Part shown: piece after piece, positions 1-64,000 of the stretch
How the letters are laid out: each line of letters begins with the position of its first letter
How positions within the stretch are numbered: the stretch's first letter is position 1
Source: Ignavibacteriales bacterium
GTDB lineage: Bacteria; Bacteroidota; Ignavibacteria; UBA10030
Direction: 5' to 3'
Length of the DNA stretch: 64,000 bases
NCBI GenBank assembly: GCA_026390595.1
Contig: JAPLFQ010000020.1
Location: 1-64,000 of the forward strand
Notes under the pieces: generated by a model
Seen by the model: only the letters and a program-made list of their open reading frames with translations
Told to the model about the DNA's origin: nothing
Databases searched by the model: none
Made by a program: the position numbers and the translations under genes

Positions 1-2280
1 CTTGGCGGCGGACCCGGAGACTGTCAGGGTCCAGTCGGTGTTGACATGCACAGTCTGCGCAGCGCCAGTGTAGTTGACAGTGTTACCTGAAGCAGTTGCA
101 GTAAGAGTGGTAATAATTGAAGTTCCGCCCAGGTTGAGAATACCGGTTGCACCTTGTGTCAGCGCTCCAGCACCCGCAAGCGCTGTGCCGACGGTCAAGG
201 TGCCGTTGTTCGTGTACGTGCCACTGGCTGTGACGCTCGGTATGGAAATAGCGTTCGTTCCGCTGATGGTTTGTGTCGTTCCTGAAAAAGTATGCACACC
301 CGTGCTGGCGGTGTACGTTCCGTTGTTCGTGAGACTTCCGGCAACACCCACGACTGCAGCGCCAGACTCCGTCAACGTACCGCCAGAGTTGATGACGACA
401 TCCGAACCAAATGCGAGCGTGGCGGCAAAACTGTTTTCTGTCAAAGTGCCGCCGCTACTGATCGTGACTGCCCCAGTGAAGGTCTTTGTTCCAGTGGCAG
501 ATGACAATGTGAGTGTGCCGGCAACCGTTGTAGCTCCTGAAACTGTAAGAGTAAATCCTCCCACGGTCAGTGTGGCACCCGAAAGGATACCGAGATTATT
601 ACATACTGCGTTTGCCCCAATCGTTGGTTGATTAGCTGTTGAGGGAATTGAAACATTTGTCGAAGCATCAGGAACTGAGCCGGAACTCCAGTTGGTAGCG
701 GTGGCCCAAACGGTGTTGGTCGCTCCGGTCCAGGTAGCCGAAATTGAGGATGAGCCGACAGTCAGTTGACCAGAATTAGGCGCAAAATAAGTTGTGTTAA
801 TGTTTGTAGCACCCGAACCTGTTCCTCCCCACGTGCCAGCAACCTGACCGGTGCCTCCGAGGGTCAAGGCAGAAGAGGTTTGACTGTTAGGATTAGGGCC
901 CAGATCAGCAATAGCTGTTCCAGTGATTGACAGATTATTGCTTATCGTCGTTGATGCAGCAAATGTCTTTGTACCACTTCCTGAAAGGATGAGATCATAA
1001 TAGGTATAGGTTTCAATGGCCTGACTTCCGTTGTAATAGTCAACTGTGAATCCACTCGGGATTGTCGGGGCAAATGAGTAGTTGCCTCCCCAGGTTGTGG
1101 CCCCGACTTTCAGTGTCCCCGCGGTCAGGGTTGAAGAAGTGGTAGCTGTAAGCAAAAAGGAACCGGGATCGAGGGTACCAGCGGTCATGGTGAAGGCGGT
1201 GGCAGTGACGGCGCCGCCGAGCGTTGCTGTGCCGGTGGCCTTGTTGATGGTGAGATTACTATACGTGACGCCTTTGACGGTTTGCGCACCAGTTCCGTTG
1301 AAGTTAACCGTGTTCCCTCCCGCGTTCGCTGTGAGGGTTGTAATCGCCGAACTACCTCCGAGGTTCAATGTGCCGGTCCCGGCATTCGTCAGTCCGCCTG
1401 TGCCCGTCAATGCGGTCCCTACCGTAAGCGTGCCGTTGTTCGTCAACGTAATCGTCGTGACGGTAATACTCGGGATCGAGAATGTCCCGTTCAGTGCCTG
1501 AGCATTCGTGGTAAATGTGTACGCACCCGTGCCGGCAGTGAAGGTGCCGGTAGCATCGTTTGTCAGTCCCCCCTGTAACTCGATTGGTGAATTCCCGGAG
1601 TTGTTCCATGTGCCGCCTGCAGAGACACTTACAAGTCCGACAAATTGTTTAGCACCTGCAGCAGAGGATATCGTCAGCATGCCGCTTGCCCCTGCACCGA
1701 CTGTTGTCGTTCCTGTCACCGTCAGGGCAAAGCCTGCCGCTGTGAACGTGGTTCCATTGCCAACTGAAAGGTTGCCTGAAACCATCAATGCAGCGACTGT
1801 CGTTGTTGTCGCTGTCCCGCTTAATGTCAGGTTCCCGCCGATTGTCGCGGTGCCCGCCTGCAGTGTCTTCGCCCCGCTGCCGCTCAAGGCGAGGTGATGG
1901 TAATCGTTGTTATGGACGATCTGGGCCGCACCTGTGTAATTGACCGTGTTCCCGACCGCGCCCGCGACCAGCGCCGTGATAGCGGAAGTCCCACCGACGT
2001 TCAGAGTCCCCGTCGCATCGTTGGTTATTTGGCCTGCTCCCGAAAGTGCAGTTGCACATGTCAGTGTTCCACTATTAGTATAGTCACCTGTGAATGCCGC
2101 TGATGGAATCACTATGGCAGTTGACCCACTTAACGTCTTCGCACCACCGCTGAAGGTATGCACACCCGTGCTGGCGGTGAACGTAGTGCCGTTGTTCGTG
2201 AAATTGCCTGCGATACTAAAAGCCGCAATACCGGTTTCATTCCAGACACCACCGGCATTCATCGTAACATCGCCTGTGAA
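1..2280 (-). CDS. 3' continuation of the giant secreted repeat protein (other frame, runs off left edge)
   Basis: I read this stretch codon by codon on the minus strand in the frame whose codon tops are multiples of three. It has no stop over 760 codons and is still open at base 1. It encodes the same repeat language as the upstream ORF, for example units of the form LNVGGTSAITAL followed by GNTVNYTGAAQ, and a TNxVWATATNWSSGSVP module near 690-720. It has no start codon of its own and begins exactly where the upstream frame goes out of register (about 2281), so it is the missing C-terminal part of that gene and not a separate gene. The protein end, where a type IX sorting domain or other anchor would be expected, lies outside the window. 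The open frame is certain; its being the continuation is very likely. Confidence 0.85.
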
Positions 2281-5200
2281 CCTTTGCACCTGTACCCGCC
2301 AGTGTGAATGTCCCGGTAATTGATGTGGTTCCCGTGACACCCAATGTGAAGGTCGCGCCAGTTGCGAACGTCGTTCCACTGCCGATATTGAGATTGCCAC
2401 TGACAGTTAAATTGGCTCCGGTGGTTGCCGTAGCAGATCCGATTAGAGCTAGATTTCCAGCAATCGTTGTGATTGCGCCGAAGGTTTCTGCACCGCCAGT
2501 CAAGGAGAGGTGATGATAAGGAGTCACCTTCAACGTTTGGCCGGTCCCGGTATAGTTGACGGTATTGCCGACCGCATTCGCTGTCAGCGCTGTGATGGCG
2601 GACGTCCCACCGATGTTCAGTGTACCTGTTCCGGCATTCGTCAGTGCGCCAGTGCCTGCCAACGCAGTCCCTACCGTGAGTGCCCCGTTGTTCGTCAGTG
2701 TGATCGCCGTGACAGTAACATTCGGGATCGAGAACGTGCCATTCAATGCCTGGGCGTTGGTGGCAAACGTATACACACCCGTACCGGCGCTGAACGACCC
2801 GTTGTTCGTGATACCACCTCCGAGCGTGACGGGCGAATTCGCCGCTGTGTTGGTCCACGCGCCGGGGGCATTGATCGTCACCAGCCCTGTGAAGGTCTTC
2901 GTCCCTGTGACTGAATTTATGGCAATCGTCCCGGTTACACCGGTCGCCCCGCTGACAGTCAACCCGGTTGTGAATGCATTCAGCGTCAAGGTGCCGGACG
3001 TCACTGTAAGTGTGCCCACAGTTGTCGTCCCAGTGCCGGTCATGGTAGCACCATTCGCGGCATCATCCAGTATCAGGGTGCCGAAAGTGCTTGTGCCTCC
3101 CGATACGGCATGCGCACCACCACCACCCGCCAACGTGATGTTACCCGCTCCTGAGTGCGTGCCGCTATTTGTAACATTACCATTTACCGTAATTGTATTT
3201 CCGCCATCGGCAAAAACACCTGCATTGATGGTAAGATTGCCGGCAACGGTAAATGCAGAAGCCGCTGTTTTTGTGCTGGCACCTGATAAGGTAAGATGGC
3301 CATACCCTGCGCTGCTTCCCGCAGCCACCGTCATGGCACTTGTAGAATTGTAAACGACGGTGGACGTGGCAGGCAACGTGATATTGGCAGCAGGATAAAG
3401 AGTCGGGAACGTTTCTGTATTCGCAGCTCCTGCACCTATCTGAAGCGTCGCTCCTCCGGCGACATTCAGGGTTCCCGTTCCGTTACCCGTGATCTGGAAT
3501 CCGCCATCGGCGAAAGTGCCCGCATTAATGGTAAGATTACCGGCAACGGTAATCGCGGCAGCCGCTGTTTTTGTGCTCGCGCCTGATAACGTGAGATTCC
3601 CATAAGTTGAAGGACCCGCACCTGCAACGCTTCCCGCCACCGTCATGGCACTGGTAGAATTATAGATAACCGTGGAGGCAGCAGCTAACGTGGTATTGGC
3701 AGTAATAAAGAGTGTTGGGAACGTTTCTGCATTCGCAACTCCTGCACCAATCTGAAGCGTTGCTCCAGCGGCGACAGTCAGGGTTCCTGTTCCATTCCCT
3801 GTGATCTGGAATCCGCCATCCGCAAGCGTCCCGTTCAGAACAGACAAGTTGTTGCTGATCGTTGTTGCGGCCCCAAGCGTCCCTGCTTGTCCCAACTTGT
3901 CTATGGTGAGGTTGGAATAGGTAGTTCCCTTTATCGTTTGTGCTCCCGTTGTGCTGTTGTAGTACACCGCGTTTCCGGCCGCGGTTGCTGTGAGCGTGGT
4001 GATCGCAGGCACGGGAGCGGCGCTGATATTCAGGGTGCTCGTTGCAGTAGCGTTGGTAAGACTCGTGATCGTGCCGGAGCTGGCGAGGTTGATGATGCCG
4101 CTGGCGTTGTTCGTGATGCCAGTTAACGCACCCGACCCGTTGAGATTGAGCGTGCCAGTGTTGGTGAAGTTGGCGAGCACGGTGGAAATCGCTCCAGCGC
4201 CCGTGATGGTCGCTGTTCCTGAATTAGTCAGCGTGGTAATTGAGGAAGTCCCGCCAATGTTCAGTATGCCAGTTCCGGCATTCGTCAGTCCGCCCGTGCC
4301 GGCACTGAACGTCCCATTGTTCGTGATACCACCTGCGAACGTGACAGGCGAATTTGCCGCTGTGTTCGTCCACGCGCCGAGCGGATTGATTGTCACCAGC
4401 CCTGTGAAGGTTTTCGTGCCCGTGATTGAATTGATATTGATCGTCCCGGTTACACCGGTGGCCCCGCTGACAGTCAACCCGGTAGTGAATGCATTCAACG
4501 TCAAGATGCCGGACGTTACTGTAAGTGTGCCCACCGTTGTTGTCCCGGTGCCGGTCATGGTAGCACCATTCGCGGCATCATCCAGTATCAGGGTACCAAA
4601 AGTGCTCGTTCCTCCCGATACGGCATGCGCACTGCCGCCGCCTGTCAAGGTGATGTTACCCGCTCCTGAGTGTGTGCCGTTGTTTGTAACATTACCATTG
4701 ACCGTAATCGTATTTCCGCCGTCGGCCAAGATCTCACCGGCGGTTGCTATGGTAAGATTGCCAGCGACCGTAATCGCACTTGTCAGAGTCTTTGTTCCTG
4801 TGGCTCCCGTTATTGTTAAATGACCATAGGTCGAAGGACCTGCACCTGCCACGCTGCCTGCCACGTTCTGTGGATTGGTGATCGTACTGTAATTTACGGT
4901 TGAGGTCGCATTTAACGTAATGTGGGCTGTAGTAAAGAGTGTAGGGAACGAGGTTATGGTTGCAGTCCCTGCACCGATCTGAAGGGTTGCTCCCGCTGCG
5001 ACACTCAAAGTTCCTGCCACGTTGCCTGTGATCTGGAATCCACCGTCGGCAAGCGTGCCGTTCAGCAGAGACAAGTCGCCACTGATTGTTGTTGCAGCCC
5101 CAAGCGTCCCTATTTGTCCCAACTTGTCTATTGTGAGGTTGGAATAGGTAGTTCCCTTTATTGTCTGTGCCCCTGTCGTGCTATTGTATTTTACGGTATT

Positions 5201-8200
5201 GCCGGCAGCAGTTGCCGTGAGCGTGGTGATCGCAGGCACGGGAGAGGCGCTGATGTTGAGCGCACTCGTCGCAGTTGCGTTGATAAAACTGGTAATTGTA
5301 CCAGAGCTGGCAAGGTTTACTATTCCGCTGGCGTTGTTCGTAATGCCGGCAATGGTGCCTGACCCGTTGAGATTCAGCGTGCCGGTGTTGGTGAAGTTGG
5401 CGGGCACGGTGGAAATCGCTCCAGCGCCGGTGATGGTCGCTGTTCCTGAATTAGTCAGCGTGGTAATTGAGGAAGTCCCGCCAATGTTCAGTGTACCGGC
5501 GTTTGTCAAGCTGCCGCCTCCAGCAAGAGCAGTGCCGACAGTCAATGTCCCGTTGTTCGTGTACGTGCCGCTGACTGTGATGCTCGGTATGGAAACAGCT
5601 GTCGTCCCACTGATGGTCTTCGTTGCTCCCGATAACGTGTGCACACCTGTGCTGGCGGTGTATGTTCCGTTGTTCGTGAGACTCCCGGCAATGCCAACGA
5701 CTGCAGCACCGGACTCCGTCAATGTGCCACCGGCGTTGACTGTAACATCCGAACCAAACGATAGCGTCGCGGCCGCAGTCTCTGTGAGGGCGCCGCCGCT
5801 ATTGATCGTCACCGCACCTGTGAATGTCTTGGTCCCCGTCGCTGAAGATATTGCCAGCGATCCGCTTGTTCCTGCGCCAACTGTCGTCGTCCCAGACACA
5901 GTCAGTGCAAATCCAGCCGCAGTGAACGTGGTGCCGTCTCCAACATTGAGATTGCCGCTGACGGTGAGATTGGCCCCGGTGGTCGCTGTAGCAGAACCGC
6001 TCAAACTCAGGTTCCCGCCAATCGTTGTGATTGCGCCGAAGGTTTCTGCACCGCCAGTCAAGGAGAGGTGATGATAAGCGGTCACCTTCAACGTTTGGCC
6101 GGTCCCGGAATAGTTGACGGTATTGCCGACCGCAGTTGCTGTCAGCGTTGTGATGGCGGACGTCCCACCGATGTTCAGTGTGCCCGTTGCAGCGTTGGTC
6201 AGTGTGCCTGACCCCGACAGTGAAGTCACCACGGTCAGCGTACCACTATTGGTCAGCGTTGCGCCGGAATTGACAGTAATGTTTTTGCTGTCAGCGGTTA
6301 CACCATTGCCTATGGCCGGTTGATTACCTCCGCTCGGTATTACAACACTTGATGAAGATGTCGGTACTCCTGCAGACCAGTTAGCTCCGGTGCTCCAGTC
6401 TGTTGAAGTACCCCCCAGCCATGAATCCAGTTGGCCGGCGACATCCAAAATGCCCGTTGTCGGAGCAAAGTAGACATCATTTTGATTGGCTGCGGTGGAA
6501 GAAGTGCTTCCCCAAGTTCCACCAACTTGGCCAGCCCCACCAAGCGTTAGCGCTGTTGCTGTGGAAGTGAATGCGCCCAAATCAGCTACCGCCCCGCTGA
6601 CTGACAGAGTCCCAAGAATACTGGTTGCAGCCGCAAACGTCTTCGTTCCGCTTCCGGAAAGTGTCAGGTTGGAGAATGAAGCACCATTCAACGACGGTAC
6701 TGTCTGCCCGCCACTTCCATTGAACGTGATCGTGCTGCCCGTCAGCACAAAGTCACCTGAGGTGAAGGACGCAGAGTTTGTGAGCGTACCGGCAACGCCG
6801 ACCGCTCCGGCGATCGTGACACTGTTGGTGGTTCTTGCACCGGAAATAGCAAGATTGTAATAATCGGCCGATGCGATCGTCTGCGCACCGGTTCCATTGT
6901 AGTTGACCTGATTGCCACTTGCGCTTGCAATGAGCGTCGTGATACCGGAGGTCCCTCCGATACTCAGCGTACCCGTCGCACCGTTGGTCAGCGTGCCTGC
7001 TCCCGAAAGTGCAGTTGCACATGTTAATGTTCCACTGTTCGTATAGGTGCCCGTGAATGTCGCTGATGGAATCACAGTGGCCGTTGTCCCGCTTAACGTC
7101 TTCGATGCACCGCTAAAGGTATGCACACCGGTGCTGGTAGTGAAGGTCGTTGCATTGTTTGTGAAGCTACCGGCAAACGATGGAGTCACAGCCGCTTGTT
7201 CATTCCACACGCCATTCAGCAGCACATCACCAGTGAACGTCTTCCCGGGGTTGGTGGCCGAGGTGAAGATCAGTGATCCGCCCGCATCAACAGTGGTCGT
7301 TGATCCAACAGAGAGAGTGAATGCGCCAGTACTCAAACTCGTGCCTGACTGAACAAGCAAAGCACCCGTCACTGCCAGGTTGGCTCCGGTAGTCGCCGCT
7401 GCAGTACCGCTTAAAGCCAGGTTTCCACCAATCGTGGTGATTGCTCCAAAGGTTTCTGCTCCGCCGCTCAAAGTGAGATGATGATAAGCCGTCACTTTCA
7501 GTGTCTGGCCAGTGCCAGTGTAGTTGACGAGGTTTCCGACGGCGGTTGACGTCATGGTGGTGATACCGGAGGTTCCGCCGAGATTGAGCGTACCGGTCGC
7601 AGCATTTGTCAATCCGCCTGTGCCCGAGAGGGCAGTCCCAACTGTGAGGGTCCCATTGTTTGTCACCGTGATCGTCGTGACAGTGACACTCGGAATCGTG
7701 AATACCCCGTTCAGCACCTGAGCATTCGTGGTAAACGTGTGTACTCCTGCTCCGGCAGTGAATGTACCGGCGGCGTTCTTTGTTATCCCGCCCCGAAATT
7801 CGATTGGCGAATCACCGGAATTGTCCCACGTGCCGCCGGCCGAAACACTGACAAGTCCTGTAAACCGCTTGGCACCCGTGGCAGAGGAAATCGTCAGGTT
7901 TCCGCTCGTGCCTGCGCCAACAGTCGATGTTCCCGTCACAGTCAGTGCAAAGCCAGCCGCAGTGAACGTGGTCCCATTCCCGATCGAAAGATTGCCTGTA
8001 ATCGTCAGACCAACGACCGTTGTTGTTGACACTGTTCCCGTTAGCGTGAGATTGCCGCCGATAGTGGTCGTGCCCGTTTGCAGGGTCTTGATTCCAGAGC
8101 CAGACAGGGTCAGGTGACCGGCGTAGTTTTCGCTTGATACCGCCTGAGCTGCGCCGTTATACTCAATGGTACTCGTGGCACCAAAAGTATGTGTGGTATA

Positions 8201-11200
8201 GTTGCCCGGCATGGTATTTGTTCCGCCGATCCGCAGCGTGGCGAGGTTGGAAACGGTCAGCGTTCCACCGGGTGCAGTGCGATCGGCGATGAATGTCCCA
8301 ATATCGAATACGCCAGTTGAAACACTGAGATTGCCAACAACCGACACATTGGCCGTAAGCGTGAGGACATCGGTAGCCGCGGTCTTCGAAGCAATCAGAT
8401 TATTGAACGTAAGAGTGCCGGAGTTGACAATGATCGAAGCATTCCCAGCACCGCTAAAAGTGACCGTCGACGTGTTGGCGTTGAACGTCCCGCCATTGTT
8501 CGTCCAGTCACCACCCACATTGACATTCGTTCCCGCCGAGAAAGTACCTGCCGTCAGCGTCACAGATCCCGTCACGTTCAAGGTTGCAGGCGGCGTGAAA
8601 TCGCCCTGAGTCTCTGTGAGCGCGCCACTGACAGTGATCGTCGTCGTGCTGCCACCGGCACTCAGCAGCGTCGCTGCCGTTTTGTTAATGGTCAGGTTAA
8701 AGAATGTCTGCGCCGCCGCCGTTCCGTTGACTGCCTGTGCTCCTGTTCCGTTGAAATTGATTGTGCCCGCTCCTGCAGTGAACGTGCCACCGTTGTTCGT
8801 CCAGTTGCCGGCGACGTTGTGCGTGAATGCACCGCTGGTGAAAGTAGTCCCCACCCCGAGGATGACATTGCCACCAATCGTCAGTCCAACAAGGCCGGTA
8901 GCCGTGGCTGTCCCTGCAAACGTCAGGTTTCCGCTGATAGTCGTGATTCCTGCGTTCAGGGTCTTCACGCCGCTGCCGGAGAAGGTCAAATGCCAGTAGT
9001 CATTGACGTGAACGGTTTGCGCCACTCCGGTGTAGTTCACGGTATTGCCCACAGCGGTTGCCGTTAGTGTTGTGATGGCGGAGGCGGCGCCGATGTTCAG
9101 TGTGCCCGTCGCAGCATTCGTCAGCTCACCCAAACCGCTTAGGGCAGTGGTAGCCGTGACGGTGCCGTTGTTGGTCAAGGTGCCATCAACCGTAAGCAAG
9201 GTTGCGACCGTCAAAGTGTTCGAGTTCGCAATCGTTCCGGAGATGCTGACGCTTGGGATGGCGCTGGCGGTGGTGCCGCTGATGACTTTGGATGCACCGC
9301 TGAAGGTATGCACGCCCGTGCTGGCGGTGAAGGTCGTTGCATTGTTCGTGAAGTTTCCGGCAATACCAAAAGCCGCAACGCCAGTTTCATTCCAAACGCC
9401 ACCAGGATTAATAGTGACATCGCCTGTGAACGTCTTTGCACCAGTACCTGCAAGTGTAAATGTTCCCGTAACTGATGTCGTTCCTGTGACCCCCAATGTG
9501 AAGGTTGCGCCGGTAGCGAACGTCGTGCCACTCCCAATGCTGAGATTGCCGCTGATAGACAAGCCGACGACCGTTGTCGCCGATGCGGTTCCGCTCAGCG
9601 TCAGGTTGCCGCCGACGGTCGTCATGCCCGCCTGCAACGTCTTCACACCACTACCTGAAAGCGTGAGAATATCATAATTATTGCTATGCACCGTCTGCGC
9701 AGCGCCGGTGTAGTTCACGGTATTGCCCACAGCGGCAGCCGACAGTGTCGTGATGGCGGAGGTCCCACCGATATTTAACGTGCCCGTTGCAGCATTCGTC
9801 AGTCCACCCACACCACTCAATGCTGTGGTGGCCGTAACGGTGCCGTTGTTGGTCAGGGTGCCACCAACAGTAAGCAAGGTTGCGACCGTCAGAGTGTTCG
9901 AGTTCGCAATCGTTCCGGAGACGCTGACGCTTGGGATGATGCTGGCAGTAGTGCCGCTGATAACTTTGGCTGTGCCGCTGAACGTGTGCGCTCCCGTGCT
10001 CGCTGTCCACGTCGTAGCGTTGTTGGTGAAATTGCCGGCGAACGTTGGAGTGATAGCCGCTTGTTCATTCCAAACGCCGTTCACCAACACATCACCAGTG
10101 AAAGTTTTTCCGGGGTTTGTGGCCGAGGTGAAGATCAGCGATCCGCCTGCATCGACAGTGGTAGTTGATGTGACGGAGAAGGTAAATGCACCGATAGATA
10201 AACTCGCGCCAGTGTGTATGGCAACACTGCCTGTAACTGCCAGGTTGGCTCCAGTTGTAGCTGTAGCAGTACCGCTCAAGTCCACGTAACCGCCGATCGT
10301 GGTAACTACCATGCCCGTAGTACTGGCCGAACCGCTCATCGTGAAGTTACCGGCCACAGTCGTTATGCCCGTCATGGTCTTTGCCAGGCTTCCGCTTAAG
10401 CTAAGATGATGATAGGCGTTATTGTGAACGGTTTGCGCAGCGCCGGTGTAGTTGACCGTGTTGCCCACAGCGGAAGCAGTCAGCGTCGTGATAGCGGACG
10501 TCCCACCGATGTTCAGTGTGCCCGTTGCGGCGTTGGTCAGTGTGCCTGTCCCCGACAGTGCAGCCACCACAGTCAGCGTGCCATTATTTGTCAGCGTTGC
10601 GCCGGAATTAACAGTGATGTTTTTGCTGTCAGCAGTTACACCATTACCTATGGCCGGTTGATTACCTCCGCTCGGTATCACGACACTTGATGAAGATGTC
10701 GGTACTCCTACAGACCAGTTAGATGCGGAACTCCAATCTGTTGAAGTACCCCCCAACCACGTATCGAGTTCGCCGGAGACATCCACAATGCCGGTTGTTG
10801 CCGCAAAGTAGACATCATTTGGATTGGCTGCGCTGGAAGAAGTGCTTCCCCAAGTTCCACCAACTTGGCCAGCCCCACCAAGCGTTAGCGCTGTTGCTGT
10901 GGAAGTGAAGGTGCCCAGATCTGCTACCACCCCCGCACTGATTGACAGAGTCCCAAGAATACTCGTTGCAGCCGCAAAGGTCTTCGTTCCGCTTCCGGAA
11001 AGTGTCAGGTTGGAGAATGAAGAACCATTCAACGACGGCACTGTCTGCCCACCACTTCCATTGAACGTGATGGTGCTGCCCGTCAGCACATAGTTGCCCG
11101 AGGTGAAGCTTGCGGAGTTTGTGAGCGTACCGGCAACGCCGAGCGCTCCCGCGATCGTGACGCTGTTGGTAGTCCGCGCACCGGCGATACCAAGGTTGGA

Positions 11201-12637
11201 ATAATCGGTCGGCTTGATCGTCTGCGAACCGGTTCCATTGTAGTTGACCTGATTGCCACTTGCGTTTGCAGTGAGCGTCGTGATACCGGAGGTCCCTCCG
11301 ATATTCAGTGTACCCGTCGCACCGTTGGTCAGTGTGCCTGCTCCCGAAAGTGCAGTGCCAACCGTCAATGTCCCATTGTTTGTGTACGTGCCGCTAACGG
11401 TGACGCTCGGTATAGACACAGCAGTCGTCCCACTGATGGTCTTCGTTGCTCCCGAAAATGTATGCACACCAGTGCTGGCGGTATACGTTCCATTATTCGC
11501 GAGACTTCCGGCGATACTGACAACTGCAGCCCCAAATTCCGCTAACGTGCCGTTGATAGAAACATCCGAGCCAAATGATAGCGTGGCAGCCGCAGTCTCT
11601 GTTATATCACCACCACTACTGATCGTCACAGCACCTGTGAAGGTCTTTGTGCCTGTAGCATTAGTTATGCTCAGTGTGCCACTTGTTCCAGTGCCGATCG
11701 TGGTTGCTCCTGTGACAGTCCATGCAAAGGCCCCGGCAATGCTCAACGTCGTACCATCACCAACCGTGAGATTACCTCCCACGATCCTCGCTGCTAACTC
11801 GGTCCATGCCTTTGTTCCCGATCCTGAGGTTATGAGATTCCGATAGGCAACATCCCGCACCGTTTGCGCCCCTGCATAGCTGTAGTTTACAGTCGAACCC
11901 GTCCCACTAAATGTGAAAGTCGGAACACCAGCATTCCCCGAAGTTGTAATGGGAGTAGCACCTGCAAGAACAAGTGTTCCAGTTCCAGCGCCAGTGTTGA
12001 GACTATACAGAGTGGTGCTGCCTGCATTAGCCGCAGTGACCGATGCAAGAGAGCCGTTGATCGTTATGGCTCCGGAACCATGATTGAACGTCGGATTGTT
12101 GGCGAGCGCAGCGGGTCTCAGCGACGTCAGTGTGAGGTTTCCCGAAACGGTCAGCGACGTGACGCTTGATGAGACCGTTATGGTGCCAGCACCTGTTGGA
12201 GTCGTCGTGCCCCCAACGTCCAGAGTGGCTGCGGTGATTGACCCAGCCCCGCTTAGCGTGCCTGTGGCAGCACCTGTCGCGAGATTTGGGAATGAAATGG
12301 AAGCCGTCACTGTCAAGAGGAAACCAGAATTGACAGCGAGCGTTGATCCATTTCCGACGGTCATCGAGTTGCACGTCCGGTCGCCATCGACGGTAAGTGT
12401 AAATCCTGCCCCTATGATGATGTCGTCCGTGGTAGCTGGAATAACCCCACCTGGCCATGGAGCATTTGGAGTTGTAGAGCTCCATGCGCCAGTGCCGCCC
12501 GTGGTCACAGTACCCGCATGAGCCGAAGAGCTCCCGACAAGCGTGAGGAACGTCAGCAGCGTGAACAACCGCACAAACCAATGCGCCGATACCTGCAGGC
12601 ACCTCTTAAGTAGCGATATGTGTTTGTCCTGACTCAC
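2237..12637 (-). CDS. Giant exported repeat-rich surface protein (adhesin-like), N-terminal 3.4 kb residues
   Basis: This is a 3,466-codon ORF from a GTG start. Residues 1-41 form a long signal peptide: a charged start, a hydrophobic LFTLLTFLTLV core, and AHA before the predicted cleavage. The mature chain is almost wholly Thr/Ser/Gly/Asn/Ala-rich and built from degenerate repeats of about 20-50 residues (xITTLTATAxGNTVNYTGxxQ; FTNNxTTFTASTGVHTFSG; GTLTNxATGTLNIGGTS), as in beta-helical or stacked-beta adhesins. The hallmark IGGTS/VNYTG-type unit recurs at least ten times here. Modules of the form WLGGTSTDWS...NWSxGVPTSSSSVVIP occur near residues 620 and 2080. Only the last 12 or so residues (VHRRCYDECRW...) leave the repeat pattern, because the frame shifts at about 2281. 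No enzymatic domain is seen. Surface adhesion or matrix structure is inferred from composition only. A GTG further inside could also be the start. Confidence 0.85.
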   Translation of the reverse strand: MSQDKHISLLKRCLQVSAHWFVRLFTLLTFLTLVGSSSAHAGTVTTGGTGAWSSTTPNAPWPGGVIPATTDDIIIGAGFTLTVDGDRTCNSMTVGNGSTLAVNSGFLLTVTASISFPNLATGAATGTLSGAGSITAATLDVGGTTTPTGAGTITVSSSVTSLTVSGNLTLTSLRPAALANNPTFNHGSGAITINGSLASVTAANAGSTTLYSLNTGAGTGTLVLAGATPITTSGNAGVPTFTFSGTGSTVNYSYAGAQTVRDVAYRNLITSGSGTKAWTELAARIVGGNLTVGDGTTLSIAGAFAWTVTGATTIGTGTSGTLSITNATGTKTFTGAVTISSGGDITETAAATLSFGSDVSINGTLAEFGAAVVSIAGSLANNGTYTASTGVHTFSGATKTISGTTAVSIPSVTVSGTYTNNGTLTVGTALSGAGTLTNGATGTLNIGGTSGITTLTANASGNQVNYNGTGSQTIKPTDYSNLGIAGARTTNSVTIAGALGVAGTLTNSASFTSGNYVLTGSTITFNGSGGQTVPSLNGSSFSNLTLSGSGTKTFAAATSILGTLSISAGVVADLGTFTSTATALTLGGAGQVGGTWGSTSSSAANPNDVYFAATTGIVDVSGELDTWLGGTSTDWSSASNWSVGVPTSSSSVVIPSGGNQPAIGNGVTADSKNITVNSGATLTNNGTLTVVAALSGTGTLTNAATGTLNIGGTSAITTLTASAVGNTVNYTGAAQTVHNNAYHHLSLSGSLAKTMTGITTVAGNFTMSGSASTTGMVVTTIGGYVDLSGTATATTGANLAVTGSVAIHTGASLSIGAFTFSVTSTTTVDAGGSLIFTSATNPGKTFTGDVLVNGVWNEQAAITPTFAGNFTNNATTWTASTGAHTFSGTAKVISGTTASIIPSVSVSGTIANSNTLTVATLLTVGGTLTNNGTVTATTALSGVGGLTNAATGTLNIGGTSAITTLSAAAVGNTVNYTGAAQTVHSNNYDILTLSGSGVKTLQAGMTTVGGNLTLSGTASATTVVGLSISGNLSIGSGTTFATGATFTLGVTGTTSVTGTFTLAGTGAKTFTGDVTINPGGVWNETGVAAFGIAGNFTNNATTFTASTGVHTFSGASKVISGTTASAIPSVSISGTIANSNTLTVATLLTVDGTLTNNGTVTATTALSGLGELTNAATGTLNIGAASAITTLTATAVGNTVNYTGVAQTVHVNDYWHLTFSGSGVKTLNAGITTISGNLTFAGTATATGLVGLTIGGNVILGVGTTFTSGAFTHNVAGNWTNNGGTFTAGAGTINFNGTGAQAVNGTAAAQTFFNLTINKTAATLLSAGGSTTTITVSGALTETQGDFTPPATLNVTGSVTLTAGTFSAGTNVNVGGDWTNNGGTFNANTSTVTFSGAGNASIIVNSGTLTFNNLIASKTAATDVLTLTANVSVVGNLSVSTGVFDIGTFIADRTAPGGTLTVSNLATLRIGGTNTMPGNYTTHTFGATSTIEYNGAAQAVSSENYAGHLTLSGSGIKTLQTGTTTIGGNLTLTGTVSTTTVVGLTITGNLSIGNGTTFTAAGFALTVTGTSTVGAGTSGNLTISSATGAKRFTGLVSVSAGGTWDNSGDSPIEFRGGITKNAAGTFTAGAGVHTFTTNAQVLNGVFTIPSVTVTTITVTNNGTLTVGTALSGTGGLTNAATGTLNLGGTSGITTMTSTAVGNLVNYTGTGQTLKVTAYHHLTLSGGAETFGAITTIGGNLALSGTAAATTGANLAVTGALLVQSGTSLSTGAFTLSVGSTTTVDAGGSLIFTSATNPGKTFTGDVLLNGVWNEQAAVTPSFAGSFTNNATTFTTSTGVHTFSGASKTLSGTTATVIPSATFTGTYTNSGTLTCATALSGAGTLTNGATGTLSIGGTSGITTLIASASGNQVNYNGTGAQTIASADYYNLAISGARTTNSVTIAGAVGVAGTLTNSASFTSGDFVLTGSTITFNGSGGQTVPSLNGASFSNLTLSGSGTKTFAAATSILGTLSVSGAVADLGAFTSTATALTLGGAGQVGGTWGSTSSTAANQNDVYFAPTTGILDVAGQLDSWLGGTSTDWSTGANWSAGVPTSSSSVVIPSGGNQPAIGNGVTADSKNITVNSGATLTNSGTLTVVTSLSGSGTLTNAATGTLNIGGTSAITTLTATAVGNTVNYSGTGQTLKVTAYHHLSLTGGAETFGAITTIGGNLSLSGSATATTGANLTVSGNLNVGDGTTFTAAGFALTVSGTTTVGAGTSGSLAISSATGTKTFTGAVTINSGGALTETAAATLSFGSDVTVNAGGTLTESGAAVVGIAGSLTNNGTYTASTGVHTLSGATKTISGTTAVSIPSITVSGTYTNNGTLTVGTALAGGGSLTNAGTLNIGGTSSITTLTNSGTATITGAGAISTVPANFTNTGTLNLNGSGTIAGITNNASGIVNLASSGTITSFINATATSALNISASPVPAITTLTATAAGNTVKYNSTTGAQTIKGTTYSNLTIDKLGQIGTLGAATTISGDLSLLNGTLADGGFQITGNVAGTLSVAAGATLQIGAGTATITSFPTLFTTAHITLNATSTVNYSTITNPQNVAGSVAGAGPSTYGHLTITGATGTKTLTSAITVAGNLTIATAGEILADGGNTITVNGNVTNNGTHSGAGNITLTGGGSAHAVSGGTSTFGTLILDDAANGATMTGTGTTTVGTLTVTSGILTLNAFTTGLTVSGATGVTGTININSITGTKTFTGLVTINPLGAWTNTAANSPVTFAGGITNNGTFSAGTGGLTNAGTGILNIGGTSSITTLTNSGTATITGAGAISTVLANFTNTGTLNLNGSGALTGITNNASGIINLASSGTITSLTNATATSTLNISAAPVPAITTLTATAAGNAVYYNSTTGAQTIKGTTYSNLTIDKLGQAGTLGAATTISNNLSVLNGTLADGGFQITGNGTGTLTVAAGATLQIGAGVANAETFPTLFITANTTLAAASTVIYNSTSAMTVAGSVAGAGPSTYGNLTLSGASTKTAAAAITVAGNLTINAGTFADGGFQITGNGTGTLNVAGGATLQIGAGAANTETFPTLYPAANITLPATSTVVYNSTSAMTVAAGSSAGYGHLTLSGASTKTAASAFTVAGNLTINAGVFADGGNTITVNGNVTNSGTHSGAGNITLAGGGGAHAVSGGTSTFGTLILDDAANGATMTGTGTTTVGTLTVTSGTLTLNAFTTGLTVSGATGVTGTIAINSVTGTKTFTGLVTINAPGAWTNTAANSPVTLGGGITNNGSFSAGTGVYTFATNAQALNGTFSIPNVTVTAITLTNNGALTVGTALAGTGALTNAGTGTLNIGGTSAITALTANAVGNTVNYTGTGQTLKVTPYHHLSLTGGAETFGAITTIAGNLALIGSATATTGANLTVSGNLNIGSGTTFATGATFTLGVTGTTSITGTFTLAGTGAKVHRRCYDECRWCLE
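2800..3210. repeat. Intragenic duplication, second family, copy A (0.4 kb)
   Basis: Nearly identical to 4318-4724, offset about 1,515 bp. It shares the GGTAGCACCATTCGCGGCAT and CCCGATACGGCATGCGCAC landmarks. It encodes a repeat with the residues GNITLxGGGxAHAVSGG. Confidence 0.8.
4318..4724. repeat. Intragenic duplication, second family, copy B (0.4 kb)
   Basis: Partner of 2800-3210. A further pair of related units lies at about 3850-4230 and 5070-5460, so this part of the gene carries overlapping nested duplications. Confidence 0.8.
6110..7017. repeat. Intragenic duplication, copy A (0.9 kb)
   Basis: This stretch matches 10450-11360 almost base for base at an offset of about 4,340 bp. Shared landmarks include the ATGTTTTTGCTGTCAGC segment (6278 and 10618) and the CCAAGTTCCACCAACTTGG segment (6513 and 10852). 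Both copies lie in the same reading frame of the giant protein and encode the DWS...NWSxGVP module with flanking repeats. High nucleotide identity with scattered, mostly third-position changes suggests a fairly recent internal duplication or gene conversion. Confidence 0.85.
10450..11360. repeat. Intragenic duplication, copy B (0.9 kb)
   Basis: Partner of 6110-7017. The same module order is kept, with only small in-frame length differences. A third, more diverged relative of the core module lies at about 640-1080. Confidence 0.85.
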
Positions 12638-13638
12638 GAGCGTGAGCTAACCCTTGGATCGATATGTGATATCGTATTGAGCATTTCCCTTTTGGTACTC
12701 AGACTGCATTCACCGCTATTGTGCCGGCGACGTTGAAGTTAGTTTTCGCAGCAACAGCCACCGACGCATTACGTTGGTCTGTAGAGATTCTCCGAAGTAA
12801 TTGGGTTCGGTTTTCACACGTTGCTCTGACAACAACTTCACTGTTAAGGGATTGACAATCAATCGCTTGCACACCGTAGTTTAGAGAATACGTTGATAAA
12901 CGTGTGTGATTACGGTCTCACCCTTAGATAAAATGAGACACTTGAATGAAGTCAAAGTGCGGAAAATGGGGTGAATTCGACAACTTCAGCCCGACGCTAT
13001 TCTCACAGTTGAGAATGGCTGCTGGATTTGAAATTAGGCGCGCTGATTCTCGTTTCAGAGTCGATCGAGAAGCATATGCTGCAGCGTTTCAAGAGAAGAA
13101 CCGGGAAGATTGCCTCGGAGGTCAAAGTCAATTAGCAGAAGAGCCCACTTCATCTTCGATCGCGTCCTTACTAAGCAACGAAGCGAAAACGAACTGATTC
13201 ATCATCAATGGGTAAGAGATCAACAGTAGTTCATCGGGCCTATCCCGGTAAGGTTCTCCACGATTCAAAACGCCCCCAGACTTGCGCTCAAGACCTCCTA
13301 TTAGTCACCGGAGTTCTGTCGAAAATCATAGTCAACGTCGCGAAGTCATTGAAGGGCACTTCTGCCGGGATGGCATCCAAAAGTGATTTTTCACTTTGGT
13401 GGCATTCGTCCATCGCGAGCCGGATCCTCTGTTAGGATTGTGCGTGTCGATTCAGAATCACTTCCTCCCAATCGCGAATTCACTGGGCTTCACTGGAACC
13501 GCTTGATTTTGTGCGCTGACAACCTATTTTCTCTGATTTCTTCGTGTCCTTCAGGCATTTCTTGAATCCGATTCGATTTTTGAGTACTATTGATCTGTTT
13601 GTTATTTATTGTGCTCAAAATCTTCAGGATTGCGTGTA
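12638..13638. other. Divergent intergenic region, no convincing gene
   Basis: This 1-kb gap separates the giant gene (minus) from clpS (plus), so it should hold promoters for both. A perfect 6+6 inverted repeat with a 2-base centre (12633-12646, CTCACG/CGTGAG) overlaps the GTG start of the giant gene. A TTGACA hexamer stands at 12852-12857 without a clear partner. Small ORFs here (e.g. 12946-13197) have no family-like sequence and no good ribosome site. I see no RNA gene or mobile element. Confidence 0.5.
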
Positions 13639-13917
13639 GTGAACCAACAGACCGAACTCAATGTCACGTCTGAAACCGACGAAACGATCCAGACTCCTGC
13701 CAAGGTGATCCTCTTCAACGACGAGGTGCACACTTTTGAGGAAGTCATCGGTCAACTTATCAAGGCACTCGGTTGTGGTTCCACAAAGGCTGAAGCACTT
13801 ACGCTCGAAGTTCACAACAGCGGCAAGGCGGCAGTGTTCCAGGGTCCGATGGACCGATGCGTGAAGGTTTCAGGAGTCCTTGAAGAAATCGGACTTCATA
13901 CCCAGATTGAAATGTGA
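13639..13917 (+). CDS. clpS: ATP-dependent Clp protease adaptor ClpS
   Basis: This 92-residue protein is of ClpS type. It binds N-degron substrates and hands them to a ClpA/ClpC-type unfoldase. The core VILFNDEVHTFEEVI corresponds to the ClpS strand and loop whose Asn and Asp hold the substrate amino terminus. The histidine of LTLEVHNSGKA matches the conserved third ligand. The position of the E. coli gatekeeper Met is Phe here. The N-terminal extension is short and polar (about 22 residues). The open frame reaches back to a TTG at 13609, but the GTG at 13639 has AGGA nine bases upstream and gives a normal length. alaS follows after a few bases, so the two may be cotranscribed. No Clp ATPase gene is in the window. 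Confidence 0.88.
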   Translation: MNQQTELNVTSETDETIQTPAKVILFNDEVHTFEEVIGQLIKALGCGSTKAEALTLEVHNSGKAAVFQGPMDRCVKVSGVLEEIGLHTQIEM

Positions 13918-13941
13918 GAATTGACACCTAAAAGAGACGGC

Positions 13942-16803
13942 ATGACTTCCACCGAAATCAGACACAGCTTTCTAAGCTTCTTTGCAGAGCGCGGGCACGC
14001 GATTGTGCCAAGCTCTCCGGTAGTTCCCTACGACGATCCCACCCTGCTCTTCGCCAACGCGGGCATGAATCAATTCAAGGACGTGTTTTTGGGTCAGGGT
14101 AAGCGTTCCTACTCCAGAGCAGCAGACACGCAGAAGTGCATTCGCGTAAGCGGCAAGCACAACGACCTCGAAGAAGTCGGCAGGGATACCTATCACCATA
14201 CTTTTTTCGAGATGCTTGGGAACTGGTCCTTCGGTGACTACTACAAGAAGGAAGCAATTCAGTGGGCCTGGGACTTACTCACAGGGGTCTGGGGACTTCC
14301 CAAGGACCGGCTGTGGGCCACAGTGTACAAGGATGACGGGGAAGCCGAGCAGTTGTGGAAAACCGTCACTGACATCGATCACTCGCACATCCTCCGGTTC
14401 GCTGAGAAGGACAATTTCTGGGAAATGGGTGAGACCGGTCCCTGCGGCCCTTGTTCCGAAATCCACATTGACAGGACACCACAGGGGAATGCCACCGCTC
14501 CGATGGTGAACGCCGGATTACCCGAGGTGATGGAAATCTGGAACCTGGTGTTCATCCAGTACAACAGGGATGCCCGGGGAGTCCTCAACCCCCTCCCCGC
14601 GAAGCACGTCGACACGGGGATGGGATTCGAGAGAATGTGTGCGGTTCTGCAGAACAAGGATTCGAATTACGACACTGATGTATTCATGCCTCTAATCACG
14701 CGCATCAGCGAGATCACACACCAACGATACGACGGACGGCTGAGCGGTGTCGACCAGAAGCAGTTCGATATCGACACGGCGATGCGGGTGCTCGCTGACC
14801 ACATCCGGGCGCTGACATTCGCCATCGCCGACGGAGCAACCCCGTCCAACGAGGGTCGCGGATATGTTCTCCGCCGTTTGCTCCGCCGTGCTGCACGGTT
14901 CGGCCGGAATCTTGGGATGCACGAGACCTTTTTGTATCAGCTGGTCCCCACCCTGGCCGAGACGATGGCCGATATCTTCCCCGAGCTCGGAGACAAGCAG
15001 AGCCACATCCAGAAAATCATCCGGGGCGAGGAAGAAGGTTTCAATGCAACCCTCGACCGCGGCCTCGAGATTTTCGAGCAGGTCGTTCAACACATCGGCC
15101 ACTCCAGAGGATTCCCCGGCGAAGACGCCTTCAAGCTGTATGACACATTTGGTTTTCCGCTGGACCTCACGGAATTGCTTGCCGCCGAACGGGGATTGAA
15201 AGTCGATGTCGGTGCATTCACTCAATTGATGGAAGAGCAGCGGAAGCGCTCGCGCTCCACCGAGGCACAGGTCGAACCGGAATCCGCGGCCAAAGTCGGG
15301 CAAGCGACGAGCAACGCCGATGCTGAGTTGGCGCGCGGGAAAGCTCTGGCGCGCGCTCTCGACACATCCGCCTTTGAAGGAGAGTTCATATTCACCGGAT
15401 ATGACGATGTCGACGCCCAAAGCACCGTCCTCTCATCGCAGAAGAACATTCTCGTTCTCAACCGCACTCCCTTCTACGGAGAGGCCGGAGGACAGATGGG
15501 GGACCAGGGCGAGCTTACCATTGATGATGTCAGAGTAAAAGTACTCGATACGCAGAAAAGCGGAAGCGTGAATGTTCATATTCTCGAGTCTCCGCTCACA
15601 CTCGCGGCAGGGCGTATCGTAAACGTGAGAATCGATACCGACCGCCGCAATGAGATCATGCGTAATCATTCCGCTACGCACCTTGTCCATGCCGCTCTCC
15701 GGAAAATCCTGGGAACACATGTCCACCAGGCGGGCTCGCTCGTCGCACCAGAATACCTCCGGTTCGATTTCTCGCATTTTTCAAAAGTAAGCGACCAGGA
15801 GCTCGCGGACGTCGAGGCTCTGGTAAATGAGAAGATCCGGGAGAACGTCACGCTGACTCACCATCGAAGCATCCCGTTTGACGAGGCAAAGAAAATGGGG
15901 GCGTTGATGTTTTTCGGCGATAAGTACGGCGACCGGGTCAACGTTGTCGAATTCGGAGATTTCAGCAGAGAGTTCTGCGGCGGAACGCACGTCCATGCTG
16001 CGAAAGACATCGGATATTTCAAGTTCACATCCGAAGGAAGCGTGGCAAGCGGCGTCCGGCGCATCGAAGCAGTGACCGGTTCTCATGCTATCGAACTGAT
16101 GAAACTCCAGGATCGAAGCGCCTCCGACCGACTGGACTATGCTGCTGGCCAGGTGCAGGAGCTTCGGGACCTCGGCGGGCAACCTGCTGGAGAATCACAA
16201 CACGGCCATGCGGAAGTCGACAAAACAATTTCCGGTTTCGAAACGTCCATCGCATCGTTTAGGACAAATCCCCAGACGCCGCAGAACTTCACGGTCGATC
16301 TTCGTTCTCAGTTCGAGAATCGTGCACGGCGTCAGCATTCGGTAGAGTCACTTATTCTCGATATTGCTGAAAAACGGAAACTGATCGAGAAGGGACTCTC
16401 AAAGTCCCGCCTGCAATCTCAATCGAAGGGGATTGCTGGCTTGGTTTCCGGAGCTCAGGTGATCGAGGGGATCAAGCTCGTGGCCGCAAGGGTCGACGCC
16501 GGCTCGCTCGATGAGCTCAAATCCCTCGGCGACGCCCTCCGATCGATGCTTGGCCAGGGGGTAGGGCTCCTCGCCTCTGTTATCGACAACAAGGTTTCTC
16601 TTGTCTGTGTCGTCACCGACGACCTCGTCGGGGCCAAAAAGCTCGAAGCAGGCAAGATTGTTGGCGCTGTTGCCAAACTCCTAGGCGGGGGCGGCGGCGG
16701 AAAAGCCCACCTGGCCACCGCCGGCGGTAAGGATGCCTCGAAGCTCCCCGAAGCGCTTGCTGCGACGGGATCGATAGTCCAAGGGATGCTGGTCAAATCG
16801 TGA
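13942..16803 (+). CDS. alaS: Alanyl-tRNA synthetase
   Basis: This 953-residue enzyme charges tRNA-Ala in the cytoplasm. The N-terminal class II catalytic domain shows the RHSFLSFF start, the FANAGMNQFKD segment and the TGPCGPCSEI motif near residue 170. The editing domain carries the metal site HSATH (about 570) and CGGTH (about 680). The C-terminal C-Ala domain ends in the glycine-rich LGGGGGGK stretch. The start is placed at ATG 13942 because it gives the usual MTSTEIRHSF beginning and has an AAAGAGA sequence just upstream; a TTG at 13921 is the alternative. The linker at about residues 735-800 is unlike the usual coiled region and may hide compensating frame errors. The next gene's GTG option overlaps the stop codon. 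Confidence 0.95.
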   Translation: MTSTEIRHSFLSFFAERGHAIVPSSPVVPYDDPTLLFANAGMNQFKDVFLGQGKRSYSRAADTQKCIRVSGKHNDLEEVGRDTYHHTFFEMLGNWSFGDYYKKEAIQWAWDLLTGVWGLPKDRLWATVYKDDGEAEQLWKTVTDIDHSHILRFAEKDNFWEMGETGPCGPCSEIHIDRTPQGNATAPMVNAGLPEVMEIWNLVFIQYNRDARGVLNPLPAKHVDTGMGFERMCAVLQNKDSNYDTDVFMPLITRISEITHQRYDGRLSGVDQKQFDIDTAMRVLADHIRALTFAIADGATPSNEGRGYVLRRLLRRAARFGRNLGMHETFLYQLVPTLAETMADIFPELGDKQSHIQKIIRGEEEGFNATLDRGLEIFEQVVQHIGHSRGFPGEDAFKLYDTFGFPLDLTELLAAERGLKVDVGAFTQLMEEQRKRSRSTEAQVEPESAAKVGQATSNADAELARGKALARALDTSAFEGEFIFTGYDDVDAQSTVLSSQKNILVLNRTPFYGEAGGQMGDQGELTIDDVRVKVLDTQKSGSVNVHILESPLTLAAGRIVNVRIDTDRRNEIMRNHSATHLVHAALRKILGTHVHQAGSLVAPEYLRFDFSHFSKVSDQELADVEALVNEKIRENVTLTHHRSIPFDEAKKMGALMFFGDKYGDRVNVVEFGDFSREFCGGTHVHAAKDIGYFKFTSEGSVASGVRRIEAVTGSHAIELMKLQDRSASDRLDYAAGQVQELRDLGGQPAGESQHGHAEVDKTISGFETSIASFRTNPQTPQNFTVDLRSQFENRARRQHSVESLILDIAEKRKLIEKGLSKSRLQSQSKGIAGLVSGAQVIEGIKLVAARVDAGSLDELKSLGDALRSMLGQGVGLLASVIDNKVSLVCVVTDDLVGAKKLEAGKIVGAVAKLLGGGGGGKAHLATAGGKDASKLPEALAATGSIVQGMLVKS

Positions 16804-16814
16804 GTGAGAGAGCA

Positions 16815-17579
16815 ATGACAACATACGAGCGATTGTTGAAAATCCGGAAGGAACGCGGCGCGGGCTACTTCATCCTCCTCGACCCGGACAAGATCGACCG
16901 GGCGATGCTCCCCTCTTTCATCAAGAATTCCACCGAGGCAGGTGTCGACGGGTTTCTCGTCGGCGGCAGCCTGATGCTCTCGAATGATTTTGAAGACCAT
17001 CTGAAGACGATCAAACAGAACACCTCTGCCCCCGTGATCATCTTCCCCGGCAGCATCATGCAGGTTTCTTCGATTGCAGATGCGATTCTTTTTCTTGTTC
17101 TGATCAGCGGCCGGAACCCCGACTACCTGATCGGCAACCAGGTTCTCGCAGCTCCGATTGTCCGGAAGAGCGGACTCGAGGCACTCTCGACAGGCTACAT
17201 GCTCATCGAAGCAGGCAATACGACTTCTGCGGAGTTCATGAGCAACACGAAACCCATTCCGCGTGACAAGTCCGACATCGCACTCGCACACGCTCTCGCA
17301 GCGGAAATCATGGGGATGAAGCTGCTTTACCTCGATGCGGGAAGCGGAGCGCGTGATTCCGTCTCTGAAGACATGCTTGGTACAATCGCGCGCCGGTGTG
17401 CGTTGCCGATTATCGTGGGAGGCGGGATTCGAACGCCGGAAGAGGCCCGCAAGAAAGTCGAAGCGGGAGCTTCATTCGTAGTCACCGGCACTGTCACCGA
17501 ACTCAATAATCATCGTTCCTTCATCAAAGAATTCGCCGAAGCCGTCCACGTTGGATCAGGCCTTCAGCGAACATCATAG
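16815..17579 (+). CDS. Geranylgeranylglyceryl/heptaprenylglyceryl phosphate synthase family (GGGPS/PcrB)
   Basis: This 254-residue TIM-barrel prenyltransferase is of the GGGP synthase/PcrB family, which joins a polyprenyl diphosphate to sn-glycerol-1-phosphate. Visible family features are the early LLDPDK motif, the VGGS segment after strand 2, IIFPGS, the GSGA phosphate-binding turn near residue 175 and the VGGGIRTPEEA phosphate loop near 205. The archaeal enzyme makes ether-lipid precursors; bacterial relatives make archaeal-type or heptaprenyl ethers, and in Bacteroidota the physiological role is not settled. ATG 16815 follows a GAGAGAGCA stretch. GTG 16800 would overlap the alaS stop and suggests coupling. 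The chain-length preference cannot be read from the sequence. Confidence 0.88.
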   Translation: MTTYERLLKIRKERGAGYFILLDPDKIDRAMLPSFIKNSTEAGVDGFLVGGSLMLSNDFEDHLKTIKQNTSAPVIIFPGSIMQVSSIADAILFLVLISGRNPDYLIGNQVLAAPIVRKSGLEALSTGYMLIEAGNTTSAEFMSNTKPIPRDKSDIALAHALAAEIMGMKLLYLDAGSGARDSVSEDMLGTIARRCALPIIVGGGIRTPEEARKKVEAGASFVVTGTVTELNNHRSFIKEFAEAVHVGSGLQRTS

Positions 17580-17594
17580 ATCGGCTGGCAACCA

Positions 17595-18200
17595 ATGGCG
17601 CATTTACCGCTCACGCTCGTGTACCGGCAAAAATTCATCCTCGATTCTCTCAGGGAGAGTGCGGAGACGAAGGGACGAATTGCCGAACAGTGCGTCCCTG
17701 AGATCATGAAGGCCGTCGATCTCCTTATCGAGGCCTTCAACAAGAAAAAGAAAGTACTTCTGTGCGGTAACGGTGGGAGCGCAATGGACGCCCAGCATCT
17801 TGCGACCGAGTTCGTCATTCGCTTGAACCCGAACCTAAAGCGCGCTGCACTCCCGGCTATCGCCCTGACCGCCGATTCCTCGGTCCTGACGGCAGGTGCA
17901 AATGATATCGGCTATGACAATGTGTTCGCGCGATCAGTGGAAGCCCTCGGCGATGCCGGTGATATCCTCATCGGGATCAGCACCAGCGGCAACTCCGCGA
18001 GCATCAATAATGCATTTCAGAAAGCGCGGGAAAAGGGAATGGTAACAATCGGCATGCTCGGAAAAGACGGCGGAGCATCGAAAGCCCTCGTCGACCTCGC
18101 AATTGTCGTTCCATCCCAGGACACACAGAGGATCCAGGAGGGCCATATCACGATCGGCCACATCATTTTCCAGGAAGTCGAGCAGGAGATGTTCGGGTAG
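17595..18200 (+). CDS. gmhA: SIS-domain sugar-phosphate isomerase, GmhA-like (phosphoheptose isomerase)
   Basis: This is a 201-residue, single SIS-domain protein. The CGNGGSAMDAQHLATEF segment (about 53-69) carries the phosphate-binding Ser and the catalytic-type Glu of GmhA. GISTSGNSASI (about 127) is the second SIS phosphate loop. EGHITIGH near the C-terminus supplies the conserved His. GmhA turns sedoheptulose-7-phosphate into D-glycero-manno-heptose-7-phosphate for lipopolysaccharide or surface glycan. It lies 15 bp after the GGGPS gene and just ahead of a polyprenyl-phosphate sugar transferase, which fits envelope glycan synthesis. DiaA-like SIS proteins are similar in fold but less consistent with this pattern. 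Confidence 0.87.
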   Translation: MAHLPLTLVYRQKFILDSLRESAETKGRIAEQCVPEIMKAVDLLIEAFNKKKKVLLCGNGGSAMDAQHLATEFVIRLNPNLKRAALPAIALTADSSVLTAGANDIGYDNVFARSVEALGDAGDILIGISTSGNSASINNAFQKAREKGMVTIGMLGKDGGASKALVDLAIVVPSQDTQRIQEGHITIGHIIFQEVEQEMFG

Positions 18201-18291
18201 AGGATTCGCTATCCCTGCTGAGGCGCAGTGTCACCGACGCGATCAGCTGACTGTGCCAGGCACATCACGCCACGACAACTATAACGCCAGA

Positions 18292-19707
18292 ATGCCGCAC
18301 CAGCCTCGAAAAGACTTCCTCATTCCCCTGATCACGGTTATCGCCGACGTGCTCTCCATCGAGGCCGCATTCCTCTTCTCGTACTGGCTTCGGTTCCAGT
18401 CTCCCTTTACAGAAATCGTCCCGGTCACTCTCGGCGTTCCCACGCTCGGCGCTTACGTCCTTGGTTCCCTTGTTGTGATTCCCGCCTGGCTGTTTCTCTT
18501 CAGCTCCCGGCGGATGTATGACGCGAGAAGAAATGTGTATTTCTCTGACGAGTTTTTCGCCATCGTCCGGCTTGTCTTCCTCGGGATGCTGGTTGTCATG
18601 AGCGCGGCATTTTTCTATCGGGCGTTTTCATATTCCAGGGCGGTCTTTGCATTGCTCGGATTCTTCGCAGTCTTGTTCATTTCGATCGCCCGATACCTCG
18701 TGCTTCGTTTTGAACAATTCTGGTACGCCAGTGGAAACGACCTGAAGATGGTTGTCATCGTCGGTACGAACTCGACGGCTCGAAAGATCTATGACAGCAT
18801 AACACTCAACCCTGCACTCGGATACCGTGTTGTCGGCTTCTTTTCTGTCAACGGTCTGAATGATATGGAGACGAGCGGAGTTGACTTCCTCGGCCACCTG
18901 TCGCAGGTTCCTCATTACTCCCGCACACACGAAATCGATATTGTTCTTGTCTCGCTTACGTACAAGGATCATCCGCAGCTTTATGAACTCGTCCGGGATT
19001 GCGAGGGACTGAACGCGGAAATCATGATGGTCCCGGACATGCTGGAGCTGATGACCAGCCGTGTACGGATCAAAGAACTGCACGGGATCCCCTTCATCAG
19101 AATCAAGGCTGTCCCGTTGTCCACATGGAACCTCATCGTCAAGAGGACATTCGATGCAGGGGCATCGCTGCTATTCCTGATCCTCGCGAGCCCTTTGATC
19201 GGTCTCCTCGCGCTCCTCATCAAACTTGGTTCCAAAGGACCCGTGTTCTATCTCCAGGAGCGGGTCGGCCTTGACGGAACACCATTTCGGTTGATAAAAT
19301 TCAGAACCATGCATGTCAACGCAGAACAGCAGACGGGGCCTGTCTGGGCGCAAAAGAACGATCCGCGAAAAACCCGAGTTGGATCTTTTCTCAGGAGGTT
19401 CAGTCTCGACGAGCTTCCGCAACTCGTCAACGTACTCAAAGGTGATATGAGCATCGTGGGGCCGCGCCCCGAACGTCAGCACTTCGTTGATCAATTCAAG
19501 AAAGAAATTCCAAAGTACCTCGATCGGCATCGCGTAAAAACAGGTATTACGGGTTGGGCCCAGGTGAACGGGCTTCGGGGGAACGCCCCTATTGAAGAAC
19601 GCACCAGATACGACGTGTATTACGTTGAGAATTGGTCGCTGGTGTTCGATCTGAAGATCATCTTGAAAACTGTTCGTGCGGTCCTTTTCGGAACCGACGC
19701 GTACTAG
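18292..19707 (+). CDS. Undecaprenyl-phosphate sugar phosphotransferase (WbaP/EpsE-type priming glycosyltransferase)
   Basis: This 471-residue membrane enzyme moves a sugar-1-phosphate onto undecaprenyl phosphate to start an exopolysaccharide, O-antigen or capsule unit. The N-terminal 125 residues hold four hydrophobic segments. A cytoplasmic nucleotide-binding-like domain (VVIVGTNSTARKIYD) follows. The C-terminal phosphoglycosyltransferase domain starts with KRTFDAGASLLFLIL and shows the family signatures QERVG, FRLIKFRTM, SLDELPQL, GDMSIVGPRPE and TGITGWAQVNG. The open frame extends back into gmhA, but ATG 18292 (MPHQPRKD) gives the normal start; its ribosome site is weak. The length and domain order match the full-length polyprenyl glycosylphosphotransferase subfamily. 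The sugar is unknown. Confidence 0.92.
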   Translation: MPHQPRKDFLIPLITVIADVLSIEAAFLFSYWLRFQSPFTEIVPVTLGVPTLGAYVLGSLVVIPAWLFLFSSRRMYDARRNVYFSDEFFAIVRLVFLGMLVVMSAAFFYRAFSYSRAVFALLGFFAVLFISIARYLVLRFEQFWYASGNDLKMVVIVGTNSTARKIYDSITLNPALGYRVVGFFSVNGLNDMETSGVDFLGHLSQVPHYSRTHEIDIVLVSLTYKDHPQLYELVRDCEGLNAEIMMVPDMLELMTSRVRIKELHGIPFIRIKAVPLSTWNLIVKRTFDAGASLLFLILASPLIGLLALLIKLGSKGPVFYLQERVGLDGTPFRLIKFRTMHVNAEQQTGPVWAQKNDPRKTRVGSFLRRFSLDELPQLVNVLKGDMSIVGPRPERQHFVDQFKKEIPKYLDRHRVKTGITGWAQVNGLRGNAPIEERTRYDVYYVENWSLVFDLKIILKTVRAVLFGTDAY

Positions 19708-19732
19708 CAGCACTCACCACACGCATGCATCC

Positions 19733-20104
19733 ATGGCAGCCGCCTTCATCTTCATACTCCACTTTTTCGCTCTCGCGTTCGCCTTCTTCTCCAGGAAGAA
19801 ATCGGGCGGCCTCAGTGAAGGCCTTCTCGCCGTCGCATTTGTCGGAATCGTGTTTGCCGTCGGCTGGACGATTGCCACGATGCTCACCAACCTGTTGTTC
19901 ACGCCCGAGTTCTTCATCAAATGGTACTATCACCAAACCGATTCACTCTTCCTGAGAATTTTGCGGAAGGAAATCAGCCGCGATACGATCTCGCTTCTGA
20001 TACTCACGTTCGGCGAAATCGGTTTCTATTATCTGTTTCTCAAGGGTGTTCACGAAGAAAAGAACCAGGACAGGCCGGAAGACGAGAAGGGAACGGACGG
20101 CTGA
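19733..20104 (+). CDS. Small integral membrane protein of unknown function
   Basis: This 123-residue protein has three likely membrane segments (about 2-19, 28-52 and 83-102) and a very acidic and basic mixed tail ending EDEKGTDG. I do not recognise a family. The start at ATG 19733 leaves 25 bp after the sugar transferase, so it is probably the last gene of that operon and may take part in envelope glycan work, but that is only positional. It converges with the TonB-like gene, whose stop lies 15 bp further on. Confidence 0.65.
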   Translation: MAAAFIFILHFFALAFAFFSRKKSGGLSEGLLAVAFVGIVFAVGWTIATMLTNLLFTPEFFIKWYYHQTDSLFLRILRKEISRDTISLLILTFGEIGFYYLFLKGVHEEKNQDRPEDEKGTDG

Positions 20105-20119
20105 GGCGGGCGGATGGAA

Positions 20120-21076
20120 CTACTTCAGTGTGAAGAGGAAGCTAATCTCACACGTTTGGTTAACCTGGGGTTGCGAGGTCTTCAGCGGTTCGAAACGCCA
20201 GAACCGTACTTCTTTCAAAGCAGCTTCTTCAAGCCGTGAATCGGCTTTCTGGGCTGGCGTAATCGCCTCGATGGTGCCGTCAGGCATCACCACAGCAAAC
20301 AGACGAATTTCCGCTTCGACCTTGGATCCCGCCGGGTATTTCGGTAAATCTCCTGCGAGCTTTCGCCGCGTGCCTCCCTGCAGCCATTTCATGGAGTAGC
20401 CGATTCCACCCCCAGTCCCATCGCCGTAGAAATCGGTGCCTCCCCTGCCGCCATCGCCATAGATGCCGGGAGCAGGTTTCGGCGCTGATCCGATTCCCGA
20501 CGATGCCGCGCCGCTCGGGACATCGCCGTCCCGGCCCAGCACAGGGCGTCCACCCCGGACATTGTTCCTGTCGTTTCGATTGTTGCTGCCACCCACCGCA
20601 TCATTACGATCCCACTGAGAATTCTCTTCGACGGCGGCGAGGCTGTTCGCGTTGATCTTGTCGTTCGGCAGGACTGATGGGAGATCACCAATGCCGATCC
20701 CCATGGCTCTTGGCCGCGCGTTTGGTATCCTGGTGGTGAACCCCTTCGAGGGACGGGGGGCAGGGACTGGTTCGTCTCCGCTTTCAGCGTTCCGAGCGAG
20801 GACGGGATGGACTTTGAGACCGAATTCCGATTGGCCTATGCTCGGATTCACAGCGAGCTCTTCATAGGTCGTGATGCGTACCTCACGATTTGCTGAATTT
20901 GACGGGCTCTCGTAGAAGAACAGCCAATAGATCCCAAGGACGAGAACATGGAAGATCAACGAAACCGTCAGTCCGCGCCGAAGGTTTCTCCGATAACTTT
21001 GGACAAGTTCAACGGCGCCGTACCACGATTGAGTCCGCTGAAGGTAAAGATAAAGATCCGACATAGCGCTCCACAT
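20120..21076 (-). CDS. TonB-like energy transducer protein
   Basis: This 318-residue protein has a cytoplasmic N-terminus of about 37 residues, one membrane segment (SLIFHVLVLGIYWLFFY, about 40-56), a long Pro/Asn/Gly-rich periplasmic linker (YGDGGRGG, YGDGTGGG) and a C-terminal TonB-type domain with the VMPDGTIEAI and RLEEAALKEVRFWRFEP pattern. TonB proteins carry inner-membrane motor force to outer-membrane partners. No ExbB/ExbD pair is in the window. It is the last gene after the TPR, barrel and SPOR genes on the same strand, which suggests a dedicated partner. ATG 21064 is an alternative start with GGAG upstream. The unusually long cytoplasmic head sets it apart from classic TonB. Confidence 0.8.
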   Translation of the reverse strand: MWSAMSDLYLYLQRTQSWYGAVELVQSYRRNLRRGLTVSLIFHVLVLGIYWLFFYESPSNSANREVRITTYEELAVNPSIGQSEFGLKVHPVLARNAESGDEPVPAPRPSKGFTTRIPNARPRAMGIGIGDLPSVLPNDKINANSLAAVEENSQWDRNDAVGGSNNRNDRNNVRGGRPVLGRDGDVPSGAASSGIGSAPKPAPGIYGDGGRGGTDFYGDGTGGGIGYSMKWLQGGTRRKLAGDLPKYPAGSKVEAEIRLFAVVMPDGTIEAITPAQKADSRLEEAALKEVRFWRFEPLKTSQPQVNQTCEISFLFTLK

Positions 21077-21182
21077 CTTCCTGCTTCATAACCACCCAAC
21101 AAAAGGAACCCCACTCCTCCGACGCGCAACCTCAGGTTGCGCCTTCATGAAGCAGGTAGCCAGTTTCAACAGTAACCCCGAT

Positions 21183-21884
21183 CTACTTTGCCTGCGTTCT
21201 GTCGATCCAATAACTGGTCTTCAGTTCCTCAGCAAAGTTCTGCACTGCACTCTGCGCATCCTTCCGGGATGCGTACCGTCCAACGCGGACCGTGAACCAT
21301 GTCCCATCTTTGTAGGCACGCTCTTCCTGGAACGCCGGATATCCTGCATCTTCAAGACGTTTCACGATCTCATGAGCGATTTCCTTATCACGCCACGCGG
21401 AAACCTGGATCGTAAATTCTCCCTTCATTTCCCCGAGCTTGCCGCCGGACGCGGGTGAAGGCATTTCTTTGACCGGCTGGAGGGGTTTTTCCTTCGTTGC
21501 CTTCTTCGCACCGGCTTTTTCTCCCTCTTTTTTTGCCGCCGGAGCCCCCTTCTGGTCCACCGGTGGGGTCTCGATCATCGGCGTTTGCCCTGCATCAGCA
21601 GGCTGCGTGGCTGCCTCGGTTTGTTCCGCACCAGCCTGCTCCTGAAGCTGCACAACAGCGGGAGCCGCCTTCTTCTTACCAAAGAGATTGATGACGCCGA
21701 GTTTGTTAAGAAGAAACGCCCCGCCTCCTCCGACAATCAGAACAGCAAGCACAACCAGAATTATCGTGGTGGCTCCCCCCTTCTTTGCTGTTTCCTCGTC
21801 AGTCACTCCGGTTTCTTCGGCATGCCCTGTCGAGTCTTCCAGATTGTCCAACGGTCCTTCATCTTGCAGGTTAAGATCTGGCAT
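21183..21884 (-). CDS. SPOR-domain membrane protein
   Basis: This is a 233-residue protein. An acidic cytoplasmic head (about 1-36) precedes one membrane segment (TTIILVVLAVLIVGGGGAFL). A Lys/Ala/Pro/Glu-rich periplasmic spacer (about 70-150) follows, then a C-terminal SPOR domain starting GEFTIQVSAWRDKE and containing WFTVRVGRYASRKDAQ. SPOR domains bind denuded glycan strands of peptidoglycan, usually at division sites. An AGGAGGG ribosome site precedes the ATG by seven bases. It sits between an outer-membrane barrel gene and a TonB-like gene, so it could anchor that envelope assembly to the cell wall; a general cell-division role is the other reading. Confidence 0.88.
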   Translation of the reverse strand: MPDLNLQDEGPLDNLEDSTGHAEETGVTDEETAKKGGATTIILVVLAVLIVGGGGAFLLNKLGVINLFGKKKAAPAVVQLQEQAGAEQTEAATQPADAGQTPMIETPPVDQKGAPAAKKEGEKAGAKKATKEKPLQPVKEMPSPASGGKLGEMKGEFTIQVSAWRDKEIAHEIVKRLEDAGYPAFQEERAYKDGTWFTVRVGRYASRKDAQSAVQNFAEELKTSYWIDRTQAK

Positions 21885-21943
21885 TGAAAATCCCTCCTAG
21901 GTTTGGGAGTTAGGAAAAAGACACTTGCTCACACTCTGAGTCG

Positions 21944-23695
21944 CTACCAGCGGAGACCAATTCCCGCCGTCATGACAAACGGTGCTGCCCTGTAACCATT
22001 CCATTCATCGTACTTCGAGTCTGTAAGGTTCTGGATGTCGAGGAATATATTCAAGAACCTCAGCGCCGAATACTCTCCGCGAACTCCCAGGACGACATGC
22101 TCTTTCAACTTCGATGGCTCGTACAGATCCGGCACCCTAAGACCCACGTAAGCGACTGTAGGATGAATCGTAAGTCCCCTGAGCACTTCCATGAGGAACC
22201 CTCCGCCCAATCGTACCTCAGGCAGGTACGGGACCTCCCATTGTGTCTTCGAGTTCTTCGAGGTGTTGAGCTCCAGCGACAAGGTAAAGTAACTATTTGC
22301 ATCGAACTTCGCAAATACCTCTGCCTGGTATGACGTAATCGCGGTCGTACCAATATAGTCCGTCACCCAAATTCCCCTGTGACCCGGAGCACCCCACAAC
22401 GGAATCACGGGACCGAGCCCTCCCTCCGTGAACAGTGGATACTCGCGAATCGATTGAAACCGCGCGGAGAACTTCGTTCGCCACACCTCGTTCCAATCAG
22501 TTTCAAGAGCGAAACTCAGGTTGAGCGGAATGTCAGACTGTCTGATGATCGAGCTTGCTGACAGGTATGGATTTGTCTCAATCAGATTCGCAAGCGTATT
22601 GAATTGGACCTTTCCACGATATGCCGCACTTAGAACTGACCCCTCAACAATTCTGTACCCAACCTCCACATTCGGATAGACCCTGGCAAGTTTCTGACCC
22701 AGCATCCCCTGGGTAACATACAAGTGAACAGACCCCTGAACAAAGATGTCTCCGAACCAGTGTTTCGGAGTCAAGAGGGACACATGCAGATATGGCAGCG
22801 CGCCGGAACCAGAACCGGCGATGGAGGCGAGGGAAAGATCTATTTTCCCATCGAGCGGGAACGAGCCCACGAGTACATTAGACTCGAACCCCAGGTTGAA
22901 TTGCGTTTCAGTATTGCTGCCGGATGAATCAGCCACGTTCACCACCAGCAAGCCGGCCTGTGCACCATAGTTGTACAGGAAATCCCGGGGCGACTCGAGA
23001 CCAGCGTTGAGGCGAAACCGAGCAACACTTCGCGTGACACCAGGCGAGGGGGATCCATAGAAACGATAAACATCATTCGCGTAGCCCAGGTCTCCGATCA
23101 ACCGTGCGCCACCGGGAAAGTCTGAAGGGCCGCGCAGCGTCATCCCGCCAAAGATGTCGACGTGCCCGCCGGAACGGTTCGCAAACGGGACATATGCTCC
23201 CGACACACCGTAGCCTGCGTCACCGAACAGCGAATAACCCGGTTTCACAGTGCTGACCCAGACACCAACGTTCGATGTGAAATATGTTCCGCTGCCGGCG
23301 AGTATCCTGCCATTCTGCGACGTGCGGGAGGCCGGAGCCCATGCTTCTTTCTCCGTTGCACAGTCAACAGTAACCCTATCACGCGCTGCATCCAGCGGAT
23401 TAACCAGATCAAGCGTGAGCAACGGTTCGACTGGATCCTGTTTCTCGACGTCAGGCAGATCAATCGAAACGGCACCGGTAATGACGTATTCCGGCAGGTC
23501 GAACTTCGGCAATCCCTGGGTGGCTTTTGCGGCGCTGTCACGAACAGGTGACTTGAACATCGTGTCGGGTGCAGTCACTCCGAGCGCACGGGGATCCTGC
23601 TGCGGTTTGCCTGCCGGTGTCGGTTTTTCCTGCGCAGCGGCCCAGAGAACGCACGCAACGAACAGAACGACGATTTTCAGAGATGGTCTGGTCAT
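21944..23695 (-). CDS. Outer-membrane beta-barrel protein, TonB-receptor-like without plug
   Basis: This 583-residue exported protein has a signal peptide of about 21 residues (VVLFVACVLWAAAQ). A proline-rich stretch follows with the segment FDLPEYVITG, then about 430 residues of alternating polar and hydrophobic strands typical of a barrel. The end, LDIQNLTDSKYDEWNGY...IGLRW, is like the last strands of TonB-dependent receptors and closes with an aromatic residue. A complete plug domain is not visible, and the protein is shorter than usual receptors. Its start lies 4 bp after the TPR gene stop, and SPOR and TonB-like genes follow. I infer a barrel that works with the periplasmic TPR protein; its cargo is unknown. 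Confidence 0.75.
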   Translation of the reverse strand: MTRPSLKIVVLFVACVLWAAAQEKPTPAGKPQQDPRALGVTAPDTMFKSPVRDSAAKATQGLPKFDLPEYVITGAVSIDLPDVEKQDPVEPLLTLDLVNPLDAARDRVTVDCATEKEAWAPASRTSQNGRILAGSGTYFTSNVGVWVSTVKPGYSLFGDAGYGVSGAYVPFANRSGGHVDIFGGMTLRGPSDFPGGARLIGDLGYANDVYRFYGSPSPGVTRSVARFRLNAGLESPRDFLYNYGAQAGLLVVNVADSSGSNTETQFNLGFESNVLVGSFPLDGKIDLSLASIAGSGSGALPYLHVSLLTPKHWFGDIFVQGSVHLYVTQGMLGQKLARVYPNVEVGYRIVEGSVLSAAYRGKVQFNTLANLIETNPYLSASSIIRQSDIPLNLSFALETDWNEVWRTKFSARFQSIREYPLFTEGGLGPVIPLWGAPGHRGIWVTDYIGTTAITSYQAEVFAKFDANSYFTLSLELNTSKNSKTQWEVPYLPEVRLGGGFLMEVLRGLTIHPTVAYVGLRVPDLYEPSKLKEHVVLGVRGEYSALRFLNIFLDIQNLTDSKYDEWNGYRAAPFVMTAGIGLRW

Positions 23696-23699
23696 AGGT

Positions 23700-26600
23700 C
23701 TATTGCCCCAGCATCTTCAATCGTTGTGAAGCCGTGTCGTAGTCTTCGCCGCTTTTCAACATCTTCAAAACCTGCTGGTACGACTCCCTCGCCTTGCCCA
23801 CTTCCTTCATCTGCTCATACGCCTGTCCCAGCCCGACATATGCCTTGGCAACCCAGGTTTCGTGAGAAGGGAAGACATACCGGACGCGGAGAAACGCGGT
23901 AATTGCATTCGGCAAGTCACCGCTCTGTGCGTAGGCAAGTCCGCTCAGATACTGCGCCTCAGCTCCAACGTCATCAGTTCGGGTTGTCGCTGCCTTCTGT
24001 GCGAGATCCTGTGAGACGACATAGTCTTTCGCGCTGAGCGCTATTCTCGCTAACCCGACCCGCGCCTTGTCTGCCTCAATCGTCGAGGGGAATTTCGAAA
24101 TCACATATTCGAATTTCGCTTTCGCGTCATCCATTGCGCCATTCTCCACAAACACCACTCCGCGGAGATACGCCGCCTGAGGTGCGAAATCTGTATTCAC
24201 CAGATCCGCGTCAGCCCTGTCGAGGACATTGAAAGACCGTTCATATTCCTTCTGCTTCAAGTAGATACGCGCGCTCTCAAGAAGAGCAGTGGCCTTGATT
24301 GTGATCGGGACATTCGCAACATCCGCCGAAGAGAGATACGCACCCGCAGCCGCCATAAGGCTGTCAGATTCCTGCAAACCACGCCCCAGCCCATAGAGAG
24401 CCTGGGCCCGAAGAGCTGATTTGGGATGGCGGGCCACGAAACTCCGGTACTCCTGCGCAGCGTCGCTGAACTGCTTCTGACTTAGCAGGAGATCGGCCTT
24501 TTTCATTTCGAGTTGTTCGGCATTCGGAGAAGTAGGGTTTTCCTTGACATAGGCGTCGATCGTTCCGACAGCTTCTTTCCCCTTTCCCAGTGCAACGAGG
24601 CAGTATTGCACACCCGTCAACGCGTCGGCAGCAAGAGGGCTCCGGGGGAAGCGCTGGAGGACTTCACGGTACGATTTCTCTGCGGCCGCGTACTGCCTGA
24701 GATTGTAGTACGAATCTCCTATGCTGTAGTATGCCCGGGGAACAAGTTCGCTTTCAGCATACTTCGTGAGAACAGACTGAAACTCTTTGATTGCGGCGAG
24801 ATAGTCCTTGCGCTGAAACTTCATCCAGCCCAGCGCATACTGGGCATCGTCAGCGAGATTTGATGTTGGATATGCCTTGATGAGAGCGCTAAACTGGTCA
24901 GCAGCCTGCTCGTGATCTGACGACCGATAGAAGGTTTGTCCCAGCTGATACAGCGCGTAGTCCGCCCCTTCGTTTTTTGGGAAGAGACGCACAACGGTCC
25001 GATATGCTCCGGCGGCTTTCTTGTAGTCCTTGAGCTGGAAGTAACAATCTCCCAGCCTCAGTCGCGCATCGAAAGAGAATTTCCCCGAGGGATAGGCGAT
25101 GATCAGTTTTTCAAACGACTCAATCGCTTTGGAGAAATCGCCGAGCTTGAAGTAGGTCCATCCGATCCCGTACATTCCTTCTTCGCGCCGGGCATGCTTG
25201 GTTATAGCGGCGATCGCCTGATAGTGCTTCAGGGCGCCGCGAAAATCTCCGGCCTGGTATTCTGACTCGGCAAGCCAGTAGAGCGCTTCGGATGACTTGG
25301 GATGGTCGGGATACGTAGCAATGAATCTTGAGAATCCCGCCGCCGCCTCTTTGGATTTCCTCAGCTTGAACGTGCTCCAGGCAAGCTGATAAGAGGAGGT
25401 CACCTTCGTTTCGAATGAAAGTCCGCTGAAAGAGAGCGCTTTCTCGAAGCATATCCTCGCTGAGTCGAATGCCGAACTTTCCACGTAGCACTCCCCAAGC
25501 ATCATGAACGCATCTGCCATGACATCGCTGCTGTCGAAGCCTTTCACGACACGGCTGAAATACCATTTTGCCTGTTCATGCTTTTTGTCTTCGAACAGAA
25601 TCGTCCCTGCGTCATAGAGCGCGTTATCGGCATTCTCTCCCCGCGGATCACTTTGAGCGAGTGCCGTGAATGTCGCGAGTGCATCGTCCTTCTTTCCAGC
25701 GAGTTTCTCCGCTACCCCTTTCCTGTACTGAGCGGCAGCACCGATTTGACCTCCGGCATTCCCGAGCTTTCCGAATGTCTCCGCAGCGGAATCGAACTGG
25801 CGTTCCTTGAAGAGCGTCCACCCCAGCGCGTACTGAACCTCCTTCATCAGATGATGTCCGGGGTACTCCTTCAGAAATGATTCGTATTGTTTCTGCGCCT
25901 TCTCGTACTGACCGAGATTGTAGTACGATTCGCCGATGATGTAATCGGCTTCACCCCTGAGAACGGTCGAGTCGATGCTCGTTTTCGCCGATGTGAGTTC
26001 GTCGATTGCCCGCGTGTAATCTTTCGTGTAAAAGTAGCACTCTCCCACCTTGACCCGCGATGTAGATACGAGAGAACTCTGCGGCAGTTTATCGATCACG
26101 ATCCTGTACCATTCTGCAGCTTTTGCGTAGTCCCCTTTCTTTTGATTCGTCCATCCAGCGGAATAGGCTGCGTAGTCCTGGAGCCGGTTTCCTGGAAACC
26201 CTTCGAATGAGAGCGTGTAGTACTTCAGGGCGTTGTTGAGGTCTTCATCCTTGAGATAGATCTCCCCGATCCAATATGCTGCTTCACCGGCTACAGACGG
26301 ATTTTTGGGATGCTCGAGTATGGATTTGTAGGCTTCCACAGCATCCCGATTCCTCTTGAGTTTCGCGTACGTATCTCCAAGACGAAACCGGGCGTTGTCG
26401 GAAAGGATTGACGTTGGATACTGACTCACGAAATTCGTGAATTCGCGGGCAGCGGACGGATACTGTTCAAGTTGGAAGAAACAGTCGGCCCGAAGAAACA
26501 GTGCGTCCTGAATTCTGACGCTTTGGGGATGTTTGCTCGCGAATTTTTCGAATTGTTCCGCTGCAATCTGAAAGAGGCCGTCCCTGTAAAGACCATGAGC

Positions 26601-26765
26601 AAATGCGTAGTCTTGCTCCTCCGCGATATTTGCATTGGGCACAGGCAGATTCTGAGAAAAGACCCTCTGACTAACCCCAACCGCAAGAGCGGAAAAAAGG
26701 AACAAAAACGCCAAGAAACGAAGCATCAGCTTATGTTGATCTGCCACCTTCGGCGTTCCAAACAC
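23700..26765 (-). CDS. Large exported TPR-repeat protein
   Basis: This 1,021-residue protein starts at GTG, supported by GGAGG five bases upstream. It has a hydrophobic export signal (MLRFLAFLFLFSALAVGV, about 14-31). The rest is a run of tetratricopeptide repeats, roughly 20 or more, many of the YbgF/BamD-like kind with the pattern ALYxLGxxYYxLxxYxxAxxxFxxxLxxYPxS. Such arrays are protein-binding scaffolds. No lipobox is seen, so a soluble periplasmic location is likely. It is the first gene of an apparent operon with a barrel (4 bp downstream), a SPOR protein and a TonB-like protein. I do not recognise a named family. Confidence 0.85.
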   Translation of the reverse strand: MFGTPKVADQHKLMLRFLAFLFLFSALAVGVSQRVFSQNLPVPNANIAEEQDYAFAHGLYRDGLFQIAAEQFEKFASKHPQSVRIQDALFLRADCFFQLEQYPSAAREFTNFVSQYPTSILSDNARFRLGDTYAKLKRNRDAVEAYKSILEHPKNPSVAGEAAYWIGEIYLKDEDLNNALKYYTLSFEGFPGNRLQDYAAYSAGWTNQKKGDYAKAAEWYRIVIDKLPQSSLVSTSRVKVGECYFYTKDYTRAIDELTSAKTSIDSTVLRGEADYIIGESYYNLGQYEKAQKQYESFLKEYPGHHLMKEVQYALGWTLFKERQFDSAAETFGKLGNAGGQIGAAAQYRKGVAEKLAGKKDDALATFTALAQSDPRGENADNALYDAGTILFEDKKHEQAKWYFSRVVKGFDSSDVMADAFMMLGECYVESSAFDSARICFEKALSFSGLSFETKVTSSYQLAWSTFKLRKSKEAAAGFSRFIATYPDHPKSSEALYWLAESEYQAGDFRGALKHYQAIAAITKHARREEGMYGIGWTYFKLGDFSKAIESFEKLIIAYPSGKFSFDARLRLGDCYFQLKDYKKAAGAYRTVVRLFPKNEGADYALYQLGQTFYRSSDHEQAADQFSALIKAYPTSNLADDAQYALGWMKFQRKDYLAAIKEFQSVLTKYAESELVPRAYYSIGDSYYNLRQYAAAEKSYREVLQRFPRSPLAADALTGVQYCLVALGKGKEAVGTIDAYVKENPTSPNAEQLEMKKADLLLSQKQFSDAAQEYRSFVARHPKSALRAQALYGLGRGLQESDSLMAAAGAYLSSADVANVPITIKATALLESARIYLKQKEYERSFNVLDRADADLVNTDFAPQAAYLRGVVFVENGAMDDAKAKFEYVISKFPSTIEADKARVGLARIALSAKDYVVSQDLAQKAATTRTDDVGAEAQYLSGLAYAQSGDLPNAITAFLRVRYVFPSHETWVAKAYVGLGQAYEQMKEVGKARESYQQVLKMLKSGEDYDTASQRLKMLGQ

Positions 26766-27030
26766 CTAGGCCTCCAAACTTAAAGTGTAGTTTGAGATGA
26801 TTCTTTTAACGCTCTAATTTAGCTGAAATGACAAAAGAAGTCAAGAACTTCGCAATTATCCTGAGCTTCCCGGGCAGCTCTTCGAGGAAGTCAGGAAAAA
26901 CGCGCAAATAGATTAAAAAAGCGAGATTCCCGATTCCCGGGGAGGCCTTGAATTCCAATTGTTAGACGCCGGAAACTTGAAAAGGGGTAAAGAGGGGTTT
27001 GGCGAAGGGGGTCGGTTCGTGCGAAAGGCC

Positions 27031-28872
27031 CTATCCAGTGATCTCCTTCTGATACTCCTGCAGGCTTTTCACTTCAATTCCGTGCAACTTCTGTTGCTCT
27101 ATTCCCTTCACGGCCGACGCAGCAGCCGAAAGGGTTGTAATGAAGGAGACTTTTTGTTCGATCGCCGCCCAACCGATGGAATATTCATCGTATCTGGATT
27201 CCTCGCCGAGCGGAGTATTGATCACGAGTTTGATATCGCCGTTCTTTATCATGTCGACGACATTCGGTCTCCCTTCATTTACTTTGAAGACGGTCGCACA
27301 TTCAACGTTGTTCTCCTGCAAGAATTTTGCCGTCCCCTCTGTCGCCACGAGCGAAAAACCCAATCGCGTGTAGTCACGCGCGATCTTCACTGTGAGAGGG
27401 GTCTTGTCGCTGTTGTTGACGCTGATGAAAACAGTGCCATCTGTGGGGAGTGTATTCCCGGCACCCATCTGAGCTTTGGCGATCGCCGCTCCAAAATCGG
27501 CCGCTATCCCCATGACCTCCCCTGTCGAGCGCATTTCCGGTCCAAGGAACACCGGGACACGCGGGAACTTCGAAAACGGAAACACGGCTTCCTTTACGGA
27601 GATATGTTTTACTTTCGCGTAGTCGAAATCCCGTACCCCAAGATCTTCCAGCGTCCTGCCGATCATGACCTTGGCCGCAATCTTGGCCAGCGGAAGCCCA
27701 ACCGCTTTGCTGACGAATGGTACCGTCCGGGATGCCCGCGGATTCACTTCGAGGACATAGACAACTCCATCTTTCATCGCATACTGGATATTGATCAGGC
27801 CGATCACATTCAGCGCCTTCGCGAGCCGGACCGTATAGTTTTTCAGCTCTTCAAGATTCGTCGCCGAGATCATATACGGGGGAAGCACGCAAGAACTGTC
27901 ACCGGAGTGGATGCCCGCCTCCTCGATATGCTCCATGACTCCGCCTATCAATACATCCTTGCCGTCACAGACGGCATCAACGTCGAACTCGAACGCGTCC
28001 TCAAGGAACCGGTCGATAAGAACGGGATGTTCCGGGGAAACGTCAACCGCCTTTTTCATGTACTCACGGACAGCATCGCTGTTATAACAAATTTCCATTG
28101 CGCGCCCTCCGAGCACATACGAAGGACGGATGAGAACCGGGAAACCGATCTGCTCCGCGACGAGGACCGCATTGCTGACAGAGTACGCCGTCCCATACAT
28201 CGGATGCGGAATCTTGAGCTTTCGCAGGAGGGCTCCGAACCGTTCACGATCCTCGGCAATATCGATTCCCTCGGATGAAGTGCCCAGGATACGGACACCG
28301 TTTTCTTCCAGCGATTTGGCAAGCTTCAGCGGAGTCTGTCCCCCAAAACTGACGATCAAACCGAGGGGCTGTTCGTGGTCATAGATATTGAGAACATCCT
28401 CCAGCGTGAGAGGCTCGAAATACAATTTGTCTGTAGTGTCGTAATCCGTGGAAACGGTCTCCGGATTACAGTTGATCATGATCGTCTCGATTCCTTCTTC
28501 CTCGAGAGCGTAGACTCCATGCACGCAGCAATAGTCAAACTCGATCCCCTGTCCAATCCGGTTCGGTCCCCCGCCGAGGATGATCACCTTCTTCCGGTTT
28601 GTGCGAATCGATTCATTTTCCTGATCATATGTGGAATAATGGTAGGGAGTGTGCGCCTCGAACTCAGCAGCGCAGGTATCGACGGTCTTGAACACAGGGG
28701 TGACCCCCATCTCCTTCCGGAGACAGCGGATAGCCTTTTCGTTGGTCCCCCACAGATGCGCGAGCTGCCGATCGGAGAAGCCGTATTGCTTCGCCTTTAA
28801 CAATACCTCGCGGGTCACGCGCGGCGGAACACCCTTAGTTTTCAAGCTTGTTTTCACGAGGCCGTAGTTCAC
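27031..28872 (-). CDS. carB: Carbamoyl-phosphate synthase large subunit, C-terminal half (split gene)
   Basis: This 613-residue protein corresponds to the second half of CarB, which phosphorylates carbamate to carbamoyl phosphate for pyrimidine and arginine synthesis. It starts in the oligomerisation domain (KQYGFSDRQLA, then VDTCAAEF). It continues through the second ATP-grasp domain (GGGPNRIGQGIEFDYCC; MINCNPETVSTDYD; LEVNPRASR) and ends with the MGS-like allosteric domain (LVINTPLGEESRYDEY). Its GTG start overlaps the end of the Spy-like gene by 38 bp and has no good ribosome site, so translation probably depends on coupling. The first half is encoded at 29358-30839. Nothing essential seems lost at the break. 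carA is not in the window. Confidence 0.93.
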   Translation of the reverse strand: MNYGLVKTSLKTKGVPPRVTREVLLKAKQYGFSDRQLAHLWGTNEKAIRCLRKEMGVTPVFKTVDTCAAEFEAHTPYHYSTYDQENESIRTNRKKVIILGGGPNRIGQGIEFDYCCVHGVYALEEEGIETIMINCNPETVSTDYDTTDKLYFEPLTLEDVLNIYDHEQPLGLIVSFGGQTPLKLAKSLEENGVRILGTSSEGIDIAEDRERFGALLRKLKIPHPMYGTAYSVSNAVLVAEQIGFPVLIRPSYVLGGRAMEICYNSDAVREYMKKAVDVSPEHPVLIDRFLEDAFEFDVDAVCDGKDVLIGGVMEHIEEAGIHSGDSSCVLPPYMISATNLEELKNYTVRLAKALNVIGLINIQYAMKDGVVYVLEVNPRASRTVPFVSKAVGLPLAKIAAKVMIGRTLEDLGVRDFDYAKVKHISVKEAVFPFSKFPRVPVFLGPEMRSTGEVMGIAADFGAAIAKAQMGAGNTLPTDGTVFISVNNSDKTPLTVKIARDYTRLGFSLVATEGTAKFLQENNVECATVFKVNEGRPNVVDMIKNGDIKLVINTPLGEESRYDEYSIGWAAIEQKVSFITTLSAAASAVKGIEQQKLHGIEVKSLQEYQKEITG

Positions 28873-29383
28873 CGTATTGTTTGATCTGATCAGGAGTAAG
28901 AATTTGCTTCATCCGCAAATGCGCCTGCAGATGAATGAACCTCAGATCAGCCCGCAATTTCCCGATCTGCTCCAGCTTCGCCCTCAGCACTTTCTCCGTG
29001 ACCGTTCCGGCTTCAAAGAGTTTGAACAATTCATCTTCTGCCTGAACGACCTCTTCTCCTTTTGCGACCGCTGAACTTGAAACGACTTTGTCCAACGCTT
29101 CCGTTTTCTTCAGCTGATCCCGGGTGAGACCGAGTTCAGCCTTCATTGTTATCACATGTTTCGGTCCGGGATAGTTGTTCAGATCGGCGATGGCCGCAAG
29201 CCCCATACCGAGCCCCTTCAGAAGAGCATCTTTGTCCGGCGGGACTGTCGGTTGAGCAAACAGACGCCCCGAGGACACACCCAACAGGACCAGGCCGATG
29301 ATCAATCGGAACCTCAGCATTTTCCAGGCCGCAAAGCCGCCCCGCTTCTTTAGATGGTCACAAAGGCTGCACGCCGTACCCAT
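28835..29383 (-). CDS. Spy/CpxP-like (LTxxQ) exported protein inserted between the carB halves
   Basis: This is a 182-residue protein. A long basic N-region leads into a signal core ([18 protein letters not shown]). The mature part is predicted alpha-helical and has the two hallmarks of Spy/CpxP/metal-resistance proteins: [19 protein letters not shown] near residue 60 and [13 protein letters not shown] near the end. Such periplasmic proteins act as chaperones or metal-stress sensors. ATG 29383 is preceded by a perfect AGGAGG six bases upstream, which lies inside the end of the carB N-half; the two genes overlap by 26 bp. A later ATG at 29320 is possible but has a poorer site. Its placement inside a pyrimidine gene is very odd; no functional tie is known to me. 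Confidence 0.82.
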
Positions 29384-30839
29384 ACAACTCCTCCTCACAA
29401 TCGACAATCTGTTTCAGGTTATGGAGAAACCAGGGATCTATCTTCGTCACGTTGTGCAACTCGGCGATTGTCGCACCGAGCTGCAACGCATAACGGATGT
29501 AAAATACGTTGTTTGGTTTCGGCATTTTCAGACGGTCGAGGGTCTTCTTCTTCCACTCTTCACGCTTGTCATCAGTGAGTGTCCGGACATCGATGATATC
29601 TTTCCCGTCCGCTCCGAGGCCGAAACGTCCCTGCTCGAGGGAACGCAGAGCTTTCTGAAATGCCTCCTTGAAGGTGCGCCCTATCGCCATTGCTTCGCCG
29701 ACAGACTTCATCTGAACTCCGAGCGTGTCATCGACGCCCTTGAATTTCTCAAAATCCCAACGCGGAATCTTCACCACACAATAATCGATCGTGGGCTCGA
29801 AGGAGGCGGGCGTTTCCTTTGTGATGTCGTTCGGAATTTCGTCGAGCGTGTACCCGATGGCGAGTTTGGCAGCGATCTTGGCAATTGGGAAGCCGGTGGC
29901 TTTTGATGCAAGCGCAGAAGACCTGGACACTCGTGGGTTCATTTCGATGACCGTCATCCTGCCGTCCGCCGGATTGATGGCGAACTGTATGTTCGATCCC
30001 CCCGTCTCGACGCCGATCTCCCGTATAATCCGGATCGCAGCATCCCTCATTGTCTGATATTCTTTGTCTGTCAGCGTCTGAGCAGGAGCAACCGTTATGG
30101 AATCCCCCGTGTGGACTCCCATTGGATCAAAGTTCTCTATTGAACAAATGATGACCACATTATCTTTGAGATCACGCATGACCTCAAGTTCATATTCTTT
30201 CCATCCGATAACCGACTCTTCAACGAGAACCTGGTGGGTGGGACTGCTCGTCAAGCCATGCTCCACCTTCTCGCGAAATTCCTCGAGGTTGTACGCGGTT
30301 CCTCCCCCCGTCCCGCCCAGCGTAAACGACGGGCGAATGATAATCGGCAATCCAATCTCATCGGCAACCTGCATCGCTTCCTGGAGCGTGTGGACAAACC
30401 GCCCGCGGGGAGTCTCGAGACCGATTCGGCTCATTGCTGCCTGAAACAGTTCGCGATCCTCGGCTTTCTTGATCGCCTCGAGCTTTGCCCCAATCAATTC
30501 GACGCCGTACTTCTTCAAGACACCGCTCTCGGCAAGCGCAACGGCCGTATTCAGCGCCGTCTGCCCTCCCATGGTGGGGAGAATGACATCCGGCCTCTCC
30601 TTTTCAATGATCTTTTCAACAACGGCAGGCGTGATGGGCTCGACGTAAGTCGCATCGGCGAGATCCGGGTCGGTCATGATCGTGGCAGGGTTACTGTTGA
30701 TGAGCAGGACACGATACCCTTCTTCCCTCAGCACCTTGCAGGCCTGAGTTCCGGAGTAATCAAATTCACATGCTTGACCAATAACGATGGGGCCGGAACC
30801 GATAATCAGGATGGACTTGATATCACTTCGTTTGGGCAA
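29358..30839 (-). CDS. carB: Carbamoyl-phosphate synthase large subunit, N-terminal half (split gene)
   Basis: This 493-residue protein covers the first CarB ATP-grasp domain, which makes carboxyphosphate, and the start of the oligomerisation domain. It opens with the family-typical [17 protein letters not shown], read from a TTG start; an in-frame stop lies just upstream, so TTG is the only reasonable choice. Further signatures are [34 protein letters not shown] and [18 protein letters not shown]. It ends shortly after [19 protein letters not shown], which aligns with the E. coli oligomerisation domain near residue 470, then stops. The other half lies downstream after an inserted gene. The halves sum to 1,106 residues against 1,073 in E. 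coli, so all domains are present. Confidence 0.94.
29390..29395 (-). promoter_or_regulatory. Strong ribosome site for the inserted Spy-like gene inside the carB N-half
   Basis: The minus strand reads AGGAGG here, six bases before the ATG at 29383. The same bases encode Glu-Glu of the carB product, so the site seems to have arisen or been kept within the old reading frame. It decides the start of the Spy-like gene and implies translational coupling. Confidence 0.75.
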
Positions 30840-30994
30840 CTTCGGCTTTCACTCGTTCTAGTGTGGAGAAACCAATAAGCGTGGGCATTAATATACCACT
30901 CTTGCGATTCGTAATCAATATCAGAACCGCACTTGTCAATTCATCGCGGAGTCAGGGCGCACGACCATGGTGACTGGCTCTCCAGGTGGAGTCG

Positions 30995-33040
30995 TCAGCG
31001 CAGCAGGACCATCTTCCGTGTTTGGACCAGATTACCCGACACCATCATTCGACAATAATACACCCCTGACGGAAGGCCGCCTCCTCGAATGGAAACACCT
31101 TCAAACTGTACCGTGTGATGTCCCGCTTCAAAGATTTGGTCTTTTGCAAGCACGTTTACGAGCTCTCCGAGCCCGTTGTAGATTTCGAGCGTCACTTGCG
31201 ATGTCCTGGGAAGATCAAACGGGATCACGGTCGACGGATTGAACGGGTTCGGGTAGTTCTGCAGGAGCGCGTACATTTCCGGCATCTCCGAAATCTGCTC
31301 GATGTTCACGACGGTTCCAGAGGAGCTTTTCACGATCCAGTTATTCGGGTCCAGCTGGAATGACGTCGGCATCTTCGGCAGCGTGAAAACAAAAACCTGG
31401 CTGGCGGCGTTGTTCAATACGACGATCGTCGTATCGAATGCCGAGCCGGTGAACCTGAAATCGATCGGCATCTGGAAAAACGCCGGGTTGCTTGTTCCGG
31501 TCGTCTGCGTGAGAGAGACCCGAACCGTGTAGGGCGGGCCGGCCTGCGTGGTTCCCCATTCATAGCGATATGCAGGATATCGTCCGCCATAGATCCACTG
31601 ACTGAAGAAGTACCCGAGCGGCTGGCCTGAAACGGTTTCGCAGACCGACTGGAAATCCTCGGTCGACGCAACGCCGTACTGAAACCGCTTGTCGGTCGCG
31701 TATTGCTTCATTGCCTTGAAGAAAACGGAATCTCCGAGTACGCGGCGAAGCATGTGAAGCACCGCCCCCCCCTTGTGATAAACCAAGACGGTGTTGAATA
31801 CCTGTCCGACAGTCGACGTATCCTTGACATACACCGATCCATTGACCGTAGGTGAAACGATGCCGGGGAAAATGTGATTGAGGACTTCATCATTGAACGC
31901 AGCCTGCCCGTATTTCTTCTCCCGGTACAGCGCCACGCAGTAGGTGGCGAAGCCTTCGTTCAACCAGATGTGAGGCCAGGTCTTCATCGTGATCATGTCC
32001 CCAAACCACTGGTGAGCCATTTCATGGGCAATGAGGCTCTCGTCGAAACTCCCGAGTGACGTCATCTTCTGGTGCTCCATGCCTCCGCCCCAGCCGAATT
32101 GTGAGTGACCGTACTTCTCTTTCACGAACGGATACAATCCGAACAAGTCGGAATAGATCTGAAGCATGGAGAGGGTTACGCCCATCGATGATGTTGCAGG
32201 GACGATGCTCGAGGAAAGCGCATAGTTCAACACCTGCATCGAATCTGATGGAGTGTATTTGAACCACCCCGAGAACTCGGCGTAATCAGCGACAGCAATT
32301 GAAACGAGGTACGTTGCTATGGGATAGCGATGCTTCCATTTGTGCGTCCTGGTCCCATCTCCGTTATCGACGACGGAGACCAGCTTTCCCTCTGATCCGA
32401 CTTTGAACAGTGCGTCGCAGGTTACCCAGACATCGGCGGAATCCGCTTTGTCTCCCGGGTGGTCCTTGCACGGCCACCAGTCTTTCGCGCCGTAGGGTTC
32501 GCTCAGAGACCAGACCCAGGGATTCGTCGAGCCCGGAGCGGTCTGGAACGCGAAACTCCCAAACCCGGAACTCCCCGGGACACCGTGGTAGTAAACAGTC
32601 GTCGTAAAATATTCCCCCGCACCGTAGCCGCGATTCAAAGGGATATTCACGAACGACGTCTGCTGATCAAACCCTGTAACGCGAGTTCCCCCAGCGATCA
32701 CCGAGTCAACTTTCATCGTGCTCATCAGGTCGAGCGTCACTGATGAAAGACTGCTCGTAAGGCTTCTGGCAACCATCGTCACGGCCCCGCTTACATCGCC
32801 GGGCGAGGTCCTGAGTTTCAGGTCGAGCTTGTAGTAGGTGACATCAAATCCTTCCTGGCCCGGCGTGAGTGTGGAAGATAATTTTGACAGCTGCTCCGCC
32901 CGGAGAGTTTCCTGCGATTCGAATTCCTGCCTCCGGTACTCTTTCCGTTCCTGGGGCAACAGAGAGCTCGCCGAAACGAGAGTACATAAAACCAAGAGAG
33001 CGAGGCGGTGTGGGTTCAAAGTCCTCTGGAACATTGTCAT
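30995..33040 (-). CDS. Secreted M1-family metallopeptidase with type IX sorting domain
   Basis: This 681-residue exported zinc aminopeptidase-like enzyme has a signal peptide (about 1-29, LALLVLCTLVSASSLL). The beta-saddle M1 domain follows. The catalytic part shows GGMEHQK, in place of the GAMEN exopeptidase motif, and HEMAHQWFG with the third ligand in WLNEGFATY, 18 residues after the second His. The last 90 residues form a type IX secretion C-terminal domain: LLQNYPNPFNPSTVIPFDLP, then LPSGVYYCRM and KMVLLR at the end. It should therefore cross the outer membrane by the type IX system and be released or anchored at the surface. It stands alone downstream of a divergent gap and upstream of carB. 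Its substrates are unknown. Confidence 0.93.
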   Translation of the reverse strand: MTMFQRTLNPHRLALLVLCTLVSASSLLPQERKEYRRQEFESQETLRAEQLSKLSSTLTPGQEGFDVTYYKLDLKLRTSPGDVSGAVTMVARSLTSSLSSVTLDLMSTMKVDSVIAGGTRVTGFDQQTSFVNIPLNRGYGAGEYFTTTVYYHGVPGSSGFGSFAFQTAPGSTNPWVWSLSEPYGAKDWWPCKDHPGDKADSADVWVTCDALFKVGSEGKLVSVVDNGDGTRTHKWKHRYPIATYLVSIAVADYAEFSGWFKYTPSDSMQVLNYALSSSIVPATSSMGVTLSMLQIYSDLFGLYPFVKEKYGHSQFGWGGGMEHQKMTSLGSFDESLIAHEMAHQWFGDMITMKTWPHIWLNEGFATYCVALYREKKYGQAAFNDEVLNHIFPGIVSPTVNGSVYVKDTSTVGQVFNTVLVYHKGGAVLHMLRRVLGDSVFFKAMKQYATDKRFQYGVASTEDFQSVCETVSGQPLGYFFSQWIYGGRYPAYRYEWGTTQAGPPYTVRVSLTQTTGTSNPAFFQMPIDFRFTGSAFDTTIVVLNNAASQVFVFTLPKMPTSFQLDPNNWIVKSSSGTVVNIEQISEMPEMYALLQNYPNPFNPSTVIPFDLPRTSQVTLEIYNGLGELVNVLAKDQIFEAGHHTVQFEGVSIRGGGLPSGVYYCRMMVSGNLVQTRKMVLLR

Positions 33041-33516
33041 CGTAAGTATCCTTCTCCTTGAAGCTTTCTGCAGTCACTCAAAGTACCGCAGAGCATTGCA
33101 TGGGTGATTCTCCAACGACGTGCAACGAACCCGGGAGGTCCAGCGTGATTCTGAAAACGCGCAATCCTGAGATCGGGCACCACAGCCTCATCCGCCGCCG
33201 GCTTCTGCCTCCATGCCGCGACCTTTGCCACCGGCAACGGATCTCCTTCCGAAGCCTTCCCGTGCCGGACATGCCTGACTGTCTCCGGCAAAATCGAGAA
33301 GCGTCGGCGCCTGACATGGAATTTGTCGCCAACGAAAGTGATGTCTCCCCCCATGCTCGCCGCAAATATACTGAGAAAAGAACAAAGAGTCAGCCTCACT
33401 GGGTTCCGCCAGAGTTTTAAGCTCATCTGGAAAGTCAGGTGATTTTTTTCTACCATATGTACTCATGCGACACGATGGCTTCTCAGGTCATCCACCCAAG
33501 AGATTGAGGAGGAACA
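33041..33516. other. Divergent intergenic region, no convincing gene
   Basis: This 476-bp gap lies between the M1 peptidase (minus) and aconitase (plus). Overlapping small ORFs on both strands lack family resemblance and ribosome sites. Just before aconitase there is a good GGAGGA site (about 33508). No RNA structure or repeat was recognised. Promoters for both genes must lie here, but I cannot point to them. Confidence 0.5.
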
Positions 33517-36291
33517 ATGCAATTGAAGGATAGTTTCCAAACGAAATCCACCATTACGGTTTCGGGCAAGCCGCATACCGTGTTTTCGCTCAAGCTCCTG
33601 GAGAAGTCGTTTCCCAATCAATTGGGCAGACTCCCAATCTCGCTTAAGATACTGCTCGAGAACCTTCTGCGGCAGGAGGACGGACGCGTCGTTCGCCGTG
33701 AAGACATCGAGGCGCTCGTTCACTGGGATGCGAAGGCAACGCCTGACAAGGAAATCGCCTTCATGCCTGCGCGTGTGCTGTTGCAGGATTTCACCGGCGT
33801 TCCCTGTGTGGTCGATCTGGCCGTGATGCGGGACGCGATGGTGAAGATGGGCGGAGACCCGGCCAAAATCAACCCCCTTCAGCAAGTCGACCTGGTCATC
33901 GACCATTCAGTTCAGGTGGACGAGTTCGGCAGTAGCGCTTCATTCATGCTCAATGTGGAGAAGGAATTCGCCAGGAACCTGGAGCGGTACGCATTCCTTC
34001 GTTGGGGCCAGCAGGCATTCAAGAATTTTCGCGTCGTCCCTCCTGGAACCGGCATAGTCCACCAGATCAATCTGGAGTACCTCGCCCGGACGGTTTTCAC
34101 CACACAGATCGACGGCGCAACGTGGGCGTATCCGGACACGCTGGTTGGAACGGACTCGCATACGACAATGATCAATGGACTCGGCGTCCTGGGCTGGGGA
34201 GTCGGCGGGATCGAAGCTGAAGCAGCCATGCTCGGGCAGTCGATTTCGATGTTGATCCCACAGGTCGTTGGTTTCAAGCTCAAAGGAAAGCTCCGCCCGG
34301 GGGCAACGGCAACCGATCTCGTTCTGACTGCGACGCAGATACTGAGAAAGCATGGCGTCGTGGGTAAATTCGTCGAGTTCTTCGGAACGGGAATGTCCAG
34401 CCTCTCGCTCGCCGACCGCGCGACCATCGCGAACATGGCACCGGAGTACGGAGCAACGATGGGCTTCTTCCCCGTCGATCAGGAAACAATCAATTTCCTG
34501 CGCTTCACCGGACGCGACCCCGAGCTGGTCTCGCTCGTCGAGGCGTACTGCAAAGAACAGGGAATGTTCCATACAGCGGATAGTCCTGAGCCGGAGTTCA
34601 GCAGCACGCTTGAACTCGACCTCGCAGCCGTTGAGCCAAGCCTCGCAGGCCCGAAACGTCCGCAAGACCGTGTCACACTCTCACAATCCAGGCCAACGTA
34701 CAGAAAAGCGCTCGTCGAGATGCTCGAGTTGAAAGGGAAACAACTCGACAAAGAAGCCGCGTCTCAATGGGCGAATGAATCAGCGGGGCAACAAAGCGGA
34801 TCACTGCCAAAGGATTTCGCCGACGCAGTCACGAAATCCGTGCCAGTCCAGAAGAACGATTCGAGCTTCCAACTCGCCCACGGATCCGTCGTCATCGCAG
34901 CGATCACGAGTTGCACGAACACGTCGAACCCATCGGTAATGGTCGCCGCCGGGCTGCTCGCTCGCAAAGCATCGCAACGCGGATTGAAGACAAAGCCCTG
35001 GGTGAAGACAAGCCTCGCGCCGGGATCGAAGGTTGTTACTGACTACCTGCGCGAAGCGGGATTGGACGGACCCCTCGACGCGCTCGGTTTCAATCTCGTC
35101 GGATACGGCTGCACAACATGCATCGGTAACAGCGGCCCGCTCCCCGAGTCAATCGGGAAAGCGATCCAGGACAACGATCTCGTTGCTGTGTCCGTTCTAT
35201 CAGGGAACCGCAACTTCGAGGGGCGCGTGCACGCCCAGGTGAAGGCCAACTACCTGGCCTCTCCCCCGCTCGTCGTTGCGTATGCGCTCGCAGGAACGAT
35301 GAACATCGATCTCCAGACCGAACCGGTCGGGACGGCGAATGACGGGAAGCCTGTGTTTCTCAGCGACATTTGGCCGTCTCCGGAAGAAGTCGAGTCAACA
35401 ATCCGTTCATGCGTCAAATCGGAAATGTATCACAAGGAATATTCAAACGTCTTTCAGGGAGGCAACGAATGGCAATCCCTTCCCGTGCCGACCGGCGCCC
35501 GGTACGCGTGGGATGGAGGTTCGACGTACATCAAGGCGGCCCCCTACTTCGACAATCTGCCGCGTGAACCCAAACCTCCCGAGGACATTGCGGGAGCAAG
35601 AGTCCTGGCGCTTCTCGGCGATTCAGTCACAACCGACCACATATCCCCGGCTGGCTCCATTGCAGCCACGAGCCCGGCCGCAAAGTACCTCATGGAGAAC
35701 GGAGTAGAGAAGAAGGACTTTAACCAATATGGTGCGCGACGCGGCAACCACGAAGTGATGATGCGCGGGACGTTTGCCAACGTGCGCCTGCGCAATCTCC
35801 TTGCCCAGGGCACTGAGGGAGGCTGGACTCTTCATCCCTCATCCAAAGACCCTCTCTCGATTTTTGACGCTGCGATGAAGTACAAAGACGAAAGAGTACC
35901 GCTCATCATTATAGCCGGCAAGGAATACGGTTCAGGCTCATCCCGTGATTGGGCTGCAAAAGGGCCTAAATTGCTTGGAGTACGTGCAGTAATCGCCGAG
36001 AGCTTCGAGAGGATTCACAGGAGCAATCTCGTAGGCATGGGCGTTCTTCCTCTCCAATTCGAGGAGGGGCAAAATCACAAAACACTTGGACTCACAGGAT
36101 TCGAGACATTCTACATTGAAGGCATTTCGAGGGGCCTGCAGCCGCGTCAGAAGTTGACTGTCAAAGCGAAGTCCGCAGACGGCGATGTCAAGACCTTTAC
36201 GGTCAACTCACGGATTGATACGCCGAACGAGGTCGACTACTACAAACACGACGGGATACTCCAATTCGTGCTCCGATCATTGTTGAAATAG
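33517..36291 (+). CDS. acnA: Aconitate hydratase (AcnA/IRP1 type)
   Basis: This 924-residue [4Fe-4S] enzyme interconverts citrate and isocitrate in the TCA cycle. The three cluster cysteines are in [10 protein letters not shown] (about 466) and [14 protein letters not shown] (about 530). Substrate-site segments such as [13 protein letters not shown] (about 210), [13 protein letters not shown] and [12 protein letters not shown] are present. The C-terminal swivel domain ends at the stop. The length fits the AcnA/IRP1 class (about 890-920), not AcnB. A GGAGGAACA site precedes the ATG. It is the first gene of a plus-strand run; the next gene starts 130 bp later, so cotranscription is uncertain. 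Confidence 0.96.
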
Positions 36292-36421
36292 AATGCGTCT
36301 CCGAATTGCCCGGGATGCTGAATCCTTCACGCAATAGCTGCATCCAATGAAGCGTATGGGGGTGGACAGGCAATTGTTCAGCTCCGTTTAGCACACAGGT
36401 GTTTGTAAGGAGATACCATCA

Positions 36422-36655
36422 ATGCCAGTGTTCGATTACAGTTGTTCTGAGTGCGGTAAAACGTACGATGTGTACCACAAGGTTCGCGAAGTGGTCGAAG
36501 ATGTCTCGTGCCCGCAATGCGGATCGAAAAAGCACAAGAAGCTCTTCTCGATGGCTTCAGTTTCGATGGGCGGATCTTCTTCCCATTCTCCCTCGCGCCC
36601 CCCTTGTGAAACGGGCGGCGAATGCTGCGGTGGCGGGGCATGCGGGCTCAATTGA
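36422..36655 (+). CDS. FmdB-family zinc-ribbon protein
   Basis: This 77-residue protein has the FmdB-type putative regulatory start MPVFDYSCSECGKTYD and a CxxC...CPQCGS zinc ribbon. A Ser/Pro spacer follows, then a Cys/Gly-rich tail (CCGGGACGLN) that could bind another metal. A GGAGATACCATCA ribosome site precedes the ATG. FmdB-like proteins are small and of uncertain role; the name comes from a regulator of amidase genes. Here it heads a tight plus-strand cassette with a membrane rhodanese, a small DUF6132-like protein and a DUF302 protein, which points towards sulfur or metal-thiol chemistry. Confidence 0.85.
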   Translation: MPVFDYSCSECGKTYDVYHKVREVVEDVSCPQCGSKKHKKLFSMASVSMGGSSSHSPSRPPCETGGECCGGGACGLN

Positions 36656-36686
36656 TCACACGACACCAGTATCAGGAGAGAGTTCA

Positions 36687-37073
36687 GTGAGCGGAGAGAT
36701 CCTTGCATATGCCATCGTGGCGATCCTCGGGCTCTTGTACCTCCGCCGGCTTCTCGCGGTTCGGTCCATCACGGAGTATCATCCGGTGGATGTCGAAGAG
36801 AAAATGCGAACAGACCGGGGGACTTTTCTCCTGGATGTTCGTACTGAAAAAGAGTGGAGTCAGAATCACATCAAAGGGGCACACCATATCCCGCTCCATG
36901 AACTGGGACGACGCTACACCGACCTGGAGAAACACAAGAGCAGAGAAATCATCTGCTATTGCCAGTCAGGAAACAGGAGTCTCACGGCGGCATTGCGGCT
37001 CAAACGTCTGGGGTTCACTGTTGCTCACATGAAGGGCGGCATTGCCGAATGGAATTTCAGCAAATTGCGATAA
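36687..37073 (+). CDS. Membrane-anchored rhodanese-like sulfurtransferase
   Basis: This 128-residue protein has one N-terminal membrane segment (about 4-20) followed by a single rhodanese domain. Visible marks are FLLDVRTEKEWSQNHIKGAHHIPL and the active-site loop YCQSGNRS, whose Cys carries the persulfide. The GTG at 36687 has AGGAGAG upstream and lies 31 bp after the FmdB-like stop. The frame is open further back across that gene, but that extension is a shadow. The membrane link would place the rhodanese close to a transporter or to quinone or thiol enzymes. Its true sulfur donor and acceptor are unknown. Confidence 0.9.
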   Translation: MSGEILAYAIVAILGLLYLRRLLAVRSITEYHPVDVEEKMRTDRGTFLLDVRTEKEWSQNHIKGAHHIPLHELGRRYTDLEKHKSREIICYCQSGNRSLTAALRLKRLGFTVAHMKGGIAEWNFSKLR

Positions 37074-37102
37074 CGCGCTCCTGGTTGAAGCGAGGAGGCG
37101 CG

Positions 37103-37276
37103 ATGGCACTTGGAGCTCTTGGCGGCTTCGCCTACTATACTTTTATCGGTTGTTCAACCGGCGCCTGCCCCATCACGAGCAATCCCTGGGTGAGCACTGC
37201 GTACGGATCGCTTTTTGGTTTGGTGTTGACCATGCAATCGAAGAAAGAAAAGACTCGGGAAGACAGCGCTTCATAA
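37103..37276 (+). CDS. Small DUF6132-like membrane protein
   Basis: This 57-residue protein has a hydrophobic start (LGALGGFAYYTFIG) followed by GCSTGACPITSNPW, the CxxxxCPI pattern seen in small DUF6132-type proteins often found with rhodaneses. Another hydrophobic stretch (YGSLFGLVLTM) and a charged tail close it. GAGGAGGCGCG stands directly before ATG 37103. A longer form from ATG 37049 would overlap the rhodanese and add a basic head (SWLKRGG), which many relatives have, so the start is not settled. The function is not known; the two Cys may act in the same sulfur or thiol chemistry as the neighbours. Confidence 0.7.
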   Translation: MALGALGGFAYYTFIGCSTGACPITSNPWVSTAYGSLFGLVLTMQSKKEKTREDSAS

Positions 37277-37291
37277 GATCAAGGAGTGGCA

Positions 37292-37678
37292 ATGAGCTAC
37301 GGGATGTCAAAAACAGTTTCGATGTCATATGAGAAGGCAATCGAGAAGGTCACGGAGGAGTTGAAAAAGGAAGGGTTTGGAGTTCTGACCACGATCGACG
37401 TCAAGGACACGCTCAAGAGGAAACTCGACGTGGACTTCAACAAGTACATCATCCTGGGAGCCTGCAATCCTCCATTCGCCTATAAAGCACTCCAGGCCGA
37501 GGAACAAATCGGGCTGCTGCTCCCCTGCAATGTGATCGTATATGAGAAGGAAGGGAGAACCGTCGTCGGGATCTTTGATCCGATGACGATGACAAAGATG
37601 GTAGAAAACGAGGCGCTGAAACCAATTGCAGAAGATGTCGCAGCCAGGCTTCAGCGGGTGTTTCAAGCGATCGAGTGA
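37292..37678 (+). CDS. DUF302 family protein
   Basis: This 128-residue protein has the full DUF302 pattern: an amphipathic start (SYEKAIEKVTEELKKEGFGVLTTIDVKDTLKRKL), then YIILGACNPPFAYKAL and GLLLPCNVIVYE, with conserved Cys in both of the latter. AAGGAG lies five bases before ATG 37292, which is preferred over GTG 37286. It closes the cassette and is convergent with the TPR gene (17 bp gap). DUF302 proteins are small, mostly uncharacterised, and often near sulfur or redox genes. No signal peptide is seen, so it is cytoplasmic. Confidence 0.9.
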   Translation: MSYGMSKTVSMSYEKAIEKVTEELKKEGFGVLTTIDVKDTLKRKLDVDFNKYIILGACNPPFAYKALQAEEQIGLLLPCNVIVYEKEGRTVVGIFDPMTMTKMVENEALKPIAEDVAARLQRVFQAIE

Positions 37679-37695
37679 CATCTACCGTCGGCGGG

Positions 37696-38361
37696 TCAGG
37701 AGCCCATGTCTTTGAGCTCTTCCTGTGACCGCCTGGCATACTCCGAATCGGGAAATACTGCTATCGCCCTCTTGAACAGTTCACGGGCCCTCTCGTATTC
37801 GTCGGCACGCTTGTGTACAACCCCACCGTAGTACAGAATCAGCACTTTCAGTTCTTTTCCCTGTTCCTGGAAATCCGGACGTCTGAGCAGGAGGATAAAA
37901 TCCTCGAGTGAAGTCGAAAGTCTCCCGGCATAGTCAGGCAACTCGAGGCCGTTGATCCCGCGAATCAAGTGCACCATGATGTTACCGGGGTCCAGTGCAA
38001 TGGCTCTGTCGAGTTCTTCGCACCCCTGCCGCATGTACTTCAGCTTATTGGGCGGCCACCAGGAATCCCGGCCCCGCATTGTCAGAAGAGCTCCGCGATA
38101 TGCAACCGCGACAGCGTTGGTCGAATCAATTGCCAGCAACTGATCGAACGTCCGAACTCCTTTGTCGACCGAGTTCCCATCGCCCGCCGCCGCTTGATCA
38201 TGGTACAACCGTCCCAGATCCATCAGGACCGATTCATCCCGAGGGTTTGACTTGAGCCGTTGCTCCAACTCTCTGGTCTTCTCCTGACCGGCGAGAGGTA
38301 CAACGAGGGCGAGTCCCAGCAGAAGTGAAACAACCCGCGTAGAGAGAAGAATCGAGTTCAT
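37696..38361 (-). CDS. Exported TPR-repeat protein
   Basis: This 221-residue protein has a signal peptide (about 1-25, VVSLLLGLALVVPLAG). It is followed by several TPR helices (LMDLGRLYHDQA, AVAVAYRGALLTMRG, ELDRAIALDPGNIMVHLIRG, ERARELFKRAIAVFPDSEYARR). It is probably periplasmic and protein-binding. Its ATG overlaps the msrQ stop by 4 bp (ATGA), so it is made together with msrQ and msrP. That link hints at a role next to periplasmic methionine sulfoxide repair, though no such partner is established in the families I know. Confidence 0.83.
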   Translation of the reverse strand: MNSILLSTRVVSLLLGLALVVPLAGQEKTRELEQRLKSNPRDESVLMDLGRLYHDQAAAGDGNSVDKGVRTFDQLLAIDSTNAVAVAYRGALLTMRGRDSWWPPNKLKYMRQGCEELDRAIALDPGNIMVHLIRGINGLELPDYAGRLSTSLEDFILLLRRPDFQEQGKELKVLILYYGGVVHKRADEYERARELFKRAIAVFPDSEYARRSQEELKDMGS

Positions 38362-39023
38362 CGTGACGCTCCATCAAGTTCCTGGGCAACCGCTTTTCCC
38401 CGCTCCGCCCTGGCCTTCCTTCCTGATCCCCTCGATCTCAGATAATCCCACACACGAAAGAGAAGCAACGCTGCGATCACTGCACCGTAGCGGAGCGGCC
38501 GGCTCGTATCGGCCTTGACCAGCCAAAGATAATGAAATACTCCGCAGAGTGCCACACCATAGACCAGCCGGTGCAGCAACTGCCATCGCTTGCCTCCCAT
38601 CCAGTGCTGGATTCTGTCCAGGGATGTAATCGCCAGCGGAACCATCAGAACGAAACCTGTGAATCCGACGGTAATGAACGGACGCTTGGCGACGTCTCTC
38701 AGAATTTCATCGAATGCGAAAAACTGGTCGAGATAGACGTAGGTGGTGAGATGCAGGGATCCATAAAAGAACGCGAAAAGCCCGACCATGCGCCGGAATC
38801 GTGCGAGACGGGACCAACCGGTGATCTTGCGAAACGGAGTGACTGCAAGAGTGATGACGAGAAAACGGAGCGTCCAGATTCCTGTTTCTTCGGTGATGTC
38901 CTTGATCGGATTCGCACTCAACTCCCCCGTTGCGGCTCCATACAGGAGCAACCCCAACGGTACGAGAGCAAGGACGAACACCGCGACTTTCAGAAGTCCT
39001 ATTTCCCACTGCGTTCTTGTCAT
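38358..39023 (-). CDS. msrQ: MsrQ, heme-binding subunit of the periplasmic methionine sulfoxide reductase
   Basis: This 221-residue inner-membrane cytochrome of the ferric-reductase-like family (YedZ/MsrQ) has about six hydrophobic segments. Likely heme-ligand histidines are in GSLHLTTY and LLHRLVYG...FHYLWL. It passes electrons from quinones to MsrP. The C-terminal tail is basic and cytoplasmic. It starts 12 bp after the msrP stop and overlaps the TPR gene by 4 bp. Confidence 0.93.
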   Translation of the reverse strand: MTRTQWEIGLLKVAVFVLALVPLGLLLYGAATGELSANPIKDITEETGIWTLRFLVITLAVTPFRKITGWSRLARFRRMVGLFAFFYGSLHLTTYVYLDQFFAFDEILRDVAKRPFITVGFTGFVLMVPLAITSLDRIQHWMGGKRWQLLHRLVYGVALCGVFHYLWLVKADTSRPLRYGAVIAALLLFRVWDYLRSRGSGRKARAERGKAVAQELDGASR

Positions 39024-39035
39024 GCCGGAACGGGG

Positions 39036-39980
39036 TTAGAAGAGCTTCCGCAAATCCATTCCAGAATACATTGAACCGACCTGGTCTGCATAGCCATTGA
39101 ACGGAAGAGTTTTGCGTTTCAAGAAATCGCCGATCCGACGCTCCGTCTTCTGGCTCCAGCGCGGATGATCCACGTCGGGATTTACGTTGGAGTAAAATCC
39201 GTATTCATCGGGACCCGCGAGCATCCAGGTCGTTTTGGGTTCCTGATCTGTGAACCTGATCTTGACGATGGACTTTATTCCCTTGAAGCCGTACTTCCAG
39301 GGAACGACAAGTCGCAATGGAGCGCCGTTTTGATTCGGAAGGTCCTTTCCATAAAGTCCGGTCGCCAGAAACGTCAACGGATGAAGTGCTTCGTCGAGCC
39401 GCAGTCCTTCTGTGTACGGCCAGCGAAGGTATCGCTCTTTCTGCCCCGGCATCTGTTCAGGCCTGAAGATTGTTTCGAACGTCACGTACTTTGCACGCGA
39501 TGTCGGTTCGACCCTTCTGACCAGATCCGCAAGAGGAACACCGCGCCACGGAATCACCATCGACCATCCCTCGACACATCGCATCCGGTAAATTCTGTCT
39601 TCGAGTTTGTGCGGTTTCAGAAAATCTTCGAGGTTATACGTGGCCGGCTTCCTGACCTCCCCTTCGATTCGCACAGACCATGGCTTCGGTTGAAAGCGCC
39701 CTGAGTACTTTGCAGGGTCTCCCTTGTCAACTCCGAATTCGTAGAAATTGTTGTACGAAGTGATGTCTTTAAAAGTGCTTACTTCTTCGTCTGTGTCGTA
39801 CGGACCCTTTTTGCCGCGCGGCCAGCGATCGTCCGCGTGGGCGGCTTCAAGGAACGCCAGGGAGGACGCGAATCCGATACCGGCTGCCGCTGCAGCCTGG
39901 ATGAACTCACGGCGGTTGAAGTACAGATGTTCAGGTGTGATATCGGTTGACTTGAGATCCTCGGCCCGCTTGACCAGCAT
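39036..39980 (-). CDS. msrP: MsrP, molybdopterin periplasmic methionine sulfoxide reductase
   Basis: This 314-residue sulfite-oxidase-fold enzyme repairs oxidised methionine in envelope proteins. A twin-arginine-type signal is present ([19 protein letters not shown], cleavage near EAAHA), as expected for export with folded Mo cofactor. The cofactor cysteine is in [18 protein letters not shown]. Later signatures are [18 protein letters not shown] and FYSNVNP. The ATG at 39980 has GGAGGG seven bases upstream; an earlier ATG at 40010 lacks this. It is the first gene of a msrP-msrQ-TPR operon. Confidence 0.95.
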
Positions 39981-40079
39981 GCTGCGTCCCTCCAATGTGA
40001 TTGGCTGCAACTACAAAACACACCGGCCCGGGGCTTCGTTCCTTGTCAGGATGTGAGAAATGACAGCTGGGGTCGATCG

Positions 40080-41690
40080 TCACCCTCGATGCTGGTGCCA
40101 CCAGCGTTCAACGACATCAGGGATTTCCGTTTTCACCTCGCTTTGCTTCCATTTGTCGAAAAACTTGATGTCGGCACTGCTGGGTTCGGGATTGGGGAAA
40201 TCAATCTGGACGCGCAGCGGCATGGGGATAGCCTCCCCAACGATGAGGGCCTCCCCCTGTCGCAGCGAAGGAAGCGTGTCGATAAGCCCCGCAAACGTAT
40301 CTGACATCAATTTCCGGACATAACCCTGGTCGACAGGGTTCGTGAGGCGGAGAATGACAAAGTTGTTGCACTGCGAGATAATGGTTTCAGACACTTCAGC
40401 AGGGCGCTGGCTCACGATCATGCAACTCACGCCGTATTTACGCCCTTCCTTCGCGATTCTTTCAACCGTTCGTCTCGCCGCGCCAGCTCCGGTTCCGCCG
40501 CTCGGAAGATAGTTGTGCGCTTCCTCGAAGACAAGAAGTATGGGGAAGTCGCGTCGGCTCGCATTCCAGAAATTGAAATCGAATGCGAGGCGGGCGAGCA
40601 GCGATACGATGGTGTTGACGATATCGAACGGAACACCGCTCATGTCCATAATTGTGATACGGGAGTCCTGATTCCGTCCGAAGATCTTGCCCAGGAGCAC
40701 GGCAAACGAGGAAGACTGCACGTACTCCTTCGGTTTGAACATGAACGCATAGCGCGGATCGTTCAAACGGCTGTCGAGACGGACAAGGAACCTTGTGAAC
40801 TTCCCATAGAAAGGTCCCTCTTTCGCTGTCGACCCGGTGAGACCCGAGATCTTTTCCGAATCATAATACTGAATCTTCGCACGGACCTCCGCAAGGTCGA
40901 AGTACACTGGCGTATCCACTGTGAGAATATCTGCGAGACCGGGATTCTTGCCCTTCTTTGACGCAACGATAAGGTCCTTGAACACGGTAAGCTGTGTCGC
41001 CGAGTTCTCGTCGCGCTCATCGATGAACGTCTCCTGAAGTTCAGCGAGGTTCATCAGCCAGAACGGTAGTTCAAGCTCCGCGATATCGAGGTGCTGACTC
41101 GTCTCCGGAAAGGCATTGCTGTATTCGTTGTGGATATCGAGAATGATGACATTCGTATCCGGATAGACCGCCACTTTTTGAAGAATCGAAGAAACCGTAC
41201 ATGATTTTCCGGAGCCGCTGGACCCGAGGATTGCAAGGTGCTTTCCGAAGAACTTATTCGGGTCGAGATATGCGCGTTCGCGCTCGAACATCGAGAGTTG
41301 CCCAACTGAGAACCCGAATTTGCGGAACACGGAGAACACCGCCGTCAGGTCAGCATCCTCTGCGATGAATACCGGTGAATCAACCGGGGGGATAACGGAG
41401 ACACCGCGCTCGTAGCGACCCGCTTTGACGGTTCCAACAAGGCTGAGGTCCATCACGCAGCGCTGAGTCAGCTTCCCGTTTTCTGAGACGTCGATCTTTT
41501 TGAACTCTGACACCATGGCGACGACAATGATCTTCGCAACCGGGATAAGCACATAGCTGCCGATCTGGCCGATATAGTAGATCTTGCCATTGAGCTCGCG
41601 GGCAAGGTTCTTGATTTCCGAGTCCATGACAGCGGTCATGGTGCCGCTGGTGACTCCCGTTACAATGCCGACTCGTTTCTGTTCAGTCAT
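40080..41690 (-). CDS. HerA-like DNA translocase/helicase (DUF87 ATPase)
   Basis: This 536-residue protein of the HerA/FtsK-superfamily has an N-terminal HAS-barrel-like beta region (about 1-110), a Walker A at about 156-163 (GSSGSGKS), the LDIHNEY segment after strand 2, and a Walker B with catalytic Glu in ILLVFEEAHNYLP. RIAKEGRKYGVSCMIVSQRP is the sensor/arginine-finger region seen in HerA. In archaea HerA works with the nuclease NurA in end resection, and in some bacteria HerA partners with SIR2 or nuclease proteins in phage defence. No NurA, SIR2 or other nuclease is adjacent: the neighbours are msrP and an SpoIIE phosphatase gene (22 bp upstream). GGAG precedes the ATG. Confidence 0.88.
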   Translation of the reverse strand: MTEQKRVGIVTGVTSGTMTAVMDSEIKNLARELNGKIYYIGQIGSYVLIPVAKIIVVAMVSEFKKIDVSENGKLTQRCVMDLSLVGTVKAGRYERGVSVIPPVDSPVFIAEDADLTAVFSVFRKFGFSVGQLSMFERERAYLDPNKFFGKHLAILGSSGSGKSCTVSSILQKVAVYPDTNVIILDIHNEYSNAFPETSQHLDIAELELPFWLMNLAELQETFIDERDENSATQLTVFKDLIVASKKGKNPGLADILTVDTPVYFDLAEVRAKIQYYDSEKISGLTGSTAKEGPFYGKFTRFLVRLDSRLNDPRYAFMFKPKEYVQSSSFAVLLGKIFGRNQDSRITIMDMSGVPFDIVNTIVSLLARLAFDFNFWNASRRDFPILLVFEEAHNYLPSGGTGAGAARRTVERIAKEGRKYGVSCMIVSQRPAEVSETIISQCNNFVILRLTNPVDQGYVRKLMSDTFAGLIDTLPSLRQGEALIVGEAIPMPLRVQIDFPNPEPSSADIKFFDKWKQSEVKTEIPDVVERWWHQHRG

Positions 41691-41712
41691 ATCACTCCCC
41701 GCTGGAAAGACA

Positions 41713-42957
41713 CTAGTGAGTGGCTTCGTTCATTCGTTTGATCACAACAATGGTTTTGTCATCCCCATCGTCGGATGCCGATGAGTACTTCAATACATCG
41801 TCCACCAGGAGCTGGCAGATTTCACGGGCCGTGAGGTGTGCGATCTCTTTGATTTTCTCCTGCAGCCTGTCTTCACCGTACATGACCCCTCCCCCGACCG
41901 CCTCCACAACACCGTCCGTGTACAACACAACGACGTCGCCTTTGTCCAAATGTGTATTGTCCACTTTGTAGAGCCCATCCGGGAACGGTCCCATGATTTG
42001 TCCTGTCGCCTCCAGCATGTCGATGCGCTTGTCCCGTGCACGATAGACCATCGGGCTGTTGTGTCCAGCGTTCGAATAGAGCAGGAGTCCCTTCGGATCG
42101 TTCGAGAGTTCAGCGTAGAACATCGTCACGAACTGCTCTTCCGCGAAGGTCTTGTTCACCAGCCTGTTCACGCGGGACATCAGGGCGCTGATCTTGGTGT
42201 GAAAGGTGATGCCCATCCGAAGCGCGCCCGAGACATAAAGGGCTTGGGCTGCGGCCCTGAATCCTTTGCTCGCAGCATCCCCGATGACAACGCTCAACCG
42301 GTCTTCTTCTTCGTCAGATTGCAGGTAGTCAAAAAAATCGCCCCCTACCACCCTGTCAGGAATCGAAACACCGTAGAGCTCATAATGATGGAAGTTGAGC
42401 GCATGCTGCGGAAGGATACTCTGCTGGATTTCCCGGGCCTTGTCAAGGTCCTTCTCGAGCAAATCAGCTTTGCGTTCAACCTTCTTGCCGCGCAGGAGGG
42501 AGGTCACTGCCAGGCTGATGATATTCAGATCCGCGAGCAGGGATTCCTCCAGCCTGTCCGAATTGAAGGCAAGGATATACTGCGGGACTTTCCCCTTCTT
42601 CGTATCGATTCGTTCCCCAACGCCCGTCGCCGAGTACTTGACGATCCCTTTTTTCCTCAGGTGGCGATCCGTCTCATTTGCGATCAGCGAGCGATGATCC
42701 GCCAGCTGGTAGAAGATCGGATAACTCGAGAGAGCGATTTTGTAGCCATGTTCAACCCGATCGATGACACCGATCTGATGAATCAGGCGGTACGAGGTGG
42801 TGGATGGCTCATATTGCCAAATCCGCCCCCCTTTGATATTGATCTGCTCATCTTTTACGATTTCGTTCAAAACATGCTTGAGAAGCTCTTTGTCTGTCTT
42901 GAAATCGTGTGACGCGAAACTCTCAATTGTTCGGTACAGACGACGTTGATTCATCAT
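41713..42957 (-). CDS. SpoIIE/RsbU-type serine phosphatase (PP2C)
   Basis: This is a 414-residue protein. The N-terminal 180 residues form a GAF-like sensory part (YRTIESFASHDFKTD, then VERKADLLEKDLDKAREIQQSILP as the usual coiled lead-in). The phosphatase domain has the metal motifs VVGGDFFDY, VIGDAASKGFRAA, VLYTDGVVEA and DGDDKTIVVIK. Such proteins dephosphorylate anti-sigma antagonists in partner-switching control. No anti-sigma kinase or STAS gene is adjacent, so the target is elsewhere. The frame is open back to 43089, but the leading 44 residues are not protein-like; ATG 42957 is chosen, with a weak AAGG site. It runs into the HerA-like gene with 22 bp between them. Confidence 0.88.
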   Translation of the reverse strand: MMNQRRLYRTIESFASHDFKTDKELLKHVLNEIVKDEQINIKGGRIWQYEPSTTSYRLIHQIGVIDRVEHGYKIALSSYPIFYQLADHRSLIANETDRHLRKKGIVKYSATGVGERIDTKKGKVPQYILAFNSDRLEESLLADLNIISLAVTSLLRGKKVERKADLLEKDLDKAREIQQSILPQHALNFHHYELYGVSIPDRVVGGDFFDYLQSDEEEDRLSVVIGDAASKGFRAAAQALYVSGALRMGITFHTKISALMSRVNRLVNKTFAEEQFVTMFYAELSNDPKGLLLYSNAGHNSPMVYRARDKRIDMLEATGQIMGPFPDGLYKVDNTHLDKGDVVVLYTDGVVEAVGGGVMYGEDRLQEKIKEIAHLTAREICQLLVDDVLKYSSASDDGDDKTIVVIKRMNEATH

Positions 42958-43170
42958 AACGTTTAAGAAACCTTTTCGTGAAGCACTGTGGTGAATGCAA
43001 AGGAACGCTGGTGCATGGGATACTCTGGCATGCGAGGAACAAGGGGCGGGCTTTCCCGCGGGGAAAGACCCGGATCCCGGTGTCCGCACGTGTAATGCGT
43101 CGTAATTTTACCGCATTTCTGAATGAAAATCAAATTTGAGATTGAGTTGCCCCTGATCAGGTGACGATGA

Positions 43171-44295
43171 TCAATCGAGTTTCTTTTTGAACCGGAGTGC
43201 GCTTGCGACGAGAATGGCAAGTCCCATGAGCACCAACATCACCGCTTGCGGCCAGAGCGTGCTGATTCCTGCACCCTTCAGTATGATTGATCGGATGATA
43301 ATGAGGTAATAGCGCATCGGTATGCCGAGCGAGAGATACTGCAGCACAGTTGGCATGTTTTCGATCGGAAAAACAAAACCGGAGATATACATCATGGGCA
43401 TCATCACGAAGAACATCGCCGTCATCATGGCCTGCTGCTGCGTCCTCGAGATCGTTGAAACGAAGAGCCCAACTCCAAGTGAAGTCATGAGAAAGGCGGC
43501 GGTGAGAACAAACAGTAACAGGACGCTCCCTTTGATTGCGATGCCGAACCCGAATACCATGACTGTCAGCACCACGCACACGTTTACCATGCCGATAATC
43601 GTAAATGGTATGAGCTTTCCCAGGATCAGCTCGTACGATCTGATCGGCGTCACCATGAGCTGCTCCAGCGTGCCCACTTCCTTCTCTTTCACAATCGCCA
43701 TCGCAGTCAGGTTCGTTGTCGTGATGAGAAGTATCAACACGAGCACACCGGGAACCATAAAATTGCGGCTCTTCAGCGAAGGGTTGTACCACGAACGTAT
43801 CTGCGCATCGACCCTTCCCGAAAGAGCTCTCCCACCGAGCACTTCCGTGAGAATGCTGGTCGATGCGCCGATAATGATCTGATTGACATAGCTCATGCCG
43901 ATTGCTGCGGTATTCCCTTCACTGCCGTCGAAGATCACCTGGATAGTCGCCGGTTCGTTTCTCAGCACGTTGTCACCAAACCGCGGGGGAATGACCAACG
44001 CCATGGTGACCTTGTTGTTATCGACGTAGTCCTGGATGGAGTTGTAGTCATCCGTTGCGTACTCGATCATGAAGTAGCCGGAATTCGAAAATCGCTGGAT
44101 GAACTGACGGCTCTCCGCCGATTTGTCCAGATCACAGACGACCATCGAGATGTTCTTCACATCAAGCGATGCCGCGAACCCGAGAAACGTCAGCTGGATG
44201 ACCGGAGCGAGAAAGACGATCGGCAGCAGCCGCCGGTCCTTCAGCAACTGGCCGAATTCCTTCTTGAGAAGCGCTATGATCCGGTGTCGGCTCAC
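43171..44295 (-). CDS. ABC-2 type transporter permease (YbhR/YbhS-like), second
   Basis: This 374-residue permease has an N-terminal membrane segment (LPIVFLAPVIQLTFLGF), a periplasmic domain of about 140 residues, and five C-terminal segments with the family pattern VKEKEVGTLEQLMVTPI and SGFVFPIENMPTVLQ. The GTG start has AGGA upstream and lies 4 bp after the other permease. The pair most likely forms the heterodimeric channel of the efflux pump encoded here, as YbhS/YbhR do in E. coli. It is the last gene of the operon. Confidence 0.92.
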   Translation of the reverse strand: MSRHRIIALLKKEFGQLLKDRRLLPIVFLAPVIQLTFLGFAASLDVKNISMVVCDLDKSAESRQFIQRFSNSGYFMIEYATDDYNSIQDYVDNNKVTMALVIPPRFGDNVLRNEPATIQVIFDGSEGNTAAIGMSYVNQIIIGASTSILTEVLGGRALSGRVDAQIRSWYNPSLKSRNFMVPGVLVLILLITTTNLTAMAIVKEKEVGTLEQLMVTPIRSYELILGKLIPFTIIGMVNVCVVLTVMVFGFGIAIKGSVLLLFVLTAAFLMTSLGVGLFVSTISRTQQQAMMTAMFFVMMPMMYISGFVFPIENMPTVLQYLSLGIPMRYYLIIIRSIILKGAGISTLWPQAVMLVLMGLAILVASALRFKKKLD

Positions 44296-44299
44296 GTAT

Positions 44300-45427
44300 C
44301 TATCCTATGGTCCGTTTGAATCGTACTGTGCTGATCGTCAGCAAGACAGTCGCAAAAACCGCCAGGTAAACAAGCTGCTCCCAGAACGCAGCAATGCCCG
44401 CTCCCTTGAGAAGGATGCTGCGGAGTATGACCAGATAGAACTTCGCCGGCGTGACGTTCGACAACACCTGCAGCCACCACGGCATGCTCCGGATCGGGAA
44501 CACGAATCCGGAGAGAATAATCGTAGGAAGCATGGAAACGAGAGCGGCTATCTGAAATGCGACCTGCTGGCTATCCGAGATCGTTGAAACAAGCAACCCA
44601 ATGCTCAGTGCCGCGATGACAAAGAGCACCGTCGCCCCAAACAGCAGAAACACACTCCCTTTGATGACCACTCCAAACAAGGCGTACGCCGCAATGAGTA
44701 CGAGCGCCGCGGCGACGAGCGAAATGAGCGCATACGGTATCAACTTTCCCATGATGAAGTGGAGAGAATGTACCGGCGAGACGTTTATTTGTTCAATCGT
44801 GTTGCGTTCCTTTTCCCGGACAATGGACAACGACGTCGCAATGACGGCTGTGATCGCGAGGATGAATGCGATCAGTCCGGGCACGAGAAATTTGGAGCTC
44901 TTCAGTTCCGGATTGTACCAGATGCGCCCCTCGTACTGTATGGGGATGTAGTTGCCCCGGCCAATCTTCGCCAGATTGTTCAACACGATCCGCTGAGAAT
45001 ACTGAAGAACAACAGCCTGCGAAAACCCCACGATGGTCGTTGCCGAGTTCGCATCCATTCCGTCTACAAGGATCTGGACTGAGGCAGACTCGTTCGCATG
45101 CATGCGATCTGAAAAACCCGCTGGCACGACGAGAACCATGCGCGCGTGCCCGTCGTCCAGCATGTGCGTCGCCTCCTCCGACGTTGCCAGGTCCTGCACA
45201 TAGTCGAAGTACCCCGACGTGACGAAGGAATTGACGAACTCCCGGGAGATGGACCCTTTGTCCAGGTTCACCACAACCATCCTGATGTGATTGACGTCAA
45301 AATTCAACGCATACCCGTTCAGCAGCAGAAGGCCTGCGGGGACAAGCGTCAGCACAGCGAGCACGCGTTTATCTCTCCGGATGTGCCGGAATTCCTTCTT
45401 TATGATCGGAAGTAGACGGTCAAGCAT
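44300..45427 (-). CDS. ABC-2 type transporter permease (YbhR/YbhS-like), first
   Basis: This 375-residue permease is a paralogue of the next gene. It has one N-terminal segment (VLAVLTLVPAGLLLLNGYAL), an extracytoplasmic domain, and five segments with VREKERNTIEQINVSPV and SGFVFPIRSMPWWLQ. The frame is open to 45484, but ATG 45427 (MLDRLLPI) follows AGGGAA and leaves 10 bp after the ATPase stop. The two permeases differ enough to suggest a heterodimer. Confidence 0.92.
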   Translation of the reverse strand: MLDRLLPIIKKEFRHIRRDKRVLAVLTLVPAGLLLLNGYALNFDVNHIRMVVVNLDKGSISREFVNSFVTSGYFDYVQDLATSEEATHMLDDGHARMVLVVPAGFSDRMHANESASVQILVDGMDANSATTIVGFSQAVVLQYSQRIVLNNLAKIGRGNYIPIQYEGRIWYNPELKSSKFLVPGLIAFILAITAVIATSLSIVREKERNTIEQINVSPVHSLHFIMGKLIPYALISLVAAALVLIAAYALFGVVIKGSVFLLFGATVLFVIAALSIGLLVSTISDSQQVAFQIAALVSMLPTIILSGFVFPIRSMPWWLQVLSNVTPAKFYLVILRSILLKGAGIAAFWEQLVYLAVFATVLLTISTVRFKRTIG

Positions 45428-45437
45428 GCGTTGTTCC

Positions 45438-46379
45438 CTAAGCGGCTCGTTGAGCTTCCTGATCCAGCAGATAGATGAACACATCCTCGAGCGAAGGCGT
45501 GATGCGCTCGATATGCGTCACGTGAATGTCCTGTTTCTTCAACACCTTTTTGATCTCCCTCCGCGCCAGCGTCTCGTCGGAGACACTGACGTGCATCGAC
45601 GTTCCGAACACCGACGTCTCCACTGCCCACGGCTGCTGCTCAAGCAACGCGAGAGCTTCGATCACGGTGCCGCATCGCACTTCAAGAATCGGCGTCTTGA
45701 TGTGCTGTTCCTTGAGCTCTTTTGGACTACCCCCGGCGATGATCTTGCCGGCGTTGATGAGGATGATGTCGTTGCAATATTCCGCCTCTTCGAGGAAGTG
45801 CGTAGTCACAAGGACCGTTATTCCATCAGCGGAAAGGTCGTTGATGAGTTCCCAGAACTTCCTCCGCATGACCGGGTCTACGCCGCTCGTCGGCTCATCC
45901 AGGAACACAATTCTCGGCCGGTGAAGCACCGCACAGCCGAGCGCAAGGCGTTGCTTCCACCCTCCTGACAGCGTGCCCGTGATGCTCCGTTCACGCCCTT
46001 TGAGGTTAGCCATCTCCAGCACCCATTGCTTCCGCTCCGCAAGCTCACCGTCGCTCAGCCCGTACACCTTGCCGAAGAAGTTGATGTTCTCATCCACCGT
46101 GAGATCCTCGTAGAGCGAGAACCGTTGCGACATGTACCCGATGTTCTCTTTGACCTTTTCCGATTGCGTGTTGATATCATAACCGCCGACCCGGGCCGTC
46201 CCTTTTGTCGTTTGCAGAAGCCCGCACAGCATGCGGATCGTCGTGGACTTGCCCGCTCCGTTGGCCCCGAGGAACCCGAAGATTTCCCCCTGCTTCACTT
46301 CGAAAGAGATGTGGTCGACTGCACAGAACTTTCCGAAGTGCTTGGTCAGGTTTTCGACTTCAATCGCATTCACAGCCAT
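45438..46379 (-). CDS. ABC transporter ATPase 1 (complete catalytic motifs)
   Basis: This 313-residue nucleotide-binding subunit is of DrrA/YbhF type. Walker A is GANGAGKST (about 37-45), the signature LSGGWKQRL, Walker B RIVFLDEPTSGVDP and the switch histidine VTTHFLEEAE: all motifs are normal. A C-terminal extension (about 225-313) with SLEDVFIYLL is typical of this subfamily. GAGGATGATATCTC precedes the ATG, 30 bp after the tolC-like stop. It pairs with a second ATPase on the other side of tolC. Confidence 0.95.
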   Translation of the reverse strand: MAVNAIEVENLTKHFGKFCAVDHISFEVKQGEIFGFLGANGAGKSTTIRMLCGLLQTTKGTARVGGYDINTQSEKVKENIGYMSQRFSLYEDLTVDENINFFGKVYGLSDGELAERKQWVLEMANLKGRERSITGTLSGGWKQRLALGCAVLHRPRIVFLDEPTSGVDPVMRRKFWELINDLSADGITVLVTTHFLEEAEYCNDIILINAGKIIAGGSPKELKEQHIKTPILEVRCGTVIEALALLEQQPWAVETSVFGTSMHVSVSDETLARREIKKVLKKQDIHVTHIERITPSLEDVFIYLLDQEAQRAA

Positions 46380-46409
46380 GAGATATCATCCTCAAAGGAT
46401 CGGCCCCTG

Positions 46410-47723
46410 CTACCGCAGCTCGCCAAGTGCTTTCTCCAGCCTTGCTTCCGCCAATTCATGGTCCACCAACGACTGCGTCAGCTGGAGTTTTGACTGCAGT
46501 AGTGCGACTTCCGCATCGAGGAGCTCGGAGCTCGACGTAAGGCCTGCCTTGTACTTTTCTGCCGCCGTCCGGTAGTTTTCATTTGCCTGATCGACAGTCA
46601 ATTCGGAAAGCCTGATGCGTTCCTTCGCCTGCTGGAAATTCAGATAGCTCTGCGTCACCTCGAGCGTGATACCGTCCTTCAATGTCACGAGAGCGTCTTT
46701 TGTTTGTTCAAGCTGTGCCTTCGCCTGATTCGTCTGGTGCAACGCCGTGAGGTTGTTCCAGAGATCGAACTGGACCGAAAGACCCACATCCCATGTGTCC
46801 TTGAATTCGTCTTTGGCCGGAATGATCCGCTGATTTGGCCTGGCATAATTGTAGTTCCCTGTGAGAAAGATCTGCGGAAACCAGCCTCCCACAGCCGAAG
46901 TCACTGCTGCTCCGGCGGCTTTCACGCGCGATTCCATCCCCAGGACTTCTGGGCGGGTTCCCAGAGCCGAGGCGAGCGTCTTTGCCAATTCGGGAAATTC
47001 TCTCGTCGTCGCAGTGAGGGGCGAGGCAATGCCGACGTCTGTACCAAGAGGGATGCCGATCGTTGAGTTCAGGGAAATCATCGCAAGCCTTACAGCATTT
47101 CCCGCGTCACTTTGAAGGATCTTCGAATTGGATAGTTGCACTCTCACCTTCAAGACATCGTTGGTGGTTGCCATCCCCTGCTTCACCAGGTTTTCGACAT
47201 CCTCAAGATGCGAACTCACTTGTTTCACATTTTCGTCAGTCAGGCGTTTCATTTCGTTTACCCTGTACAGGTTCCAATAGGCCGACTTGATATTGAAGAC
47301 CAGTTCCGCCCTCTCCTTCGCCACATCAATTCTGGAGGCCTCAGCCTGGAATGCTGCGTTGTCCGCTGCGCCCTGGAATTTCCAACCGGTGAAGAGCGGC
47401 TGTTGAAAGGAGGCCCGGAGATTGTAGCTGTTCGGGATGTAGGGAAACAACGAGGTAGGCGCTCCCGGAAGCGGGAGAGTAAACGCCGGCACCTCGCTCA
47501 ATCGTTGATATGAACCCATCACCTTTAATGACGGATAGAGCATTGCGCTCATTTCACTCGCTTTTGCACCCGCATACTCCGATTTCATCTGCGCAGCGTG
47601 AAGAACCCGGCTGTTTTCGATTCCGATGTTCACGCTTTCCTCAATCGTGAGCATCTTCACCTGCGCAACAGCGCTCGAGAATCCTGCGACCAACAGAGCC
47701 AATGTTACAGTAATCGTTTTCAT
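46410..47723 (-). CDS. TolC-family outer-membrane efflux protein
   Basis: This 437-residue exported protein has a signal peptide of 20 residues (VTLALLVAGFSSAVAQ). Two OEP repeats of long helices and short strands follow (ESVNIGIENS; LKVRVQLSNSKILQSDAGN; ARPNQRIIPAKDEFKDTWDVGLSVQFDLWNN; ELTVDQANENYRTAAEKYKAGLTSSSELLDAEVALLQSK). It is the outer-membrane exit duct for the efflux pump. The frame is open upstream inside the ATPase gene, but ATG 47723 overlaps that stop as ATGA, with GGAAGG upstream. Having its own TolC in the operon, between two ATPase genes, is uncommon. Confidence 0.93.
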   Translation of the reverse strand: MKTITVTLALLVAGFSSAVAQVKMLTIEESVNIGIENSRVLHAAQMKSEYAGAKASEMSAMLYPSLKVMGSYQRLSEVPAFTLPLPGAPTSLFPYIPNSYNLRASFQQPLFTGWKFQGAADNAAFQAEASRIDVAKERAELVFNIKSAYWNLYRVNEMKRLTDENVKQVSSHLEDVENLVKQGMATTNDVLKVRVQLSNSKILQSDAGNAVRLAMISLNSTIGIPLGTDVGIASPLTATTREFPELAKTLASALGTRPEVLGMESRVKAAGAAVTSAVGGWFPQIFLTGNYNYARPNQRIIPAKDEFKDTWDVGLSVQFDLWNNLTALHQTNQAKAQLEQTKDALVTLKDGITLEVTQSYLNFQQAKERIRLSELTVDQANENYRTAAEKYKAGLTSSSELLDAEVALLQSKLQLTQSLVDHELAEARLEKALGELR

Positions 47724-48667
47724 GCTGCCGGGCCTTCCACAATGCCTTGTTTGCTGTTTCGCTCCGAAAGAAGAGAGATAAAAACATTTTCCAGGGACGG
47801 CGCGATCACCCGGTGATCGGCTACTTCCACAGAGTGTTTCTTCAGAGCTTCGAGAATTCTGCGCATCCCCTTTTTTTCGTCCTCCACCACGACATTCAGC
47901 CGGTCGCCAAAGGCCTGCACTTCCATCGCCAGTTGCCCTGATTTGAGAACCGATGACGCCTTGCGAATGTCGTCGCACACCAACTCGACAATCGTGCCTT
48001 TCATGGTACTCTTGAGATTCTGCGGGGTATCCGCCACGAGCACCCGCCCTGCGTTCATCATCGCAACGCGGCTGCAGCGCTCGGCCTCATCCAGATAGGG
48101 CGTCGTCATCAGGATGGTGATGCCGGTTTTCAAGAGGTTCGAGAGGATCTTCCAGAAATCACGCCGCGAAACCGGGTCGACGCCGGCGGTCGGTTCATCA
48201 AGAAAAATCACCTCTGGCGTATGAATCAACGTGCAGGCGAGCGCGAGCTTCTGCTTCATGCCTCCGGACAGGTTTTCCGCGAACCGGCTGCGAAAAGGGA
48301 CCAGCCGGGTAAACTCGAGAAGTTCCTCCCTCCGTGTCCGGTATTCACGTACTCCATGGATCTCTGCGAAGAACTCGATGTTCTCATCGACAGTCAGGTC
48401 GCCATAGAGGCTGAATTTCTGAGACAGGTATCCTATGCGATCCTTCACTTGGCCGGGCTGTTTCCGTACGTCGTAGCCGCACACGTACAACTCCCCCTCG
48501 TCGGGCGGAAGAATGCCGCAGAGCATCCTGATCGTAGTCGTCTTGCCGGAACCGTCGGGACCAACAAGGGCATACATCTCCCCCTTCTCGATCCGCATCG
48601 ACACCGAATCGACTGCGCGATGGATCCCGAATGACTTGCTGACTGACCTTAGTTCGATGGCGCTCAT
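47720..48667 (-). CDS. ABC transporter ATPase 2 (switch histidine replaced)
   Basis: This 315-residue nucleotide-binding subunit has Walker A GPDGSGKTT (about 36-44), signature LSGGMKQKL and Walker B VIFLDEPTAGVDP with the catalytic Glu. The H-loop reads MTTPYLDEAE, so Pro stands where the switch His is expected. The C-terminal extension ends SLENVFISLL as in ATPase 1. The pair resembles the two halves of E. coli YbhF, encoded here as separate genes, and would form an asymmetric dimer with one impaired site. It starts 12 bp after the membrane-fusion gene. Confidence 0.93.
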   Translation of the reverse strand: MSAIELRSVSKSFGIHRAVDSVSMRIEKGEMYALVGPDGSGKTTTIRMLCGILPPDEGELYVCGYDVRKQPGQVKDRIGYLSQKFSLYGDLTVDENIEFFAEIHGVREYRTRREELLEFTRLVPFRSRFAENLSGGMKQKLALACTLIHTPEVIFLDEPTAGVDPVSRRDFWKILSNLLKTGITILMTTPYLDEAERCSRVAMMNAGRVLVADTPQNLKSTMKGTIVELVCDDIRKASSVLKSGQLAMEVQAFGDRLNVVVEDEKKGMRRILEALKKHSVEVADHRVIAPSLENVFISLLSERNSKQGIVEGPAA

Positions 48668-48679
48668 AGCACTTTGCGA

Positions 48680-49633
48680 TCAACGCACGACGGCATCGGC
48701 CGGCATTCCAGACTTCAACGCGCGTTCTTTGTTTTCCACCTCGAGCTTCACACCGAAGACCAGCTTCGTTCGGTCTTCTTTGGTTTGAACATTCTTCGGA
48801 GTGAATTCTGCTATAGGCGAAATGTACATGACCTTTCCGGGGAAGGTCTTCTGGGGATAGGTATCGATCGATACGTCCGCCGGTCCCCCAAGCTTCACTT
48901 TGCCGAGCTCTGACTCATTGACGTAGATCATCAGTTCCATCTTGTCGAGGCGTGCGATCGTGGCAATCACGGCGCCCATGCTCACGAGTTCACCTTCCTC
49001 AAAAGGCTTATGCGTGATCGTGCCCGCGACCGGAGCGATGATGACTGCGTCAGTGAGCTGTTTCATAAGCAGGTCCGCGGTCGCTCTGGCCTGACCTGCC
49101 CGGGCTTTCGCCGCGGCCAGGTCTTCGGGACGCGCGAATTTCCGGAGCTTGCCAAGGTTCTGTTCGGCGGAATTCAACTGGGCCCTGGCGATCGTGTATC
49201 GCGATTCGGCGTCGTCGAATTGTTTTTTCGAGATCGTGTTCGTCGCAAGCAGCTGTTTCATTCTCGCGTAGTCATCATTGGAGCTCTTGAAGGACGCCTC
49301 GGCCTGACGCTGCGCCTCTTCACCGAGCCTCAGGTCTTCCGAGCGTGCGCCGTTGAGCAACAGCCTGTGTTGTGCGTCTGCTACTTCGAAGCCCGCCTGC
49401 GCCTGCTTCCATTGCAGGACCAGCGTGGAGCGATCAAGGATCACAAGCGTATCGCCGGCTTTCACCTCACTCCCTTCCTGCACACGAATGGTCTCAATCT
49501 GACCCGGCACCTTCGCGCTCACTTTTACTTCCGTTGCTTCGAGTGTGCCGCTCGCTTCTATTGCTCCTTTGCTGCCGTTCCCGCATCCCCAGAGCACGAA
49601 GCCCAGAACCAGGAAAATGGATTTCGTTTTCAT
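48680..49633 (-). CDS. HlyD/YbhG-type membrane-fusion lipoprotein
   Basis: This 317-residue periplasmic adaptor has a signal ending in LWGC, a lipobox that would give a lipid-anchored protein at Cys17. A biotinyl-lipoyl-like half (VPGQIETIRVQEGSEVKAGDTLVIL), a coiled hairpin (about 75-185), and the second lipoyl half (IIAPVAGTITHKPFEEGELV) lead into a beta-barrel domain. It bridges the inner-membrane ABC transporter and TolC. AAGGA precedes the ATG, 18 bp after the TetR stop. Confidence 0.94.
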   Translation of the reverse strand: MKTKSIFLVLGFVLWGCGNGSKGAIEASGTLEATEVKVSAKVPGQIETIRVQEGSEVKAGDTLVILDRSTLVLQWKQAQAGFEVADAQHRLLLNGARSEDLRLGEEAQRQAEASFKSSNDDYARMKQLLATNTISKKQFDDAESRYTIARAQLNSAEQNLGKLRKFARPEDLAAAKARAGQARATADLLMKQLTDAVIIAPVAGTITHKPFEEGELVSMGAVIATIARLDKMELMIYVNESELGKVKLGGPADVSIDTYPQKTFPGKVMYISPIAEFTPKNVQTKEDRTKLVFGVKLEVENKERALKSGMPADAVVR

Positions 49634-49651
49634 GATGTCCTTCGTTGTGAA

Positions 49652-50278
49652 CTAGACGAATTCAGTTGGTTTGTCGAAGACGTGAAATTCTTTCCTCGCC
49701 GCATCGGTCAGTGCACCCTCGAAGAGAACCTTCAGGATGTTCTGCGCAGCTTCCTGTGCAGAGAAGGAGCATTGCGTGAGCACTTGTGGATTGATTACTC
49801 CCTGTATGGAGCTCATAAGCATACGGATCAAGACTTGCTCATGAATCTCGGGACGAAAGATGTTCTCATTGCGAGCCTGCACGATCATGGCGACAAGTTT
49901 GCTCACGATGTGTTCCTCCCGGAATTTGTCGAGCTCTCGCCATATCAATGGTGCGTTGCGTTGAACATCAGCCAGCCCTTCCTTCCGAAGGCGGCTGATG
50001 TACTTCCCCATTGTCACCATAGCTTCAGCCAGTTTCTCTGCGAAGGGCTTATCGGAAGAAGAGATGCGCTCCAGCTCCCACCCAGCGGAGCGCATCATCG
50101 TATGCAAGGAGGCTCTCAACAGCTCCTCCTTGCTTGGATAAAACTTGTAGAGTGTCTTCTTGCTTATCCCGAGGTCGGATGCTATCTCGTCAAGCGTCAC
50201 TTTGCTGAACCCTCTGGAAAGAAACGCATCCCGGGCATGTTCCAGCACTCTCTCTCTCACCTCAAGATTATTCGTCAT
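49652..50278 (-). CDS. TetR-family repressor of the efflux operon
   Basis: This 208-residue regulator has an N-terminal TetR helix-turn-helix (VLEHARDAFLSRGFSKVTLDEIASDLGISKKTLYKFYPSKEELL, about 11-54). The C-terminal ligand domain is helical and of unknown specificity. It is the first gene of a seven-gene run (regulator, membrane-fusion, ATPase 2, TolC, ATPase 1, two permeases) with short gaps, so it most likely represses its own operon until a toxic compound binds. The region upstream is AT-rich; a loose palindrome at 50293-50307 may be an operator, which I cannot confirm. Confidence 0.92.
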   Translation of the reverse strand: MTNNLEVRERVLEHARDAFLSRGFSKVTLDEIASDLGISKKTLYKFYPSKEELLRASLHTMMRSAGWELERISSSDKPFAEKLAEAMVTMGKYISRLRKEGLADVQRNAPLIWRELDKFREEHIVSKLVAMIVQARNENIFRPEIHEQVLIRMLMSSIQGVINPQVLTQCSFSAQEAAQNILKVLFEGALTDAARKEFHVFDKPTEFV

Positions 50279-51113
50279 TTGCTAGCATACGGATACCAAT
50301 TGAGTATTTAAGGTTTCCACTGGTGCTTATCGCATACTATACATATCGTTATGGAGTCACTATGTTGGTATTTGAGAAACTAATATCGTGTCTTACGTTT
50401 CCAATATAGATAATCGGAGAAGGTATGTCAAGCGAAATTTTCCTGCATCCGTCGCCTGTTGGTCTTGTCTCAATTTCACGGCCACTTCTGCATTGATGAG
50501 ATTGGCACTACCCTGTCGCAAGCGCATGTACCGAACTCTATTGGCAAGAGGCTGAGGAGGGGATGATTCTACGGGAGGCGAGTTCGGAGACAACATGGTC
50601 GAACGCTGAGCGAAGGCCTGGAATCAGAGCAGAGGTTTCCCCGCGTCCGGTTACAAATCAATCTGACCGGGAGTCAAGTTTGTCAGGAACTCGAGCCAGG
50701 TCAATTCTTGGACGAACGAAGATCGGGACTCCGCCTCAACGAAGCGAATTCACCCATGAGCGTCCGAACCATCGATCATCATCTCCGGCACAATCCTGAC
50801 AAACGTATCATGACGAGCCGCCTGCTCAAACCCGCTATCAATAGGCATTTCAGGCGTATGACTTCCAGGAGCCTTCCACTGACATTTTTCGCATACACAG
50901 GTTCTTGCCACTGGCAACGAGACGGTTGCAACATGCTATTATGCGGAATAGTAGGATCGAGTGTGTCGGCAAGAATGCAAAAACCCTGGCTATCATACCG
51001 ATGCCAGGGTTTCTTCAATTCATTGAGGTGTGTTTTCGAAGCGATCGTTCCAGTAGGCGTGCTGGTGCTCGATCACCCGCACCAGCGACTAGTGCACAAC
51101 TGCACCGAACATG
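50279..51113. other. Intergenic region upstream of the efflux operon, no convincing gene
   Basis: This 835-bp stretch should contain the tetR promoter at its left end (AT-rich 50279-50420) and a terminator for the DUF3109-like gene at 50981-51012. On the minus strand, 50750-50937 holds an open frame without a start codon that has a CxCxxC motif (CVCEKCQ), perhaps a gene remnant. Other small ORFs look random. Confidence 0.4.
50979..51012 (-). terminator. Probable intrinsic terminator after the DUF3109-like gene
   Basis: A perfect 10-bp inverted repeat (AAACCCTGGC / GCCAGGGTTT) with a 12-base loop lies about 100 bp after the 51114 stop. On the minus strand the second arm runs into a T-rich end (TTTTTG), as in rho-independent terminators. 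Confidence 0.75.
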
Positions 51114-51719
51114 TTATGCATGTGGAGGCGCGAGTTCGCGCAAGGCCTTCGCCCCTTCGCTCCCCAAAACGAATTCAAACTCCTCGGCACAAAGATCCAG
51201 CACCGATACAGTTCCACCGGGAATCATGCTGCAACACTCAGGCCGATTCGCAAGATCAGGATCATCAATTGTCAGAACACCGCCATCGATCGTGACCGGG
51301 AATGCGAAGCAGAAGAATGGTTTCAGCATGTCCTTCGGCAGTCCCTCCTCCATCGCTGCCGTCTGAAGGACACAGCGTCCGTCATGCTTCAGAAACACGC
51401 AGCCTTTCTCGGTCGTTTGAGTCCCCGTCCCCTTGCCGGACGGATAATCGGCATCTTCTTCCACTTCGACATCGAACCATGCGGCCGGATCTTTGATCTG
51501 CCCAGGTTCCATATGCCGATGGATAAGGTCAACATGATGCAGGATGTTGTCACGCTCCTCGATGTCGAGCAGGACCCCTCCCGCGCAACAGGTCGCATTG
51601 CAGTTGATCATCGAACAGCCGTGCTGGAACCTTGAGTTAAATACGACCGGGTCGACCTTCAAGGCGGGGATATGCGCAAGCTTGTGTGTGCGAAGTATCG
51701 GGTAGCTGCTGTCTGCCAT
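51114..51719 (-). CDS. DUF3109/YkgJ-like cysteine-cluster protein
   Basis: This 201-residue cytoplasmic protein holds grouped cysteines as in the zinc/iron-sulfur-cluster-binding YkgJ and DUF3109 families: CSMINCNATCC (about 35-45), GCVFLKHDGRC (about 106-116), FFCFAFP (about 136) and PECCSM (about 160). These may bind an Fe-S cluster or zinc. The LLDIEERDNIL segment after the first group is also characteristic. The function of the family is not known to me. It lies 74 bp downstream of mutS on the same strand and is followed by a hairpin terminator, so mutS and this gene may share a transcript. Confidence 0.8.
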   Translation of the reverse strand: MADSSYPILRTHKLAHIPALKVDPVVFNSRFQHGCSMINCNATCCAGGVLLDIEERDNILHHVDLIHRHMEPGQIKDPAAWFDVEVEEDADYPSGKGTGTQTTEKGCVFLKHDGRCVLQTAAMEEGLPKDMLKPFFCFAFPVTIDGGVLTIDDPDLANRPECCSMIPGGTVSVLDLCAEEFEFVLGSEGAKALRELAPPHA

Positions 51720-51793
51720 CGATTCCTTTTCAATTGAATTGTGATAGGGTTGTGAGTCTTGACGCTTAGACCATCCCGTGACGATTCGACGGG

Positions 51794-54403
51794 CTATTGT
51801 TGATCCAACCGGCGCTTGATCTCGGTAAGTTTCTGCAATGCTTCCAGCGGGGTCATATTCTCGACATCCAGTTTTCGAATCTCCTCGCGAAGCCGTTCAT
51901 CTTTCACTTCGAAAAGCGTCATCTGGATATCCGGAGGAGGTGTGCGGCCTTTGATCTGCCTCCCGCTCGAATACACGTTGAGGTCAGACTCCTCGAGATT
52001 CTTCAGGATTTTCTTTGCCCTGTCGGTCACTTCCTCGGGAAGCCCGGCCATCTGGGCAACCTGAATACCATACGAGTGGTCAGCAAATCCCGGGACCACT
52101 TTGTGGAGAAAGAGAACCTTGTCACCGTACTCCCGCACATCAACTTTGTAGTTCTTGATGCGGGGGAAGATATCCGCGAGTTCGTTCAGCTCGTGATAGT
52201 GCGTCGCAAAGAGCGTTTTCGCACCGATCCGGGTGTGCAGGTACTCCGTCAAGGCCCACGCGATGCTGATCCCGTCAAATGTGCTCGTCCCGCGTCCCAC
52301 CTCGTCAAGCAGGATCAATCCGCGGCTCGTGGACGTGTTGACGATCGTCGCGGCCTCGTGCATTTCCACCAGAAACGTGCTCTCTCCGGACGCAATGTTG
52401 TCGCTCGCCCCAACCCTCGTATAGATCCGGTCCACCAGACCAATCTTGGCTTCGGCTGCCGGAACAAAGCTGCCGATTTGTGCGAGAAGTACGATCAGGC
52501 CGACCTGCCGGAGGTAACTTGATTTGCCGCTCATGTTTGGACCTGTGATAATCAGGATTTGATCCGATTCGGTGTCCATGAGCGTGTTGTTGGCCGTATA
52601 GCGCTCTCCCGGCGGGAGCAGCCGCTCGATCACCGGATGCCGCCCCTCCCTGATCTCCAGCCTGGTTGAATCATCAACTTCCGGACAGACGAAGTTACTC
52701 TCGACAGCGACATCCGCAAGAGCGACGAAGCAATCGAATGTCGCAAGGAGCCGGGCGTTGTCCAGAATTGAGGCGGAGTACTCGGCAATCGAAATTCGGA
52801 TATCACTGAAAATCCGCGTTTCAAGGGCAAGGATCTTTTCTTCGGCGTGAAGGACTTTCTCTTCGTATTCCTTCAGATCTGGCGTGATATACCGCTCGGC
52901 ATTCGTCAGGGTTTGCTTTCGGATATAGTCCGCCGGTATCTTGTCCTTATGCGTATTCGTGATCTCGATGTAGTATCCGAACACATTGTTGTACCCCACC
53001 TTCAACGAAGGGATTCCGGTCCTCTGACGCTCTTTCGCCTGAAGTTTCGCGATCCAATCCTTTCCGCTGAAGGCGATCGTCCGGAGATCATCAAGTTCCT
53101 TGCTGTATCCCACCCTGATCACTCCTCCTTCGACGAGAGCAAGAGGCGGATCTTCTTCGATCGCGTCGTGAAGAAGTTTGACCAGAGGATCAAGAGGATT
53201 CAATGCGGCGTGCATCTCCGCAAGCGTTGGCGACTTTAACAAGCCCACGTGCTGTTTCACAGAAGGGATGAAAGTCAGCGACCGTTCGAGTTGCTTCAGT
53301 TCCCGGGGGTTTGCGCGTCCAGTCGCGATGCGCGCAACCAGCCGCTCAAGATCGCCCACCTGCCCCAGCACATCCCGGAGGTCGCTCCGCACGCTGTCGT
53401 TGCCGAACAGTTCTTTCACTGCGTCGAGCCGGCGGCGAATCGATTCCAGTTTCTTCAGCGGACGATTGACCCATGCCTTCAACAGCCGCCCTCCCATCGC
53501 AGTCTGAGTCCGATCCAGAACCGCGAACAATGTCCCATCCGATTGTCCGGAAAGCGAAGCCGTAATCTCGAGGTTGCGTTTCGTGGAAGCGTCCAGCACC
53601 ATATAGTCGCTGGTGTCGAAGGGAGTCACTTTCCTGAGGTGCGGCAGATTCGCCTTCTGCGTTTCCTGGAGGTAGTGCATGACGGCGCCGGCCGCGACCA
53701 GACCTGTCTTCAGATGCTCAACACCGAAGCCCTTGAGCGATTGCGTCTTGAAGTGGTTGACCAGGATCTCGTAGCTGTAGTCTCCGTTGTAGACCCAATC
53801 CTCCACCTTCGTATACAAGCCCCTGAACTTATCACGGAGAATGCTCTCGAGTGTCTCGAGGTCTCTTTTCTGGACGAGAAGCTCAGAAGGCTGCAAGACA
53901 TGAATCTGATCGGCGAGGTTCCTGAACGGGAACTCTGTGACACCAAATTCCGCCGTTGAGACGTCGATAAACGCAAATCCGATCATCTCATCCCCCTGAG
54001 CCAGCGGAGACGGAAGTGCGACAGCGGCGAGATAGTTGTTCTGTTTCTGCTCCAGGACTTTGTCAGAGAATGAGACACCCGGCGTCACGACCTCAACGAC
54101 ATCCCGCTTCACAAGACCGACCGCAAACCTCGGGTCTTCCATCTGTTCGCAGATCGCAACCCGATGTCCGGCTTTGAGGAGTTTTGGAAGGTACGCGTCG
54201 AGAGCGTGGTAGGGAAATCCCGCGAGGGGCACCTCACCCGCCGCGCCGTTCCCGCGCTTGGTGAGTGTTATGCCGAGCACCCTCGCAGCGGTCTTCGCGT
54301 CTTCTTCAAAAGTCTCATAGAAGTCCCCCATCCGGAACAGGAGAATCGTGTCGGGGTGTTTCGCTTTGACCTGCTGGTATTGTTTCATTAATGGTGTAGC
54401 CAT
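51794..54403 (-). CDS. mutS: DNA mismatch repair protein MutS
   Basis: This 869-residue mismatch-recognition ATPase has an N-terminal domain with the mismatch-probing Phe-x-Glu in the RMGDFYETF region near residue 30. Connector, lever and clamp domains follow. The ATPase end has Walker A ITGPNMSGKSSYLRQ (about 615), LILLDEVGRGTSTFDG and TLFATHYHELNEL. The C-terminal helix-turn-helix follows (GIQVAQMAGLPEEVTDRAKKIL). ATG 54403 (MATPLMKQYQ) gives the usual family start; ATG 54412 is an alternative. It follows the CPXCG gene by about 30 bp. No mutL is in the window. Confidence 0.97.
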   Translation of the reverse strand: MATPLMKQYQQVKAKHPDTILLFRMGDFYETFEEDAKTAARVLGITLTKRGNGAAGEVPLAGFPYHALDAYLPKLLKAGHRVAICEQMEDPRFAVGLVKRDVVEVVTPGVSFSDKVLEQKQNNYLAAVALPSPLAQGDEMIGFAFIDVSTAEFGVTEFPFRNLADQIHVLQPSELLVQKRDLETLESILRDKFRGLYTKVEDWVYNGDYSYEILVNHFKTQSLKGFGVEHLKTGLVAAGAVMHYLQETQKANLPHLRKVTPFDTSDYMVLDASTKRNLEITASLSGQSDGTLFAVLDRTQTAMGGRLLKAWVNRPLKKLESIRRRLDAVKELFGNDSVRSDLRDVLGQVGDLERLVARIATGRANPRELKQLERSLTFIPSVKQHVGLLKSPTLAEMHAALNPLDPLVKLLHDAIEEDPPLALVEGGVIRVGYSKELDDLRTIAFSGKDWIAKLQAKERQRTGIPSLKVGYNNVFGYYIEITNTHKDKIPADYIRKQTLTNAERYITPDLKEYEEKVLHAEEKILALETRIFSDIRISIAEYSASILDNARLLATFDCFVALADVAVESNFVCPEVDDSTRLEIREGRHPVIERLLPPGERYTANNTLMDTESDQILIITGPNMSGKSSYLRQVGLIVLLAQIGSFVPAAEAKIGLVDRIYTRVGASDNIASGESTFLVEMHEAATIVNTSTSRGLILLDEVGRGTSTFDGISIAWALTEYLHTRIGAKTLFATHYHELNELADIFPRIKNYKVDVREYGDKVLFLHKVVPGFADHSYGIQVAQMAGLPEEVTDRAKKILKNLEESDLNVYSSGRQIKGRTPPPDIQMTLFEVKDERLREEIRKLDVENMTPLEALQKLTEIKRRLDQQ

Positions 54404-54432
54404 ATCCCTCATCGGGCGAGAACCAGGGTTCT

Positions 54433-54630
54433 CTATCCCTCAAATTCCGTTTCCAGGGAAACTGTTCCGGTCAATCCGTCAATCCGCACGTGAAGGACAT
54501 TGGGGCGGCAGCAGATTTCGCAGTCTTCCACGTAGTCTTGGGCCGATCCGGCCGTAGGATCCACAAGAGTCTCATTTTCCTCGCCGCACACGGCACAGCG
54601 ATACGTACCAATTGACCCTTCGTTCGTCAT
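54433..54630 (-). CDS. CPXCG-motif cysteine-rich small protein
   Basis: This 65-residue protein is of the CPXCG-motif family: YRCAVCGEENE at the N-terminus, VDPTAG, then QDYVEDCEICCRPNVLHV. The four clustered Cys should bind zinc or another metal. AGGAGA stands directly before the ATG. It is just upstream of mutS on the same strand and divergent from the C39-like gene. The family has no established function. Confidence 0.85.
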   Translation of the reverse strand: MTNEGSIGTYRCAVCGEENETLVDPTAGSAQDYVEDCEICCRPNVLHVRIDGLTGTVSLETEFEG

Positions 54631-54761
54631 TCTCCTGAAAGATACAGAAACTTCGAGACCGAGACAACCGTCTTCACTGACAATAGGGGCTTAGAACGTG
54701 GTTGTAATTACATCAAACTTTCGGTAGGTTCAGCGCACTGAAAGCAGGGAGAAGTTGCACG

Positions 54762-55640
54762 ATGGGATTTTACCCTCAACCGAATCTGTGGCAATGCGGT
54801 CCGTTTGCCCTCAAGCACGCTCTTGTTATGCTCGGCATTCTTGCCGACGAGAACAAGATCGCAGAAATTGCGGGGACGCGTTGGTGGTCCGGCACGGACG
54901 AGTTTCAACTTGCCAAAGCAGCCCGCAAATTCAACTGCGACCTGAAGTTTACGAGACGGTTCGACCCGGAACAAGCGAGGCTGGAACTCGTTTCGTATCT
55001 GCGGCAAGGCATTCCCGTCCTGCTCTGCGTGCAGGAATGGAGCCACTGGGTCACTGCCGTCAAGGAAGAAAAAGGAAAGTTCATCATACTCGACAGCGAG
55101 AAGAAATCAGTTCTCAGGATCCTCTCGTGGCGCGAACTGCGGAAAACGTGGATTCTTCACGAGCCGGACGAGCGAGACAAAACCGCGGTCATGACAATTC
55201 TCGACTTTCACCCCGTCATCCCGCGCTTTCGCGTCAAGACCAAAGCCCGGTTTTCGGTCGCTCGAGCACATTACCTTCTCAAACCGAGCAACCGCGGATT
55301 CTCACGGCTGTGGAACGAATATCTCGCAGATCTTCTGAACCTCTGCCGGCCGCGCACCCCGCAACGTTCGAACTTCATTTCGCTGGGTGAATTCCTCCGT
55401 CGCCACGAGGCAATGATCGTCGATCAGGTTGACCTCTGGCACGGCTGGATCGAACGGCCGCAAGCTAAGCGCGTGCTTAACCATCTTCATTTCGTCGCAG
55501 ACACCTACGGCCTTGTCTTCCCGAGCCAGGATGAGAAGCGAGGCATCGCGGGCATTACCGCTCTCCTGACCCTCTGGGCCGCGAGCGAGTATGGTGTCCA
55601 ACCCGTCTATCAACATCCGCCCGGGAAGAAACGCCGTTAA
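54762..55640 (+). CDS. C39-like cysteine peptidase domain protein, no signal peptide
   Basis: This is a 292-residue protein. The N-terminal 145 residues match the C39-like papain-fold pattern: PQPNLWQCGPFALKHAL with the catalytic Cys at about residue 12, VLLCVQEWSHWVTAV with the His, and FIILDSE with the Asp. The active Gln lies just before the Cys (Q11). The C-terminal half (about 150-292) is helical and unfamiliar, with VDLWHGWIERPQAKRVLNHL. No signal peptide, ABC ATPase or double-glycine precursor gene is nearby, so this is not a standard bacteriocin processor. A GGAG lies ten bases before the ATG. It is divergent from the CPXCG-mutS pair and convergent with the phosphofructokinase gene. 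Confidence 0.8.
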   Translation: MGFYPQPNLWQCGPFALKHALVMLGILADENKIAEIAGTRWWSGTDEFQLAKAARKFNCDLKFTRRFDPEQARLELVSYLRQGIPVLLCVQEWSHWVTAVKEEKGKFIILDSEKKSVLRILSWRELRKTWILHEPDERDKTAVMTILDFHPVIPRFRVKTKARFSVARAHYLLKPSNRGFSRLWNEYLADLLNLCRPRTPQRSNFISLGEFLRRHEAMIVDQVDLWHGWIERPQAKRVLNHLHFVADTYGLVFPSQDEKRGIAGITALLTLWAASEYGVQPVYQHPPGKKRR

Positions 55641-55654
55641 TCATCCTCCAAAAA

Positions 55655-55683
55655 CGAATCCCGCCTTCTTCAGGCGGGATTCG
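55655..55683 (-). terminator. Intrinsic terminator between the convergent C39-like and phosphofructokinase genes
   Basis: A perfect 11-bp inverted repeat (CGAATCCCGCC / GGCGGGATTCG) with a 7-base loop. On the minus strand the stem is followed by GTTTTTGG, so it terminates transcription from the phosphofructokinase side best. The plus-strand side lacks a T run, but the hairpin may serve both genes. Confidence 0.85.
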
Positions 55684-55730
55684 TGCATCTCTCCGCAGAG
55701 CATCCGGCTCTGCTCAACCGTCCATCGATC

Positions 55731-56891
55731 CTAGTACAGGAACATCGGCTTGCCAAGCAGGTGAGAAACCTTCGGACGGTAGTGTTCCGCATCGTACAAT
55801 TCAGCGACGTCGACGCGCTTCAGTCCTTGCGTCAGCGTTTCGATCGGGACAGTCGTGTATTTTCCTTCCCGCAATGCCACGAGCCTCCCAAACTCCTTCT
55901 TCAACGCCAGATCCGTCGCCAAGTTGGCATAGCTGATCGCGACCATCCGATCCAAAGCATCCGGCTCGCCGCTTCGCATCAGATACGCAACCTGCTGATA
56001 GACTGTGTGCGAACCCGTGAGCCTCTTCAGAGCTTGTTCTGTCGCGGCACCAATGCCTCCCAGTTTTCTGTGGCCATACGCATCCGCCTCACCGTACTCC
56101 ACAACCTGTCCGCCGAGGAAGTGAGCACCTTCAGACATGGTCACGACGGCATAGTTGCTCGGATTGTGAGACTTGTCGTCCATGACGAACCGGGCCAGCT
56201 TCTCGACATCAAACGGCACTTCTGAAATGAGCGCGCGATCGACGCCGGCCAGATAGGCGGAGATCAACGCTGTCTCGCCTGAATTGCGCCCGAAGAGCTC
56301 CACAACCGCAATACGCTCATGCGAACCGGCGACTGTCCGGAGAGCCGTGATGAAATCCACGCTCCGCGTGACGGCTGTCGAGAACCCGATGCAGTAATCC
56401 GTGCCGAAGACGTCATTATCCATCGTCTTGGGAATCGCGATGACGGGCACTCCTTCTTTGTGCATCCGCACACCATAGCTCTGCGTATCATCGCCTCCGA
56501 TCGTGATAAGAACATCAATACCGAGGTGCTCAATCACTTTCAGAACGTGAGGCGTGAAATCGACCTTGTAGTCCACACCGAGTTTTTCATGCTCTGGCGT
56601 CTTGAGAAACGCCGGAATGTCATCCTTTTTCACTTTGCCCGGATTCGTTCGGGAGGTGTGGAGAAACGTTCCGCCCGATCGGTCAATAGTACGAGTGTTG
56701 AGCTTGTTGAGAGGAAGGAAGTTGTCTCCTTCGTTGTCCTTTCGGTTGAAATCATAATTGAGCAATCCTCCCCATCCGCGGCGAATGCCGACCACTTCTG
56801 CGCCTTTGTCGATGGCGCGATACACGACGGCCTTGATGCAGGGATTTAATCCAGGCACATCACCGCCGCCTGTTAGTATTCCGATTCTCAT
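55731..56891 (-). CDS. 6-phosphofructokinase, predicted PPi-dependent
   Basis: This 386-residue enzyme phosphorylates fructose-6-phosphate. It starts [17 protein letters not shown], where GGD is the phosphate-binding loop. The two diagnostic positions read GGDDT (Asp where ATP enzymes have Gly) and PKTMDND (Lys where ATP enzymes have Gly), which marks the PPi-using class. The start at ATG 56891 has AGAGGAA eight bases upstream; the longer frame back to 56939 lacks family sequence. The gene is 23 bp after surE. PPi-PFK is reversible and can serve gluconeogenesis too. The donor is a prediction from these two residues. Confidence 0.9.
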
Positions 56892-56914
56892 TGTCTGGGT
56901 TCCTCTTGATCGTG

Positions 56915-57703
56915 TTAGTGAAGTTTGTCGATACCCCAACGACCCATAACCTTCACCGAATCGTAGTCAGTGAGGTCATAGTGTATGGGAGTAACGGATA
57001 CGTAGTTGTTAAGAATTGCAGACTGGTCGAACTCAAGCCCTGTATCACTCTCCTCCAGAGCGCCTGTCAACCAATAATACTCCTTGTTGGCAGGATCGCG
57101 CCGCACATCGAACGTGTCGTTCCAGATGGCCTTCCCCTGCCTGGTCACCACCACGCCCTTGATAAGTTTTTCTGCGAGCGCCGGTACATTCACGTTGAGC
57201 AGCGTCCCCTCAGGCATTCCTTTTTTGATGACCAATTGGGACAATTTCCTGGCAAATTTCGCCGCGTACTTGAAGTCGGGGGGCCCGTATGTCGTGAGGG
57301 AAACAGCGATCGACGGGATGCCAAGAATCGTACCCTCCGTGGCGGCTGATACCGTGCCAGAGTAGATGATGCTGATGGCCGTGTTCGCGCCGTGATTCAC
57401 GCCTGAAACTACCAGGTCCGGCCTCTCCTTGAGGAGTGCCTTCACGGCAAGTTTCACGCAATCAGCCGGCGTTCCCTCGACTGCATAGCCAAAGAACACG
57501 CCGTTCTTCTTGAACTCCTTGGCCCGCAATGGAAAGTTCATGGTGATTGCATGGCCGACCGCGCTCTGCTGCTTGTCGGGTGCGACCACGATGACGGTAC
57601 CGATCTTCTTGAGCTCCTGAACGAGAGCAAAAATGCCCGGCGCGTCGATGCCGTCGTCGTTCGAAACCAGTATGTTCAGCTTCTTCTTTGTTTTCTCTTT
57701 CAC
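56915..57703 (-). CDS. surE: 5'/3'-nucleotidase SurE
   Basis: This 262-residue metal-dependent phosphatase is of the SurE family. The N-terminus [14 protein letters not shown] has the metal-binding NDD, and [23 protein letters not shown] and [11 protein letters not shown] complete the active site. It releases phosphate from nucleoside monophosphates and is linked to stationary-phase survival. The GTG start has GAGG four bases upstream. It precedes the phosphofructokinase gene by 23 bp, so the two are probably one operon. Confidence 0.95.
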
Positions 57704-57806
57704 GATGCCTCAAAGTATAGAAAAAAACCCAATCACACAATGCCACCGGAACAGAAACCCTCTACGCCCCCATTCCGAACTTAGTTCCTCTCACATCGCC
57801 CAGATA

Positions 57807-58583
57807 TCAGAGAGAGCCGAACTCCTCCGCCTCCTCTGGAACCAACGACTCGAACGTGATTTGCCACATCTCCTCGAACCCCTTCTTCAAGACCGCCACA
57901 ACATCGTCATACTCCACTCTTCTCTCAAGGGTAGACGCGAGATCGGTGGTTTTTGCGCTCAGTTCGCTTTTCAGGCGCACACGATCGTCATCACAGAGCG
58001 ATGTGAGAAAGTCGACGATTCTAAGATGGTCCGGACCAAGCAGAATCGAGCCATGCTGCAGGACAACTTCCTCGCCATTCGGGCGGGCAAACCTTCGTTG
58101 TGCGCTGCCAACAAGCTTGCGTCCGGCGACATGGATCTCGTAGCGGGCGGCGCTGGCGAAGCAAGCAACAGACGATGATGAACGGTAGAGCGAAGGGAAA
58201 TGAGGTTGGGATTTTTCCAGTGCGACATCGGCTCCGAGTGAGCGAAGCCCCTTGACGAGCGCTTCACTGATGCGTTGATACACCGACAACACACTCTTCT
58301 GGGAAGCGGTCATGACAACGCTGTAGGTCACTTCGTCGGAATGAAGAATGGCTCGTCCGCCGGTGGGACGGCGGACCACATCGATGCCGGCATCGTGGCA
58401 CTTCGCCAGATCGATCTCTCCGGCTTCCTGATGCCAGCCAAGAGAGATGGCAGGCGGCTTCCACCCGTAGAAACGGACGACACAGGGACCATCGGAGGAT
58501 ACGAGCGACTGCGCAAGCCTTTCGTCGTAATCCATGTTCGATGAGCCGGTCCGAAACCCAGTATTCCGAAACTGCCAGACCAT
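57807..58583 (-). CDS. LipM/LplA-type octanoyltransferase or lipoate-protein ligase
   Basis: This 258-residue cofactor-transferase-fold protein attaches octanoate or lipoate to 2-oxoacid dehydrogenases and GcvH. Seen here are RRPTGGRAILHSDEVTYSV (about 71-89), the substrate pocket, and ACFASAARYEIHVAGRKLVGSAQRR (about 140-163), with the Cys placed as in LipM and the Lys of GRKLVGSAQ that is typical of the family. The Cys favours octanoyl transfer; ligase activity (LplA) cannot be excluded. Its ATG directly follows the lpxA stop (TAGATG), so it is the last gene of the envelope operon. Confidence 0.88.
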   Translation of the reverse strand: MVWQFRNTGFRTGSSNMDYDERLAQSLVSSDGPCVVRFYGWKPPAISLGWHQEAGEIDLAKCHDAGIDVVRRPTGGRAILHSDEVTYSVVMTASQKSVLSVYQRISEALVKGLRSLGADVALEKSQPHFPSLYRSSSSVACFASAARYEIHVAGRKLVGSAQRRFARPNGEEVVLQHGSILLGPDHLRIVDFLTSLCDDDRVRLKSELSAKTTDLASTLERRVEYDDVVAVLKKGFEEMWQITFESLVPEEAEEFGSL

Positions 58584-59375
58584 CTAGTGATGCACGTAAC
58601 CCGAAATGATACCGCGCTTGCTCTTCGAAATGAAGGAAAGGACCGTTTCCACTTCGGGAATCAATTCCACTTCTTCCTTCACACGAGCCACGGCTTGCGA
58701 GACATTGAGACTGGATCGGTAAATAAGACGATACGTTTTGTCGAGCATCTCGATCGCCTTTTCGGAAAACCCTCTCCGGCGAAGGCCAACGATATTGAGC
58801 CTTTCAAAGATCAGCGGTTCGCTCCCTGCAAGGATGTACGGCGGGACGTCCTTCACGGCACGGAACCCGCCTCCGATCATCGCGTGTTCGCCAACATGAC
58901 AAAACTGGTGAACCGGGGTCAAGCCGCCGAGGATGACCCAATTGCCGAGGTGGACATGCCCTCCGAGTGCACAGCAATTCGCGAGTATGACGTTGTCACC
59001 AACCACGCAATCATGACCGACATGCGCGTAGGCCATGAAGAGGCAATTGTTGCCGATGACTGTCCTGCCTGTTTCAGCTGTTGCGCGGTTCAGCGTCACA
59101 AATTCCCGGACGACGCACTTGTCGCCGAGCTCCAGCGTGGTGGGCTCTCCCTTGAACTTGAGATCCTGCGGCAAGCCACCAATAGCGGCCATCGGATGGA
59201 TTCTGCATTCTTTGCCTATGCGGCTGCCGCTGTGAATGACAGCGTGTGCCCCGATGCTCGTTCCCTCACCGATCGTGACATCATCCTCGATCACCGCATA
59301 CGGTCCAATCTGCACTCCATCGCCAATCGCGGCTTTCGAGCTCACGACTGCATGAGTATCTATGTGATGAGCCAT
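58584..59375 (-). CDS. lpxA: Acyl-ACP-UDP-N-acetylglucosamine O-acyltransferase
   Basis: This 263-residue cytoplasmic enzyme makes the first step of lipid A. The left-handed beta-helix is shown by hexapeptide repeats (IGPYAVI, IGEGTSI, VGDNVIL). The catalytic His is in AHVGHDCVVG (about 125). The C-terminal helical domain follows from about 195. Its start overlaps the lpxC-fabZ stop (TAATG). The order lpxD, lpxC-fabZ, lpxA is the usual one in Bacteroidota and Chlorobi. Confidence 0.96.
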   Translation of the reverse strand: MAHHIDTHAVVSSKAAIGDGVQIGPYAVIEDDVTIGEGTSIGAHAVIHSGSRIGKECRIHPMAAIGGLPQDLKFKGEPTTLELGDKCVVREFVTLNRATAETGRTVIGNNCLFMAYAHVGHDCVVGDNVILANCCALGGHVHLGNWVILGGLTPVHQFCHVGEHAMIGGGFRAVKDVPPYILAGSEPLIFERLNIVGLRRRGFSEKAIEMLDKTYRLIYRSSLNVSQAVARVKEEVELIPEVETVLSFISKSKRGIISGYVHH

Positions 59376-60847
59376 TATTTTGAAGTCGGGTTCTGACTGG
59401 TGGTTGAAAGTTGGTAGGAGTCTGTGTGGTTTCCGGTTTTCGGCTGCACGCCCTCCCTGTCGACAATTGCGGCGGAGAAATCCCCCTCTGCGACAAGATT
59501 GCCGTCAACAAACGCCTGACCTCGGATTTGAATGAACTTCGATCTTCTGCTGACCATTTGCACGTCAAGAACAAGTTGGTCGCCTGGAACAACCGGACGC
59601 CGGAATTTCACATTGTTGATCGACATGAAGTACACGAGTTTGTTCCCAGGATTCTCAAGCCCGTTCAGCATCAGGATGCCGCCTGCCTGCGCCATCGCTT
59701 CCACGATGAGCACGCCAGGCATCACTGGTTGGTCCGGAAAATGTCCCTGGAAATACGGCTCGTTAAGCGTCACATTTTTCACTCCCACGACACGCTCATC
59801 GAGCTGGAAATCAATAATCTTGTCGACCAGCAGAAACGGATAGCGATGTGGGAGAATGCGTTGGATGGCATTGACGTCGAACACGACGCCTTCCTTCCTG
59901 ACATGCATGTACTTCTTGACAAGTTTCTTCTGCTGATAGAGCTTGCGCACCTTTCGCGCAAACTCAACGTTGGCCGCATGCCCCGGTCGCGCCGCAAGGA
60001 TCTGCGCTTTGAGCGGGACTCCGATCAGGGCAAGATCGCCGATCAAATCGACGAGCTTGTGCCTCGCCGGTTCATTCCTGAAGTGAAGGGTCTTTTCGTT
60101 CAGCACGCCTGTCGTCCCGAGGATCAAAGCCTGGTCAATCCCAAGTTTTTGGGCGAGTTTTTTCAGCTCATCATCCGACAGATCCCGGTCCACAATCACA
60201 ATTGCATTGTCGAGATTGCCGCCGCGAATAAGTCCCTTGTCCCGCAACATTTCAACTTCATGGAGAAAGCAAAATGTCCGGGAAGGCGCAAATTCTGTAA
60301 TAAACTCCTTTTCGAGATTGAACAGTCCCGTATGCTGGCTCCCCAGGGCGGGATTGTGATAGTCGATCAGCACTGTCACACGAAAATCATCCGTCGGCAG
60401 TGCTACAATATCGGCCCCCGTTTCCTCATTCTGGTAGCGGATCGTCTGATCGATGATCAGGTAGTCCTTGGGAGCTTCCTGTTCCTGCACACCCGACTCG
60501 AGGATCATGTCGACAAAAGGTTTCGAGCTGCCATCTGCAATCGGTGGCTCGATGTTGTCGAGCTCGATGATGACATTGTCCACCTGAAGACCGACAATCG
60601 CCGCGAGCACGTGTTCCACGGTGTGGATCCGGACATCCCCGATCCCGATCACCGTTCCGCGCTCAACCTCGATCACATGATCGACATCCGCCGGAATCTC
60701 AGGCGCGCCTCCGACATCGACGCGTTTGAACCGGATTCCGTAGTTCTCGGGAGCCGGCTTGAATGTCATGGTGGTTTGCACGCCAGTGTGCAGACCGACA
60801 CCGGTCATTGTGACGGGCTTTTTTATTGTGTGCTGCTGAACGAGCAT
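59375..60847 (-). CDS. lpxC-fabZ: Bifunctional LpxC deacetylase / FabZ dehydratase fusion
   Basis: This is a 490-residue fusion. Residues 1-300 are LpxC, the zinc deacetylase of UDP-3-O-acyl-GlcNAc: GVGLHTG, HTVEHVLAA and HKLVDLIGD hold metal and catalytic residues. From about 320 comes a FabZ hot-dog dehydratase: RILPHRYPFLLVD with the His and PGVLIVEAMAQAGG with the Glu. This couples the hydroxyacyl-ACP pool to lipid A. The fusion is common in the Bacteroidota/Chlorobi branch and helps place the organism. It follows lpxD by 21 bp. Confidence 0.97.
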   Translation of the reverse strand: MLVQQHTIKKPVTMTGVGLHTGVQTTMTFKPAPENYGIRFKRVDVGGAPEIPADVDHVIEVERGTVIGIGDVRIHTVEHVLAAIVGLQVDNVIIELDNIEPPIADGSSKPFVDMILESGVQEQEAPKDYLIIDQTIRYQNEETGADIVALPTDDFRVTVLIDYHNPALGSQHTGLFNLEKEFITEFAPSRTFCFLHEVEMLRDKGLIRGGNLDNAIVIVDRDLSDDELKKLAQKLGIDQALILGTTGVLNEKTLHFRNEPARHKLVDLIGDLALIGVPLKAQILAARPGHAANVEFARKVRKLYQQKKLVKKYMHVRKEGVVFDVNAIQRILPHRYPFLLVDKIIDFQLDERVVGVKNVTLNEPYFQGHFPDQPVMPGVLIVEAMAQAGGILMLNGLENPGNKLVYFMSINNVKFRRPVVPGDQLVLDVQMVSRRSKFIQIRGQAFVDGNLVAEGDFSAAIVDREGVQPKTGNHTDSYQLSTTSQNPTSK

Positions 60848-60868
60848 GGTTTATCCAGAAGGAGTTGT

Positions 60869-61927
60869 TTATGATTTCGCTTTCGCGAGTATGTCCTGCA
60901 GCTTCTCAATTGCTTTCTTCACGTCTTCCACGTCTTTTGCCAATTCCGGAAGTGACCGCAGGACCGCTTCGATTTTCAGAGCTCTCTTGTGCTCCTTCGC
61001 CGGAGTGCTCCAGTACGTCACACCGGGTTCTGTAGATTTGGAGACACCCGTTTTCGCCATCAGCACTGTCCGGTCTGCAATTTCAATATGCCCGACGATC
61101 CCCACCTGGCCCGCGATGATGACGTTCTTCCCCACCTTCGTGCTTCCACTGATTCCGGTTTGTGCGGCGATGACGGTGTCTTCGCCGACAACAACATTGT
61201 GGGCGATATGGACCATGTTGTCGAGTTTCACGCCCCTCTTCAGGACAGTCTGGCCGAGCGTCGCCCGGTCTATCGTGCAGTTCGCTCCGACCTCGACATC
61301 GTCCTCCAGTACAACAATTCCCAACTGAGGGATCTTTTCATACGTACCATCGGGCTTTGGAGCAAACCCAAACCCATCGCTACCAATCACTGTCCCCGCC
61401 TGGATGATGACATTCTTACCGACCCGACAACCGTGATAGAGCGTGACATGAGGATAGATCAGGCAATTCTCTCCGATCGTCACGCCGTTGCCAATGACGC
61501 AGCAGGGTGCGATCTTCGTCCCTGAACCGATGGAGGCGTGTTCGCCGATAGATGCGTGAGCTCCAAGCGAAACATTAGTTCCGATTGCCGCAGAGGCCGC
61601 AACAGAAGCGGTCGCATGCACCCCCTTCGAGAACGGATCGGGAATCGGCGTAATCAGCTTCAGAACCTGCAGGAATGCAACGTACGGATCCGGGACTTTG
61701 ATAACGGTGAGACTTTTGGGTACGTCAGCCTGCGTTGTGTCGAACGACGCGGAGACAAGTATTGCGGATGCTTTCGTGCCGGCGACGTGCTTCAGGTATT
61801 TCGGATTTGCCAAAAACGTAAGGTCGCCAGGACCGGATTCTTCGATCTTGGCGACCCGGAGAATTTCTGCTCCTTCATCCCCGCTGATTTCACCACGTAC
61901 TATAGTCGCGATTTCTCGGGTTGTCAT
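60869..61927 (-). CDS. lpxD: UDP-3-O-acylglucosamine N-acyltransferase
   Basis: This 352-residue protein catalyses the third step of lipid A synthesis. The N-terminal uridine-binding domain is at about 1-100, followed by a beta-helix of hexapeptides (IGTNVSLGAHASIGEHASIG). The catalytic His lies in DNMVHIAHNVVVGED (about 240), and the C-terminal helix closes the protein (about 315-352). It sits between ompH and lpxC-fabZ on the same strand with 13 and 21 bp gaps. Confidence 0.96.
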   Translation of the reverse strand: MTTREIATIVRGEISGDEGAEILRVAKIEESGPGDLTFLANPKYLKHVAGTKASAILVSASFDTTQADVPKSLTVIKVPDPYVAFLQVLKLITPIPDPFSKGVHATASVAASAAIGTNVSLGAHASIGEHASIGSGTKIAPCCVIGNGVTIGENCLIYPHVTLYHGCRVGKNVIIQAGTVIGSDGFGFAPKPDGTYEKIPQLGIVVLEDDVEVGANCTIDRATLGQTVLKRGVKLDNMVHIAHNVVVGEDTVIAAQTGISGSTKVGKNVIIAGQVGIVGHIEIADRTVLMAKTGVSKSTEPGVTYWSTPAKEHKRALKIEAVLRSLPELAKDVEDVKKAIEKLQDILAKAKS

Positions 61928-61940
61928 GGGGGGCCGGGGG

Positions 61941-62477
61941 CTATTTCCCTCCGCTCGGAACCACGGTGAGCTTCGCCAGCACTTTCTGCGTCAGGTCATA
62001 TTTTGGGTTGGCATACATCATCAGGATCTCGCCGCTCTTGTCGAAAACGTAGTCGTACCCCTCTTCGAGCGCGACGTCCTGAATCGCCTTGAAGACTCTG
62101 TCCTGGACAGGCTTCATCAGCTCATTCTGCTTCACGAACATGTCGCCGTTCTGGCCGAACTTTTTGTTTCTGTATTCCGCGATCTTCGCATCGATGTCGC
62201 GCAGTTCTTTTTCGGCGTCGACGCGGCGTTGCTCCGTCATGATCAGCTTGCGCTTTTCATAGTCGTCGAACTTCTTCTGCCAATCCTGCTGTAATTTGTT
62301 CAATTCCCCCTGCCAGTCGACCACAAACTGATCCAGCTGCTTCTGCGCATCCTGCGCGTCGGGCAACTGTTTCATGATTGCATCGGTCGTCACGTAGGCG
62401 ACTTTGACCTGGCTCATCACCAGTGACGACATGGCACATGCCAGGCAGATCGAGATCCACACCATACGTTTCATCAT
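61941..62477 (-). CDS. OmpH/Skp-family periplasmic chaperone, copy 1
   Basis: This 178-residue exported protein is of the Skp/OmpH family, which holds unfolded outer-membrane proteins on the way to BamA. The signal peptide (MVWISICLACAMSSLVMSQ) is followed by VKVAYVTTDAIMKQLPDAQ, and two long helices (ELNKLQQDWQKKFDDYEKRK) form the tentacle; FKAIQDVALEEGYDYVFDKSG closes the body. The frame is open to 62528, but ATG 62477 gives the normal start. It lies 66 bp after the other copy and 13 bp ahead of lpxD. Confidence 0.92.
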   Translation of the reverse strand: MMKRMVWISICLACAMSSLVMSQVKVAYVTTDAIMKQLPDAQDAQKQLDQFVVDWQGELNKLQQDWQKKFDDYEKRKLIMTEQRRVDAEKELRDIDAKIAEYRNKKFGQNGDMFVKQNELMKPVQDRVFKAIQDVALEEGYDYVFDKSGEILMMYANPKYDLTQKVLAKLTVVPSGGK

Positions 62478-62543
62478 CACACCGCACCTTTCTGCGCGTT
62501 CAAAGAATCTCAAGACTCCCCATGGCACAATGGCCCGAAGATC

Positions 62544-63083
62544 TTACTTCGTCTTTCCCGCTGCGCCCCTCTTCAGCCGATCGATGACCTTGTACGTAAG
62601 ATCGACTTTTGCATCGGCATACAACACGTTGGCGCGGTCGAACACGAACGTGAATCCGTCTTCCTTCGCGACTGCTTCGATTGAACGGAGAACTTTTTCG
62701 CGGATCGGCGTAAGGCGTTTCTCACGTTCCTGTGCCGCTTCGCCGGTACGAGTATCAAGTTTCGCCGTGGCGAATTCGCGCAGTCTTTGATTCAGCTCAC
62801 CGAGGCGCTTCTCTTCCGCATCTTTCTTGATCTGAGCCATCACGGATGATTGTTTCTGATATTCCTCGACCTGTTTTGCGAGATCAGCCTGCATGGCTGC
62901 CACGGAATCCTGCCACCCTTTGACCAGGGCATTCAATTCTGCGGACGCCTTCTGAGCTTCGGGCAATTCTCCAAGAATTTTTTCGGAATCTACAAACGCA
63001 GCCTTCGTTGCCTGTGCTGTCGCAACACTGACGGAAAGAAGGAGCGCTGCAACGAGTGCGATAAAGATGAGAAGGTTCTTCAC
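62544..63083 (-). CDS. OmpH/Skp-family periplasmic chaperone, copy 2
   Basis: This 179-residue Skp paralogue has a GTG start at 63083 with GAGG five bases upstream. It has a signal peptide (NLLIFIALVAALLLSVSVATAQA), then KAAFVDSEKILGELPEAQKA, a coiled middle (VKGWQDSVAAMQADLAKQ) and the end EDGFTFVFDRANVLYA. It is clearly diverged from copy 1, so the two may have different clients or form mixed trimers. It follows bamA by 53 bp. Confidence 0.92.
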   Translation of the reverse strand: MKNLLIFIALVAALLLSVSVATAQATKAAFVDSEKILGELPEAQKASAELNALVKGWQDSVAAMQADLAKQVEEYQKQSSVMAQIKKDAEEKRLGELNQRLREFATAKLDTRTGEAAQEREKRLTPIREKVLRSIEAVAKEDGFTFVFDRANVLYADAKVDLTYKVIDRLKRGAAGKTK

Positions 63084-63136
63084 GGTATCCTCAAAATGAA
63101 GTGATCGATTAGAGTGGTTAACAAAATGCTGGAGAA

Positions 63137-64000
63137 TTAGAATCCTTTTCCGAATTGGAAGTGGAAACGCCATCCGGGCGGGGCACCGCTTGGTGCCGGG
63201 GCATCAAAACCATAGCCGTAGTCAAAACCAACCATCCCAATCGGGTTGATGAGAAGGCGCACACCGACACCGGCTGACCGGCGAAGGTCCATCGGGTCGG
63301 TTACCTTTGGCTCCTTCCAGACATTTCCAGCTTCTGCAAACATGAGAGCGTAGATTGGGATCGGGTTGATCGACAGCGCGAATCTCAGCTCCGCCGAGTG
63401 CTTGAGCATCGACAATCCTCCGCTCGCCGGTCCCACTCCGCGGTCTTCGTAACCGCGCAACGGAGTAGTGTTGAAGTACCCGAGGCCGGTCCCCCCCATG
63501 AAAAAGACGTCCGTGGGTTGAATCCGGGGATTGTCGCCAATACCAAAGACAAAGCCAAGTGTGCTCGAAACCGCAAGGGCGATGCGATTCCCCCCCAGGA
63601 TCGGGATATACCAGTCCGCGTTGAAGATGTGCTTTGAGAAATTCACATTGCCGGGTAGAAACCCGCCGGAAAGTTCTGTGAGCAGAGAGAAACTTGAGCC
63701 CCGCGTCGGGAAGATTGGACTGTCCGTACTGTTGCGGGAAATTACCTGCGAAATGCCAACTTGCGTGGTGATTCCTTCCAGGTAATACGAGCCGCCGGAG
63801 ATCACATCGTTTCTCTGGAACTTCAGCGTCCAGTCACCACGGAAGAGATAGTCGGGCCATTTGAACCGGCGACCCACGCGAACCGACGCTCCGGTCAACC
63901 TCAGATCATAGTAGAAAACCTGCCGTTGATCGAAAAGATTGACACCGAGCAGAGTCGGTGTATCGAACATCCACGGCTCTGTAAACCCTATGGAAAACGT
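63137..64000 (-). CDS. bamA: BamA outer-membrane assembly factor, C-terminal part (cut by right edge)
   Basis: The last 287 residues of an Omp85/BamA barrel are visible; the frame is open through base 64000, so POTRA domains lie beyond the edge. Seen are FTEPWMFDTPTLLG, the GGTGLGYFNTTPLRGYEDRGVGP region around the lid loop, and the ending FQFGKGF with terminal Phe, the outer-membrane signal. BamA inserts other barrels. It stands upstream of two skp-like chaperones and the lipid A genes, the usual envelope operon. Confidence 0.93.
   Translation of the reverse strand, partial: TFSIGFTEPWMFDTPTLLGVNLFDQRQVFYYDLRLTGASVRVGRRFKWPDYLFRGDWTLKFQRNDVISGGSYYLEGITTQVGISQVISRNSTDSPIFPTRGSSFSLLTELSGGFLPGNVNFSKHIFNADWYIPILGGNRIALAVSSTLGFVFGIGDNPRIQPTDVFFMGGTGLGYFNTTPLRGYEDRGVGPASGGLSMLKHSAELRFALSINPIPIYALMFAEAGNVWKEPKVTDPMDLRRSAGVGVRLLINPIGMVGFDYGYGFDAPAPSGAPPGWRFHFQFGKGF

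Follow-up and report, generated by a model that had tools for sequence, protein, structure and literature searches.

The question raised by the locus studied here is why carB, the gene for the large subunit of carbamoyl-phosphate synthase, is interrupted by a gene for an unrelated protein, and whether the latter is linked with the enzyme in function or is tolerated there. In the window, by which we mean the whole stretch of 64,000 nt that was analysed (contig JAPLFQ010000020.1 of an Ignavibacteriales bacterium, assembly GCA_026390595.1), the order on the minus strand is carB-N, the middle gene, called the passenger below, and carB-C. The preliminary description had offered two readings, neutral hitch-hiking and a regulatory link through coupled translation.

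The two halves of carB

The N-terminal half of the large subunit is encoded by carB-N (29358..30839, minus strand; 493 aa, TTG start, TGA stop at 29360..29358), with the Pfam domains CPSase_L_D1, D2 and the first part of D3, and the C-terminal half by carB-C (27031..28857, minus strand; 608 aa with the MGS domain, likeliest start GTG 28857). By phmmer, carB-N matches residues 1-481 of E. coli CarB and carB-C residues 487-1052, and thus the break lies inside the linker between the synthetase halves, between positions equivalent to 481 and 487 of the E. coli protein. This agrees with the preliminary description, in which the halves were taken to be complete, collinear with E. coli CarB and cut in this linker. 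The oligomerisation domain is, by Pfam, shared out between carB-N and carB-C, both halves match NCBIfam PRK05294.1 (848 and 852 bits), and the two ORFs jointly cover the whole large subunit. When a second CarB was sought in the same genome (36 contigs, 95.67% complete), only ATP-grasp proteins of 22-25% identity were found besides the halves. The same contig carries carA at 371959, at a distance of about 340 kb from the split carB. It is also noted that an ORF lies upstream of carB-N at 30995-33040 (minus strand), the product of which, by its motifs, resembles an M1-type peptidase and has a sorting-like tail at its C-terminus.

No structured RNA was found by Rfam in 26500-31200, and the numbers of promoter-like sites (5, against 2.7 in shuffles, sd 1.8) and terminator-like sites (5, against 4.1, sd 1.9) are near the shuffle means and thus at chance level.

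Junctions of the passenger with the two halves

The gap between the halves as first annotated is 485 nt, and the carB-N end overlaps the passenger start by 26 nt (29358..29383, minus strand), both as given before. This overlap is kept among near relatives only. Before the passenger start stands AGGAGG (29390..29395, minus strand), which had been described as a perfect start site; the word is indeed present, with a spacer of 6 to ATG 29383, but it lies within carB-N, where it is part of the Glu codons for the EEEL motif of CarB, and only near relatives share it. At the other junction, GTG 28857 is the more likely start of carB-C, rather than 28872, because GTG or ATG stands at the same place in G001, G002, G003, G005 and G020. 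With this start the passenger 3' end and the carB-C start overlap by 23 nt (28835..28857, minus strand), and not by the 38 nt that had been proposed. No Shine-Dalgarno-like word was found in the 20 nt before this GTG in the window. Here and below, Shine-Dalgarno words and start codons are sequence-based candidates.

Across the genomes compared, the distance from the carB-N stop to the passenger start ranges from -26 to over +170 nt, the spacer in G027 being at least 178 nt. The start site on the carB-N side and the proposed regulatory link are thus not conserved, and the lack of a constant geometry at this junction counts against a dedicated switch. At the carB-C side, 16 of 18 family-1 genomes have a candidate carB-C start that falls within the passenger end; such an overlap is frequent in family 1 alone and is absent in G011, G024, G043, G048 and G055.

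The passenger protein

The passenger gene (28835..29383, minus strand) encodes a Spy/CnrX-like protein that is predicted to be exported, with ATG 29383 as the likeliest start (182 aa) and ATG 29320 as the alternative (161 aa). A hydrophobic, signal-peptide-like stretch (MLRFRLIIG...LFAQ) is seen by hydropathy at 29254..29320 (minus strand), and a hydrophobic segment of mean hydropathy at least 2.0 stands ahead of the mature domain in 22 of the 22 embedded proteins tested, the export call for the passengers being one of hydropathy only. Its earlier characterisation as a signal-peptide LTxxQ protein holds as far as this stretch, the motifs LTRDQ and LTPDQ and the profile resemblance are concerned, but both Pfam scores are below the cut-offs (LTXXQ 19.5 against 24.3 bits; Metal_resist 19.8 against 29.2), and the Spy NCBIfam gives 18.3 bits against a cut-off of 174. 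Because the scores are under the curated cut-offs, the label "Spy/CnrX-like" is used here. The structure model is all-helical (pLDDT 88), and the closest solved structures are NccX (Z 9.0), CnrX, CpxP (8.4) and Spy (8.1), where helical matches of Z under about 13 may be due to chance. Foldseek with this model gave zero matches at E <=0.001; a profile of 35 passenger relatives, compared with the PDB, gave a VirG-like protein at 1.2e-5 and Spy at 0.016. The His at residue 134 of the window protein is present in most free-standing relatives, and several embedded members are without it.

The dN/dS of the passenger is 0.03-0.13 versus 0.015-0.041 for the carB halves in the five of eight pairs that yielded a value; with dS of 0.8-1.9 and three of the eight pairs saturated these values are rough, and they indicate, roughly, that the passenger is kept as a protein by purifying selection. 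A foreign origin of the passenger, sought by composition, has no strong signal (GC3 0.59, the carB halves having 0.64-0.65; overall GC of the window 0.544), and the mobile-element repeats sought at its ends came to four short two-copy direct families and no inverted pairs, none of them framing the gene.

Free-standing relatives of the passenger are spread over many phyla. Among 62 relative loci in named genomes, 18 adjoin carB (by title, 16 Ignavibacteri- and 2 Bacteroidetes) and 44 are without a carB match in the flank examined; note that several of the 18 are the same contigs as genomes compared below, so that the two sets are not independent. Two loci, L135 and L162, followed among the 18 free-standing loci with neighbours listed, lie near CusA/CzcA heavy-metal efflux genes.

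The arrangement in relatives

The order carB-N, passenger, carB-C was found, far beyond chance, in 25 genomes of three families in one taxonomic order: 18 of family 1, six of family 3 (G043, G048, G055, G063, G064, G066) and one of family 6 (G054). G063 is counted here though its contig starts at the passenger, with carB-N unseen; the contigs of G064, G001 and G003 end in carB-C. Since relatives share the order, a misassembly or a chimeric contig, which had been named as what might undo the observation, is excluded in practice; that all the genomes are draft, metagenome-type ones speaks for it, and the recurrence of these junctions in 25 genomes whose sequences have diverged leaves it next to no probability.

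In family 1 (28 genomes read), besides the 18 with the passenger between the halves, seven have carB split without an intact passenger (G006, G008, G010, G012, G015, G029, G030) and three have a continuous carB (G014, G019, G025). In family 6, the congeners of G054, namely G041 and G046, have the split without insert, as does G074. Within the genera g9, g15, g21 and g26, the state of the locus varies among members. Two family-3 genomes, G052 and G061, have free-standing genes close to the family-3 passengers (L032 395-862 and L180 843-1316), beside which no carB match was found in the stretches examined; the CarB of G052 is a continuous, distant one (about 40-47% identical), and in G061 no CarB was found at E 1e-130. 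As a separate observation, some family-1 genomes have a second, continuous CarB about 51% identical to the split one (G013:C15, G015:C300, G025:C64, G031:C61).

The break also holds other genes. The family-5 genomes read have a continuous carB except G090 and G089, where the break holds a protein of 351-361 aa with a type IX sorting domain (L183 3031-4086 and L182 4469-5554; PF18962 and TIGR04183 over cut-off), which is unrelated to the Spy/CnrX-like passenger and the start of which overlaps the carB-N stop. The two inserts are 37% identical, the carB-C DNA 81%, and the continuous carB of G035 has a carB-C part 88.5% identical to that of G090. In a class-level search of 391 genomes, at least 40 further places were read among the matches listed, and what follows holds among those matches. 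Of the 10 family-12 genomes in which both halves were read, 9 show the split with no insert, the anchors being about 80-125 nt apart. The break holds a PD-(D/E)XK nuclease gene in G199 (L198), a HAD hydrolase gene in G171 (L206), and, within 3 kb, a Y1 transposase together with a HAD hydrolase in G099 (L209). In families 10, 7 and 22 the halves are clearly apart, and no carB-N was found in the upstream stretch read, as was so at 13 places of family 10, and in G160 and G128 as well.

Decayed passengers and probably rejoined carB

Decayed 3' pieces of the passenger are present in G010, G015, G029 and G030, where the best alignment score (63-100) is larger than in all 300 shuffles each (maximum 46-49). 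G006 and G008 are borderline (41 versus a shuffle maximum of 40; 1 of 300 shuffles), and the gap of G012 gave no passenger signal, 53 of 300 shuffles being as good, so that these three split genomes of family 1 retain little or none of the passenger. The HMM search alone is ambiguous (0.001 for G015 and 0.0076 for G029, versus 0.002-0.008 for unrelated gaps in G006, G008, G041 and G046), and it was the shuffle test that separated the four.

In a quick tree of 30 rows, placing either G019 or G025 outside the split group of family 1 is rejected (AU p 0.0013 and 0.0004, respectively). As a homologous passenger is common to the split members, the simplest reading is rejoining, whether through a deletion or through recombination with a continuous allele, and the carB of these two genomes was thus probably rejoined after the split. 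G014 may be a third case; a re-fusion scar sought in its linker was not significant, 153 of 2000 shuffles being as good.

Numbers of changes and of insertions

A CarB tree of 49 rows requires at least 12 state changes, and a tree of 73 rows, which has SH-aLRT support only, at least 18; between split and continuous alone, the 73-row tree requires 10 changes. The passenger groupings largely agree with the CarB tree, and those of the 18 family-1 genomes unite in a single clade (support 93/98, bootstrap not settled). A single clade of all 25 embedded passengers is rejected (p 0.0365), whereas one of the 25 together with the two free-standing family-3 genes is not (p 0.465); a single insertion is therefore possible and not shown. 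The G054 passenger groups with L154 (support 98/88).

Explanation of the arrangement

We consider it likely that CarB here is made as two associating polypeptides, and that the passenger is a self-interested, tolerated member of the operon, inherited in place, lost in some lineages, with carB rejoined in others. In an ancestor within the order, CarB would already have consisted of two polypeptides, separated at the linker of the synthetase halves, and by analogy the two chains would associate with CarA like the separate subunits of Aquifex. The exported Spy/CnrX-like gene would then have entered the break and been inherited there, presumably kept for an envelope or metal-related role of its own. 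In family 1 an overlap of its 3' end with the start of carB-C would have arisen, making a clean deletion harder, and with the carB-C start inside the passenger end in most of that family, carB-C translation may lean on the passenger. Decay leaves the 3' end, as seen in the four genomes above, and this tail may tend to outlive the rest. The passenger seems dispensable to CarB, having been lost in several lineages, with a continuous carB apparently regained in at least two. Of the two readings in the preliminary description, hitch-hiking thus fits best, given the loss and decay, the free-standing relatives, and the other genes or none in the break. That exported genes of two unrelated kinds occupy this break could nevertheless hint at selection for export.

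In the regulatory reading, translation or export of the passenger would set the level of carB-C, so that pyrimidine and arginine synthesis would respond to envelope or metal stress. The overlap in family 1, the survival of the 3' tail and the heavy-metal efflux genes near L135 and L162 are in its favour, but the overlap is absent in the five genomes named above, the spacing at the carB-N side is variable, the passenger is lost or decayed in 7 of 28 family-1 genomes, carB is continuous in 3 of 28, and elsewhere the same break holds other genes or none. We therefore regard it as unlikely and do not retain it as a conserved function; a local coupling of the passenger 3' end with the carB-C start in family 1 may exist. 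It is also conceivable that frameshifting or read-through over the passenger still yields a single CarB chain, since the reading frames overlap at both of its ends in the window; with overlaps that vary or are absent, the long spacer in G027 and, among the matches listed, the plainly separate location of the halves in families 10, 7 and 22, this is very improbable.

A further possibility, to which we give rather less than even chances, is that the break was made once and that homologous passengers entered it repeatedly, in family 1, family 3 and G054, the break being a tolerated landing place. The congeners of G054 with an empty break, the rejection of a clade of the 25, the grouping of G054 with L154 and the other genes that got into the break elsewhere are consistent with it. 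On the other side, the clade of 27 is not rejected, and the same small family entering several times is less simple. More speculatively, the CarB linker could be a reversible fission point, which exported-protein genes enter repeatedly (the Spy/CnrX-like one, and the type-IX-secretion protein in G089 and G090) and where carB can reclose; in its boldest form, co-translation of an envelope protein with the enzyme halves would be selected for, and the break would be a recruitment site beyond mere tolerance. We think it improbable that this is so.

On the preferred reading, that of a tolerated passenger in a two-chain CarB, the genomes form a natural series: continuous, split without insert, split with an intact passenger, split with a decayed one, and continuous but nested within the split group. 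Gene fission is commonly regarded as one-way; the series shows the gene of an essential multidomain enzyme cut, long hosting a foreign gene and probably joined again. For annotation, it warns that the short "carB" ORFs in these genomes are neither pseudogenes nor frameshifts.

Comparison with known systems

Split CarB is already known. In open-licence papers on split CarB, Ignavibacteria and gene fission we found no account of the nested arrangement, and the form with an exported gene inside and apparent reversibility is thus apparently without an earlier account in that literature. The split synthase of Aquifex aeolicus (CPS.A, CPS.B) is reported to have separate subunits that form one active complex with the glutaminase (PMC6022934). 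The locus here is like it in having the large subunit as two polypeptides, one per synthetase half, and unlike it in having the halves in one directon that encloses an unrelated exported-protein gene, with their association assumed by analogy. With the periplasmic proteins Spy, CpxP, CnrX-NccX and ZraP (LTXXQ, Metal_resist) the passenger shares the signal-peptide-like start, the LTRDQ/LTPDQ motifs and weak profile matches, and its all-helical model comes nearest to NccX, CnrX, CpxP and Spy at Z 8.1-9.0, where chance may suffice; the passenger differs from them in being under both Pfam cut-offs, in being encoded within a carB break and in the missing His 134 of several embedded members. Finally, in the mitochondrial cox2 of the wasp Campsomeris, insertional fission has been described, with a nuclease ORF suggested as the cause (PMC5374615). 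There too one gene has become two complementary genes, separated by other ORFs, whereas the present case is bacterial, its passenger is a predicted exported protein with no nuclease domain, and its split is seemingly reversible.
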